Below, one piece after another: positions 1-45,557 of a stretch of 45,557 bases of DNA. The notes below the pieces were generated by a model. That model made no database searches. It had not been told where the DNA came from and saw only the letters and a list, made by a program, of their open reading frames with translations. The position numbers and the translations under genes are program-made. The DNA comes from Pleurocapsaceae cyanobacterium CSU_1_1 (GTDB lineage: Bacteria > Cyanobacteriota > Cyanobacteriia > Cyanobacteriales > Xenococcaceae): assembly GCA_012034765.1 (NCBI GenBank), contig JAAUOU010000022.1, forward strand, positions 1-45,557, written 5' to 3'. The number at the start of each line of letters is the position of its first letter. Position 1 is the first letter of the stretch.

Positions 1-55
1 TTTGTAGGAGTATAACGTTCTTGAAGTTTGATGCTGTCCCATGTACCTTGATTAT

Positions 56-715
56 TCAGGTGCATATGCCAGCAAATATGCATAATTCGTAAAGAAAATT
101 TGGCAAGTTTTTAATTTGTGTATCTTTGGCAAAATCATGTAATAAAAGCCATGAATTTATATGAAACGCTATGTAATTAGAAGAATCAAATTCCCACAAG
201 CCGCTGTTAAATTCAGCCTGTGCTTCTTTTTGGAGAAACTCTTTGGCTTTTTGATAGACTATTTCATTTGAATAGTTTTTCCAATTAGATCCTGGTGAAG
301 ATTCTGCAAGAATATAAGCAGCAGAAATATTGAGCAATTTATGATTTTCTGAAGAGCCAGTAAACGGGTCAAAGCTTTTAACTTTTTTAATTAAAGTAGA
401 TTTACGATCATCTCCCATTGATTGTCCATAGCGCATATAAGCATAAGTTAAAGGCATAGAAATAAATGCACCAATCTGACCCTCTGGATAATTTTCATAA
501 TTAGAAAAAATTATATCATCAATATTTTTATTAGCTAAATCTATTTTTTCCTACTTGATAAGCTGCTATAGCCTGAGTAAAATTTTTAGGTCTGTGGGGA
601 ATCTTCAATTTTTTTTTTCTGACCAATAGTTAATAATTTCTTTAGCTCTATTACTAAAATTGGGTTGTGCATTATTTAAACTAGCATTTGTCTTACTGGT
701 GACAAGAGATAACAT
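56..715 (-). pseudogene. Secreted protein of unknown function, frame broken twice
   Basis: A reading frame starting near 715 has a hydrophobic N-terminus followed by SKTNASLNNAQ, which looks like a signal peptide. It runs into a stop in a run of nine A, continues in a second frame (KIPHRPKNFTQAIAAYQVG), breaks again in an A-rich stretch near 540, and then stays open from about 537 to 56. The C-terminal part has Trp- and aromatic-rich helical segments (ENHKLLNISAAYILAE and GLWEFDSSNYIAFHINSWLL) reminiscent of alpha/alpha-toroid polysaccharide-degrading enzymes, but I cannot name a family. Both breaks lie in homopolymers, so the gene may be intact in the organism. The C-terminus may also be out of frame at the left edge. 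Its position beside exopolysaccharide genes makes a role in polymer turnover possible; this is inference. Confidence 0.45.
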
Positions 716-1046
716 TATCACTAACCATATTTTTAAAAAATTACGAAATCAGCATTATTTTTGATCAAAAGCTTAGCTGCAATTAGTATTTTTAGAATAT
801 AATTCACTAATTTAAAAATGTCCATAGCTACGACCTTCGAATAGTCTAGTCAAATTATTTTGAGATTCAAAAAATAGTAACATTAACCCATTTATTCTTT
901 TACATCATTAGATTCTGTCACGATTACTTTTATCAATAACTCGATTGTATTAATCAATATATATTGAAATTATTTATTTTTTTGGAGTAGTATATGTGCA
1001 AATTGAGTTAACCATGGTGATGGGTATTGAATCAATAATTGAGATT
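716..1046. other. AT-rich intergenic stretch
   Basis: No convincing coding frame, tRNA or hairpin terminator is visible here. The sequence is strongly AT-rich and separates the broken secreted-protein gene from the transposase remnant. It may contain an upstream continuation of the secreted-protein gene, because the frame stays open through about 770 without an ATG. Confidence 0.4.
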
Positions 1047-1256
1047 TTATTTTTCCCATCTTGGGCGACTATCTTGCAGTGCTTCATAGGTACTCGACCA
1101 TTTTCTTCTAAATAGGGGTGAGAGAGAAAACTCGGCTAAACAACTGGCATTTCTGGTTGTCATGATACTATCTATTAATTCAAATGTTGCATCATGGGCT
1201 TTTCCTAACATTGAATAGGTCTCTTGACGGAATTTGCTTAATCGGTCATATTTCAT
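1047..1256 (-). pseudogene. Remnant: N-terminus of a DDE transposase
   Basis: Only 69 residues are present (MKYDRLSKFRQETYSMLG at the start, then LSLSPLFRRKWSSTYEALQD). This matches my memory of the N-terminal segment of a large DDE transposase family common in cyanobacteria (IS4/IS701-like), whose members usually have about 400 residues. The catalytic domain is missing, so this is a fossil of an insertion. I do not see the matching inverted repeats of a full element. The assignment rests on recognition of the N-terminal pattern only. Confidence 0.5.
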
Positions 1257-1403
1257 TTTAGGGAGAGCTTGAATTTTGTTATTATTTTCATTTTCTCCCT
1301 ATTTGCCCTTCATTCTTTCTCTATTTTCTGTTCTTGCCTTCTTGTTAGTCTAAACTACAGTTATGTGCTTGTTTGGATAAATAGTATTCAATTTTCATGA
1401 GAT

Positions 1404-2863
1404 TTAACTACCTCTATTAGCTGAAATATATTGAGTTAGATAATATTTGTATCCTGCTATTGCTATTCCTAAAAATCCCCAGATTGGCATAGCGTAAGGG
1501 CCAGTAGTAACGTTGGCAGTAAATAATCTTAATAGAGAAGCTAATGCGATCGCTCTGGCACAGACTAAAAAAGTATCATTAAAATGTATAGAAACTTGAA
1601 ATACTTTCAAAAAAAGCGAGATTAATCCTACCAAGTAAATAATAGTACCAAACCAACCTAAGGATACAAAAAGTGCTAAATAACCATTGTCATTGACTGA
1701 AAACAAATTTTTTTTGCTTGCTGCATTTTCTTGTGTAGGGGCTTGCCCAGGTGATATTAATCCATAACCTATCGATTGAGATAAAGCGTAATTAATTGAG
1801 TTTTCAAACTGCTTGGTTCTAGTTTGATAGCTGCCATCATTTTCTAAATTGTCAAAAGTCTCTATTCTCGCAATAATTTTTTCCGAAAATGGTTCAATAG
1901 TGGTCAATGGTATTATTAATAACGCTACTAATGTAACAGTAATAATCGCACGTATTTGATGACTTCCTTTTAAAGAAAATACGAAGAACAATACAGCTAG
2001 AATAAAAGTATACCAAGGAGTACGTGCCTGGGATAATAAGAAAACAAGATATCCACACCCAGCAGCAGTAAAACGCCATTTTTCTTTACTAATTAACAAT
2101 AAAAGTAATCCTGGCATTAGATTTGCACCAAAAGTCACCGACTGTCCCATAGTACTAAAGACTCGAATTCCTAATGGTGTAGGCTTACCTAAGAACAAAA
2201 GATCATTCTGATTCAGATAGAATTGATCCCAAGCGGGGGCTACCAAAAATTGGATAATTCCATATACTCCCGTCACTAATACAATCCAAAAGAAAGTGCG
2301 CTGGATATTTTGACAATAGGAAGGATAATCTCGCCAGTTGACAAATAAGTGAAACCCAAAACAGATAGGACTTAACCAGCTTAGTAAGACTATTATCTCC
2401 CTGGCATAGTCTATTGTTGGTTGTTGAATTAATCCTATCAAAAAACCATAAAGTATAGTCGCAATACATAGCGTAAGGGTAACCCATCTCGATTATAAAT
2501 TTTAGGAAAATGGAGTACCAAAGTAACTAAGGAAATTGAAGTTACTAATAGTACAGCTAGTTCTTGAGGAAAAGGAGTAGTATATCCGCACTTATAATCA
2601 ATTAGGCGACGTATTAATGGCGTGAGAAACCACATCCACCAAGTAAAGCCAACATATAAAATTGGGTAACGCTGATAAAGAAATAGTCCTATAGCCAGAG
2701 AGCCCAGGGGAAATAGGAAAATAAGTATGGGTGCAGCGCCAATTAAAAGACATAAAATTATAATTAGAAATAGTCCAATGATTGCTCTCCAAGCTGGTAC
2801 TGGAGATAGAGTCAATGGAAAATTTTTGTTAAGAAAAGTTATGTTTAACTGCTTGTAGTTCAC
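1404..2863 (-). CDS. O-antigen ligase/polymerase-like membrane protein (Wzy-type), one frameshift
   Basis: Two overlapping frames join into one polytopic membrane protein of about 480 residues. The N-terminal part (2863 to about 2478) has at least three hydrophobic segments, and the C-terminal part (about 2478 to 1404) has many more. It also has a large periplasmic loop with an ARIETFDNLENDGSYQTRTKQ-like stretch followed by SIGYGLISPG, typical of O-antigen ligase-domain proteins (Wzy/WaaL superfamily). The frame changes near 2478: the continuation LCIATILYGFLIGLIQQ is in the other frame. The family polymerises or ligates lipid-linked oligosaccharide repeats in the inner membrane. It ends the minus-strand polysaccharide operon and fits a Wzy polymerase role. 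The exact reaction cannot be told from sequence. Confidence 0.75.
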
Positions 2864-2877
2864 TCAATATCTCCAAG

Positions 2878-3879
2878 CTATAAATGCTTACTGGCTATTG
2901 ATTGGCTTACCTCTGATCTTAAAGTAGATATTTTGCCAGCCCCATGCTTCCAAGTTTGCCAACCTTGCTCATGCCCTTGAAAAGATGCTAACAATTTCTG
3001 GGCTGCTAAATTTCTCTCTTTGGGTAAAAATCTTAACCATTGAATTAGACCAAACGCCTGTCGTGTACCTACCAAAACTGACCAAACTAAGTACACAATC
3101 CTTGAATAGGAGTTAAGTGTTCCAGTAAAATTAAAGTGGCATTGTACACTGCATCAGAATAGGACGATGCACTAAAGTTAAAAACTCGTTGATCTTCATC
3201 AAAACGTTGTCCTAAGAAGTGATCTACTGCCACTGCTGGATCATAGATCAACTTCCAACCTAACCGTTTGACAGCCAGGCAAAATGCTAGATCGTTATAT
3301 ACCTGAGCTCCCATACCTCGCAAACGTTGATCAAAATGTAAATCTGCAAATGGCAGATTTTCTAAAACTCATGTTTGCACCTTTGAGGATATCTACTTCG
3401 CGGGAAAGTCCTTCGCCAATATGATGGTTGCCAATAGCTCGTCCAAACCATTGCAGTCTACCAACAATTTTGCTCGCACCAGGATGAGTAGAAGCATCGC
3501 ATAGCTTTGTACCTAAATACAACCAATCACGCCCGCCTACGCCACCCAATCGCTCGTCTGCAATAAAATGAGCCTCTATGCGTTCTAGCCAGTCAGAATG
3601 TGGTGCAGCATCGTCGTCTGTGATAGCAACGATATCGCCTTGAGTTACATTTAAACCTGCATTGAGTGCTGCTACTTGACCAGGAACACATACTGTTACA
3701 GCATTTATTGGCAAGGAATAGGGTTTCAAAGTTTCAAGAAATATCCAGGTATCAGTATCTGAATCTTTTACTATTACCAAGATTTCGTCAGCTAATCGAG
3801 TTTGTTGTTTCAATGCTTTCAAGCAACGAGCTAAGTCTTGCGGGCGACGATAAGTAGGAATGATAACAGTAACAATCAT
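2878..3879 (-). CDS. Family 2 glycosyltransferase, two frameshifts
   Basis: Three consecutive frames form one protein of about 330 residues. The N-terminus MIVTVIIPTYRRPQDLARCL and the downstream GDIVAITDDDAAPHSDWLE (a DDD variant of the DXD metal and nucleotide-sugar motif) identify a GT2, GT-A fold enzyme. The middle part (YNDLAFCLAVKRLGWKLIYDP) is the usual acceptor-side region, and the tail (YLVWSVLVGTRQAFGLIQW) is an amphipathic or hydrophobic C-terminus. Breaks are near 3350 (after ANMSFRKSAICRFTF) and near 3095. It would add a sugar to the growing polysaccharide repeat at the cytoplasmic membrane face. The donor sugar is unknown. Confidence 0.8.
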
Positions 3880-3926
3880 GATTATTTTAATTTAAGAGTG
3901 CAAACTGTATTAGTTATGATTCTTAA

Positions 3927-5537
3927 TTAGAATTCATAACCAAACATTTCTATAGTTTTTTGAAATCGATGAGCAACAAACTTTTTAGTTTCGTTGTTAT
4001 AGTAATCTCGATAAGGTTTACGTTTAGTTTTATTAGTATGAGGTAATTTAATTTGCTCTAAATTTAGATGTTGACAAACTTCATTTAAGTCATTTTGAAG
4101 ATTTTCAAATTTACCAACAAAATTAACTATTATCTGATTATCTTCCGCTATCCAATCAAACATATTTCCTGTAGTGTCGTGGAACATTTTTTGACCGTAC
4201 TTAGAATTTAAGAAATTAGTAAAATTACCCATTCGCTTGATTTTTATAACATCTTTTCGACAGCTTGGATACTGAGCAGCTTTTTGTAACCACCAATGAT
4301 ATTGAGAAACCATTAAATCCCAGGGATTTCTTACAAAGGCAAAGGAGAAAAATTCATTCCAAATTTTTTCCCCTAATAAATATTTAACTTCCTGAGCTTT
4401 CAAGTGTCGATTGGGTTGAAGTATTCCCAGAGGTCGAGAAAGAGCTTTTGTTTCTTGAGTATTTAAATTTTCAACAAGTGCATTAGCTACACTGCTACCT
4501 CCTGTTTTAGGAATATGAATAAAAATTAGCTTATGCTTAGGTAATATAGTAGGGATAGAATTCATCCGATCGACTGTGGATAATCTACGAACTATCTCCA
4601 ATTTAAATTTTACTCCTGTAGATCTGACAAGAAGATTATCTTTTGTAATCATGATTTTTAACAAACTTCTTTTTATATTGATTGCTTTTTCATTCAAGTT
4701 GTAATTAATACATACTTTACCTGCTTGATCAGTACTACGGATTTCCGAATATATACGAGTAGATGGATGACTTACACGTGTTGTGTTTTGCATTTCCCAA
4801 AGCTTCGCGTAGCGAATGTACTCGCCCATTGCTTTCAACATTGCATGAATGAGTCCCCGTGTTCCCAAGAGAATATCTCCTCTGACTATATAACACCAAA
4901 GAAAGCGAAGGATTGGGCGGAAAAGAATTATCAATCCATTCAAACGATAACCTTTTTCATTAAGTATTTCTGCTTCAAGCGTAGCGTATCGATTAAAGGC
5001 TGAAATATATTCATCCATGATGTAACCACGCCAGTGAAGTAAAATACCAGCTAAAGGAATAGCTTTTCCAGGACAACGAACTGTCTCATGGACTTTCATT
5101 TCCAGATCGTAGGCACTGTATTTTCTGTTAAACAATCGCACGAAATTCAACTTCTTGCTCGGTCGCGATGGATTGAAAAGTAAAATACCTAAAAATCGCC
5201 TCTTCGATTCACTGAGTAACCGTCACGATCATCTATCGAGCCTTGAAAAATCTCCTTGATAGATTCTGCTAATTCTGGTGTCACAATCTCATCACACTCG
5301 ATAACAAAGACCCAATCGTTTTTTGGCAAGTGAAATAGCTTTGTTTCGCTGAGCTGACCAACCAAGCCACTCTTGCTCATAGACTTTTGCGCCAAGGAAA
5401 GCAGCTTTTTCCTTAGTGGTGTCAGTACTCCCTGAATCAAGTACAAGAACTTCATTAACCCAGGAAACACTCCTAATACACCTCTCGATGAACTGTTCCT
5501 CATTTTTTGCCAATATAATTACTGATAATGGAATCAT
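3927..5537 (-). CDS. Fusion: GT2 glycosyltransferase followed by a sulfotransferase, two frameshifts
   Basis: The first part (5537 to about 4780) is a WaaE/KdtX-like GT2: MIPLSVIILAKNEEQFIERC, VLVLDSGSTDTT, then DWVFVIECDEIVTPEL, and a C-terminal region with FNRKYSAYDLEMKVHETV. Without a stop it continues through a linker of about 80 residues into a sulfotransferase: FIHIPKTGGSSVANAL (5'-phosphosulfate loop binding PAPS) and FAFVRNPWDLMVSQYHWW (3'-phosphate region). Frameshifts lie near 5325 and near 5190; the second is a run of T one base short. The junction between the two domains lies inside a single uninterrupted frame (5150-3927), so the fusion is not created by these breaks. The combined length is about 535 residues. 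A likely role is coupled sugar addition and sulfation of an exopolysaccharide. Confidence 0.75.
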
Positions 5538-5643
5538 AATTGAGTGCAGGTATTTATATTAGGATTCTCATTTATTTGTGCAAAGTTTGATGGTGAGAAA
5601 AAAGTTAGTATTAAGTAAGATCAAATTATAACTGATTGCTGGT

Positions 5644-6524
5644 TCAAATATTGAGATTCCAAGAACTAGTATCAAACTGATATTTTTGTTCAAGAATATT
5701 TAAATCTTCTTGTAGTTCATTTAAGATATATCTTTTTTGTTCTAAAGAAAGTTTGACATATTCGTTCTTAACTTTGCGTGATAACAAATTACGTACAAAG
5801 TGCAGTTTTTGTTTAATATTGTCTGGCATTTCTTGAATTAACGAGTGAGCTACTTGTGTCTTTCTAAGTGATTGATAACCTGGTATAGCAACTCTATTTA
5901 TTTCTGAAGTATATTTATTGTGATTTATATCTAGTTGTGGAAATTGATAGGTTTCGTCTAAATCTAAAAACTTACAAACTTGCTTTAAGATAATTAAAGG
6001 CTCTTGCTTAAAAAATTCAAAATTTAACAAAAGAATACTTTCTCTAGGAAATCGATTATAGTATTCCTCTAACTGCATAGCATATTTTGAAGTATCAAGT
6101 ATTTCTGCTTGTATTCCTTCTGATAGAGGTTTTGCTGTGTCTTTATGTTGATGTTTCCGTCCTTGGGTATAATGAGATTCGATCCTGAGAATTGGATCTC
6201 TCATAATATAGATAAATTTAAAATTTGCTCTCGTTTTAGCTTTAACTTCAGCAATGTTTTTAGCAGAATTTAACAGTTTTTGATGAGTGACTCTAGTGTA
6301 TCCTGGTGAAGCTTCTAGTGCTACTTTATGGATATTAGGATTCCATAGATCCCACAAACTTTGATAGTAATTGAGTCCTTTATTAAAATTATGCTCTCTA
6401 CAAAAAATCCAGTCTCTTTTATTTTGCAAGGGGATATTTGTGGATGTTGAGCCAAATATTTAAAGAGACTTGTAGTTCCTGATTTCATTGATCCAATAAT
6501 TAAAGCAAAGTTGTTTATATTCAT
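5644..6524 (-). CDS. PAPS-dependent sulfotransferase, one frameshift
   Basis: The N-terminus has the PAPS-binding loop GSMKSGTTSLFKYLAQHP. Further in, FIYIMRDPILRIESHYTQG carries the Arg and Ser expected of the 3'-phosphate binding segment, as in heparan N-sulfotransferase-like (Sulfotransfer_1) proteins. The frame changes near 6410, where the strand reads a short T-rich run, and the downstream frame is open to 5644, giving about 290 residues, normal for the family. The protein would be cytosolic and transfer sulfate from PAPS to a sugar hydroxyl or amine. It lies in the same minus-strand series as the glycosyltransferases. Confidence 0.8.
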
Positions 6525-6609
6525 GAAATTATTTTAGATGAATGTACTTCTTTTTTTTATAAAACTTGTAATATGTTATTAATTTTAAATAAGTTAATTT
6601 TAAATCAAT

Positions 6610-7518
6610 TTATTTGAAACCAAGGCTTTGTATACGTTGTTTAAGCATTGCCTTAACTTTCCAATATTTAGTTTTATATCGAAATAAAGAAAAAGCTTTT
6701 TTAAGTTTATACTTTGACATTTTCTTTTCTAAATAGAAATCATCAAATGTATATCCTAAACTTTCGGCGAATTCAATAATGTCATTATGTTTATGATAAT
6801 CACGCCATTCATCTAGGATTGGAAACGTTTCAAGTTGACGAACAGGCAAAGAATTTCGGCTAACGTTGGTATCTAGATCTCCAGTAATATCTAAACCTAA
6901 AAAATCAATCAATACCTTAGTTTGTTTTAGATCGAATAAAGACTTCGATGAAAATTCAAGATTAGAAATTTCAGAATATTTGTTACGAAATTCAAATGCT
7001 TCAGAATACGTCACGTACCACCAAAATAAACATTTTTCAAAATGATTCATAGTATTCCACTCAGCTTGCTTCTGTGGATATATACTCCTTTGATCAAATG
7101 GCGAAATCTCGTGAAATTTTCTATAAAAAGTTTCTTTATGATAGTTCCCCATCACAGAACGTGACGCAGCAAATTCTATAGGATGCCGATGCAATATTAT
7201 GTATTGGAATTTATCTTTAAAAAGATATTGTAGAACAGGTGCCAAATGACAACTAGTCCAACCTGTTTCTATTACAGGAGTCGATTCTATTTGTTTTTGC
7301 CATCGCTCAAAATATTGCATTAAATTACGATCTTTGAGTATTTCAATGATCAACCGATTGTCATAAGCTCTATTATATTTTTGAGGTAAAGATACACGCG
7401 GAGGAATATCTTCATGAGCAATATATGCTTGTGTTGCAAAATTTTTTCTTAAAATATTAAAAAGATAAGTGCTACCACTTCTTCCAGAATTAATTACTAA
7501 AGTGAATTTGTGTTTCAT
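6610..7518 (-). CDS. Sulfotransferase family protein
   Basis: This intact 302-residue protein starts MKHKFTLVINSGRSGSTYLF; GRSGST is the PAPS-binding loop typical of the Sulfotransfer_3 and related families. ILHRHPIEFAASRSVMG is the second nucleotide-binding segment with the conserved Arg and Ser. The C-terminus is basic and Lys-rich, which may help it associate with the membrane or polymer. It is co-directional with its neighbours. The acceptor is unknown; a sulfated polysaccharide is inferred from context. Confidence 0.78.
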   Translation of the reverse strand: MKHKFTLVINSGRSGSTYLFNILRKNFATQAYIAHEDIPPRVSLPQKYNRAYDNRLIIEILKDRNLMQYFERWQKQIESTPVIETGWTSCHLAPVLQYLFKDKFQYIILHRHPIEFAASRSVMGNYHKETFYRKFHEISPFDQRSIYPQKQAEWNTMNHFEKCLFWWYVTYSEAFEFRNKYSEISNLEFSSKSLFDLKQTKVLIDFLGLDITGDLDTNVSRNSLPVRQLETFPILDEWRDYHKHNDIIEFAESLGYTFDDFYLEKKMSKYKLKKAFSLFRYKTKYWKVKAMLKQRIQSLGFK

Positions 7519-7586
7519 TTTTAATGTATAAAATAGACATAAAATTAAATAGTTTTATTCAATGTTCCACGTTTATGAACCTGAAA

Positions 7587-8702
7587 TTAAGTGATATATT
7601 GCTCGTAAATTTTTTGCAAACGTTGGATGTGAATGCCAATAGTAAATTCTTTCATAAACCATATATTTGCCTCCTCGCTCATACGCCTAGCTTTTTGATA
7701 GTTCTGCGCTAGCTCAATAATCGCAGAAGCTAGCTTTTTAATGTTATTAGCTGGTACCAGTATGCCTGTTTTTCTATCAGCTACATACTCTGGAATTCCC
7801 CCTACAGCACTAGCAATTACGGGACGATGGCGAGCATAGGCTTCAAGAGTAACAAGTCCAGCAGGTTCAGACCAAACGCTAGGAAAAATCAAAGCAAAAC
7901 ATTGTTGGTATAATACATCTAGTTTTTCAGTACTACACCAACCATGCCAGGTAATGCGTTTAGCTATTCCTAGATTGTTTGCTAACTTTTCCATTTGAGG
8001 CCTAGCCCATCCCTCACCAGCAATATCAAGATGAATTGGAAATTCAGTCTGTGCCAATGCTTTCAAAAGCCAGTCCAGACCTTTATAAGGAACAATGCGC
8101 CCTACATAGAGAATTTTTTGATTTTGATGTACATCCCAAGTTAATGGTTTAAAGGCATTTCTAGGTACAGAAATTCCAAGTGGCAAAACAGTAATTTGTT
8201 CAGTAGATAATCCGTTTTTGATAATTTGCTGACTCATGTAATTGCTAGTAGCGAGCACAGGAATTTTTAGCAATTTCAAATTTCTTATTTGCTGATAGGA
8301 GTGCCTTATGTTTGTTATCATTTGTCCAGGTCGGCGACTGCCACAACCATCTATTAGATGACCCCATATGCATGGAAGATACGACATATTACGACTGCAA
8401 CAAACTTGATTATTACTTAAATATTTTGTTCCGCTAGGGCAATAGGGGTCGTGGTTGTGTAGAGTATAAACAACGGGACATTCTCTCCGAACTTCTTCTA
8501 GTAATTTAAAATCTCTACCCCCTCCGTGTAAATGAAGTAATTTGAACTGACTCTGATCAATATTTTCAAGCGAATTGATGACATTATCACTCATATCAGC
8601 AGTCTTATAACTGAACAAATTTTTGATATAAGTTTTAACCCCTCCGCCATTCTGACTTATAGAATTAGAACAACAGTGATAGATTAGTTTTTGAGAAGAC
8701 AT
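7587..8702 (-). CDS. Family 4 glycosyltransferase (GT-B)
   Basis: The intact 371-residue protein has the two-domain GT-B layout. The N-terminal acceptor domain contains YTLHNHDPYCPSGTKYL and a Cys-rich segment. The C-terminal donor domain begins KILYVGRIVPYKGLDWLLKAL and ends with the EX7E-type motif EPAGLVTLEAYARHRPVIAS followed by GGIPEYV. The start at 8702 (MSSQKLIYHCC) gives a normal first beta strand. It retains the stereochemistry of the nucleotide-sugar donor, which cannot be named from sequence. It is part of the exopolysaccharide operon. Confidence 0.85.
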   Translation of the reverse strand: MSSQKLIYHCCSNSISQNGGGVKTYIKNLFSYKTADMSDNVINSLENIDQSQFKLLHLHGGGRDFKLLEEVRRECPVVYTLHNHDPYCPSGTKYLSNNQVCCSRNMSYLPCIWGHLIDGCGSRRPGQMITNIRHSYQQIRNLKLLKIPVLATSNYMSQQIIKNGLSTEQITVLPLGISVPRNAFKPLTWDVHQNQKILYVGRIVPYKGLDWLLKALAQTEFPIHLDIAGEGWARPQMEKLANNLGIAKRITWHGWCSTEKLDVLYQQCFALIFPSVWSEPAGLVTLEAYARHRPVIASAVGGIPEYVADRKTGILVPANNIKKLASAIIELAQNYQKARRMSEEANIWFMKEFTIGIHIQRLQKIYEQYIT

Positions 8703-8764
8703 AATTGTTCTTACTTAGTCTTAGATGAGCGAACAGCAGTTAAAATATATTTCTTTTGATGCAA

Positions 8765-9767
8765 TTATTTAAGTACATTCTTATATTTGATACTAGTTAC
8801 TTTACCCAACTCACTATTAAGCGATTCGTAACCCCATAAAGTAACTAGATCGCGATCAATAAATTCACTAAGAGAAATGACTTCTTGTTTAAAAGCCTGT
8901 TTAAGTTCATTTTTAAATTTAGGGCTAATAGGTTCTGTTGAAGCAAAAATTACATTTTGATTGAGCGATGACATAATTCTTCTTCTGAAATTTTGTTGAG
9001 GAATAATCAACTTGATTAAGAATTTAATAGGTTGCCAGTATTTTTTACCGTGCATAAGATCGAGCAATGATTGTTGCATCCACTTGACTCTTACTTTCAT
9101 TCCTCCTTTATAATGAGTCTTAAATTCTGGAGAAAAATTAAGATCAATGCCTAAAAAAGATAAAATATCTTTATAAATTTGAGCGTTATTTTGTTTCCAA
9201 TCATCGTAAATAATTAACTTTATTTGTTCTCTTTTAAAAATTTCATAAAATCGATTTATTTGTTTTAAATATTTAATTCTTTCTGAATAAAAAAGCAGCT
9301 CGGGTAATAAGCATTTTGAAGGTAAATTTTTGCCTTTTTTTCTTTCTGGTTCTAACTCAAAAGCCTTTTGAAAATTCTTGACTGTTTCTGCTGTAGCTAT
9401 ATGACTTTTTAAGATTTGTAAATGATATGATTGTAAAAATCAATTGGTTCTCGCAATATAATAATAATTTTAGCTTCAGGATTAAACATATGAATTTCCT
9501 TTGCTGCAACCTCAGAATATAAGTAGTTAGTACTAGCTTCTCCACATATCTGATTTTTTTAGCCTCATTAAAAAGAGTATAATATTCTTGTTTATTCATA
9601 GGATAATAAACAGTTTGTTGGTTGGGAACGCGACATAAGTCTTTAGCAAAGTAATGAGGCTCTTTACATTTAGGCATAAAAATAGATGGATGTTCTTTCA
9701 AAAAATTATATAGAGCAGTTGTTCCACTTTTAGGATTTCCAACAATAAAAAAACTAGGTTTGTTCAT
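8765..9767 (-). CDS. PAPS-dependent sulfotransferase, at least two frameshifts
   Basis: Starting at the ATG at 9767 the protein reads MNKPSFFIVGNPKSGTTALY, containing the PAPS loop NPKSGTT, then HPSIFMPKCKEPHYFAKDL. A break near 9557 (in a run of seven T) and another near 9435 separate this from IIIILREPIDFLQSYHLQ, the 3'-phosphate segment, and from the open frame 9360-8765. That last part continues through KYLKQINRFYEIFKREQIK and YDDWKQNNAQIYKDILSFLG, which is the usual sulfotransferase C-terminal pattern. The full length is about 333 residues, normal for the family. I prefer the ATG at 9767 over the one at 9806 because it places the first beta strand correctly. Confidence 0.72.
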
Positions 9768-9875
9768 AATCATGAATTTTTTTGTTTGTTTATAATTTAT
9801 AAACAATAGTTTTATAATTATTTTTTTTATATTTTTTACATACGATTAAATGCGATATACAAAATAAATATCTAT

Positions 9876-11734
9876 CTACCCAGATTTTTGTAATTCATAC
9901 TGCACTTGATGATACTTCCAAAGCTTACCTTGTTTTTTCAATAAATCTTGATAACTTCCTTGTTCGACAATTCTTCCTTGTTCTAAAACAACAACTTTAT
10001 TGGAGTTGGCAATAGTAGATAATCGATGTGCGATCGCAATTACTGTTCTTCCTTTAGATAACTTTTCCAAAGACTCTTGAATTAACTGCTCAGTAACAGA
10101 GTCTAAGGCACTAGTTGCTTCGTCTAAAATAAGAATGTCTGGATTCCGTAGTAAGGCACGGGCGATCGCAATACGTTGTCTTTGACCGCCTGATAACCTA
10201 ACTCCTCGATCTCCTAGTACTGTATCTATACCATCTGGTAAATCTTCAATAAATTCAACTGCATGAGATATTTGGGTTACTCGCAAAATATCTTGTTCAC
10301 TAATTTTTTCTAAACCATAGGCAATATTATCTCTAACTGAAGCGTTAAAAATGAAGGTATCTTGGCTAACAATTGCCATCCTACGACGGACAGAAGTAAT
10401 ATCAAAATCTGTTAAATTCTGTTTATCTAGTAAAATCGAACCTTTCGTTGGATCGTAAAAACGAGCAATAAGATCGACTAAAGTACTCTTACCTGCTCCC
10501 GAACCACCAACTAATGCAGTAACCTTACCTTTTTCAACAGTGAGATTGATATTTTCTAAAACCAAACTATTTGGCTCATAACCAAAATCGACCAACACAA
10601 AACTTATTTGCTCTTGTAGTCCTGTGAATTGTAAATGACCATTACTTAAATAAGTTTTATTAGTAGTTTTTAGTAGTTCTTGAATGTTATTTATAGAACC
10701 TTGAAAACGACTTAAATTTTCTCTTATACTATTTACTTGAGCTACTAATGGCATTATTCGGAATAACACAAACATAAAAGTGAGTAGTGAGCTAGTTTCT
10801 AAACCTCCTAGAGGAATTAAAATATTAAATGCGACAACTACCATGACGATCAAAATAGTGCTACCTAAGCACTCCGCTAGCGGTTGCACTGAGGAGGAAA
10901 TCGCTGCAACTTTGTCTTCGGCTTGAATTATTTCAGTGCTAGAGCGATAAAACCTTGTTCTTTCAAAGTCTTCAGTTGCCGAACCTTTAACTGTCCGAAT
11001 TCCACTGATAAATTGAATAGCTATTGAAGCTAACTTGCCGTTAACTTGTGGTACAGCAAAGCTCGCTTCACGAACACGACGAATTAGCGTTGACAGCCCA
11101 ACTGAGAGAAGAGCGAATAGCGCAATTGCCGCTAGAGAAAGTTGCCATGATAACCAAAACATTGAGGCTGCATAAGCTAGCAGTGAGAAACTTTTGTTAA
11201 TTAAACCAGAAAATGTATTAAAAGCTTGTTTGAGCTGATTAATTTCAGTAGTTAAGCTATTGATGAGATCTCCAGAACGGCTCGTTGAATAATAACTCAA
11301 ACTTAAACTTTGTAATTGCTCAATAATCTTTTACGAAGACGATCGCATAAGTTGGATTGAGCTAATCTAGAATAATAAAATCCCAAGTAGTTCAAAAGCG
11401 CTCGCAGCCAAATTCGCCACTAAAAATAAAAGCTGATAAACGATAAAATTCGCCCTTCAGGTGATGATTTGGTTGCAAATATACTAGTGTCTAACCATTC
11501 AATTCCAGTTTCGATTGGTGGTTTTTCAGGAGTAGCTAATACTTGTAAAAAAGAAGCAATTAAACCAACAGTAGTACCTTCAAAAAGAGCAGCGAGTAAT
11601 GTACAGGTTAAAGCAATAATTGCGATCGCACGGAAGTGTTTAAACTCTCTGAGGATAATAAAATTATCTTGCCAAAAACTGGTGCTTTTCAGCAATTTAC
11701 GGATAGCGATTGGAATTTTTGGACGAATTAGCAT
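9876..11734 (-). CDS. ABC exporter (membrane plus ATPase domains), at least three frameshifts
   Basis: The C-terminal part (11300-9876) is intact: transmembrane helices, then Walker A VGGSGAGKSTLVDLIARFYD, signature RLSGGQRQRIAIARALL, Walker B PDILILDEATSALD and the H-loop IAHRLSTIANS. The N-terminal part (11734-11420) has the first transmembrane helices. Between 11300 and 11425 the frame shifts at least three times, but LLFLVANLAASAFELLG and YSRLAQSNLCDRLRKRLL are readable in the other frames. The whole protein has about 610 residues, the size of a homodimeric MsbA-like half-transporter. In this operon it probably flips or exports a glycolipid or polysaccharide intermediate. Confidence 0.85.
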
Positions 11735-11936
11735 GATAATTGTATTAATTTAGCACCAAAATTAGAGACGACTCTACCAATAGCTATGTTTATTGAAATC
11801 TTCGTATTTGATCTTTTCGTTAAGAACTTAAAATTCCAGTATCAATGTTGATTTAAATTATGATACGTTCATGCCCAGTTTGATGGTGAGAACTAAGTAA
11901 CTATTAAGTAACTATTGGGAATATTGCATTCACTTA

Positions 11937-12399
11937 CTATAGTTGTGCAAAAAATTGGTTCAAATTGTTCTCAAGATTGGGATAGAGTTGACGAGCTTTC
12001 TTGAGGTTAATTTGCAGTTGTTCGTAGTCAATGGGAACTCCATAAGCATGGCGGAAAAAATGGCGAAATCCTCGTAAACTGTTTAAAAGCAAATAACTTT
12101 CTTGGGAAAGAACAGCAGGACGAATACCAGGAATTTCTTGAGACATCCGTTGCAACAATACTGAGTGCCATCGAGCAGTATCAGAAATTTGGTTCTCAAA
12201 ATGTGCTGCAACCATTTTTAAAAGATCTTCTATGGCGTTGTAGAAATTGTGAAGTTGGTTATGCTACGCTTTCTAGTCGAATTGGATCTTCTGCCTTCAA
12301 TCCCATCGCGCGCTCTTCTAATAACAATGAAATTGACTTGACTACTGCCATTTGAGCAGTGAGATCTGCTTTTAAAACAATTAGAGCGTTTTTGTCCAT
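11937..12399 (-). CDS. hepT: HepT-like HEPN toxin, one frameshift
   Basis: The start ATG at 12399 overlaps the end of the upstream nucleotidyltransferase gene by 19 bases. The protein reads MDKNALIVLKADLTAQMAVV and is all helical. It contains RHFFRHAY, a match to the HEPN ribonuclease motif R-x4-H-x-Y of HepT toxins. An extra A near 12260 creates an in-frame stop: removing it gives ESVAYQLHNFYNAIEDLLKM, which reads on into the downstream frame. HepT cleaves RNA and is held inactive by its partner MntA, which adenylylates the Tyr of this motif. Full length is about 153 residues, as expected. Confidence 0.75.
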
Positions 12400-12737
12400 A
12401 AAACCCCTTCTTGACGAATTCGATGGGCAAAAGGACATTTAGGTAATTCAATTAAATCCACATCTCGTCCTACAGCTTCAGCTAAAGCAGTCATAGCCAT
12501 AAACAAATCCTCTGCTGCGATCGATTCCACTGCTACATCTACGTCTGATTGTTGCGTAAAATGATGCGGACTAATCAAAGAACCAAATAAATAAGCTTGC
12601 TCAATGCCATATTTGTGACCATTATCTGTCAACCATTGCTTTACCTGCTCCAATGTTGTCTGACGCTCTTGTTCTAAAATCTGCTTGCGCCGAGTGATAG
12701 CTTCATCGAGAAAATAAGTTTTGAATTGACCATTCAT
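12381..12737 (-). CDS. mntA: MntA-like nucleotidyltransferase antitoxin
   Basis: This 118-residue protein has the minimal nucleotidyltransferase motif FGSLISPHHFTQQSDVDVAV, that is, G-S followed by D-x-D at residues 65 and 67, plus a later acidic DVDLIEL strand. The gene lies directly upstream of the HEPN gene and overlaps it, the standard order for MntA-HepT modules. Members transfer AMP to the toxin. An N-terminal helix rich in Arg, Gln and Glu precedes the catalytic fold. The pair is embedded in the polysaccharide operon. Confidence 0.78.
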   Translation of the reverse strand: MNGQFKTYFLDEAITRRKQILEQERQTTLEQVKQWLTDNGHKYGIEQAYLFGSLISPHHFTQQSDVDVAVESIAAEDLFMAMTALAEAVGRDVDLIELPKCPFAHRIRQEGVLWTKTL

Positions 12738-12789
12738 TGAATCTATTGATTGTTAGGATTACTTAGAATGATATCAAAGTCAGAGATTA

Positions 12790-12852
12790 CTCCGCCGTCC
12801 TAAAGGACGTTGTACCCTTGTGGTATACCGCTCCGCATATAAGACGACGGAG
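12790..12852. repeat. Structured 63-bp element with closing stem and inner hairpins
   Basis: The ends CTCCGCCGTC (12790-12799) and GACGACGGAG (12843-12852) are inverted repeats with one mismatch in ten. Inside are a hairpin CGTCC-TAAA-GGACG (12796-12809) and a short TACC/GGTA hairpin (12813-12825). The 11-mer CCTAAAGGACG recurs at 41066-41076. The look is that of an IS200/IS605-type end or a small non-autonomous element; no transposase or tnpB is next to it. It could also act as a terminator for the gene ending at 12870, though no T-run follows. Confidence 0.45.
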
Positions 12853-12869
12853 CCTGCTCTGACCGTTGG

Positions 12870-13802
12870 TTAATAAGCACCAAACCCAGAAATAACCTTC
12901 GGCACAGTCAGTAGCAAAATCTTTAAGTCTTGAATTAAAGACCAGCTATACAAGTATTCCAAATCACATTTAGTCACATCATTCAAATCTAATTGATTAG
13001 AACGACTTTCCACCTGCCATGCACCAGTAATTCCAGGTAAAGCATTCAATCTCTGCTGACCTAATTTTCCTAACCGTAATGCGTCATATAAAGCCCAAGG
13101 GCGAGGACCGACTAGACTCATTTCTCCTTTTAAGACGTTAATTAACTGAGGCAATTCATCAAGACTGTATTTTCTCAACCATTTACCAACAAAAGTAACC
13201 CTGGGATCATTTTCTACTTTGTGTAATCCTTCCTGAGCCTTCATTACTTCATGATGTTTTAACTCTGCATCTACAGTCATAGTGCGAAACTTATAGATTT
13301 TAAACAATTGACCTCGTGTTCCAACTCGCCATTGACAATAAAATATAGGACCAGAACTGTTGAATTTAATTGATAGAGCAACTAGCAACATCAAAGGGCT
13401 AATAAACAATAATATAATTGCACTAATTAACCAATCACAAATTCTTTTTGCTCTCCAGTAAATAGTCTGGCGACAGCTAGGTAAGCGATTGTTGGAAGTA
13501 ATACGCAAAAAAATTGGCTTACCTGCTCGCTTACAAGTATCCGCCCAGAGCTTAATCGATTTTTCCCCCAATTCTGGATCGATACAAACCCTTTTTAACC
13601 AAGAATTACATAGGCATTTTTCTAACCACTGTTTTCTGGTTAAAGCTGGAAAATTATAACTACCTTTGTCAGCAATATTTTTAATCCAAAGATTTTTTTG
13701 TCTCCATTTCAAATCGCAAACAGGTAAGTAATTTTCCTGTTTTGATGAACCAATATTCAAGTTGAGTACTTTAGATGTTTGAATTAAAATACTGGCAGTC
13801 AT
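12870..13802 (-). CDS. hepC: HepC-like polyprenyl-phosphate sugar-1-P transferase
   Basis: A single hydrophobic segment (DWLISAIILLFISPLMLLVA) is followed by the bacterial sugar transferase catalytic domain: GPIFYCQWRVGTRGQLFKIY, KFRTM, KWLRKYSLDELPQLINVLKG, EMSLVGPRP. At 310 residues it lacks the multi-helix N-terminus of WbaP but has a soluble N-terminal extension like HepC of heterocyst envelope synthesis. It would start each repeat unit by moving a sugar-1-phosphate to undecaprenyl phosphate at the inner membrane. It lies 17 bases downstream of the Wzc-like gene. The symbol is by similarity only; nothing here shows heterocysts. Confidence 0.85.
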   Translation of the reverse strand: MTASILIQTSKVLNLNIGSSKQENYLPVCDLKWRQKNLWIKNIADKGSYNFPALTRKQWLEKCLCNSWLKRVCIDPELGEKSIKLWADTCKRAGKPIFLRITSNNRLPSCRQTIYWRAKRICDWLISAIILLFISPLMLLVALSIKFNSSGPIFYCQWRVGTRGQLFKIYKFRTMTVDAELKHHEVMKAQEGLHKVENDPRVTFVGKWLRKYSLDELPQLINVLKGEMSLVGPRPWALYDALRLGKLGQQRLNALPGITGAWQVESRSNQLDLNDVTKCDLEYLYSWSLIQDLKILLLTVPKVISGFGAY

Positions 13803-13819
13803 TAATATTCTCCGTTTGA

Positions 13820-16117
13820 TTAAACTTGCTGAGGTAACAGGTATTTAGGTCTTTTTCCATAAACTTTGGCAACATCTTGGGAATCATTAGCAACAATTCC
13901 CAAAACATTTAATTTGCTAAACAAAACTGTAGCTTCTAAAAATTCGGAAACTTTAGATTTATTTAAGCGGGACACGATTAAAGAGCTATCACAGATAGAC
14001 GCGATTTTAATTGCGTCTACCATACCGATCGCGGGAGGAGTATCGACTAAAATTAAGTCATAATTTTCTTTTTGTTGTGCAATAAAACGCTCAAATCTAG
14101 AAGAATTGAGCATTTTGACAGGATCTTCAGCCATAGTGCCAGAGGTAATTAAGTCTATGCTTGCTCCTGACAGCGAAACTTGATGAATCAGAGGAAGGCT
14201 TATTTCCCCTGCTAGAAAGTTTGTTAATCCAGAAGAATTAGTTAGAGCAAAAGATTTATGCAAACTGGGAGAGCGAAGATCGGCATCAATAACCAAAACT
14301 TTTTGTTGATCGCGAGCAATACTTAAAGCCAAACCAAGCGCCAAGGTTGATTTTCCTTCTCCAGCCACCGCACTAGTTATGGCGATCGATTTTAGAGCTG
14401 ATCCAACTAAAGGAGCATTAAAATAAGCTAGTTTGAGATGTTCGTAAATTAAATCGATCGCTTCTCTAAATGGTTGCCACTGAATTACGTTTTGGAGCGA
14501 ACTAATATCACTAGAAATAGATCTAAATGGCAGCCGAGTTAGTAAATTATTAGAAGATGAAATTGACAATCCAGGAGCAGTACCTAAAATTGGCAGACTA
14601 GTTCGACGTTCAATTTCTTTAGCTGTATTAATTGTCTCGTCTGTCAAGTCTTTGACAAAAGCAGCAAATCCTCCCAGAAAACTAGCAACCACCAGACTAA
14701 GTAATAAATCTTTAGCTAAATTAGGCGCAATTTGTAATCCATCCTGGGGTGGTTCGATTACCTGCCAATTATAGCCACCACGGCTTAATTCTATTTCTAA
14801 CTCCTGTTTGGCTTCTAGAAGTCTTTGTAGAGCTTGTCTCTTGATTTCCGATTCTTGAACTAAACTTCTGTGTTGAGAAATTAATTCAGGAAACCCAATC
14901 AACCTTTGCTCTAGTTCTGCTTCAGTTTCTGCCAAACTTAAATTACGTTGCTGAATACCTGTCAGTCTTGCCTGAGACTGGCTAATTGTCTTAGCAATTT
15001 CAGTATCACTTTCCACTAATTGTCCTTGCTTTTGTAGAGATTCTAAGTCATTGCTAAAGTTAGGAGGCAGTTTCCCCAATACTTGTTCTGCTTCTTTGTA
15101 CAGTAGGTCTTTGACACTTTTCCTCTCTTTAATAGCATTTTGGAGTGCTGGATTATTACTAGTAAAGTTAGTTTGCTTGCGGGCAATATCTTGCTCGATT
15201 TTCTGTAAGTCGTTTAAAAGATTTTGATAGCGAGGGGATTGGCTGAGGCGAGATAAAGCTAAAGCGTTCTCGGCAGATACTCCTAATTGTGCTTCTAAAG
15301 TTGCAGTGTTGCCAATAATTTCACTCTCTTGAGCTTGCAAAGCTTTTCTTTCTTGAGCAATGCGTCTAATATTTTCCTTGATCGAGGTAGCTTCTGCCTC
15401 TGGGGAGACTAGGTTATTCTCTTTAGTGAGTCTTGTTAAAGCTGTTTCAGCCTCCCTCAACTCTTTTCTGGCTTGGGGAATTTGCTTGTCAATAAAGGTA
15501 ATTGCATCCCTAAGACGTTTTTCCTGCTGTTCAAGATTGTATTCTAGATAAACTTCTTGAATTGCCTTTAAAACCTTTCTCGTTCCTGTGGGACTAGTAC
15601 CAAAATAACTTACCTGAATAACTTTGGTCTCAGTCTCTTCGTTCGATTCTGTACCTTCATCCATGACTTGATATATGCTCAAAGACTCCCTAAAAGATTC
15701 TAGAATTTCCGTCATTGAATCTTCTTCTAAGTTACGTAGTCCCAGCTTATTAAGTGCCATTGACTCCTGTGGGCTATTTATACCCAGCTTATTAAGCACT
15801 CTGGCTAAAATTTCCGAACTGGTCAGTACTCTGAGCTGAGTAGCATAATCCATCTCGATACTAGCGTCAGCAAATTGCTTTTCTAAGTATTGATTATCAT
15901 AACCATTAGTAATTTCCTTGCTTTGATAGTTAGATTCTGCCAGAATTTGCAGATCACTCTGATAGATCGGCGGTTTGATCAAAGCCAGAGGAACAGCGAT
16001 CGCTAATACTCCTGTAAAAGCGCCGATAAACCATAGGCGACGATGCCAAAGTTTACTAAAAAGCTCTCCATACCCTAATTCGCCTTGCGTTTCCGTTTCC
16101 CAATTATTTTGATCCAT
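13820..16117 (-). CDS. Wzc-like polysaccharide co-polymerase / BY-kinase-type protein
   Basis: The intact 765-residue protein has an N-terminal Wzz domain with a first membrane helix (LWFIGAFTGVLAIAVPLAL), a long coiled-coil region of Glu/Gln-rich helices, and a second membrane helix (LLLSLVVASFLGGFAAFV). A cytoplasmic P-loop ATPase follows: Walker A AGEGKSTLALGLAL, Walker A' VLVIDADLRSPSLH and Walker B LILVDTPPA. The C-terminus has only one Tyr and no Tyr-rich cluster (ending KRPKYLLPQQV), so classical autophosphorylation of a tyrosine tail is doubtful. The family controls chain length and export of extracellular polysaccharide. Confidence 0.88.
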   Translation of the reverse strand: MDQNNWETETQGELGYGELFSKLWHRRLWFIGAFTGVLAIAVPLALIKPPIYQSDLQILAESNYQSKEITNGYDNQYLEKQFADASIEMDYATQLRVLTSSEILARVLNKLGINSPQESMALNKLGLRNLEEDSMTEILESFRESLSIYQVMDEGTESNEETETKVIQVSYFGTSPTGTRKVLKAIQEVYLEYNLEQQEKRLRDAITFIDKQIPQARKELREAETALTRLTKENNLVSPEAEATSIKENIRRIAQERKALQAQESEIIGNTATLEAQLGVSAENALALSRLSQSPRYQNLLNDLQKIEQDIARKQTNFTSNNPALQNAIKERKSVKDLLYKEAEQVLGKLPPNFSNDLESLQKQGQLVESDTEIAKTISQSQARLTGIQQRNLSLAETEAELEQRLIGFPELISQHRSLVQESEIKRQALQRLLEAKQELEIELSRGGYNWQVIEPPQDGLQIAPNLAKDLLLSLVVASFLGGFAAFVKDLTDETINTAKEIERRTSLPILGTAPGLSISSSNNLLTRLPFRSISSDISSLQNVIQWQPFREAIDLIYEHLKLAYFNAPLVGSALKSIAITSAVAGEGKSTLALGLALSIARDQQKVLVIDADLRSPSLHKSFALTNSSGLTNFLAGEISLPLIHQVSLSGASIDLITSGTMAEDPVKMLNSSRFERFIAQQKENYDLILVDTPPAIGMVDAIKIASICDSSLIVSRLNKSKVSEFLEATVLFSKLNVLGIVANDSQDVAKVYGKRPKYLLPQQV

Positions 16118-16145
16118 ACTTTAATAACTTTAATAACTTTAATAT

Positions 16146-17308
16146 CTATACTTTTGTGATAACTTTTGGATTATTTAGTTCTTCTAACCATTTCTCATTG
16201 AGGTTCAAGTCGTTTAAAATTGAACGACCACAAAACTCTTGAATAACCTCCACTACTTGTTTAAAAAAGACTGATTCCGAAAAATTAGCGATCGCATGGT
16301 GGCGAATTTCTTGGTAATTCCATTGATGACCCTCTGCCTCTTTAATAGCTAACTGCAAGGCATCGGGGGATTGAGGATTAAAAAGAATTCCTGTTTTACC
16401 TAAAATTTGCGTATCGAGTATTCCCCCTGCACCATATCCGATGACTGGAGTGCCACTAGCATTAGCTTCAACTGGCACTAAACCATAGTCTTCTAAAGCG
16501 GTCACAATAACCGCTTTGGCTTTTGCCATTAGGTAAGTGCGCCATTCATCCTCCACATAACCTAAAAACTTGATGTTATCTAAAGCATTTGCTTCTAAAC
16601 GTTTTCGTTCTGGACCATCCCCGATAATGACTAATGGTAGCCCCAGCCAGTTAAAGGTTTCGACAGCAATATCCAGCCTTTTATAGCTAATCATTCTGGA
16701 TGAAATCAAGTAATAATCTTCTTTTTCGGCTGAAAATATAAACTTATCAGTGTTAATAGGATAATTTATGACTAAAGCTTTCCTTTTGTAGATACGCTCA
16801 ATTCTTTCTGCTACCGTGGTCGAGTTGGCAATATATAAATCTGGTTCTCGAGCATATAGCAAATCCTGCTGCCGCATCGATTTTAAGATGGGCTTGATTA
16901 AAGGAGAGAATTTTTTAATACCGCTATATTCTTCTAAATAAGTTCGGGTATTCCAAAGAAAACGAGTAACATTGTGGCAGAAGCATATATGCATTGCTCC
17001 TGGTTTTTTCCTAACTCCTTTGGCAAAACTAGAAGTACTGCTGAATATCAAATCGTATTTTTGCAAGTCTAGTTGGCGAAAAGCATAATAGTAAAAAGGT
17101 GCGAATAAACGAAAAGTTTTTTTTTCGTTCCTGGCAGCTTCTGTAAAAAAGTCGTTTGCACTAGACGACCTTTAAGCTCGATGGTATTTTTAGAATCATG
17201 AATAGATGAATAGATATCAGCCTCTGGAAAAAAGCTGCATAGTAACTGAAAAACTCTTTCAGCACCACCTTGTTGCGTTAAATAGTCATGTACTAAAGCT
17301 ACCTTCAT
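16146..17308 (-). CDS. Family 4 glycosyltransferase, one frameshift
   Basis: MKVALVHDYLTQQGGAERVF opens a GT-B N-terminal domain. The frame breaks in a run of nine T near 17120, after LQKLPGTKKK. The next frame reads TFRLFAPFYYYAFRQLDLQK and runs on to 16146. The donor domain has DYGLVPVEANASGTPVIGYG and GGILDTQILG. Total length is about 387 residues. It is the first gene of the minus-strand polysaccharide operon, so its upstream region (17309 onwards) probably holds the operon promoter. Confidence 0.82.
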
Positions 17309-18220
17309 TTATATCCGATATTATCTATTGTCAAAATTTCGCTACTTAAAATCTTAGTCTGCGTCCATTCTTCAACATGTAAGACTGTAAGCTTCCTTTT
17401 ACTCTCTGTTTTTGCTGACCCATTTCATTCGACAAGAGGAGATTATAAGAAGTTTAAGTTTTTTAATCTTCGTATTTATATTGAGAAATAAACAGTTAAG
17501 TTAAACCTATCAAAAAAATAATTCCTTTAAAGTGACTTAAAAGTTATATGAAAGTTATAGGGAGCGAGCATCGCATTTATACCAGTGAGTAATTATACTT
17601 AGTGGCACAAGGTGTTTTCCCTATAAAGAGGCAAAATTAAAAACCTGAAATAACTTACTGTGCAATTGCTTAAGTAAATTTTGTGGCACAACCTGCACGT
17701 CTGGCTGCCTGACACATCCATGTCAATCCTAGATTTTCTGTAGAAATTGAGTTTTGTCAGTACAGTACTTCAATGCTTACAAGCGATCGCTTGATCAAAA
17801 CCATCTAAATTGATATATATATGTGTGGTGCTGTAATGTCCTCACAAAAAAAATAATCACTTAATTTAATCACTTAATACAGTTGACTTTAGTGGGGTTG
17901 ACAATGTATTGTCTTATGTTATTAGGGAAATCAAAATTAAAACCATTTAAATTAACTTTAAGTATCGATTCATACAATATTGTTTTTTCAAAGCATCATT
18001 GCATGGATTATAGCTTTATATTGTCTAATACTCACAACTTTGACATATAAAAAGGTGAGGAAGCAAAATATTTCAAAATAGTCAAATAGCTAACAAATAG
18101 CTGATTTAATATCTAATACAATAATTATCTGCGCTTAAACAACTAGCTAGAAGCGTATTTGTATCCAATTTTCAGAGATGTATCTATTTCCATGCTCAAC
18201 ATAGACTTCATTTATCGGCA
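17309..18220. other. Long divergent intergenic region between the polysaccharide and lasso-peptide blocks
   Basis: Some 900 AT-rich bases separate oppositely transcribed units and must hold both promoters. I see no convincing gene. A TTGACA at 17898-17903 overlaps a short perfect inverted repeat, but its matching -10 box is poor. Several A/T-rich stretches and one HIP1 octamer occur. No tRNA or riboswitch is recognised. Confidence 0.5.
17898..17926 (+). promoter_or_regulatory. Possible -35 box overlapped by an operator-like palindrome
   Basis: TTGACA (17898-17903) overlaps the palindrome GACAAT-GT-ATTGTC (17901-17914). The position 17 bases downstream has only ATTAGG, a weak -10 box. A repressor bound to the palindrome would mask the -35 element. 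The downstream gene starts 295 bases later, so a long leader would be needed. Speculative. Confidence 0.25.
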
Positions 18221-19567
18221 ATGACTAATCCAATAGATTTCAACTCTGTTCTGTCTTTAATAGACCGTACTATTAGTCCGACCTACCTCAGTGCAACTCA
18301 AGAAATAGTACTGAGAGAAGTGTGGAATGGCAAGACATATTCTAAGATGGCTTGCGATTACAACTACGATCCAGAATACATTAAGACTGTAGGCTGTAAT
18401 TTGTGGCAGATTCTTTCTAATGCTTTTAATGAGCAAATTAACAAAAGTAATTTTGTCCCTTATATGAGACAGAAGATCAGTTGCTCAATAGTTGTCAATA
18501 AAAAAGATGAATTACAAATTTCATCTAGTAAATCTTTACCAAGCGATTTCTATCACTGGGCAACAGCTCCTAATACAGAGCATTTTATTGGTAGAGACAA
18601 ACAAATGAAACTTTTAGAATCTTGGAGTCAAGATTTAAACTGTAACTGTATTGTAGTCTCTGGGATGGTTGGCTGTGGTAAAACTAGTTTGATTACTAAA
18701 TTTGCCAAAGATATTCAGAACCAATTTGATTATGTTATCTGGTTTTCACTAAATAATTCGCTATCGCCAACAACATTAACTAATAATTTTTTAAAAATAA
18801 TTGGTCAAAACCAAGATCAAAAAAGCAATTCAGGATCTACACAACAAGACTTAAGTTCATTACTGGCTCAGTTAATTAACCATTTAAAACAGAAAAGAAT
18901 TTTACTCGTATTAGATGATTTAGAATCTATTCTAGAAGTTCATCAAGTAGGTATTTGCTATCAACGAAATCTTGAAGACTACGGACACTTTTTAAGGTCA
19001 ATTATAGCTACAAATCATCAAAGTCTGATGATTTGTGCCAGCAGAGTCAGACCTAAATCGCTCGAATACTATGGTATGAACCAGATTAAAATTCTCGATC
19101 TTCAAGGAATAGAAGAATCAACTATTGAGCAAATTACCAATTTAGACAATACTAAGATTGAGAAGACAAAGCTACTAGATTTATCCACAAGGTTGCATTG
19201 TAATCCCCAATTATTAAAAATCACTGCTTCTCACTTGAATATTTTTCATGATGATAATGAAGACTTAGAACAAGTTGTACAAGAGCTGTGTCTTGTAGAA
19301 GAAATTGTTAGTTTATTAGAGCAAGAGCTAGATTGCTTATCAAAATTAGAAAAAGAAATCATTTTTTGGTTGGCAATATCTTGTAAACCAATCCCTCAAA
19401 AAGATTTAGCCAACAATTTAAAACATGCTCAATCTAAAATAAAATTTAACAAGAGTATTGCATCTTTAGAAAAGCGATCGCTAATTGTGAAAGACAACTC
19501 CCAACATTCTTTAATGCCAATTATGAAAAGCTATGTGCGGAGAAAATTGGTTCAACTAGCTCTTTAA
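18221..19567 (+). CDS. vMAP/NB-ARC STAND ATPase, probable signal regulator
   Basis: Residues 1-85 match the N-terminal HTH-like vMAP domain found before NB-ARC domains in cyanobacteria (VLREVWNGKTYSKMACDYNY, DPEYIKTVGCNLWQILS). An NB-ARC P-loop ATPase follows: Walker A SGMVGCGKTS at 148-156, Walker B ILLVLDDLES near 227-236, then CASRVRP and a winged-helix region ending at 448. Most relatives carry WD40 or TPR repeats after NB-ARC; this one has none, so the sensor may be another protein. It is followed 10 bases later by the GT4 gene, which suggests joint transcription with the lasso cluster. A regulatory role is inferred. Confidence 0.75.
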   Translation: MTNPIDFNSVLSLIDRTISPTYLSATQEIVLREVWNGKTYSKMACDYNYDPEYIKTVGCNLWQILSNAFNEQINKSNFVPYMRQKISCSIVVNKKDELQISSSKSLPSDFYHWATAPNTEHFIGRDKQMKLLESWSQDLNCNCIVVSGMVGCGKTSLITKFAKDIQNQFDYVIWFSLNNSLSPTTLTNNFLKIIGQNQDQKSNSGSTQQDLSSLLAQLINHLKQKRILLVLDDLESILEVHQVGICYQRNLEDYGHFLRSIIATNHQSLMICASRVRPKSLEYYGMNQIKILDLQGIEESTIEQITNLDNTKIEKTKLLDLSTRLHCNPQLLKITASHLNIFHDDNEDLEQVVQELCLVEEIVSLLEQELDCLSKLEKEIIFWLAISCKPIPQKDLANNLKHAQSKIKFNKSIASLEKRSLIVKDNSQHSLMPIMKSYVRRKLVQLAL

Positions 19568-19577
19568 ACATATTTTG

Positions 19578-20723
19578 ATGAAGCAACACAGAATTCTCTT
19601 TGTCGATCATACAGCTGTTATGGGAGGAGCTGAACTTAGCCTGTTCGACTTGGCAACTGCATATGCAGATACAAGCAAGGTATTGTTATTCCAAGATGGT
19701 ATTTTACGCCAACGTTTAGAACAAGCAGGAGTAGAGGTAAAGATTGCTCCTGTTTCTAACACTATGCTCAATCTACGTACTTCTGGAGGATTAAGCTCTT
19801 TAGCGACCATACCTGAACTATGGAGCATTGCTGGTTATATTGCACGGGAAGCAAAAGGTTACGACCTAATCTTAGCCAATTCTCAAAAAGCATTTATTAC
19901 CACAGCTTTAGCTTCTTTAAGGGGTAGTCCAGTGATTGTATGGCATTTAAGAGATATTTTGACTGCCAAGCATTTTAGTCAAGTTAATCGTCTGGTAGCA
20001 GTGCTTTTAGCAAATCAATTTGCTGCTAAAGTGTTGGTTAATTCTCAAGCTACAGGACAAGCTTTTGTTGCTGCTGGAGGAAAAGAGAAGTTAACCCGCG
20101 TAGTCTACAACGGTTTTGATCCGCAGAAATTTGATCTGGTAAATTTTGATGATGTCAAAAAAATTCGTGATCAATTAGGCATTGGCAATACATTTTTAGT
20201 AGGATTATTTAGTCGTTTTTCCTATTGGAAAGGTCAGCATGTTTTGTTAGAGGCGATTAAACACTTACCTAAAGTTCATGTGCTTTTAGTCGGAACAGCT
20301 TTATTTGGCGAACAAGAATATGTTGCTGAACTTAAAACTTTAGCTGAGATACCTGAATTAAAAGGAAGAGTCCATTGGTTGGGGTTTCGGGATGATATTC
20401 CTATCTTAATGAAAGCTTGCAACATTATAGCTCACACTTCTACCGAACCAGAGCCTTTTGGTAGGGTAATTGTTGAAGGGCAGTTGGCTCAAAAACCAGT
20501 AATTGCTTCGGCTGCGGGAGGTGCATTGGAGTTAATTAAAGATGGTGTCAATGGTTATTTGTATCCCCCTGGAGATGCGATCGCTTTGAGCAAATTAATC
20601 GAAAAATTGATTGAAGATCCTTCTCTAGCTAAAACTTTGGGTCAACAGGGTTATGCTAATGCCAAACAAAATTTTTCTTTGGAAACTATCCTCGCTAGTT
20701 TTGAACAAGCTTTATCAGATTAA
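19578..20723 (+). CDS. Family 4 glycosyltransferase next to the lasso cluster
   Basis: The ATG at 19578 gives MKQHRILFVDHTAVMGGAEL, a typical GT4 first strand with the acceptor loop MGGAELSL; a TTG one codon earlier is possible. The donor domain has VGLFSRFSYWKGQHVLLEAI and EPEPFGRVIVEGQLAQKPVI. The length is 381 residues and the frame is intact. It sits 34 bases before the lasso B2 gene on the same strand, whereas the polysaccharide genes are on the other strand. It may belong to either system: peptide glycosylation is possible but unproven. Confidence 0.85.
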   Translation: MKQHRILFVDHTAVMGGAELSLFDLATAYADTSKVLLFQDGILRQRLEQAGVEVKIAPVSNTMLNLRTSGGLSSLATIPELWSIAGYIAREAKGYDLILANSQKAFITTALASLRGSPVIVWHLRDILTAKHFSQVNRLVAVLLANQFAAKVLVNSQATGQAFVAAGGKEKLTRVVYNGFDPQKFDLVNFDDVKKIRDQLGIGNTFLVGLFSRFSYWKGQHVLLEAIKHLPKVHVLLVGTALFGEQEYVAELKTLAEIPELKGRVHWLGFRDDIPILMKACNIIAHTSTEPEPFGRVIVEGQLAQKPVIASAAGGALELIKDGVNGYLYPPGDAIALSKLIEKLIEDPSLAKTLGQQGYANAKQNFSLETILASFEQALSD

Positions 20724-20757
20724 AATTTTTTATCTTAAGTAGCAAAATAGACAACTA

Positions 20758-21225
20758 ATGAATATGGTTTTAAATGCGATCGCTTCCTCGAACAAGATTT
20801 ATCAGGTTGCGATACTATTGCCTCGACTACTCACCAAAGCGATCGCCAAGCCGAAGTATACTCTACTTTGTCTGTGGGCATTCAAGCAACTATGGTGGGT
20901 AGATAGTCGGCTCAAAGATATGGCTTTAGAAGCTTTAAAAGTTCCTGCCGATCCACAACCAGTTAGTTTAAACTCAGAACTAACCAAAGAAATTAGGCAA
21001 AGGGCGATCGCGATCGCTTGGACAGCCAAAATTCATCCCCTTCGTCCTAAATGTTTACATCGTTCCTTAGTTTTGTATAAATGGTTACAAGAACAGGGAA
21101 TTAATGCTCAACTGGAGATTGGCTGGGGCGAAAATATCGGTCATGCTTGGGTTACTTACGACGGCAAAGTGCTAAATGACCGCACAGATATTGCCAGTAT
21201 TACTCCACGTTTAATGAAAGTCTAA
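20758..21225 (+). CDS. Lasso peptide leader peptidase B2 (McjB C-terminal-like)
   Basis: This 155-residue protein matches the transglutaminase-like cysteine protease that removes lasso leader peptides. The catalytic triad is visible: Cys99 in RPKCLHRSLVLYKWL, His129 in IGHAWVTYDG and Asp141 in VLNDR. The N-terminal 60 residues are helical with WAFKQLWWVDSRLKD, as in stand-alone B2 proteins. The recognition domain is absent and is encoded separately downstream, the split B1/B2 arrangement. It acts with the cyclase on the precursor in the cytosol. Confidence 0.88.
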   Translation: MNMVLNAIASSNKIYQVAILLPRLLTKAIAKPKYTLLCLWAFKQLWWVDSRLKDMALEALKVPADPQPVSLNSELTKEIRQRAIAIAWTAKIHPLRPKCLHRSLVLYKWLQEQGINAQLEIGWGENIGHAWVTYDGKVLNDRTDIASITPRLMKV

Positions 21226-21442
21226 CTTTTAAAAAGGTTCATCGAGTAATCTTGGAAAAGAGCGATCGAGCAAGGCATTTCAATTGTTTGTGTAACCATA
21301 AGAACTTTGAAAATTATAGTAATCTCACTTTTTAGTTACTTACCTACAACCTATATTAAAAAGAGATTTCGACTAAGCTTCAGGAAAGTATTTTTATTTA
21401 CTTATTCTACAATTACGCAGTGTAAGTAAGCCTGAAGGAGAT

Positions 21443-21751
21443 ATGAGCATTAAAATTACTACAAATCAATCTAAAACTTATAAAATATCCCAAAACCATC
21501 TGTATTCAGAAGTTGCTGATGAGGCAGTTATTCTCGACCTAGAATCGGGAGTCTATTATGGCCTTAATTCAGTTGGAGTTGATATTTGGCAGTGGCTGCA
21601 ACAACCACAAACAGAAGAAAAATTACTAGATTTAGTCTTAGAAGAATATGAGGTAACTCCAGAACAAGCAGAGCAAGATCTTCAATCAATATTGAAAGAA
21701 ATGCTGAAAGTGGGATTACTTGAAGTAAGCGAAGAAGAAATTCTCAATTAA
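21443..21751 (+). CDS. Lasso peptide recognition protein B1 (PqqD-like RRE)
   Basis: This 102-residue PqqD-fold protein has the winged-helix pattern DEAVILDLESGVYYGLNSVG, VDIWQWLQQPQTEEKLLDLV and a C-terminal helix. Such RiPP recognition elements bind the leader peptide and deliver it to B2. An AAGGAG Shine-Dalgarno sequence lies only two bases before the ATG, closer than usual. The 217-base gap before it may contain a second promoter. The cyclase follows 50 bases downstream. Confidence 0.88.
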   Translation: MSIKITTNQSKTYKISQNHLYSEVADEAVILDLESGVYYGLNSVGVDIWQWLQQPQTEEKLLDLVLEEYEVTPEQAEQDLQSILKEMLKVGLLEVSEEEILN

Positions 21752-21801
21752 ATTACTTTAATTATGCAACACCTTAGTATTAACATTTTTTTATATGCAT
21801 T

Positions 21802-23947
21802 ATGAGCGGAATTTTTGGTGTTTATTATTTTGATGGTCAGTCAGCAAAGCCAGAAGTTTTACAACAGATGTCAGACACTCTAGCTCATCGTGGTTCAGAT
21901 GGATCAGATATCTGGTATCAAGATAACCTGGGTTTGGGTCATCGTCTACTTTGGACTACTCCTGAATCATTACTGGAAAAGCAACCATTAGCTGATGATT
22001 ATGGAAACTGCGTAATTACTGCTGATGCCAGAATTGACAACCGCGACGAGCTTATCTCTCGTTTAGATTTAAAAGGTTTAGATGCTGGAAAACTCACCGA
22101 TGTTGAGATTATATTGGAAGCCTATCATAAGTGGGGAGAGAAATGTCCCCAAGAACTACTAGGTGATTTTGCTTTTGTTATATGGGATGGACGCAAACAG
22201 CAACTTTTTTGCGCTAGAGATCATTTTGGAATTAAACCTTTTTGCTATTACCATCAACCAAATAGGGCTTTTTATTTTTGCTTCTGAAATCAAAGCCATA
22301 ATTAGATTACCCCATGTTCCTTTAAAACTCAACGAAATTAGAATCGGAGATTATTTAACTTCTACTTTAGAGGATCGAAGCATCACCTCATATCAAGATA
22401 TTTGGCGGCTTCCTGCTGCACATACTCTAACTATCAACAGACAAGGAACACTTACCCTACATCGCTATTGGGAACTTGGTATTAGGGAGGAAATAAAACT
22501 GAATTCTAATCAAGAGTACGCTGAAGCATTTCTAGAGATATTTACTGAAGCGGTTAGATGTCGTTTGCGAAGTGCTTATCCTATCGGTTCTCATCTCAGT
22601 GGTGGTTTAGATTCTTCTTCGGTTACTTGTATCGCCAGAAATTTATTGAAGAAGCAAAACAAGCAACTCCATACTTTTTCTAACATTTATGATGCAGTTC
22701 CAGAATGTAACGAACGTAATTATATTGAAACAGTGATTGCTCAAGGAGACGTTATCCCCCATTTTGTGCATCCCGACCAAACAGGACCTTTAACCGAATG
22801 GCAAGAGTTTTTTAAATATTCTGACGAATCAGCTATTGGTAATTGCTATCTAGTTTGGGGATTAAACCGCGCTACCAAAGAAGCTGGGGTACGTATTAGT
22901 TTAAATGGTTTTGATGGCGATAGCACCGTTTCCCATGGAGTTTACTATTTAAACGAATTAGCTAGAGCAGGAAAATGGAAAGCCTTTTTAGCCGAAGGAA
23001 CAGCCTTAGCTAAAAACTTTAATGAGTCATCTACTAAGCTTTTACGTCATTATGGATTGTCTATTCTAAAAGAACTAGCACGAAAAGGAAAATGGTTGGC
23101 TTTTTGGCAAGCTGTTAATCAAATTAGTGAAGCTATTGAAATTCCCCATCGCCAACTTTGGCTTAACTATGGGTTCAAAGCAATAGTTTCCGATGGAATT
23201 AAAAAGAAGTTGCGTTATTTCAATCGACCTAAACGCACTCCATCTAATCCTTTTCCTTTAGTCAGTCCTGATTTTGCTCAACGTATTGGATTGAGCAAGC
23301 GCGTACAATCTTTTGATTGTTCTAAAGATCCACCATTGACACAAAAAGAACATCATTGGCGCGAATTAACTTCAGGATTATTTTCGATTCCTTTAGAGGG
23401 ATTAGATACTTATGCTGCTGCTTTTGGAATTGAATCTCGTCATCCTTTTATGGATAAAAGATTGATTGAATTCTGTTTGGCTTTACCAGCAGAACAAAAA
23501 TTAAACCAAGGTTGGTCGAGGATGATTTTACGCAGGGCTATGAATGGTATTCTTCCCACTGAAATTCAATGGCGAGGGGATAAAACTGATATAACTCCAG
23601 GAATGATTAAAGGTTTGTTGGAGTATGACCAGGAAATTTTAAAAGAAGCAATGGTAATTCAATCAAAAAATATTGCTGAATTTGTTAATATTTCTAGTTT
23701 AAAAACAGTTTATCAAAATTCACTTAATCAAGGAAAAATTACAGAAAATGACATTACTAAAATTTGGAGTAGTGTTTCTTTATCTTTATGGCTAAATAAT
23801 ATGTATTCATATTTTTTATACAAAAATATGAATAAAATAAGCATTTTAAAACAAATAATGATATATTGTAATTTCACCCTTTTATTTTATAAGGAGGATA
23901 CGAGTGAAATCACAATATTCAATTCCAAAGCTAATAAATTACGGTAA
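21802..23947 (+). CDS. Lasso peptide cyclase C (asparagine-synthetase-like), one frameshift
   Basis: The N-terminus MSGIFGVYYF resembles the glutaminase domain of asparagine synthetase, but Ser replaces the catalytic Cys2 of MCGIFG. Glutamine hydrolysis is therefore impossible, as expected for a macrolactam-forming cyclase. The ATP-binding motif SHLSGGLDSSSV (near residue 265) activates the Asp/Glu side chain of the core. The frame breaks near 22265: the first frame ends YHQPNRAFYFCF and the second continues IGLFIFASEIKAIIRLPHVP. The full protein has about 715 residues. The C-terminal end overlaps the precursor gene by 44 bases. It is clearly not a housekeeping synthetase given its neighbours. 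Confidence 0.85.
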
Positions 23948-24062
23948 TGTTGAAACCATTACACAAGCAACAGGTAGCACGCCAACCAAGGATTCTATTA
24001 TTTTTAACGGAGCTGCTCTAGGTGTCGAAACTGATGGTTCTAACGACATTAATCTTCCCTAA
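23904..24062 (+). CDS. Lasso peptide precursor A (52 residues)
   Basis: A GTG start at 23904 lies six bases after a perfect AAGGAGG (23891-23897). The leader contains YSIPKLINYG, a match to the YxxPxL motif that B1 proteins bind, followed by NVETITQATGSTPTKD. The most likely core starts at Gly36: GAALGVETDGSNDINLP (17 residues), with Glu7 and Asp9 placed for a 7- or 9-residue macrolactam ring to Gly1. A shorter core from Gly40 is possible. The usual Thr at leader position -2 is absent; Phe is there. The order B2-B1-C-A and a terminator 43 bases downstream support the call. Confidence 0.85.
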   Translation: MKSQYSIPKLINYGNVETITQATGSTPTKDSIIFNGAALGVETDGSNDINLP

Positions 24063-24104
24063 AAGATTAGCCTATTAATTTAGCAAAGATTATTTGAATT
24101 GACT

Positions 24105-24136
24105 GGAGCAGACTATTTTTTACTGCTCCTTTTTTT
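24105..24136 (+). terminator. Rho-independent terminator after the lasso precursor
   Basis: A perfect 7-bp stem GGAGCAG (24105-24111) / CTGCTCC (24123-24129) encloses an 11-base loop and is followed by a run of about eight T. It lies between the precursor gene and the tailoring genes, so it may make the precursor transcript more abundant than the downstream genes by partial termination. Confidence 0.85.
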
Positions 24137-24170
24137 GAACAATTTTTACTCGATTTTTTGAATCAAGCTG

Positions 24171-25036
24171 ATGTATTTTTCTACTGCTTATGGATTAGTT
24201 ATAAATTCAGAAATATCTTTGATATCATCAATTTCTAGCTCTTGTAATCCAGATCTAATTGTGAGACTTGAAAATCTAAAAAACTATAAAATAAATAGTC
24301 CTAAACCAAAGTGTTTTTTGTTAGGTAACCTTCTAGGAGTAGGACGATTTTAATCAAAAATGGTCGAGAAATAATTGTCGATCCAGAAAAAGGTATAAAC
24401 GAAGATGTGTTGCGCCCTTGTATTTTAGGTTCGGCAATGGTGGTGCTACTACAACAAAGAGGATTTTTGGTTTTACATGCTAGTTGTGTAGTAGTAGAAG
24501 ATGAGGCAATTGCCTTTCTAGGTTACTCTGGTTCAGGCAAATCAACCATCGCTTCAGCATTTCATCGCGAAGGATACGGTATTTTGACCGAAGATGTAAT
24601 GGCGATTGACACTAAGGTCGATCCTTATCTAGTTATTCCCTCTTTTCCGAGTATCAAATTAAGAGCGGATTCTGCTGAAGCTTTAGGGTACGATCAGGGA
24701 ATTCTATCTCCTCTACATCCTTTAACTCAAAAGAAAGTACATCACTTAGACCATGGGTTTGTAAATAAATCCTATCCTCTGAAAAGGATCTATATCCTAG
24801 CCCAGGGCGATCGCAACGAAATAACTCCTCTTTCTCCTAAAACTGCTTTCATAGAATTAGTTCGTCATACCCGTGCAGTTCATACTTTAAAACATCAGGA
24901 ATTAGAACAAGTTCATTTTCAACAGTGCGCTACCTTGGTCAATAATATACCTATCTTTAAATTAGAGCGCAAATTTGTACTATCAGAACTTCCAGGGTTA
25001 GTAAAGTCCATCAAAGAAGACCTCAAGCAAACGTGA
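24171..25036 (+). CDS. HPr-kinase-like lasso tailoring kinase, one frameshift
   Basis: The C-terminal frame holds the HPr kinase/phosphorylase-type P-loop FLGYSGSGKSTIASAFHR with downstream ILTEDVMAID, placing ATP-binding and acidic residues as in this family. The N-terminal frame (MYFSTAYGLVINSEISLISS) joins it when one T is added in TTTT near 24350: GRFLIKNGREIIVDPEKG. The whole has about 288 residues, typical of lasso-cluster kinases such as PadeK, which phosphorylate the C-terminal Ser of paeninodin. Here the predicted core ends in Pro, so the acceptor (Ser11 or Thr8) is uncertain. Confidence 0.8.
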
Positions 25037-25060
25037 ACTTACTCTTTTGCCTCTTAAATT

Positions 25061-26878
25061 ATGAAAGTCAGTCAAACTATTAGAAATAAACTTAAAGTTG
25101 CAATTCGCTTTCTACCTGCCTTGCGCTTAGTTTGGCAAAGCAGCCCTGGTTGGACAATTGCTCGGCTAGTTTTAGTCGTAGTTCAAGGATTGATACCTCT
25201 GGCGTTGATTTATCTAGCTAAACTAATTATCGATACAGTAACTATCAACCTCAAAGCCAGTAATCCTGAGCAAGTTTTCGCTCAAGTTTTACCCCTAATT
25301 ATCCTGGCAGGAGTCGCTACAATTATCGATAGCTTCTGCCAATCCTTAAATGAGCTAGTAAATACCGCTCATGCTCAAAAAGTAACTGACTATATGCAGG
25401 GTATTATTCATGCCAAATCAATAGAGGCAGACCTAGAATACTATGAAAATGCCAAATATCACGACGCTCTCCAAAGAGCGCAGCAAGAAGCTCCCTATCG
25501 ACCACCTCAAATATTAACTCGTTTGGCTCAGTTAGTGCAAAATTTCATCTCCTTAATCGCCATGGTGGGATTGTTAGTATCTCTGCATTGGGGGATTATT
25601 GGTGTTTTGTTGGTGGCAACTATTCCAGCCGTCTTTGTCCGAATGGAATATTCTCGGACTATGTATAGTTGGCAGCGTAAACGTACTCAACTAGAAAGGC
25701 AATCGATATATTTGGGGTGGATGTTAACCAACGAACAGTTTGCTAAGGAAGTTCGCCTCTTCAATTTAGGTAATTGGTTTAGTGATCAGTATGACAAAAT
25801 TAGAAGCAAGCTTTACCAAGAAAAATTAGGAATTTCGATTAAACGTTCCACTACCTTTTTTTTAGCTCAAGCTTTTGCAGGCATTATTATCTTCATAGTT
25901 TTTGGTTTAATTATTTATCAAACTATTCAAGGAGTTTTATTACTCGGTGATTTAGTTCTCTATTATCAGGCTTTGCAACGGGGTCAGAATAACTTAAAAG
26001 CAACCTTAACTAGCGTATCTGGTCTTTATGAAGATAATTTGTTTCTGGCAAATCTTTATGAGTTTTTAGATTTAAAACCAAGAGTAGTTGAACCAGAATA
26101 TCCAAAAGTTCTTCCTCTAATCCTGCAACAAGGGATCACATTTAATAATGTTAGTTTTCAATACACTGACTCTGCTCGTCAAGCTTTAAAAAATATTAAT
26201 TTAACAATCAAGCCTGGCGAAACGATCGCCTTAGTAGGAGAAAATGGTTCTGGTAAGACAACTCTAATAAAATTGCTTTGCCGTCTGTACGATCCTACTA
26301 GCGGTAAGATCACTATTGATGGTGTAGATTTACGCTTATTCAAAATAGCCGACTTGCGTCATCAAATTAGCGTTATTTTTCAAGATTACGCTAAATACCA
26401 TTTTTCCGCTGAAGAAAACATTCGTTTGGGGAATATTGAGATTGAGTCAAAAGATCCAAATATTCTTGCTGCTGCGATACGTTCTGGCGCTCATGATGTG
26501 ATTACAAAATTGCCTCATGGTTATGACACTATTTTGGGCAAACTGTTTGATACTGGTGAAGAATTAAGCATTGGACAATGGCAAAAAGTCGCTCTTGCCA
26601 GAGCATTTTTACGAGACTCGAAAGTTATTGTTTTAGATGAACCTACGAGCGCGATGGATCCTAAAGCTGAATACGAAATTTTTAAAAAGTTTCGCGAGTT
26701 AATTAAAGATCAAGCTGCGGTATTAATTACCCATCGTTTGTCTACCGTCAAAATGGCAGACCGCATTTATGTGATGGATGGTGGACAAATTGTGGAAAGT
26801 GGTACTCATGATGAGTTGATCAAACTGCAAAAAAGCTATGCCCATTTATTTGAAACTCAAGCCCAAAATTATCGTTAA
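25061..26878 (+). CDS. Lasso peptide ABC exporter D
   Basis: The intact 605-residue half-transporter has a six-helix membrane domain (for example VLVVVQGLIPLALIYLAKLI and GIIIFIVFGLIIYQTIQGVL). An ATPase domain follows: Walker A GENGSGKTTLIKLL near residue 393, signature ELSIGQWQKVALARAFL, Walker B VIVLDEPTSAMD and H-loop ITHRLSTVKMAD. It lies 24 bases after the kinase and 8 bases before the nucleotidyltransferase gene. In lasso clusters this protein exports the mature peptide and often confers self-immunity. The substrate here is inferred from context. Confidence 0.88.
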   Translation: MKVSQTIRNKLKVAIRFLPALRLVWQSSPGWTIARLVLVVVQGLIPLALIYLAKLIIDTVTINLKASNPEQVFAQVLPLIILAGVATIIDSFCQSLNELVNTAHAQKVTDYMQGIIHAKSIEADLEYYENAKYHDALQRAQQEAPYRPPQILTRLAQLVQNFISLIAMVGLLVSLHWGIIGVLLVATIPAVFVRMEYSRTMYSWQRKRTQLERQSIYLGWMLTNEQFAKEVRLFNLGNWFSDQYDKIRSKLYQEKLGISIKRSTTFFLAQAFAGIIIFIVFGLIIYQTIQGVLLLGDLVLYYQALQRGQNNLKATLTSVSGLYEDNLFLANLYEFLDLKPRVVEPEYPKVLPLILQQGITFNNVSFQYTDSARQALKNINLTIKPGETIALVGENGSGKTTLIKLLCRLYDPTSGKITIDGVDLRLFKIADLRHQISVIFQDYAKYHFSAEENIRLGNIEIESKDPNILAAAIRSGAHDVITKLPHGYDTILGKLFDTGEELSIGQWQKVALARAFLRDSKVIVLDEPTSAMDPKAEYEIFKKFRELIKDQAAVLITHRLSTVKMADRIYVMDGGQIVESGTHDELIKLQKSYAHLFETQAQNYR

Positions 26879-26886
26879 TAAAAATA

Positions 26887-28126
26887 ATGACCACGACTTT
26901 AACAAAAACTGATATTAATTCACCTTTAATAGTCAATAAACCAGAAATTCAACTACTTCTAAGTTGCGCTCGTACTCAAGTAGATGAGCGAACTCAAGTT
27001 AAAATTAAAAATTTAGTCGAACAAGAAATTGATTGGGATTATCTTATCTCAATAGCTAGACGACATGGATTAATTCCCTTATTGTTTTACAACCTCAATA
27101 AACTATGTCGTGAAGCCGTTCCTCAACCTATATTTTCAGATCTAGAGCAGTATTTTAAAATTCATACCAGACGCAGTTTAATGTTAACCAATGAATTATT
27201 ACAAATATTAGATATATTTAAAGCCAATAATATCCAAGCTATTCCTTTTAAAGGTCCTACGCTAGCAATTTCTGCCTATAAAAGTTTGGCTCTCAGACAG
27301 TTTTGCGATCTAGATATATTGATTGATAAAAAAGATACAATGCATTGTCTAGAATTACTGACTTCAATTGGTTATTCTGTACCAAAGTTTATAGATGAAA
27401 TAGAACAAAAACCATACATTAAAAAATCATTTATTTTTAGAATCAGATACCTGTCAAAAAGGATACGATCTTATTCACGAAATCAAGAATATTGCTATTG
27501 ATTTACAGTGGTCATTAACTGAAAAACGTAAGTCAAAATACTTTCCAATTGATTTATATAACTTAAAAAATAATCTAACTTATATAAATATTGGAGGAAG
27601 AAAAATATCTCAATTATCTAACGAAGACATGTTTTTATTTCTTTGTTTTCATGGTTCTAAACATTGTTGGCAATCTTTGAGATGGATTTGTGATGTTGCT
27701 GAATTTATACAAGCTCATCCTAATCTCGATTGGCAAAAAATTGAGACGCAAGCTACAGAACTAAAATCTCAAACAATGTTGTGGCTGACTCTTTTTTTAG
27801 TTTCAGATTTATTAGCAACGCCTTTACCCAATGATTTATTATTAAAGATGCAAACTAAGCATCGAGCTTATCTTCTAGCACAAAAAGTTTATGAACTAAT
27901 TTTTAGCAGAAATTTTACTCAGGGGGAAGATTATCTATTTATATTTAGGATTACAGATAGTTGGCAAGGCAAATATCTGTTTGTGACAAGTTTATTATTT
28001 ACTCCTACAGGAAAAGAGTGGAAATTTTTTAAATTGCCAAATTCTCTTACTTTTTTATATTACTTTATTCGACCTTTCCGATTAATAAAAGAATATTTGG
28101 GAGCATCTCATTTTTCAGTTAAGTAA
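26887..28126 (+). CDS. Lasso-cluster nucleotidyltransferase-family protein, one frameshift
   Basis: The N-terminal part has IPFKGPTLAISAYKSLALRQ followed by FCDLDILIDKKD, the DxD motif of the uncharacterised nucleotidyltransferase family (NTP_transf_5-like). The frame breaks near 27435 in an A/T-rich stretch, and the next frame reads FLESDTCQKGYDLIHEIKN and EDMFLFLCFHGSKHCWQS, then runs to 28126. Full length is about 412 residues. Members in Firmicutes lasso clusters (PadeN, PsmN) act after the kinase; PsmN was reported to add hexoses to the phosphorylated pseudomycoidin. The same role here is inference. Confidence 0.78.
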
Positions 28127-28312
28127 AATACTTAAAGCAACCGTTATCGAGTTGAATGTTAGATGTAAGTTCTGTGGATCAGCGATCGCGAACCACTTCA
28201 AAAACTTCTAAAAGTAAACACTATTTTCTATTTCCTGTCAACCAATATTTTATGTTCGAAGCTATGGCTGCTTGACTGATTGTTAACTCGGTGCCGTTAT
28301 GAGTATGATATA

Positions 28313-28341
28313 TTGATTAAGATTCGTGAATTATGTATAAC
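28313..28341 (+). promoter_or_regulatory. Sigma-70-type promoter for the peroxiredoxin gene
   Basis: TTGATT (28313-28318) and TATAAC (28336-28341) are 17 bases apart, close to consensus. Transcription would start near 28348 and give a leader of about 35 bases before the ATG at 28383. Confidence 0.6.
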
Positions 28342-28382
28342 TTGTCAACTTAATGTTGTTTGGTAATTAAGAGATCTAAACT

Positions 28383-28984
28383 ATGACTACAGAAGGATGT
28401 TTAAGAGTAGGGCAAGAAGCGCCCGAATTTATGGCTACGGCTGTTTTCGACCAGGAATTTAAGACTGTTAAGCTATCTGACTATCGTGGTCAGTATGTGG
28501 TCTTGTTTTTCTATCCTTAGACTTTACCTTTGTTTGTCCTACAGAAATTATTGCGTTTAGCGATCGCCATGGGGATTTTAAGTCCCTTAACACTGAAATT
28601 TTAGGCGTGTCTGTAGACAGCGAATTTTCTCACCTAGCTTGGATTCAGACTGAGCGCAAAGCAGGGGGAATTGGCGATATTGATTATCCTCTAGTTTCTG
28701 ATATTAAAAAGGAAATTAGCACTGCTTACAATGTGCTTGATCCTGAAGCAGGAGTGGCACTACGAGGACTATTTATTATCGATAAAGAGGGTATTATCCA
28801 ACATGCTACGATTAACAATCTCTCCTTTGGTCGCAGCGTAGAGGAAACTCTACGGACTTTAAAAGCGATCCAGCACGTACAGAATAATCCTGATGAGGTT
28901 TGTCCAGCAGGGTGGCAAGAAGGAGATCAGACGATGAATCCCGATCCAGTCAAGTCTAAAGTTTACTTTTCTTCCGTCGGTTAA
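28383..28984 (+). CDS. 2-Cys peroxiredoxin, one frameshift
   Basis: The start reads [20 protein letters not shown], and the peroxidatic Cys (residue 52) lies in [14 protein letters not shown]. The resolving Cys lies in [19 protein letters not shown] is missing near 28518: CCTTAGAC should read CCTTTAGAC, giving [14 protein letters not shown] gene this conserved and central to peroxide defence is unlikely to be dead, so a sequencing error is the better reading. Corrected length is 200 residues, as in cyanobacterial 2-Cys Prx. It reduces peroxides with thioredoxin as electron donor. Confidence 0.92.
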
Positions 28985-29011
28985 TAATCAATCAGACGAT
29001 TAGATCTGGGC

Positions 29012-29040
29012 AAAAAAAGGGGCAACTGCCCCTTTTTTTT
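29012..29040. terminator. Bidirectional terminator between convergent genes
   Basis: An A-run, the stem GGGGC (29019-29023) / GCCCC (29028-29032) with loop AACT, and a T-run form a terminator that works in both directions. It serves the peroxiredoxin gene on the plus strand and the SLH-protein gene ending at 29039 on the minus strand. Confidence 0.85.
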
Positions 29041-30262
29041 ATTGATTAGTTTGATTATTTTCTTGAGCTTTTTTAGTTAAACAATCATGAGTTCTTAGAG
29101 TAGCAGCCGCAGCATAGTTTCTTTCCGCTGGAGCATCAGGCTTGAATGAATCTCCTATTTCTTTATAAGGTGAAGCTACACCACAGTAGGCTGACATAGT
29201 AGAAATGTTTGCTGCACCCCAATGATTGGCAGTATCAGTAAATTTGATTGGCTCTTGATTAGTTGCTAACTCTGGCTTCTTACCCTGGAGAGTATTGGCA
29301 TACTTGGCAAGATTTTGGAGGACGACGACTAATTCTGCTCTCGTGACAGGATTGCCAGGTTTAAACGAGCCATCGGGATAACCTTTAACAATATCGTTCT
29401 CTTTTGCCCATTGAATTTTGTTGGCACTCCAGCGACTAGAATCCACGTCGGGATAAGGTTGAGTCGCCACTACAGGAGCTTTTAGAGCCAAACCGTCAAT
29501 GGTTTCTAACGACCCAAAAGCCATGGAAACTAGTTGTTCTCTGGTTAAAGATTCTGTCGGACGGAAAGTTTGATCTTTAAAGCCTGCAATAAACCCTAGG
29601 GCAACTGCGTTCTCGATATCCGTCTTATAAATATCTCTGGCAATGTCGCTAAATTTAGAACTACCAGTAGCGCCAGGTACATTTTCTGGAGCATCTCCCG
29701 CAGCAGCGATCGCTGTTGAATCTCCACTCAAGAAATAGTGACCCAAGGTTTTGCCTTGATAAGCTTTTTTGGTAAACTTCCAGCCTGGATTCAGGTTGAT
29801 TTTGACATATTCCCCAGGTGCGGGTTTACCATTAGTTTGACCGACCACTAAATCGGCACCGTCTTGATTGTTGGTAGCAATTAGCTGAAGTTGATCCCCT
29901 TTAGTAATCACATCAAGCCGATAATCCAAACTAGTATCTTGACCGTCAAGACGTACTGAATAACCGTTACTATCTGTCGAACGATTACAGCTTCCCGTAA
30001 AATCGAACTTAGTCCAGAGAGGATCGATAATGGTTGGGTTAGAACCTTTTTCCGCGTAGCACTGTTGCTTACCAGGAATTTGCTCGATTACGTTTAAATT
30101 GTAGCCAATTGCACCAGCAGGAACAGCGATCGCCTCTACCTTGTCTTCTGCTACAGGTGCTTCAGTATACTGAGCCACGGCGGGTACTGATAGCAGCGAA
30201 GTAGTTAAAATGATCGCTCCCGTAAAAATTGCCGCTAACTTCAACTTTTTTGGTAATTTCAT
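29039..30262 (-). CDS. SLH-domain envelope protein with DUF3747-like N-terminus
   Basis: A signal peptide (LAAIFTGAIILTTSLLSVPA then VAQ) precedes an N-terminal domain with QIPGKQQCYAEKGSNPTIID and WTKFDFTGSCNRSTDSNGYS, which I recognise as DUF3747-type. Two clear SLH repeats follow (FSDIARDIYKTDIENAVALG and ALGFIAGFKDQTFRPTESLT; then WAKENDIVKGYPDGSFKPGN) and a third, weaker one lies near the C-terminus. SLH domains anchor proteins to the cell wall polymer or outer layer. The length is 407 residues. It is an outer-envelope protein of unknown specific function. Confidence 0.8.
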   Translation of the reverse strand: MKLPKKLKLAAIFTGAIILTTSLLSVPAVAQYTEAPVAEDKVEAIAVPAGAIGYNLNVIEQIPGKQQCYAEKGSNPTIIDPLWTKFDFTGSCNRSTDSNGYSVRLDGQDTSLDYRLDVITKGDQLQLIATNNQDGADLVVGQTNGKPAPGEYVKINLNPGWKFTKKAYQGKTLGHYFLSGDSTAIAAAGDAPENVPGATGSSKFSDIARDIYKTDIENAVALGFIAGFKDQTFRPTESLTREQLVSMAFGSLETIDGLALKAPVVATQPYPDVDSSRWSANKIQWAKENDIVKGYPDGSFKPGNPVTRAELVVVLQNLAKYANTLQGKKPELATNQEPIKFTDTANHWGAANISTMSAYCGVASPYKEIGDSFKPDAPAERNYAAAATLRTHDCLTKKAQENNQTNQ

Positions 30263-30407
30263 AGTATCTTTGGTGTGCTTGTCGTATCGATATGATTAAA
30301 GCTCAAAATTACGCTTTCGTCCCGATTAATTAGGAATTATTTGTATTGACGCATACTAAAATACGGCTGATATATTTTGATTTCATTCGAATTAGCTGAT
30401 TTTGTCT

Positions 30408-31121
30408 TCAGCTTTTAGCTTCTAAAACCGCCATCACAATTGAACTGGCGACGATTGGTGCAGTAATAGCACGCAGAATACGGTTGCCTAAAGATACGGG
30501 TTGGAAACCTAGAGCGATCGCCTTGGCTATTTCTGTTTCTGTCCAGCCTCCTTCGCAGCCTGTGGCGATGAGAATTTCTGACTGGATTTGCTGCTGTAAG
30601 CTATGCCAAAGAGTTGGGATATCTCCCCGTGCCAGGCAGATATATTTATTCTGAGTTGTTTCAACTTGCTCAATTGCCGCAATATATTTGATTGGTTCAA
30701 CTATCTTGGGGACAATTTGCCTTTCCGACTGTTCTGCTGCTTCGGTAGCAATTTTGCGCCAACGTTGAACTTTATTGGAGTTAGGTTTGAGCAGAGTGCG
30801 ATCGCTAATTACAGGGATAAAATTACTTACTCCTATTTCCGTACAGCAACGAATCACCTGTTCGTACCCGCTAGCTTTGGGCAAAGCCGTCATCAAACTT
30901 AAACAAATCGGCAACTCTGTTTTAATGGCAACTGATTGAATAATCTGTGCCGAACGATCTCTAATTTCGGCTACCCAAGCATTACCGATCCCGTCTAATG
31001 CTAAAAAGCGATCCCCATTGCCCAAGCGTAATACCCGCAAAAGATAATGTAATTGCTGAGTATCTAAAATAATTTGCTCTTGCTGTATTTGTGCAGATTT
31101 AATTACCAAACGATAAGTCAT
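30408..31121 (-). CDS. rsmE: 16S rRNA m3U1498 methyltransferase RsmE
   Basis: This 237-residue SPOUT-fold protein has the RsmE hallmarks: an N-terminal PUA-like part (QLHYLLRVLRLGNGDRFLAL), the central ASGYEQVIRCCTEIGVSNFI, and the C-terminal SAM-binding knot GCEGGWTETEIAKA and VSLGNRILRAITAPIVASS. It methylates U1498 of 16S rRNA. The gene starts one base after the stop of the ferredoxin-like gene, so the two form an operon. Confidence 0.93.
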   Translation of the reverse strand: MTYRLVIKSAQIQQEQIILDTQQLHYLLRVLRLGNGDRFLALDGIGNAWVAEIRDRSAQIIQSVAIKTELPICLSLMTALPKASGYEQVIRCCTEIGVSNFIPVISDRTLLKPNSNKVQRWRKIATEAAEQSERQIVPKIVEPIKYIAAIEQVETTQNKYICLARGDIPTLWHSLQQQIQSEILIATGCEGGWTETEIAKAIALGFQPVSLGNRILRAITAPIVASSIVMAVLEAKS

Positions 31122-31122
31122 A

Positions 31123-31680
31123 CTAATCGCTTTTCGGTAAATATTTGCTAACTAGCTGAGATACTTGCTGGGGTTGCACCCGAGTATAAGAATTTCTGAC
31201 TGGCATAATCAGACAAGGAGCTTGCTTACACTGCTTCATACAGCCAGTAGTCTTGATTTCTACTTGCTCGGTTAGACCTTTGGTTTTTAGTTCAGTCTGT
31301 AATATTTTGCAAATTGCCTGACCGCCTTTTTTGCCACAGCTTGAGCCTTGACAGACTAATATCTTGGTTTTTGATCTATTAGCTGCGATCGCTGTTTGAT
31401 TAGATGATTGTTCTGAAAGTAATTCCACTCTGTAGGCTTTATACTCAACCTGTTCTTGATGCAATTTATATTTTCGCATCCCCGTTACTTTTAGGAGACA
31501 GCCAGGTTGGAGATGTTCGCCTAAGTGATTTTTTGGTGATTTGGCTACGGCTATCAAATAGTCTGCTTCTGGAGTGGACAAAGAGAGATACTTAATACGA
31601 CCTTTGGAACTAATTACAAAATCTGCTAATCTGCCAACAATAGTGAATTCGGAAACAAAAGGCTGTAATGCAACCATCAT
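31123..31680 (-). CDS. Thioredoxin-like [2Fe-2S] ferredoxin-domain protein
   Basis: The C-terminal half has CQGSSCGKKGGQAICKILQ and IKTTGCMKQCKQAPCLIMP, the four-Cys pattern of thioredoxin-like [2Fe-2S] ferredoxins. The N-terminal half (FVSEFTIVGRLADFVISSKG and GCLLKVTGMRKYKLHQEQVE) looks like a small OB-type domain. The fused protein is 185 residues. It may carry electrons or sense redox state; the partner is unknown. A second Met directly after the first is an equally good start. Confidence 0.8.
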   Translation of the reverse strand: MMVALQPFVSEFTIVGRLADFVISSKGRIKYLSLSTPEADYLIAVAKSPKNHLGEHLQPGCLLKVTGMRKYKLHQEQVEYKAYRVELLSEQSSNQTAIAANRSKTKILVCQGSSCGKKGGQAICKILQTELKTKGLTEQVEIKTTGCMKQCKQAPCLIMPVRNSYTRVQPQQVSQLVSKYLPKSD

Positions 31681-32051
31681 CTAAATCTCGTTGAAACTAA
31701 ATTTATTCTAATTGATTTTGATTATCAAAAAAAGTCATCAAGCCAATCAATTAATTCACTACGAGATGCGGTTGATTGTTAGACTGCATAACCAAGCAGT
31801 GCGATCGCACTGGGATTGTCTAGCTGCATTTTTTCTGCTTATTGATAATAAAAGTATTTAAAAAAATCAACCTGACCGCAATATAAATGAACGATACTAG
31901 CTTGTAACACTTAACTGATAACATTTTCAGAGATTTCAAGCGCTTTGTATCAATCTCGGTAAAACTATTTAATAACTTTTTGATTCGCAATAAGATATTC
32001 GTGTTAAGTTAATATTATCAATAACAAGAATTTAATGAGAGAGCAAGAATT
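31681..32051. other. Divergent promoter region of the ferredoxin-like and Dps genes
   Basis: About 370 AT-rich bases lie between the divergent genes and contain one HIP1 octamer. No coding frame or RNA gene is evident. Promoters for both directions must lie here; I do not see a well-matched -35/-10 pair with confidence. Confidence 0.5.
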
Positions 32052-32615
32052 ATGTCTACTACCACAGGTTTATTACGTCCTTTTGGTCACGTAGAAGACA
32101 ATCCAGTATTGCTAGATAAAAGCGTCACTACGCCAGTATGCGAAGGTTTTAACGCAGTGCTATCAAGCTTCCAAGGTTTATACTTGCAATATCAAAAACA
32201 TCATTTCGTAGTTGAAGGCTCTGAATATTATTCACTGCATGAGTTTTTTGCTGAAAGCTATGAAGAAGTCCAAGGACATGTTCATGAAATAGGCGAACGT
32301 CAAAATGGCTTGGGTGGTATTCCTGCTGCAAGTTTTAGCAAATTAGCGGAACTATGTTGCTTTGAGCAAGAAGAAGATGGTGTGTTTGGCGAGCGTCAAA
32401 TGGTAGAACACGATCTCGCAGCAGAACAAGAAATTATCAAACTACTGCGCCAACAAGCATCACAAGCCGAAAGTTTAGGCGATCGCGCTACTCGCTACCT
32501 GTATGAACAGATTTTACTTAAAACTGAAGAAAGAGCTTATCACTTACAGCACTTCTTAGTCCACGATAGTTTGACACTGGCTTTTGTTGGCAATGGTGTT
32601 AATGGTTCTAATTAG
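32052..32615 (+). CDS. dpsA: Dps-family DNA-binding ferritin
   Basis: This 187-residue protein has the Dps ferroxidase signature: [20 protein letters not shown] followed by [20 protein letters not shown], with His, Asp/Glu and Glu ligands at the dimer interface. An N-terminal tail of about 30 residues precedes the four-helix bundle. Dps dodecamers oxidise iron with hydrogen peroxide and shield DNA. It is close to the peroxiredoxin gene but in a separate unit. Confidence 0.9.
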
Positions 32616-32727
32616 CAATAAGGATAGCAAGTCTCGTAAAAGTGCGATCGGTTTAAAAAAACCCAGTTTTTTTTTGGAGGGGCTAAATACTTTACACTCT
32701 AGATCGTTAGGATAAAAGGCTTAAAGC

Positions 32728-34149
32728 TTACGGCTTTGTGATCAAATCACCTGGTCGTAACTGACTCCAAAGTCGACCCTGTTCAAGTTGAGCAGCCAGG
32801 GCAATAATTGTCGCCTCAGAATTTGGTTGACCGATTAACTGAACTCCTAACGGTACTCCCTGGAGATCAAACCCCATCGGAATATTAATTACGGGTTGTC
32901 CTGTAACGTTAAACGGAGGACAGGGGAGTATCCAGTTAACAATCTTTTGAAAGGTTGCTTCGGGACTGAGATCTTGCCACTCGCCAATTTTAATAGCAGG
33001 GTGCATATAGGTTGGCGCAACCAAAACATCGAACTGGGCAAATAGACTTACTAGCTGTCGGGCAAACAACTGCATCTGAGTTACCGCCTGGGAGTATTCT
33101 CCTGCCGTACCAGACTGGGATAATACCCATTGATTCATCGGACTTAGCACCTCAGCAGGAATTCCTGAAGCAGCTACCGCACTTGACCAGACGATTTTAA
33201 AAGGTTCAATCAAGGGGGTTAGGTCGAGCGCCTGGGGAATAGCAGTGTGACCCATGCTTTCTAACTGCTGTACTGTCTGAATAACGGCTTGCTGGCATTC
33301 GGGGGAGGGTTCTCCTACAGGCAAAAGAGACGTTGTATAACCTACTTTTAACGTAGGTAAAGACTGTTGAGTATTTCTAAGAAAGCTAACTTCGGGTTTT
33401 TCTAGCCAATAAGGATCACCCGTTATATAGCCAGTTGCTAGATCTAAAAAAGCAGCAGCATCGGCTACGGTACGAGTGACAACGCCCTGAGTTCCTAAGC
33501 CACTCAAGCGATCGCCCACAGGCGCAAAAGAAATTCTCCCCCGACTTGGTTTAATTCCCACCAGACCACAGCAAGCAGCAGGACCGCGAATTGAACCACC
33601 CGCATCTCCTCCTAAAGCGATCGCACAAAAACCCGCAGCCACAGCAGCCGATGAGCCACCGCTAGAACCACCAGGAGTATAGTCTAAGTTCCAAGGATTA
33701 CGAGTTGGCGCAAACCCTTCTGGTTCGGTGTAGGGAAAAGAACCTAGTTGAGATGTTGCCGTTTTTCCTAAGATAATAAACCCTGCCTGTTTAATCTTGC
33801 TGACTACGCCATCATCGTAGGTAGCAACTTGATCTTTGAGGGCAACAATGCCGTAGCTTATAGGCATACCCGCGACGGACTTGAGATCTTTAATAGCGAT
33901 CGGCACGCCAAAAAAAGGCGGAAGATAGCTAGTATCTAAAGTTTGCTCTAGCTGGGCGCTTTTTGACTTCGCATCGGCGATCGCACTTTCTTGAGCAACA
34001 TAATTAAAACTGCCCACCTGGGAATCGTATTTAGCAATGCGGTCTAAATACATTTCGGTCAACTCCAGAGGAGTCACCTGGCGCTCTTTAATTAACTTGG
34101 CCTGTTTTAAGGCTGAGGTAAAAGCTAGATCAGAGGCATTTAAAGACAT
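32728..34149 (-). CDS. Amidase signature family hydrolase
   Basis: The 473-residue protein shows the full amidase signature: Lys in VPIAIKDLKSVAGMPISYG, the Gly/Ser-rich PGGSSGGSSAAVAAGFCAIA with the cis-Ser, and the nucleophile region GGDAGGSIRGPAACCGLVGI followed by KPSRGRISF. It resembles GatA and other amidases, but no gatB or gatC is adjacent. The substrate is unknown. The frame is intact. Confidence 0.88.
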   Translation of the reverse strand: MSLNASDLAFTSALKQAKLIKERQVTPLELTEMYLDRIAKYDSQVGSFNYVAQESAIADAKSKSAQLEQTLDTSYLPPFFGVPIAIKDLKSVAGMPISYGIVALKDQVATYDDGVVSKIKQAGFIILGKTATSQLGSFPYTEPEGFAPTRNPWNLDYTPGGSSGGSSAAVAAGFCAIALGGDAGGSIRGPAACCGLVGIKPSRGRISFAPVGDRLSGLGTQGVVTRTVADAAAFLDLATGYITGDPYWLEKPEVSFLRNTQQSLPTLKVGYTTSLLPVGEPSPECQQAVIQTVQQLESMGHTAIPQALDLTPLIEPFKIVWSSAVAASGIPAEVLSPMNQWVLSQSGTAGEYSQAVTQMQLFARQLVSLFAQFDVLVAPTYMHPAIKIGEWQDLSPEATFQKIVNWILPCPPFNVTGQPVINIPMGFDLQGVPLGVQLIGQPNSEATIIALAAQLEQGRLWSQLRPGDLITKP

Positions 34150-34530
34150 AAAGTAGTAAACAGGATTTTATATTGCAGTCAACTGAATAGTGATTCTACT
34201 ATTTTTTCAGCCGAGTCCCTGTCAATTAGATAGCGATCTATTAAATTCTCTCTAACCAATTCTAGTTTCTTTCACCAATTCATAGAACAACATCCTAGTC
34301 AGCTTAAACAAAATTCTGGTGATCGCGTCTTTACCCTTAACTGAGGTTCTTAACACAGCATAGCGATCGCTTAATTCTTTCCTTAATTCATGGCGCTTAA
34401 TTTTTCTAGTCACAGTACAGCACGCCCGCATATACAGATGACTTCTAATAATGCTGTTGCCGTGAAATTTACGGCTAGATTTATCCCCAGTCTCGGTAAT
34501 GCGATGTTCTAGATCGATAATTGTCTTAGC
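34150..34530. other. Edge of the accessory island; no firm gene
   Basis: The minus strand is open from 34623 to 34252 (about 120 codons) without an ATG near its beginning, and reads for example HGNSIIRSHLYMRACC and LRKELSDRYAVLRTSVKG. I do not recognise it, and it overlaps the plus-strand 50-residue frame. It may be a 5'-truncated or degraded gene. Two HIP1-like sites are present. Confidence 0.35.
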
Positions 34531-34683
34531 ATGAGCGCGAGTAAAATCTGTAATAAAATCGAATTGGGTAATTCTATACCTAAACTTGAAACGGTTGTTG
34601 CTATGTCTCGCGAATTGAAAAAATCACTCAAGGTAATGGTCAAAGCATTGGGTATAGATGTATCGAACATCCCCAACGATTAA
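34531..34683 (+). CDS. Small hypothetical protein (50 residues)
   Basis: The frame begins MSASKICNKIELGNSIPKLE and ends KALGIDVSNIPND. It is short and amphipathic, with the Lys-rich helix SRELKKSLKVMVKALG. A 9-bp inverted repeat starts five bases after its stop codon. It has no recognised family. A minus-strand open frame overlaps it, so only one of the two is likely real; the same strand as the downstream genes favours this one. Confidence 0.35.
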   Translation: MSASKICNKIELGNSIPKLETVVAMSRELKKSLKVMVKALGIDVSNIPND

Positions 34684-34687
34684 AAGT

Positions 34688-34718
34688 AGCCAGCCAAGGA
34701 CTTAAATCATGGCTGGCT
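34688..34718. terminator. Hairpin after the 50-residue ORF
   Basis: AGCCAGCCA (34688-34696) pairs perfectly with TGGCTGGCT (34710-34718) across a 13-base loop. No T-run follows, so this could be a weak or processed 3' end rather than a classical terminator. Confidence 0.5.
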
Positions 34719-34750
34719 AAAAGTAACATATTCTTAGTCAAATACTAACA

Positions 34751-35101
34751 ATGAATTGGAACAAAAAACATGACAAATTCGCTCTAGCGTACAATTTGAG
34801 AGAATCACAGGGATACGTTTTACGCGATATTTTGCGTAAAGCAAAGCCAAATGAACCAACAGAAATCGAGATTGATTTACGCTTAACCAATCGTTGGATA
34901 GGTAAAGTCAGAGGTTCGGGTGAATATCATCGTAAGACGATCACCAACGCGATCGCCGCGCTCGACGAGAAAACTCAAGGCATGATTACTATCCTCAAAA
35001 GATATAATCCCTGGGTTTATAAAATCCTGGTCAGACCGCTATATTTATCAACCGCGCGTAAGCTGATATTCCCCTGTTGGCTATTGCTCTTGAATAAATA
35101 A
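34751..35101 (+). CDS. Hypothetical protein, possibly winged-helix
   Basis: A 116-residue frame starts MNWNKKHDKFALAYNLRESQ. Its middle reads EIDLRLTNRWIGKVRGSGEY then HRKTITNAIAALDEKTQGMI and ends in a strand-rich VYKILVRPLYL. The pattern resembles conserved cyanobacterial HTH proteins found on plasmids and mobile regions, from memory only. The last 20 residues look unlike the rest and may be out of frame. Its function is unknown. Confidence 0.5.
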   Translation: MNWNKKHDKFALAYNLRESQGYVLRDILRKAKPNEPTEIEIDLRLTNRWIGKVRGSGEYHRKTITNAIAALDEKTQGMITILKRYNPWVYKILVRPLYLSTARKLIFPCWLLLLNK

Positions 35102-35181
35102 CCAGATTGTTCACACGTATAAGCTTTAAGATAAAACTTCAAGTCTGGATGAACTGCCACTTGTCGAGTAGCAGCTAATCC

Positions 35182-35443
35182 GTGCTTTGTGCTTTTTCTG
35201 GTATTTGCTGCAAAAGTAATTGTATCGAGAACTTGACCATATGTAACTCAGATCTGTAGCGCTCCTGGTTGTCCGCCACCAGAGTATCAAGTTATCTGCG
35301 ATTGCGACAACAATAATTGTGAATCTTGCCCTGACGGTACTTGCGCGGTGGAGTGTGACGGACAAATTTGCTGTTATGACACCGCAACGGGTAAAGCAAT
35401 AAAAACAATAGAGATGGCTAACTACTGCGGGGGACAATCATGA
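35182..35443 (+). CDS. Cysteine-rich small protein, one frameshift
   Basis: From about 35252 the plus strand encodes ICSAPGCPPPEYQVICDCDN then NNCESCPDGTCAVECDGQIC and CYDTATGKAIKTIEMANYCG, with 11 Cys in about 63 residues. Just upstream in another frame is CAFSGICCKSNCIENLTIC, another five Cys, so a one-base indel near 35250 probably joins them. The start is unclear; GTG at 35182 is one option. The stop overlaps the next ATG as ATGA (35440-35443), a mark of translational coupling. Metal binding or a disulfide-rich structure is possible. No family is recognised. Confidence 0.55.
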
Positions 35444-35726
35444 CTTGTCCCGATCTTTGTACCGCGCTTTTGTGGGCAACACAATTGCCAGCACGCGACC
35501 ACAGACAAGGATTGACGATCAAGATTATGTCAAAACTGTATCGCTGGCGTTTTGGTGTAAGCGTAACTTTATCTCCCGCGATACTGGCTACAAGTTAATC
35601 AAACTTAAATATTTGATTGCCTATCGCCGTCACGGCTATTACTGGGTATGCGCCAATCCTTTGTGTTTGCCACAACTGTTAGAGTTTTTAGGCGTTGACT
35701 CACTTTTGTTTGATGTGGAGCAATAA
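35440..35726 (+). CDS. Small HTH-like protein (start uncertain)
   Basis: The open frame from 35445 (TTG) to 35726 contains LAFWCKRNFISRDTGYKLIK and LKYLIAYRRHGYYWVCANP, which looks like a helix-turn-helix or excisionase-like fold. The coupled ATG at 35440 is in a different frame, so either the TTG is used or an early indel joins the two. The length is about 93 residues. It is followed 9 bases later by a perfect 28-bp palindrome. Confidence 0.45.
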
Positions 35727-35735
35727 TTTAGGACT

Positions 35736-35763
35736 GGTGGTGAACCCTTAAGGGTTCACCACC
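35736..35763. repeat. Perfect 28-bp palindrome after the HTH-like gene
   Basis: GGTGGTGAACCCTT (35736-35749) is followed directly by its exact reverse complement (35750-35763). Placed between two co-directional genes it could end transcription as a hairpin, act as a binding site for a dimeric protein, or mark a mobile-element boundary. No T-run follows. Confidence 0.75.
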
Positions 35764-35829
35764 GATTTCTCAGCTGAATAAAAAGATTCAAAGTTAGTTT
35801 AGGCATACGTTTCAAATAAATAAATTATT

Positions 35830-36555
35830 ATGCCTAAAACAGTTGTTCCCGTGCGCTTTATAGCGGATCAGGGTACGGGTTATCTGATGGATATGGGGAC
35901 TGAAATATCTGCCAACGGTCGCTTTGTCCTGCCTCCTGATGTGCCTGAAACCGAAATTTCCACAATACTTACTAACATTGGCGCTCAACCTCTTTCTGCT
36001 CTCGGCGATCTCGTTCCCTGTAACGATGCGCAAACGGGAGAGTTGAGAAAGCTCGTGTTTTTGCGCGCTAACGGTGGCTCGATGAGCGTGCCTGTTTATA
36101 GTCGCGCCGATCTGTTGCGATCGCATCTTGGCAATCGACCAATATATATCAATTCTTGGTATCGTCCCCCAAGCATTAATAAAAGCGTTGGTGGTAAACA
36201 GTATTCACGTCATCAGTTTGGTGATGCGGTCGATTTGCGCTCTGATTATTATTCGCCTCAGCAAATAGAAAAATTGTTTGAAGTCAATCACAATGGCGGA
36301 TTTCATGCCTATGCGGTCTATATGCTTTGTGGATTGTATGCCTTTAAACGCAAAGTTAATACAGTCGGCTTTCTTGTGGGAAGCTTCCCACAAGAAACGC
36401 GACGTAATCATTGGTGGCAATTCGCCACGAGTCTACAAGAATACCATTTAACCGAGCATGTCATTTTGATGACGCAATTGCTGACTGGATATAAACCAAC
36501 TGGATTGGTGGGATATGGTTTTCTAGAATTGAGCTTCACTTTGTTTATAACCTAA
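35830..36555 (+). CDS. M15-family peptidase, probable C-terminal disruption
   Basis: Residues 95-150 carry INSWYRPPSINKSVGGKQYS and RHQFGDAVDLRSDYYSPQQI, with the zinc-ligand motif H-x3-G-x-AVDL (His and Asp) of peptidase M15 (D-Ala-D-Ala carboxypeptidase or endolysin type). The N-terminal 90 residues form an unrecognised domain (VPVRFIADQGTGYLMDMG and FVLPPDVPETEIS). The second His-x-Asp zinc motif expected after GGFHAYA is missing, so the sequence from about 36310 onward may be frameshifted or degraded. It is phage- or plasmid-like. Cell-wall hydrolysis is the likely activity. Confidence 0.65.
   Translation: MPKTVVPVRFIADQGTGYLMDMGTEISANGRFVLPPDVPETEISTILTNIGAQPLSALGDLVPCNDAQTGELRKLVFLRANGGSMSVPVYSRADLLRSHLGNRPIYINSWYRPPSINKSVGGKQYSRHQFGDAVDLRSDYYSPQQIEKLFEVNHNGGFHAYAVYMLCGLYAFKRKVNTVGFLVGSFPQETRRNHWWQFATSLQEYHLTEHVILMTQLLTGYKPTGLVGYGFLELSFTLFIT
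36371..36396. repeat. Perfect 26-bp palindrome within the M15 frame
   Basis: TTCTTGTGGGAAG (36371-36383) is followed immediately by its exact reverse complement (36384-36396). It falls inside the open frame of the M15 gene, where such a structure is unexpected, which suggests the real gene ends earlier. It resembles the 28-bp palindrome at 35736 in size and design but not in sequence. Confidence 0.75.
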
Positions 36556-36618
36556 TGGTTTTAGTGCCGATGTTAATGGCGCTTAGATTATTTAACTCTC
36601 GTGGGGTTTCAATCTAAA

Positions 36619-37377
36619 TCAAACCGCCAAAAACCGCTGAATAACTTCTCGGCTCAGTTCTTTTGTACTGCCAGATGCCACAATACCGCCTTTTTGCATC
36701 GCATAATATTTATCTGCTTGACGGACAAAGTGGAGGTGCTGCTCGACTAATAAGACAGAAATACCAGTAGCAGCAATAATCCGTTTAACCGCTGCCTCAA
36801 TTTCTAGAATGATCGATGGCTGTATGCCTTCGGTGGGTTCATCCAACACCAATAAACGAGGTTTGCCCATCAACGCACGAGCGATCGCTAGCTGCTGCTG
36901 TTGTCCCCCACTCAAATCTCCTCCCATGCGGGACAACATAGTTTTCAAGACAGGAAATAGCTCAAATATCTCTTCAGGAATAGATTCATTGCCTTTCCTG
37001 CCTTCAGGTTTAGCCTCCAAACCTAACAAAAGATTATCTTTAACCGATACCCGAGGAATAATTTCTCTTCCTTGAGGTACATAGCCTATACCCAACTTGG
37101 CTCGACGATCTGGGGTTAATTTAGTTATGGATCGTGGTGAAGCCATGCCGTCAGGCTGATCGCCAAGGACTATATTACCAGTGCGGGGTGACAACAAACC
37201 CATAATAGTTTTCAGTAGAGTCGTCTTGCCAACACCATTACGCCCAATTAAACATACCATTTGCCCAAAAGGCACATTCAGATCCACATTACGCAAAATA
37301 TGACTTTCGCCATAATAAACGTTTAAATCTGATATTCCCAACATTAAATCTGTAGCTTGCACTGTAGCTTGCGTCAT
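36619..37377 (-). CDS. urtE: Urea ABC transporter ATPase UrtE
   Basis: The 252-residue ATPase has Walker A CLIGRNGVGKTTLLKTIMGL, signature DLSGGQQQQLAIARALM, Walker B LLVLDEPTEGIQPSIILEIE and the H-loop LLVEQHLHFVRQ. IQPSIILEIE after Walker B is characteristic of UrtE and distinguishes it from LivF. It is the last gene of the urt series and powers urea uptake with UrtD. Confidence 0.92.
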   Translation of the reverse strand: MTQATVQATDLMLGISDLNVYYGESHILRNVDLNVPFGQMVCLIGRNGVGKTTLLKTIMGLLSPRTGNIVLGDQPDGMASPRSITKLTPDRRAKLGIGYVPQGREIIPRVSVKDNLLLGLEAKPEGRKGNESIPEEIFELFPVLKTMLSRMGGDLSGGQQQQLAIARALMGKPRLLVLDEPTEGIQPSIILEIEAAVKRIIAATGISVLLVEQHLHFVRQADKYYAMQKGGIVASGSTKELSREVIQRFLAV

Positions 37378-37465
37378 TTTTCTCTTAGTAAATTATTTTA
37401 TTAATGAACTGCATCATATTCTGCTTGGTTCAATCTTTTAACTATGTTTATATTTAGATCGCAAA

Positions 37466-37535
37466 TTCAATGCTCAATGTTCAATGTTCAATGTTCAATG
37501 TTCAATGTTCAATGTTCAATGTTCAATGCTCAATG
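37466..37535. repeat. Heptamer tandem repeat (TTCAATG x10)
   Basis: Ten head-to-tail copies of TTCAATG, two of them reading CTCAATG, cover 70 bases and include the stop codon of urtD. They fit the short tandemly repeated repetitive (STRR) heptamers known from cyanobacterial genomes. The array lies between urtD and urtE. Confidence 0.9.
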
Positions 37536-38281
37536 TTTTCTGGTGCTTCTCCCAAATAAACCTCAATCACCCTAGGATCGTTTTGTACCTCGTCCATTTT
37601 TCCTTCACATAGCAATGCACCCTGATGCAATACTGTCACTTTATCATTAGCAATTTGACGGACAAATTCCATATCGTGTTCGATCGCAATAATGGAATGA
37701 CTTTCGGCTAAAGAAAGTAACAGCGCGCCGACGTTTTCGGTTTCTTCATCTGTTAATCCTGCTGCGGGTTCATCTACTAACAATAAGTCTGGAGATTGTG
37801 CAACTAACATGCCGATTTCTAGCCGTTGCTTTTCCCCGTGAGATAACAAATTTGCTAAAAGATTAGCTCGTTTATCTAAACCAATTGTTTCTAACAAACC
37901 TGCCACAGTTCTTTGCTCGCTATGATCAGACTGACCAAATAAAGTTGGTAAAACGTTTTTTTTGCGGTTACAAACTAAGTCTAAATTTTCTTTGGCGGTT
38001 AAATTTAAGTATACTCTAGGGGTTTGAAATTTACGACCAATACCCATCCGAGATATTTTATATTCTGGTATTTTTTTGAGATCTTTGCCCTTAAAAAGCA
38101 CTCTCCCCTTAGTTGGCTGCACTTTACCTGTAATTACATCCAAAAAAGTGGTTTTGCCTGCACCATTTGGTCCAATAATAACCCTAAGTTCTCCTGAATC
38201 GAGACTAAAATTTAAGTTGTTAAGTGCCTTAAAGCCACCAAAACTAACGGTTAAATTCTCAATTTCTAATATCTTGCTCAT
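37523..38281 (-). CDS. urtD: Urea ABC transporter ATPase UrtD
   Basis: The 252-residue ATPase shows Walker A IIGPNGAGKTTFLDVITGKV, signature LSHGEKQRLEIGMLVAQSPD, Walker B LLLVDEPAAGLTDEETENVG and the H-loop IAIEHDMEFVRQ. The short H in place of the signature's second G is typical of LivG/UrtD proteins. Its last codons and stop are formed by the heptamer repeat. It pairs with UrtE. Confidence 0.92.
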   Translation of the reverse strand: MSKILEIENLTVSFGGFKALNNLNFSLDSGELRVIIGPNGAGKTTFLDVITGKVQPTKGRVLFKGKDLKKIPEYKISRMGIGRKFQTPRVYLNLTAKENLDLVCNRKKNVLPTLFGQSDHSEQRTVAGLLETIGLDKRANLLANLLSHGEKQRLEIGMLVAQSPDLLLVDEPAAGLTDEETENVGALLLSLAESHSIIAIEHDMEFVRQIANDKVTVLHQGALLCEGKMDEVQNDPRVIEVYLGEAPENIEH

Positions 38282-38339
38282 CCTCTAATATCCATCTCCA
38301 AAGCCTCTTAACTTATGCTTGTGCTACTCTCACTGCTTG

Positions 38340-39506
38340 TTACCTCCTACCGCCTATCTCATCTCTCTCCTGCTGCACTTCAGGATCTTCTACCAAGCTA
38401 GGATAAGTAACCAAAGGCTGATCTCGTCTGATAAGCGATCGCAATTTAGGACTACCATAGTCTTTAAACCAACCGACAATGCCATCGGGTAGTACTGTCA
38501 CTACAGTTAGGAATAATGCACCTTGAAAAAACAACCATATTTCAGGAAAACTCTCACTTAAAGATGTTTGGGCTAGGCGAACTAACATAGTACCCAGGAT
38601 TGCTCCAATCAAAGTACCTCTGCCTCCCACTGCAACCCAAATTACCATCTCAATCGAAAATGCCACCTGCATAATACTGGGGTTAATAATCCCTGTTTGT
38701 ACAGTATATAATGCCCCTGCAATACCAGCGATCGCACCTGAAATACCAAAGACCAAAACCTTGTAGCCTGTAGGGTTATAGCCTGAAAATCTCACTCTAG
38801 TTTCATCATCTCGAATTGCCATCAGCAACCTGCCAAAACGTCCGCTAGTTAACCAACGACAAAGCAGATACACCAAACCCAGCAAGATAACAGTAGTAAC
38901 ATAAAAACCTCGTTGAGCATTCGGTGAACTAGCCAAGACTCCAAAAATCTTTTCCGTATCAGTTTTTAGACCATTTGTACCATTGATTAATTCTTGCTGA
39001 CCATTAAAAAAGTTATAAAAAACTAATAAAGCAGCCTGGGTTAAAATGGAAAAATAAACTCCTTTAATACGATTACGAAATACTAAATAACCAATTAATC
39101 CTGCCACAATTCCAGGAATAATAATTAGTGCCAAAATTGTCACAGGAAAAGAATAAAAAGGCTGCCAAATCCAGGGTAACTTTTCAACTCCATAAAGTGT
39201 GAAAAACTCTGGTATTTTACCTTCAGGTATTTGTAAATTGAGGTGCATCGCCAAAGCATAGCCACCCAGAGCAAAAAAGATGCCATGACCTAAGCTTAGT
39301 AGACCTGTATACCCCCAAATCAGATCGATGCCCAAAGCAACAATTGCCAGAGACAAAAATCGTCCTACTAAACGTAATCTAAAAGCAGGTATAACTACAG
39401 GTAAAATCACCGCCAAGATAATAAATAAGGCAATAATTACACTAGTTTCGATAACTTTATTTTTGCGTTTTCTCTTCTTAGTTTGAATACCAGTTTCACT
39501 GTTCAT
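38340..39506 (-). CDS. urtC: Urea ABC transporter permease UrtC
   Basis: The 388-residue LivM-type permease has about ten hydrophobic segments. The conserved stretch GYTGLLSLGHGIFFALGGYA and ISGAIAGIAGALYTVQTGII then NPSIMQVAFSIEMVIWVAVG are typical of UrtC. The C-terminal tail is charged. It forms the membrane channel with UrtB. The gene starts 23 bases after urtB ends. Confidence 0.93.
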   Translation of the reverse strand: MNSETGIQTKKRKRKNKVIETSVIIALFIILAVILPVVIPAFRLRLVGRFLSLAIVALGIDLIWGYTGLLSLGHGIFFALGGYALAMHLNLQIPEGKIPEFFTLYGVEKLPWIWQPFYSFPVTILALIIIPGIVAGLIGYLVFRNRIKGVYFSILTQAALLVFYNFFNGQQELINGTNGLKTDTEKIFGVLASSPNAQRGFYVTTVILLGLVYLLCRWLTSGRFGRLLMAIRDDETRVRFSGYNPTGYKVLVFGISGAIAGIAGALYTVQTGIINPSIMQVAFSIEMVIWVAVGGRGTLIGAILGTMLVRLAQTSLSESFPEIWLFFQGALFLTVVTVLPDGIVGWFKDYGSPKLRSLIRRDQPLVTYPSLVEDPEVQQERDEIGGRR

Positions 39507-39529
39507 TACTAATTACTCATATCAATTTA

Positions 39530-40690
39530 CTAAAGCTCTGCTGTTCTGCCTTTTTGAGGAAATAATCCCGCAGGTTTTATTTGTAAGAAAATAATAATTA
39601 AGGCAAACACCATCACCTTAGCCATGCTGCTAGAGGCAAAAAAGAAAAAGAAATCGAGGAGTGATTGAGGAGCTTTAAGATTAGTCAACACCAATGCTAA
39701 AGTTCCCGAACCAATCAGATAACTTAAAATCCCAATTCCCATCGCTGCGAGGATAGCGCCTAGTAAATTGCCCACTCCACCGACAACTACAACCATAAAG
39801 GTATCAATAATGTAATTTTGCCCTGTATTTGGTCCAACTGAACCGAGTAAACTAACGGCGCATCCAGCAATCCCGGCTAATCCTGAACCCAAAGCAAAAG
39901 TTAGAGCATCCACTTTGGCAGTAGGTATACCCAAACAAGAACTCATTGTACGGTTTTGAGTAACAGAACGAATTTTTAAGCCCCAGGTAGAACGCTGTAA
40001 AAACCAGTACACACCCAGCAAACAAAGCAGCGTTAAACCGATAATAAACAAGCGTGCATAAGGAATTTGAAACCCTAAAGCATCTGTACCTCCCCTCAGC
40101 CAGGCAGGGGCAGTGACATCAACGTTTCTAGAACTAAACCACGGAGTAGATAGGGCAGAATTTTTACTGAGTAAAAAGTAAAATGCGATCGCAATTGCTG
40201 CACCCAAAGGTAATAATAAGGCAATAGCTTTAGTTTTAACTCTCTGCCAATCGGTTCGGCTTTTGACTAACTGCATACCACCAAAAAACAAAAGGCAGAA
40301 AATACCCAGAGAGATTACTAATAACCAGCTAACACTCCGCACAAACTGCTGCAAAATCAAACTAACTCCCCAAGTAGCCAGAAGCGTTTCTAATGGTCGC
40401 CCGTAGAGAAAGCGAATTGCTCCCCTTTCTAAAATTATGCCTACAGCAGCGGATACAACAAAAGCGACAGGAATCGCCACAATAATATAAAAATCAAACC
40501 AAGGATCCCCAAAAAGTTTAAAAATATTTTGAACCACAAAAGTACTGTATGCACCTAGCATGATCAATTCTCCATGAGCTAGGTTAATTACTCCCATCAG
40601 TCCAAAAATAATTGCTAAACCCAGGGCAGCAATTAATAATACTGAACCAATACTGATACCGTTAAACAAGCCTTCTAGTAATGTAGACAC
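39530..40690 (-). CDS. urtB: Urea ABC transporter permease UrtB
   Basis: The 386-residue LivH-type permease begins MSTLLEGLFNGISIGSVLLI and has GLMGVINLAHGELIMLGAYS, the family signature, and GSGLAGIAGCAVSLLGSVGP near the C-terminus. The long middle loop (VTQNRTMSSCLGIPTAKVDA) is usual. It is the membrane partner of UrtC. It is separated from urtA by about 460 bases holding a hairpin. Confidence 0.93.
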   Translation of the reverse strand: MSTLLEGLFNGISIGSVLLIAALGLAIIFGLMGVINLAHGELIMLGAYSTFVVQNIFKLFGDPWFDFYIIVAIPVAFVVSAAVGIILERGAIRFLYGRPLETLLATWGVSLILQQFVRSVSWLLVISLGIFCLLFFGGMQLVKSRTDWQRVKTKAIALLLPLGAAIAIAFYFLLSKNSALSTPWFSSRNVDVTAPAWLRGGTDALGFQIPYARLFIIGLTLLCLLGVYWFLQRSTWGLKIRSVTQNRTMSSCLGIPTAKVDALTFALGSGLAGIAGCAVSLLGSVGPNTGQNYIIDTFMVVVVGGVGNLLGAILAAMGIGILSYLIGSGTLALVLTNLKAPQSLLDFFFFFASSSMAKVMVFALIIIFLQIKPAGLFPQKGRTAEL

Positions 40691-41153
40691 ATTCTCTCTC
40701 TATTTTCTGCTGTTTTTTTCTGTATTTTATTTTATTGAGTGAGGAGTAATATTTGTTTGATTAAATAACTTGTAACCAAATTTAGATTTATTCTCTTCTG
40801 TTTTCTGTATCTAATGATGCAAGGGAAAAAAATTTTAAACCTAATCAAAATCAAATATTTACTGGTTTTAACAGTTGGCACAATAAAGCCGAGCAAATAA
40901 ATATTACCAAATTATCTTTGGCACTCTCAAGAACTTGTTAATTGTCAATTGCCAACTCTTTATTAAAGGCTTAAACAAAATTAATCCCACACTTGACTTA
41001 CTCTTTTCACCCAGCTATGCGGTGTTTACATCCCTTAGTTTGATGCAAGCCCTTTTTCCTAAAGCCCTAAAGGACGACATGTAGTTATTCCTTTAGGGTT
41101 TCCAGATCTCAACTAAGATAAATTTTGTACGACCACTTAGTAGTTAAGCTTCT
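40691..41153. other. urtA-urtB spacer with a strong hairpin
   Basis: This 463-base spacer has no coding frame. It carries the inverted repeat CCCTAAAGG (41065-41073) / CCTTTAGGG (41090-41098), which could partially end transcription after urtA so that the periplasmic binding protein is made in excess. Alternatively it is a small mobile-element end, since CCTAAAGGACG is shared with the element at 12790-12852. Confidence 0.55.
41065..41098. terminator. Hairpin in the urtA-urtB spacer
   Basis: A perfect 9-bp stem CCCTAAAGG / CCTTTAGGG encloses a 16-base loop. It lies 56 bases downstream of the urtA stop on the minus strand. No long T-run follows on either side, so partial termination or RNA protection is more likely than full termination. 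Confidence 0.5.
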
Positions 41154-42472
41154 TTATGCTTTGTACTTGCCACCCTTATTAGGATCGGTCCAGTCACAGG
41201 CAAAGCCTTTAGTCTCTTGAACAAACTGATTCCAAGGAATAGGCTTAAGAGGACCTTCTGTTGACCAGACAATATCAAACAGTCCATCATCACGAACTTC
41301 TCCTACACGCACTGTTTTAGAAATATGATGATTAGGCTGCATTGTCACCTTTCCTTCTGGCGCATCAAATTCTTGCCCCACTGCTGCTTTGCGGATGGCT
41401 TCCATATCTAAGCTGCCCGCTTTTTCGACGGCTTGTTTCCAAAGATAGACCATAATATATGCAGCCTCCATCGGATCGCTGGTTACTCGATCATCTCCAT
41501 ATTTGGCTTTGAAAGCAGCAACAAATTTTTGGTTGGCGGGACTTTCTACGGTTTGATAATAATTCCAGGAAGCATAGTGTCCTTGAAGATATTCAGGACC
41601 AATCTGTTTTACTTCTTCCTCGGCTACACTGACAGACATGACAGGATACTTGTCAGGAGTCAATCCTGCCCCCTGCAATTGTTTAAACAAGGAAACATTA
41701 CTGTCACCATTTAGGCTGTTAAAGATTACACCACCATCAGGTAACGCAGCTTTAATTTTGGCAATAATGGGGGTCACTTCCGTATCTCCCAGAGGGAGAT
41801 AATCTTCTCCAGCAACAGTACCACCTTTAGCCTTCAATTGCTCTTTGATAATTGTATTAGCTGTGCGGGGAAAAACGTAATCTGAACCAACTAAGAAAAA
41901 ATTCTTGCCTTTATTTTTTAATAACCAATCTACTGCGGGTTCAATTTGTTGGTTAGGTGTCGCACCTGTATAAAAAACATTTTTAGAGCATTCTTGTCCC
42001 TCATACTGAACGGGATACCATAACATATGGTTTTTAGACTCAAATACTGGCAACACAGCCTTACGACTGGCAGATGTCCAACAGCCAAATACCGTAGCTA
42101 CTTTATCTTGATCGATTAATTTAGCTGCTTTTTCAGCAAAGGTAGGCCAGTCTGAAGCACCATCTTCCTGAATTGGTACAATTTGCTTACCTAATACTCC
42201 GCCTGCTGCATTAATTTCATCAATTGCCAACATCTCAGCATCAACTACGGTGGTTTCACTAATCGCCATTGTGCCACTAAGAGAGTGGAGAATACCTACT
42301 TTGATTCCATCTCCATCAGCAGCAGTGGTTTCCGTACTACCACTATCAGGTTTAGCAGCCTGGTCGCCACTTGCTCTATCACCACCGCCACTAGCACAAC
42401 CTTTTAAAAGTAAGCTGGCTACAACTCCTGTAGAACCATAGAGTAAAATTTGCGTCTTCCCAAGTTTGACAT
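41154..42472 (-). CDS. urtA: Urea ABC transporter binding lipoprotein UrtA, one frameshift
   Basis: The mature protein is intact from [20 protein letters not shown] and shows UrtA features such as [20 protein letters not shown] and [20 protein letters not shown]. The true start is MSNLGRRKF at 42472; a missing T near 42450 breaks the frame after this. The restored N-terminus reads [20 protein letters not shown] then CASGGG, a twin-Arg signal with a lipobox cysteine, so the protein is a membrane-anchored lipoprotein. It captures urea in the periplasm. The NtcA promoter lies just upstream. Confidence 0.92.
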
Positions 42473-42989
42473 AATCTTCTTTAATTTGTTAATTTTTTAT
42501 AAGTGACCGTAACTTACCTGATAATTCAAAATATTTCTGCTTGAAAAGAGATTGTACTCTGCAATACAAAAAAAAAAGCAAGCAAATATACAAAATAAAA
42601 GTCCATTTTACTCATCTAGCTTCGGCTAGATTGCACTATAGAGCATATATGGCATGTAATTAAGTTGAACTGCTCGAAAACTTTTGAATTTCATATTATG
42701 AAGCGATATTAAGCAAAAGTTAAAGAAAATAATAGACTTGTTATCAAAATTTAGTCAATTAAAAATTGTACTAGTACTAATACTAAGTCTACTAAATCTG
42801 CGGAGAACGATGATGACAACAGCAGCAAGAATAAGCTTTGTTGATGCGGACTAGTATTACCTAGCCAGATAAACGCTTAGAAATATCACCCCATTCAGTC
42901 GCGATCAATGTCACAATTAAAACTCCATAAAAATTAGCTGTACCAATTACTCACGCACTAGCTAATATGAAATACTTAACTTTAGAACC
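42473..42989. other. Promoter region of urtA and spacer to the MotA-like gene
   Basis: Apart from the NtcA promoter, this 517-base stretch has a hairpin with a TTCG loop (TCTAGC-TTCG-GCTAGA, 42615-42630). A short minus-strand frame at about 42870-42945 reads NFYGVLIVTLIATEWGDISK and may be a fossil of a membrane-protein gene. No full gene is seen. Confidence 0.5.
42528..42567 (-). promoter_or_regulatory. NtcA-activated promoter of urtA
   Basis: GTA-N8-TAC (42554-42567) is a perfect NtcA box. On the minus strand, 20 bases downstream of it, lies TATTTT (42533-42528), a TAN3T -10 box. This is the class II arrangement of nitrogen-control promoters. The start would be near 42521 and the leader about 50 bases long. 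Confidence 0.82.
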
Positions 42990-44090
42990 ATGCAACAAAT
43001 ATTGAGTATTCTTAGTTTAATTCCTGGTTATTTAATTTTTTTAGCAATTGTTCTGGTAATTTTGCCCACCATTGTAGCTATTCTGCTCCGCTTCTGTTTA
43101 TATCGACATCTAAAGCATTTAGCAGTTACAGCGCGAAGGTTGTTAGGGGGAGTAAAACAAGAATCTACACCTAAGATGATTACTGCATTAGAACAAAGAT
43201 TAGCCGATAGTAATCTTAATCTAGATCAGCTAAATACAGCTGCGGTGATTGAAGGGACATATAGTCAAGAAAAGTTTTATTTTCTAGGGTTATCCTTAAA
43301 CTGTGATTTTATCGATAGCTTGTGTCGAATCTTACCAAACTTATTACTTTCATTTGGTTTATTAGGTACATTTTTAGGTATTACCTTTAACTTGTCTAGT
43401 TTGAGTCAAACTATTACCCAAATCGATATTAATAATGTCAGAAACTTAGTCGAAGAATTGAATCGCCCTTTGCAAGGAATGGGAGTAGCTTTTACTACAA
43501 GCTTAGTTGCGATCGCCTGTAGCTCTCTATTAACAGTATTAAACTTATTTTGGAATACTCAAGTCGCCAAGGTTAGTTTACTCAGCTCTATTGAAGACTA
43601 TATTGATAATATTTTCTTGCCAAGAATTCAACCTATTAGTTCTCTAGAATCAGCCATTAGTCAATTTAGCCAAGACTTTGACGGCATGGTGCATAAATTG
43701 GGTAACACTATTGAAGAATCAATGACCAAAGCCTTGAGCAAAATTCATCATAGTGCCGAAACTTTTGAACATGCTGCCAACGTTATCGATAATAGTCAAT
43801 TCCCTGAAAAGCTCGCCTCAGCGACCAATCATTTAGCGATCGCACAAAATCAATTTTCTCAATCTTCTCTAGTGTTGCAAAAATCAACTCAATCTTTTGA
43901 ACATAATTTAGTTTCCATGCAAAAGCTGACTAAAAAATTTCTTGAATTAAATCAAAAGGTAAACAATATTGAACAACAGTATGGAACTTTAGTTAACCTG
44001 AATCAAGAAAAAAATATAATTGAGCAGTCAGGTTTAAAAGAAATTCAACAAGAGCTATCAAAATTAATAATCCAGATGAATAATCAGTAG
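42990..44090 (+). CDS. MotA/TolQ/ExbB-type proton channel protein
   Basis: The 366-residue protein has an N-terminal membrane helix (IPGYLIFLAIVLVILPTIVA) and the paired TolQ/MotA-type helices: NLLLSFGLLGTFLGITFNLS and LQGMGVAFTTSLVAIACSSL. A C-terminal cytoplasmic tail of about 150 residues is predicted coiled coil (SQSSLVLQKSTQSFEHNLVS). Such long tails are seen in ZorA-like and other MotA-like proteins. It forms a stator-type proton channel with the next gene's product. The target of the force is unknown. The stop codon begins a heptamer array. Confidence 0.78.
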   Translation: MQQILSILSLIPGYLIFLAIVLVILPTIVAILLRFCLYRHLKHLAVTARRLLGGVKQESTPKMITALEQRLADSNLNLDQLNTAAVIEGTYSQEKFYFLGLSLNCDFIDSLCRILPNLLLSFGLLGTFLGITFNLSSLSQTITQIDINNVRNLVEELNRPLQGMGVAFTTSLVAIACSSLLTVLNLFWNTQVAKVSLLSSIEDYIDNIFLPRIQPISSLESAISQFSQDFDGMVHKLGNTIEESMTKALSKIHHSAETFEHAANVIDNSQFPEKLASATNHLAIAQNQFSQSSLVLQKSTQSFEHNLVSMQKLTKKFLELNQKVNNIEQQYGTLVNLNQEKNIIEQSGLKEIQQELSKLIIQMNNQ

Positions 44091-44122
44091 TTAGTAGTTA
44101 GTAGTTAGTAGTTAGTAGTTAG
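44088..44122. repeat. Heptamer tandem repeat (TAGTTAG x5)
   Basis: Five exact copies of TAGTTAG begin with the stop codon of the MotA-like gene and end five bases before the ATG of the MotB-like gene. This is a second STRR-type array with a different unit from the one at 37466. Confidence 0.9.
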
Positions 44123-44126
44123 TTAT

Positions 44127-44990
44127 ATGTCCAAGAAACGTAAGCTACGCAGCCATGAAGTAATAGAAAGTTTAAACGTTTGGCCCTCTTTTACCGATTT
44201 GATGGCTAATGCCTTCATGATCATTAGTTTATTTTTATTGTTGGCCTTATTTAAATCACTGTTTTTAAAATATGCTGCCGAAGAAAGCGAACAAAACTTG
44301 AGCGATACGGAAAGACAAGTGCGTCTATTACAGCGCGAAATAGCTACTTTAGAAAACGAATTGGGAGAAAGTACTTCTAATGTGCGCCAACTTAATCGAG
44401 CCTCTGCACAGTTGAGACAATTGCTGCTAAGTAGCAATGAACAAAGCCGTAATCGGGTGGATATTTTGCAGTCAGAAATAAAACGCTTGAAATCTGCGCC
44501 TCCTGTGGTGGTGATTCAAGATTCAGGCGGATTTCAATTTGATTCAGGTAGTGCAGCTTTGCCTAACAATTTAAAAAACTATATTTCACAAGATTTAGTC
44601 GATCGCATTGAAAAAATTAGTCAACAGCGCAGTCTTTATGTCGTAGAAATCATCGGACACACTGACGGTCAGATTAATTTTAGTAATGGTAATCTAGATC
44701 AACAGTTAGAAGAAGTTGCTCAAGGAAAACTTTCTGTAGAAAGCCTCAAAGCTGGATCTAATGCAGACTTAGGTTTAATGCGTGCTTTAGAAGTGGTTAA
44801 GCAGCTACAAACGGTGCAAGAGCAAACAGGCAGACTGGATGGCGTGCAGTTTAGGGCTTATTCCGCAGCGCAGTTACAGTTACCATCAGGCGAATTTGCT
44901 CTATCCAACCGAAACCCCGATGCTAACCGTCGCCGAATTGAAATTCGCTTTTCTCCTCTAGGAAAAGCGGAAACAGTAAGCAATAATTAG
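44127..44990 (+). CDS. MotB/OmpA-like peptidoglycan-binding stator protein
   Basis: The 287-residue protein has one membrane helix directly after SLNVWPSFTDLMANAFMI. Asp24 in FTDLM matches the proton-carrying Asp of MotB-type stators. A coiled-coil linker (LQREIATLENELGESTSNV) leads to an OmpA-like domain with VVEIIGHTDGQ and NRNPDANRRRIEIRF, the peptidoglycan-binding motifs. It is coupled to the MotA-like gene 36 bases upstream. No flagellar or Zorya partner genes (zorC, zorD, zorE) are present in the window. The role is open: envelope stability, motility-like force or defence. Confidence 0.78.
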   Translation: MSKKRKLRSHEVIESLNVWPSFTDLMANAFMIISLFLLLALFKSLFLKYAAEESEQNLSDTERQVRLLQREIATLENELGESTSNVRQLNRASAQLRQLLLSSNEQSRNRVDILQSEIKRLKSAPPVVVIQDSGGFQFDSGSAALPNNLKNYISQDLVDRIEKISQQRSLYVVEIIGHTDGQINFSNGNLDQQLEEVAQGKLSVESLKAGSNADLGLMRALEVVKQLQTVQEQTGRLDGVQFRAYSAAQLQLPSGEFALSNRNPDANRRRIEIRFSPLGKAETVSNN

Positions 44991-45091
44991 TTGATTAAAG
45001 GTGTATTAACTTTGCCTAAGCTAGGTGAACTTGAATAAAAGTCTTAATCTACAATTGAAGCAAATCTCAACACCATTTTCAGAGAGCAACA

Positions 45092-45277
45092 ATGAGTAAC
45101 TTGAATTTGACTGATGACCTGTATTGGACACCTCAAGCTCATGCAAAACTAAAAATGATTCCTTTCTTTGCTCGCCCTCAAGCCAGGCAAAAAATAGAAG
45201 CGATCGCTCGTGCAGCAGAGTTAGAAGAAGTAACCGCAGAAGTTGTTGAGCAGGCTAGAGCTAAGTTCGGACAATAA
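45092..45277 (+). CDS. Small PCP_red-domain protein
   Basis: The 61-residue protein (WTPQAHAKLKMIPFFARPQA, then RQKIEAIARAAELEEVTAEV) corresponds to the C-terminal PCP_red domain of the ChlB subunit of light-independent protochlorophyllide reductase, as a stand-alone protein. Such small proteins occur in cyanobacteria near photosystem genes. The exact function is unknown. psbA starts about 195 bases downstream. Confidence 0.75.
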   Translation: MSNLNLTDDLYWTPQAHAKLKMIPFFARPQARQKIEAIARAAELEEVTAEVVEQARAKFGQ

Positions 45278-45337
45278 CAACAAAATACATATAACCTAAG
45301 CTTATATTAGTAATCATTAAGGCTAATGTAACAATAC

Positions 45338-45366
45338 TTGATATTTGCAGAAATGTTAGTTAATAT
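45338..45366 (+). promoter_or_regulatory. Promoter of psbA
   Basis: TTGATA (45338-45343) and TAATAT (45361-45366) are separated by 17 bases, a near-consensus sigma-70 promoter. The start would lie near 45373, leaving a leader of about 100 bases before the psbA ATG. Confidence 0.7.
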
Positions 45367-45471
45367 AAATACATAAGACAAGGAAACACATCATTTCTAT
45401 CGTTTCCAGTCTGGCTCTAGCAATAGAGTAAACCTAGACAAATAAATAAATAACACGCAATCATAAACACA

Positions 45472-45557
45472 ATGACAACAACTTTACAACAGCGCGAAAC
45501 ACGCGGTGCTTGGGAGAATTTCTGTCAGTGGGTAACAAGCACCAACAACCGCATCTA
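45472..45557 (+). CDS. psbA: Photosystem II D1 protein, 5' end only
   Basis: The frame [20 protein letters not shown] continues into VTSTNNRI at the window edge and is the unmistakable D1 N-terminus. D1 is the core reaction-centre protein of photosystem II in the thylakoid membrane and is replaced continuously. Only the first 28 residues fall in the window. Confidence 0.97.

Follow-up and report, generated by a model that had tools for sequence, protein, structure and literature searches.

By its sequence, the open reading frame at positions 23904 to 24062 (plus strand) of the window, the 45,557-nucleotide stretch of Pleurocapsaceae cyanobacterium CSU_1_1 that was analysed here, is the gene of a lasso peptide precursor and a member of the known lasso_cyano family. 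We assign a probability of roughly 0.83 to the reading that it is a class II lasso precursor, which B1, B2 and the cyclase would convert to a peptide with an Ala1-Asp9 ring and a threaded tail of 22 residues, to be tailored and exported. The leader most likely comprises residues 1 to 21, and the core is then ATGSTPTKDSIIFNGAALGVETDGSNDINLP, the 31 residues after Gln21. This corrected boundary alters the whole predicted product, which had been given as 17 residues with another ring. For genome mining in cyanobacteria it offers a simple test, a Thr at −2 followed by an Asp at core position 9 or 8.

The reading frame starts with GTG, has 52 codons followed by TAA and encodes VKSQYSIPKLINYGNVETITQATGSTPTKDSIIFNGAALGVETDGSNDINLP. 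A Shine-Dalgarno sequence, AAGGAGG, was read at 23891 to 23897 (+), 6 bases upstream of the GTG. The initial annotation, which had proposed a GTG-started gene of 52 codons with a Shine-Dalgarno sequence at this place, was therefore right about the gene. An HMM search for lasso precursors at the locus, which it had suggested as a check, gave a match to the NF033528 (lasso_cyano) profile with 51.3 bits (E 8.4e-14) against a curated cut-off of 33, spanning the precursor residues 1 to 35. This score rules out a chance reading frame and, together with the lasso genes in the neighbourhood, supports the proposed identity as a lasso precursor; YSIPKL is present as the YxxPxL leader motif, as had been stated. 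In the Pfam profile search, no family matched the precursor at E≤1. The precursor was the sole NF033528 match in the source genome at E≤0.01, which rules out a second precursor at this threshold; a protein search of the genome returned one extra weak hit (E 1.16) within a 480-codon open frame. An annotation based on NCBIfam should name this reading frame.

Counting the source genome itself, NF033528 was matched at E≤0.01 in 23 of 386 genomes of the phylum (10 above the cut-off) and in 7 of the 27 genomes of the family (5 above the cut-off). The cyclase profile NF033535 was found at E≤1e-100 in 20/386 and 9/27 genomes, respectively. A homologous short reading frame, which had been expected in related clusters if the gene was real, occurs in the same-genus genome G402. 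There, the precursor MKTKYSTPKLTAYGNIDTVTQARGPSPVQDSIIVNGTTLGIPTDGSGDVTINT is encoded immediately 3' of a cyclase gene whose product is 85% identical to the second part of the window cyclase over the aligned stretch. An identical precursor is common to locus L106 and the same-genus genome G404.

The genes around the precursor (A) are all on the plus strand and follow the order B2-B1-C-A-K-D-N. The leader protease B2 (20758 to 21225) matches NF033537 with 47.4 bits and PF13471 with 46.7 bits and has Cys99 and His129, which are kept in both homologues that were aligned at the chosen threshold. B1 (21443 to 21751) is a PqqD-like, leader-binding protein (RRE; PF05402, 70.2 bits). B2 precedes B1 in the window and likewise in G402 (L155); among the loci listed, B1 comes first in all 71 other loci in which the two genes lie close together. 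The asparagine-synthetase-like cyclase C is encoded in two parts that both match NF033535. The first (21802 to 22287) covers the profile positions 1 to 159 and ends at a frame break near 22275, and the second (22163 to 23947, with homology from 22268) covers the positions 155 to 667 with 664 bits and contains the ATP loop SGGLDSS. Downstream of the precursor, an HPr-kinase-like protein is split into an N-terminal part (24171 to 24353), recognised by eye in comparison with the kinases of relatives, and a P-loop part (24407 to 25036), with a frame break near 24345. The N-terminal part alone had no Pfam match, and the P-loop part matches TIGR04352 with 39.8 bits, below the cut-off of 200. The ABC exporter D (25061 to 26878; PF00005, 119.5 bits) is followed by a nucleotidyltransferase N in two parts, 26887 to 27501 (PF14907, 114.5 bits) and 27629 to 28126 (PF14907, 58.4 bits), with a frame break near 27440.

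Frame breaks thus affect three genes of the cluster, those for the cyclase, the kinase and the nucleotidyltransferase. Six places with frame breaks were found in the window by script, and the kinase and a peroxiredoxin added two by eye; frame shifts break many genes of this assembly, and the places listed for the window are 9400-9600, 11300, 17100 and 28517. The broken frames would fit a decaying cluster that has no product in this strain and has kept the precursor as a relic, a reading that is compatible with the leader and core register given above. However, rpoC2 of the source genome (G000 C116) is also split across two frames, SMC is apparently split, and the peroxiredoxin in the window is broken as well, so that the breaks resemble base-calling errors. 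Moreover, gyrA is whole, and the precursor frame agrees with its relatives to the very end, sharing the final residues ITLP with L101, L093 and L079. Because rpoC2 is broken too, the breaks in the cluster are probably assembly errors. From the three genes outside the window and the peroxiredoxin we infer that the cyclase break is probably such an error and not a proof of decay, and we regard decay of the cluster as rather unlikely.

The leader/core boundary was examined in related loci, taken as the best 80 among the matches listed when genome contigs were searched with an alignment of 15 cyclases. A reading frame matching the leader was found on the cyclase strand in 72 of these 80 loci. Among the loci listed, it follows the cyclase gene in cyanobacteria and precedes it in Mesorhizobium. 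For the core count, short reading frames from all loci retrieved at that stage were anchored on the leader pattern, which gave 153 distinct frames. Of these, 129 had a Thr at the anchor, and the 24 others, all noise by eye, were excluded. A further 14 were dropped, 13 on contigs with no strong cyclase hit and one as noise, and among the 115 remaining, 3 duplicated the core of another, leaving 112 distinct cores. The set includes one copy cut by the locus end (L044). The pattern demanded 15 to 70 residues past the anchor, so shorter precursors such as those of L016 and L064 lie outside the count, as does the Cyanocohniella precursor L087, where Arg replaces the Leu of the search pattern.

When the leader ends after ITQ at residue 21 (23904 to 23966, +), the YxxPxL motif occupies −17 to −12, with Tyr at −17, Pro at −14 and Leu at −12, and the last two residues are Thr (−2) and Gln (−1). 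The residues Y5, P8, L10, T20 and D30 of the window precursor then all fit the register of the family. The Tyr of the motif (or Trp, Phe or His) stood at −17 in 112/112 precursors, although the pattern allowed about −14 to −19. The Thr at −2, which is T20 in the window, is present in all counted relatives, but its invariance is no independent count because it had served as a selection criterion.

Among the 112 distinct cores, 88 have an Asp at position 9 and none has a Glu there; 10 further cores have Asp at position 8. With L044 left aside, the numbers are 87/111 and 10/111. When each core was shuffled 2000 times, acidic residues at position 9 averaged 12.1 with a maximum of 25. An acidic residue anywhere at positions 7 to 9 was seen in 100/112 cores, compared to a shuffled mean of 32.9 and a maximum of 52; the window core has Asp9. 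Because the sequences are related, the cores were also clustered at 60% identity. Among the 57 clusters, 42 had Asp at 9, 4 had Asp at 8 and 11 had neither, whereas 5000 shuffles gave Asp9 in a mean of 4.7 and at most 14. T20 and D30 belong to the 6 invariant columns of an alignment that supports the leader and ring only and from which the tails of L101, L097 and L079 were left out. The same-genus core of G402, ARGPSPVQDSIIVNGTTLGIPTDGSGDVTINT, likewise has both the Thr at −2 and Asp9. We conclude that the ring is likely formed between Ala1 and Asp9 as ATGSTPTKD (23967 to 23993, +), with the remaining 22 residues (23994 to 24059, +) as the predicted tail. The calculated [M+H]+ of this cyclised core is 3057.50 ([M+3H]3+ 1019.84), and each phosphate would add 79.97; the 17-residue core of the initial annotation gives 1624.78.

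Fourteen of the 112 cores have an Asp at neither position 8 nor 9, among them four with Asp at 10 and two with Glu at 7 or 8. In one subgroup of precursors (L020, L021, L039, L054, L113, L114, L120 and L122), Trp replaces the Tyr of the leader motif, the leader often ends with TEQ and a cyclase homologue adjoins. These have no acidic residue at core positions 7 to 9; an Asp is found 10 to 15 residues past the expected cleavage site, in most cases within a G(S/A/F)xD-like sequence. A second group (L014, L017, L018, L019 and L022) consists of small, mostly paired reading frames whose leader, KISGLTQ, resembles that of lasso precursors. A VGGSGGF-like sequence comes next in most of them, and the ends are rich in Thr and Pro. 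NF033535 was matched at E≤1e-100 in just one of the five genomes concerned, G101, and there on a different contig. In the loci L124 to L154, mostly from Mesorhizobium, the core GGGGSTAIDASFPAHTPIGDLTFS or close variants are widespread; they have Asp9 and a C-terminal Ser, and these loci also hold a kinase homologue.

Two other core starts were weighed and rejected on the core counts of the family. A start at the often-conserved Gly24 would lead to a seven-residue ring between Gly1 and Asp7. Lasso peptides with seven-residue rings exist, and a Gly is found at the matching position in 60 of the 88 Asp9 cores. However, it is absent in the other 28, nine of the 10 Asp8 cores, which keep the Gly, would be left with a ring of six residues, and the Thr would fall at −4. 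We consider this start very improbable.

Least probable is the cut after Asn35 proposed by the initial annotation, with a 17-residue core and a ring between Gly1 and Glu7 or Asp9. By coincidence, residue 35 is also where the NF033528 model stops, and an Asp nine residues from the same Gly is also found in the close relatives G402 and L101. Among the 29 cores that have NG at the matching place, counting that of the window and a truncated copy, an acidic residue stands at 9 in 14, but 11 have none at positions 7 to 9. The first L007 precursor lacks any Asp or Glu beyond this point, so such a ring could not form there. The YxxPxL motif would sit at −31, with no Thr at −2. In G402, Pro replaces the Glu7 of this register and the Asp9 is kept in both registers, so that G402 alone is indecisive between them and the wider family decides. 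The Phe at −2, from which a differing cleavage rule of B2 had been suggested, gives way to Thr once the leader ends at Gln21, and the corrected boundary removes the claim of a new rule. Taken together, the earlier core, ring and cleavage rule are very probably wrong.

With the leader ending at Gln21, we infer the following steps for the cluster. B1 would bind the leader via YxxPxL, and B2 would cleave after Gln21, recognising the Thr at −2. The cyclase would activate Asp9 and link it to the N-terminal amine of Ala1, so that a nine-residue ring is threaded by the tail of 22 residues. Phosphate and sugar would probably be attached by the kinase-like protein and the nucleotidyltransferase, and export of the product would fall to the ABC protein.

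A kinase homologue was present in 74 of the best 80 loci among the matches listed; the six others (L076, L101, L102, L109, L119 and L123) each lie on a fragment no longer than about 10 kb. The Asp pair of the kinase is Glu-Asp in the window (LTEDV) versus TDDV in the kinases of four relatives that were compared. Ser3 (PMC10368454) and the C-terminal Ser (PMC8498205) are described as kinase targets in lasso peptides. Neither of these Ser residues is found in the window core, which has Gly3 and a C-terminal Pro; thus, another residue would be modified or the kinase would be idle. The tail contains a (D)GSxD motif at core positions 23 to 27. In the 82 cores of at least 25 residues, the simple pattern occurred in 49, compared to a mean of 22.9 and a maximum of 37 after shuffling. 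The motif is enriched but not general across these cores.

The same 82 cores, which include the cut-off copy, contained exactly two Cys (33 cores) or none (49 cores), and never one or more than two. If Cys residues occurred independently, 29/82 cores with a single Cys would be expected, a contrast that is inflated by relatedness. This pattern suggests tail disulphides in many relatives, not in the window peptide. The paired Cys residues are found from core position 28 on, as in L004, L011, L089, L094 and L096. Cores with Asp9 are up to 54 residues long in this set. It is conceivable, though doubtful, that the cyanobacterial precursors form a branch with nine-residue rings and very long, often disulphide-bonded tails, in which the kinase and the nucleotidyltransferase modify the Ser of the tail (D)GSxD motif (Ser25 here) and not Ser3 or a C-terminal Ser.

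In the portion of the open-licence literature that was covered, no isolated cyanobacterial lasso peptide was seen, only predicted clusters. The window precursor is like the other NF033528 (lasso_cyano) precursors of Nostocales, Moorena and others in its leader, the Thr at −2, the mostly conserved Asp9, the NF033535 cyclase and the nearby kinase-like gene. It differs in its single precursor copy, the absence of Cys in the tail, the 31-residue core and B2 preceding B1. Pandonodin is a proteobacterial lasso peptide with an exceptionally long tail and a tail disulphide; the window core shares the long tail but, having no Cys, can form no disulphide. According to the lasso review that also names pandonodin (PMC8498205), paeninodin and pseudomycoidin have an HPr-kinase homologue as in the window, and pseudomycoidin a nucleotidyltransferase as well, but their target is the C-terminal Ser and the window core ends in Pro. 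The Bradymonas bsf cluster, as described in PMC10368454, has the gene set of the window cluster (A, B1, B2, C, D, K and N), and Bradymonadales precursors with tested cleavage have YxxPxL at −17 to −12 as in the window; in contrast, bsf has Ile at −2, a Gly1-Asp8 ring and Ser3 as the kinase target, where the window core has Gly. For Cyanocohniella sp. LLY, PMC9332814 gives a predicted cleaved peptide of 36 residues with an N-terminal Gly. This precursor belongs to the same family, and its core differs from that of the window in its Gly start and its tail sequence. Placed in the Thr(−2) register, L087 has 35 residues from Gly and an Asp9, so that the two leader/core boundaries agree within one residue.
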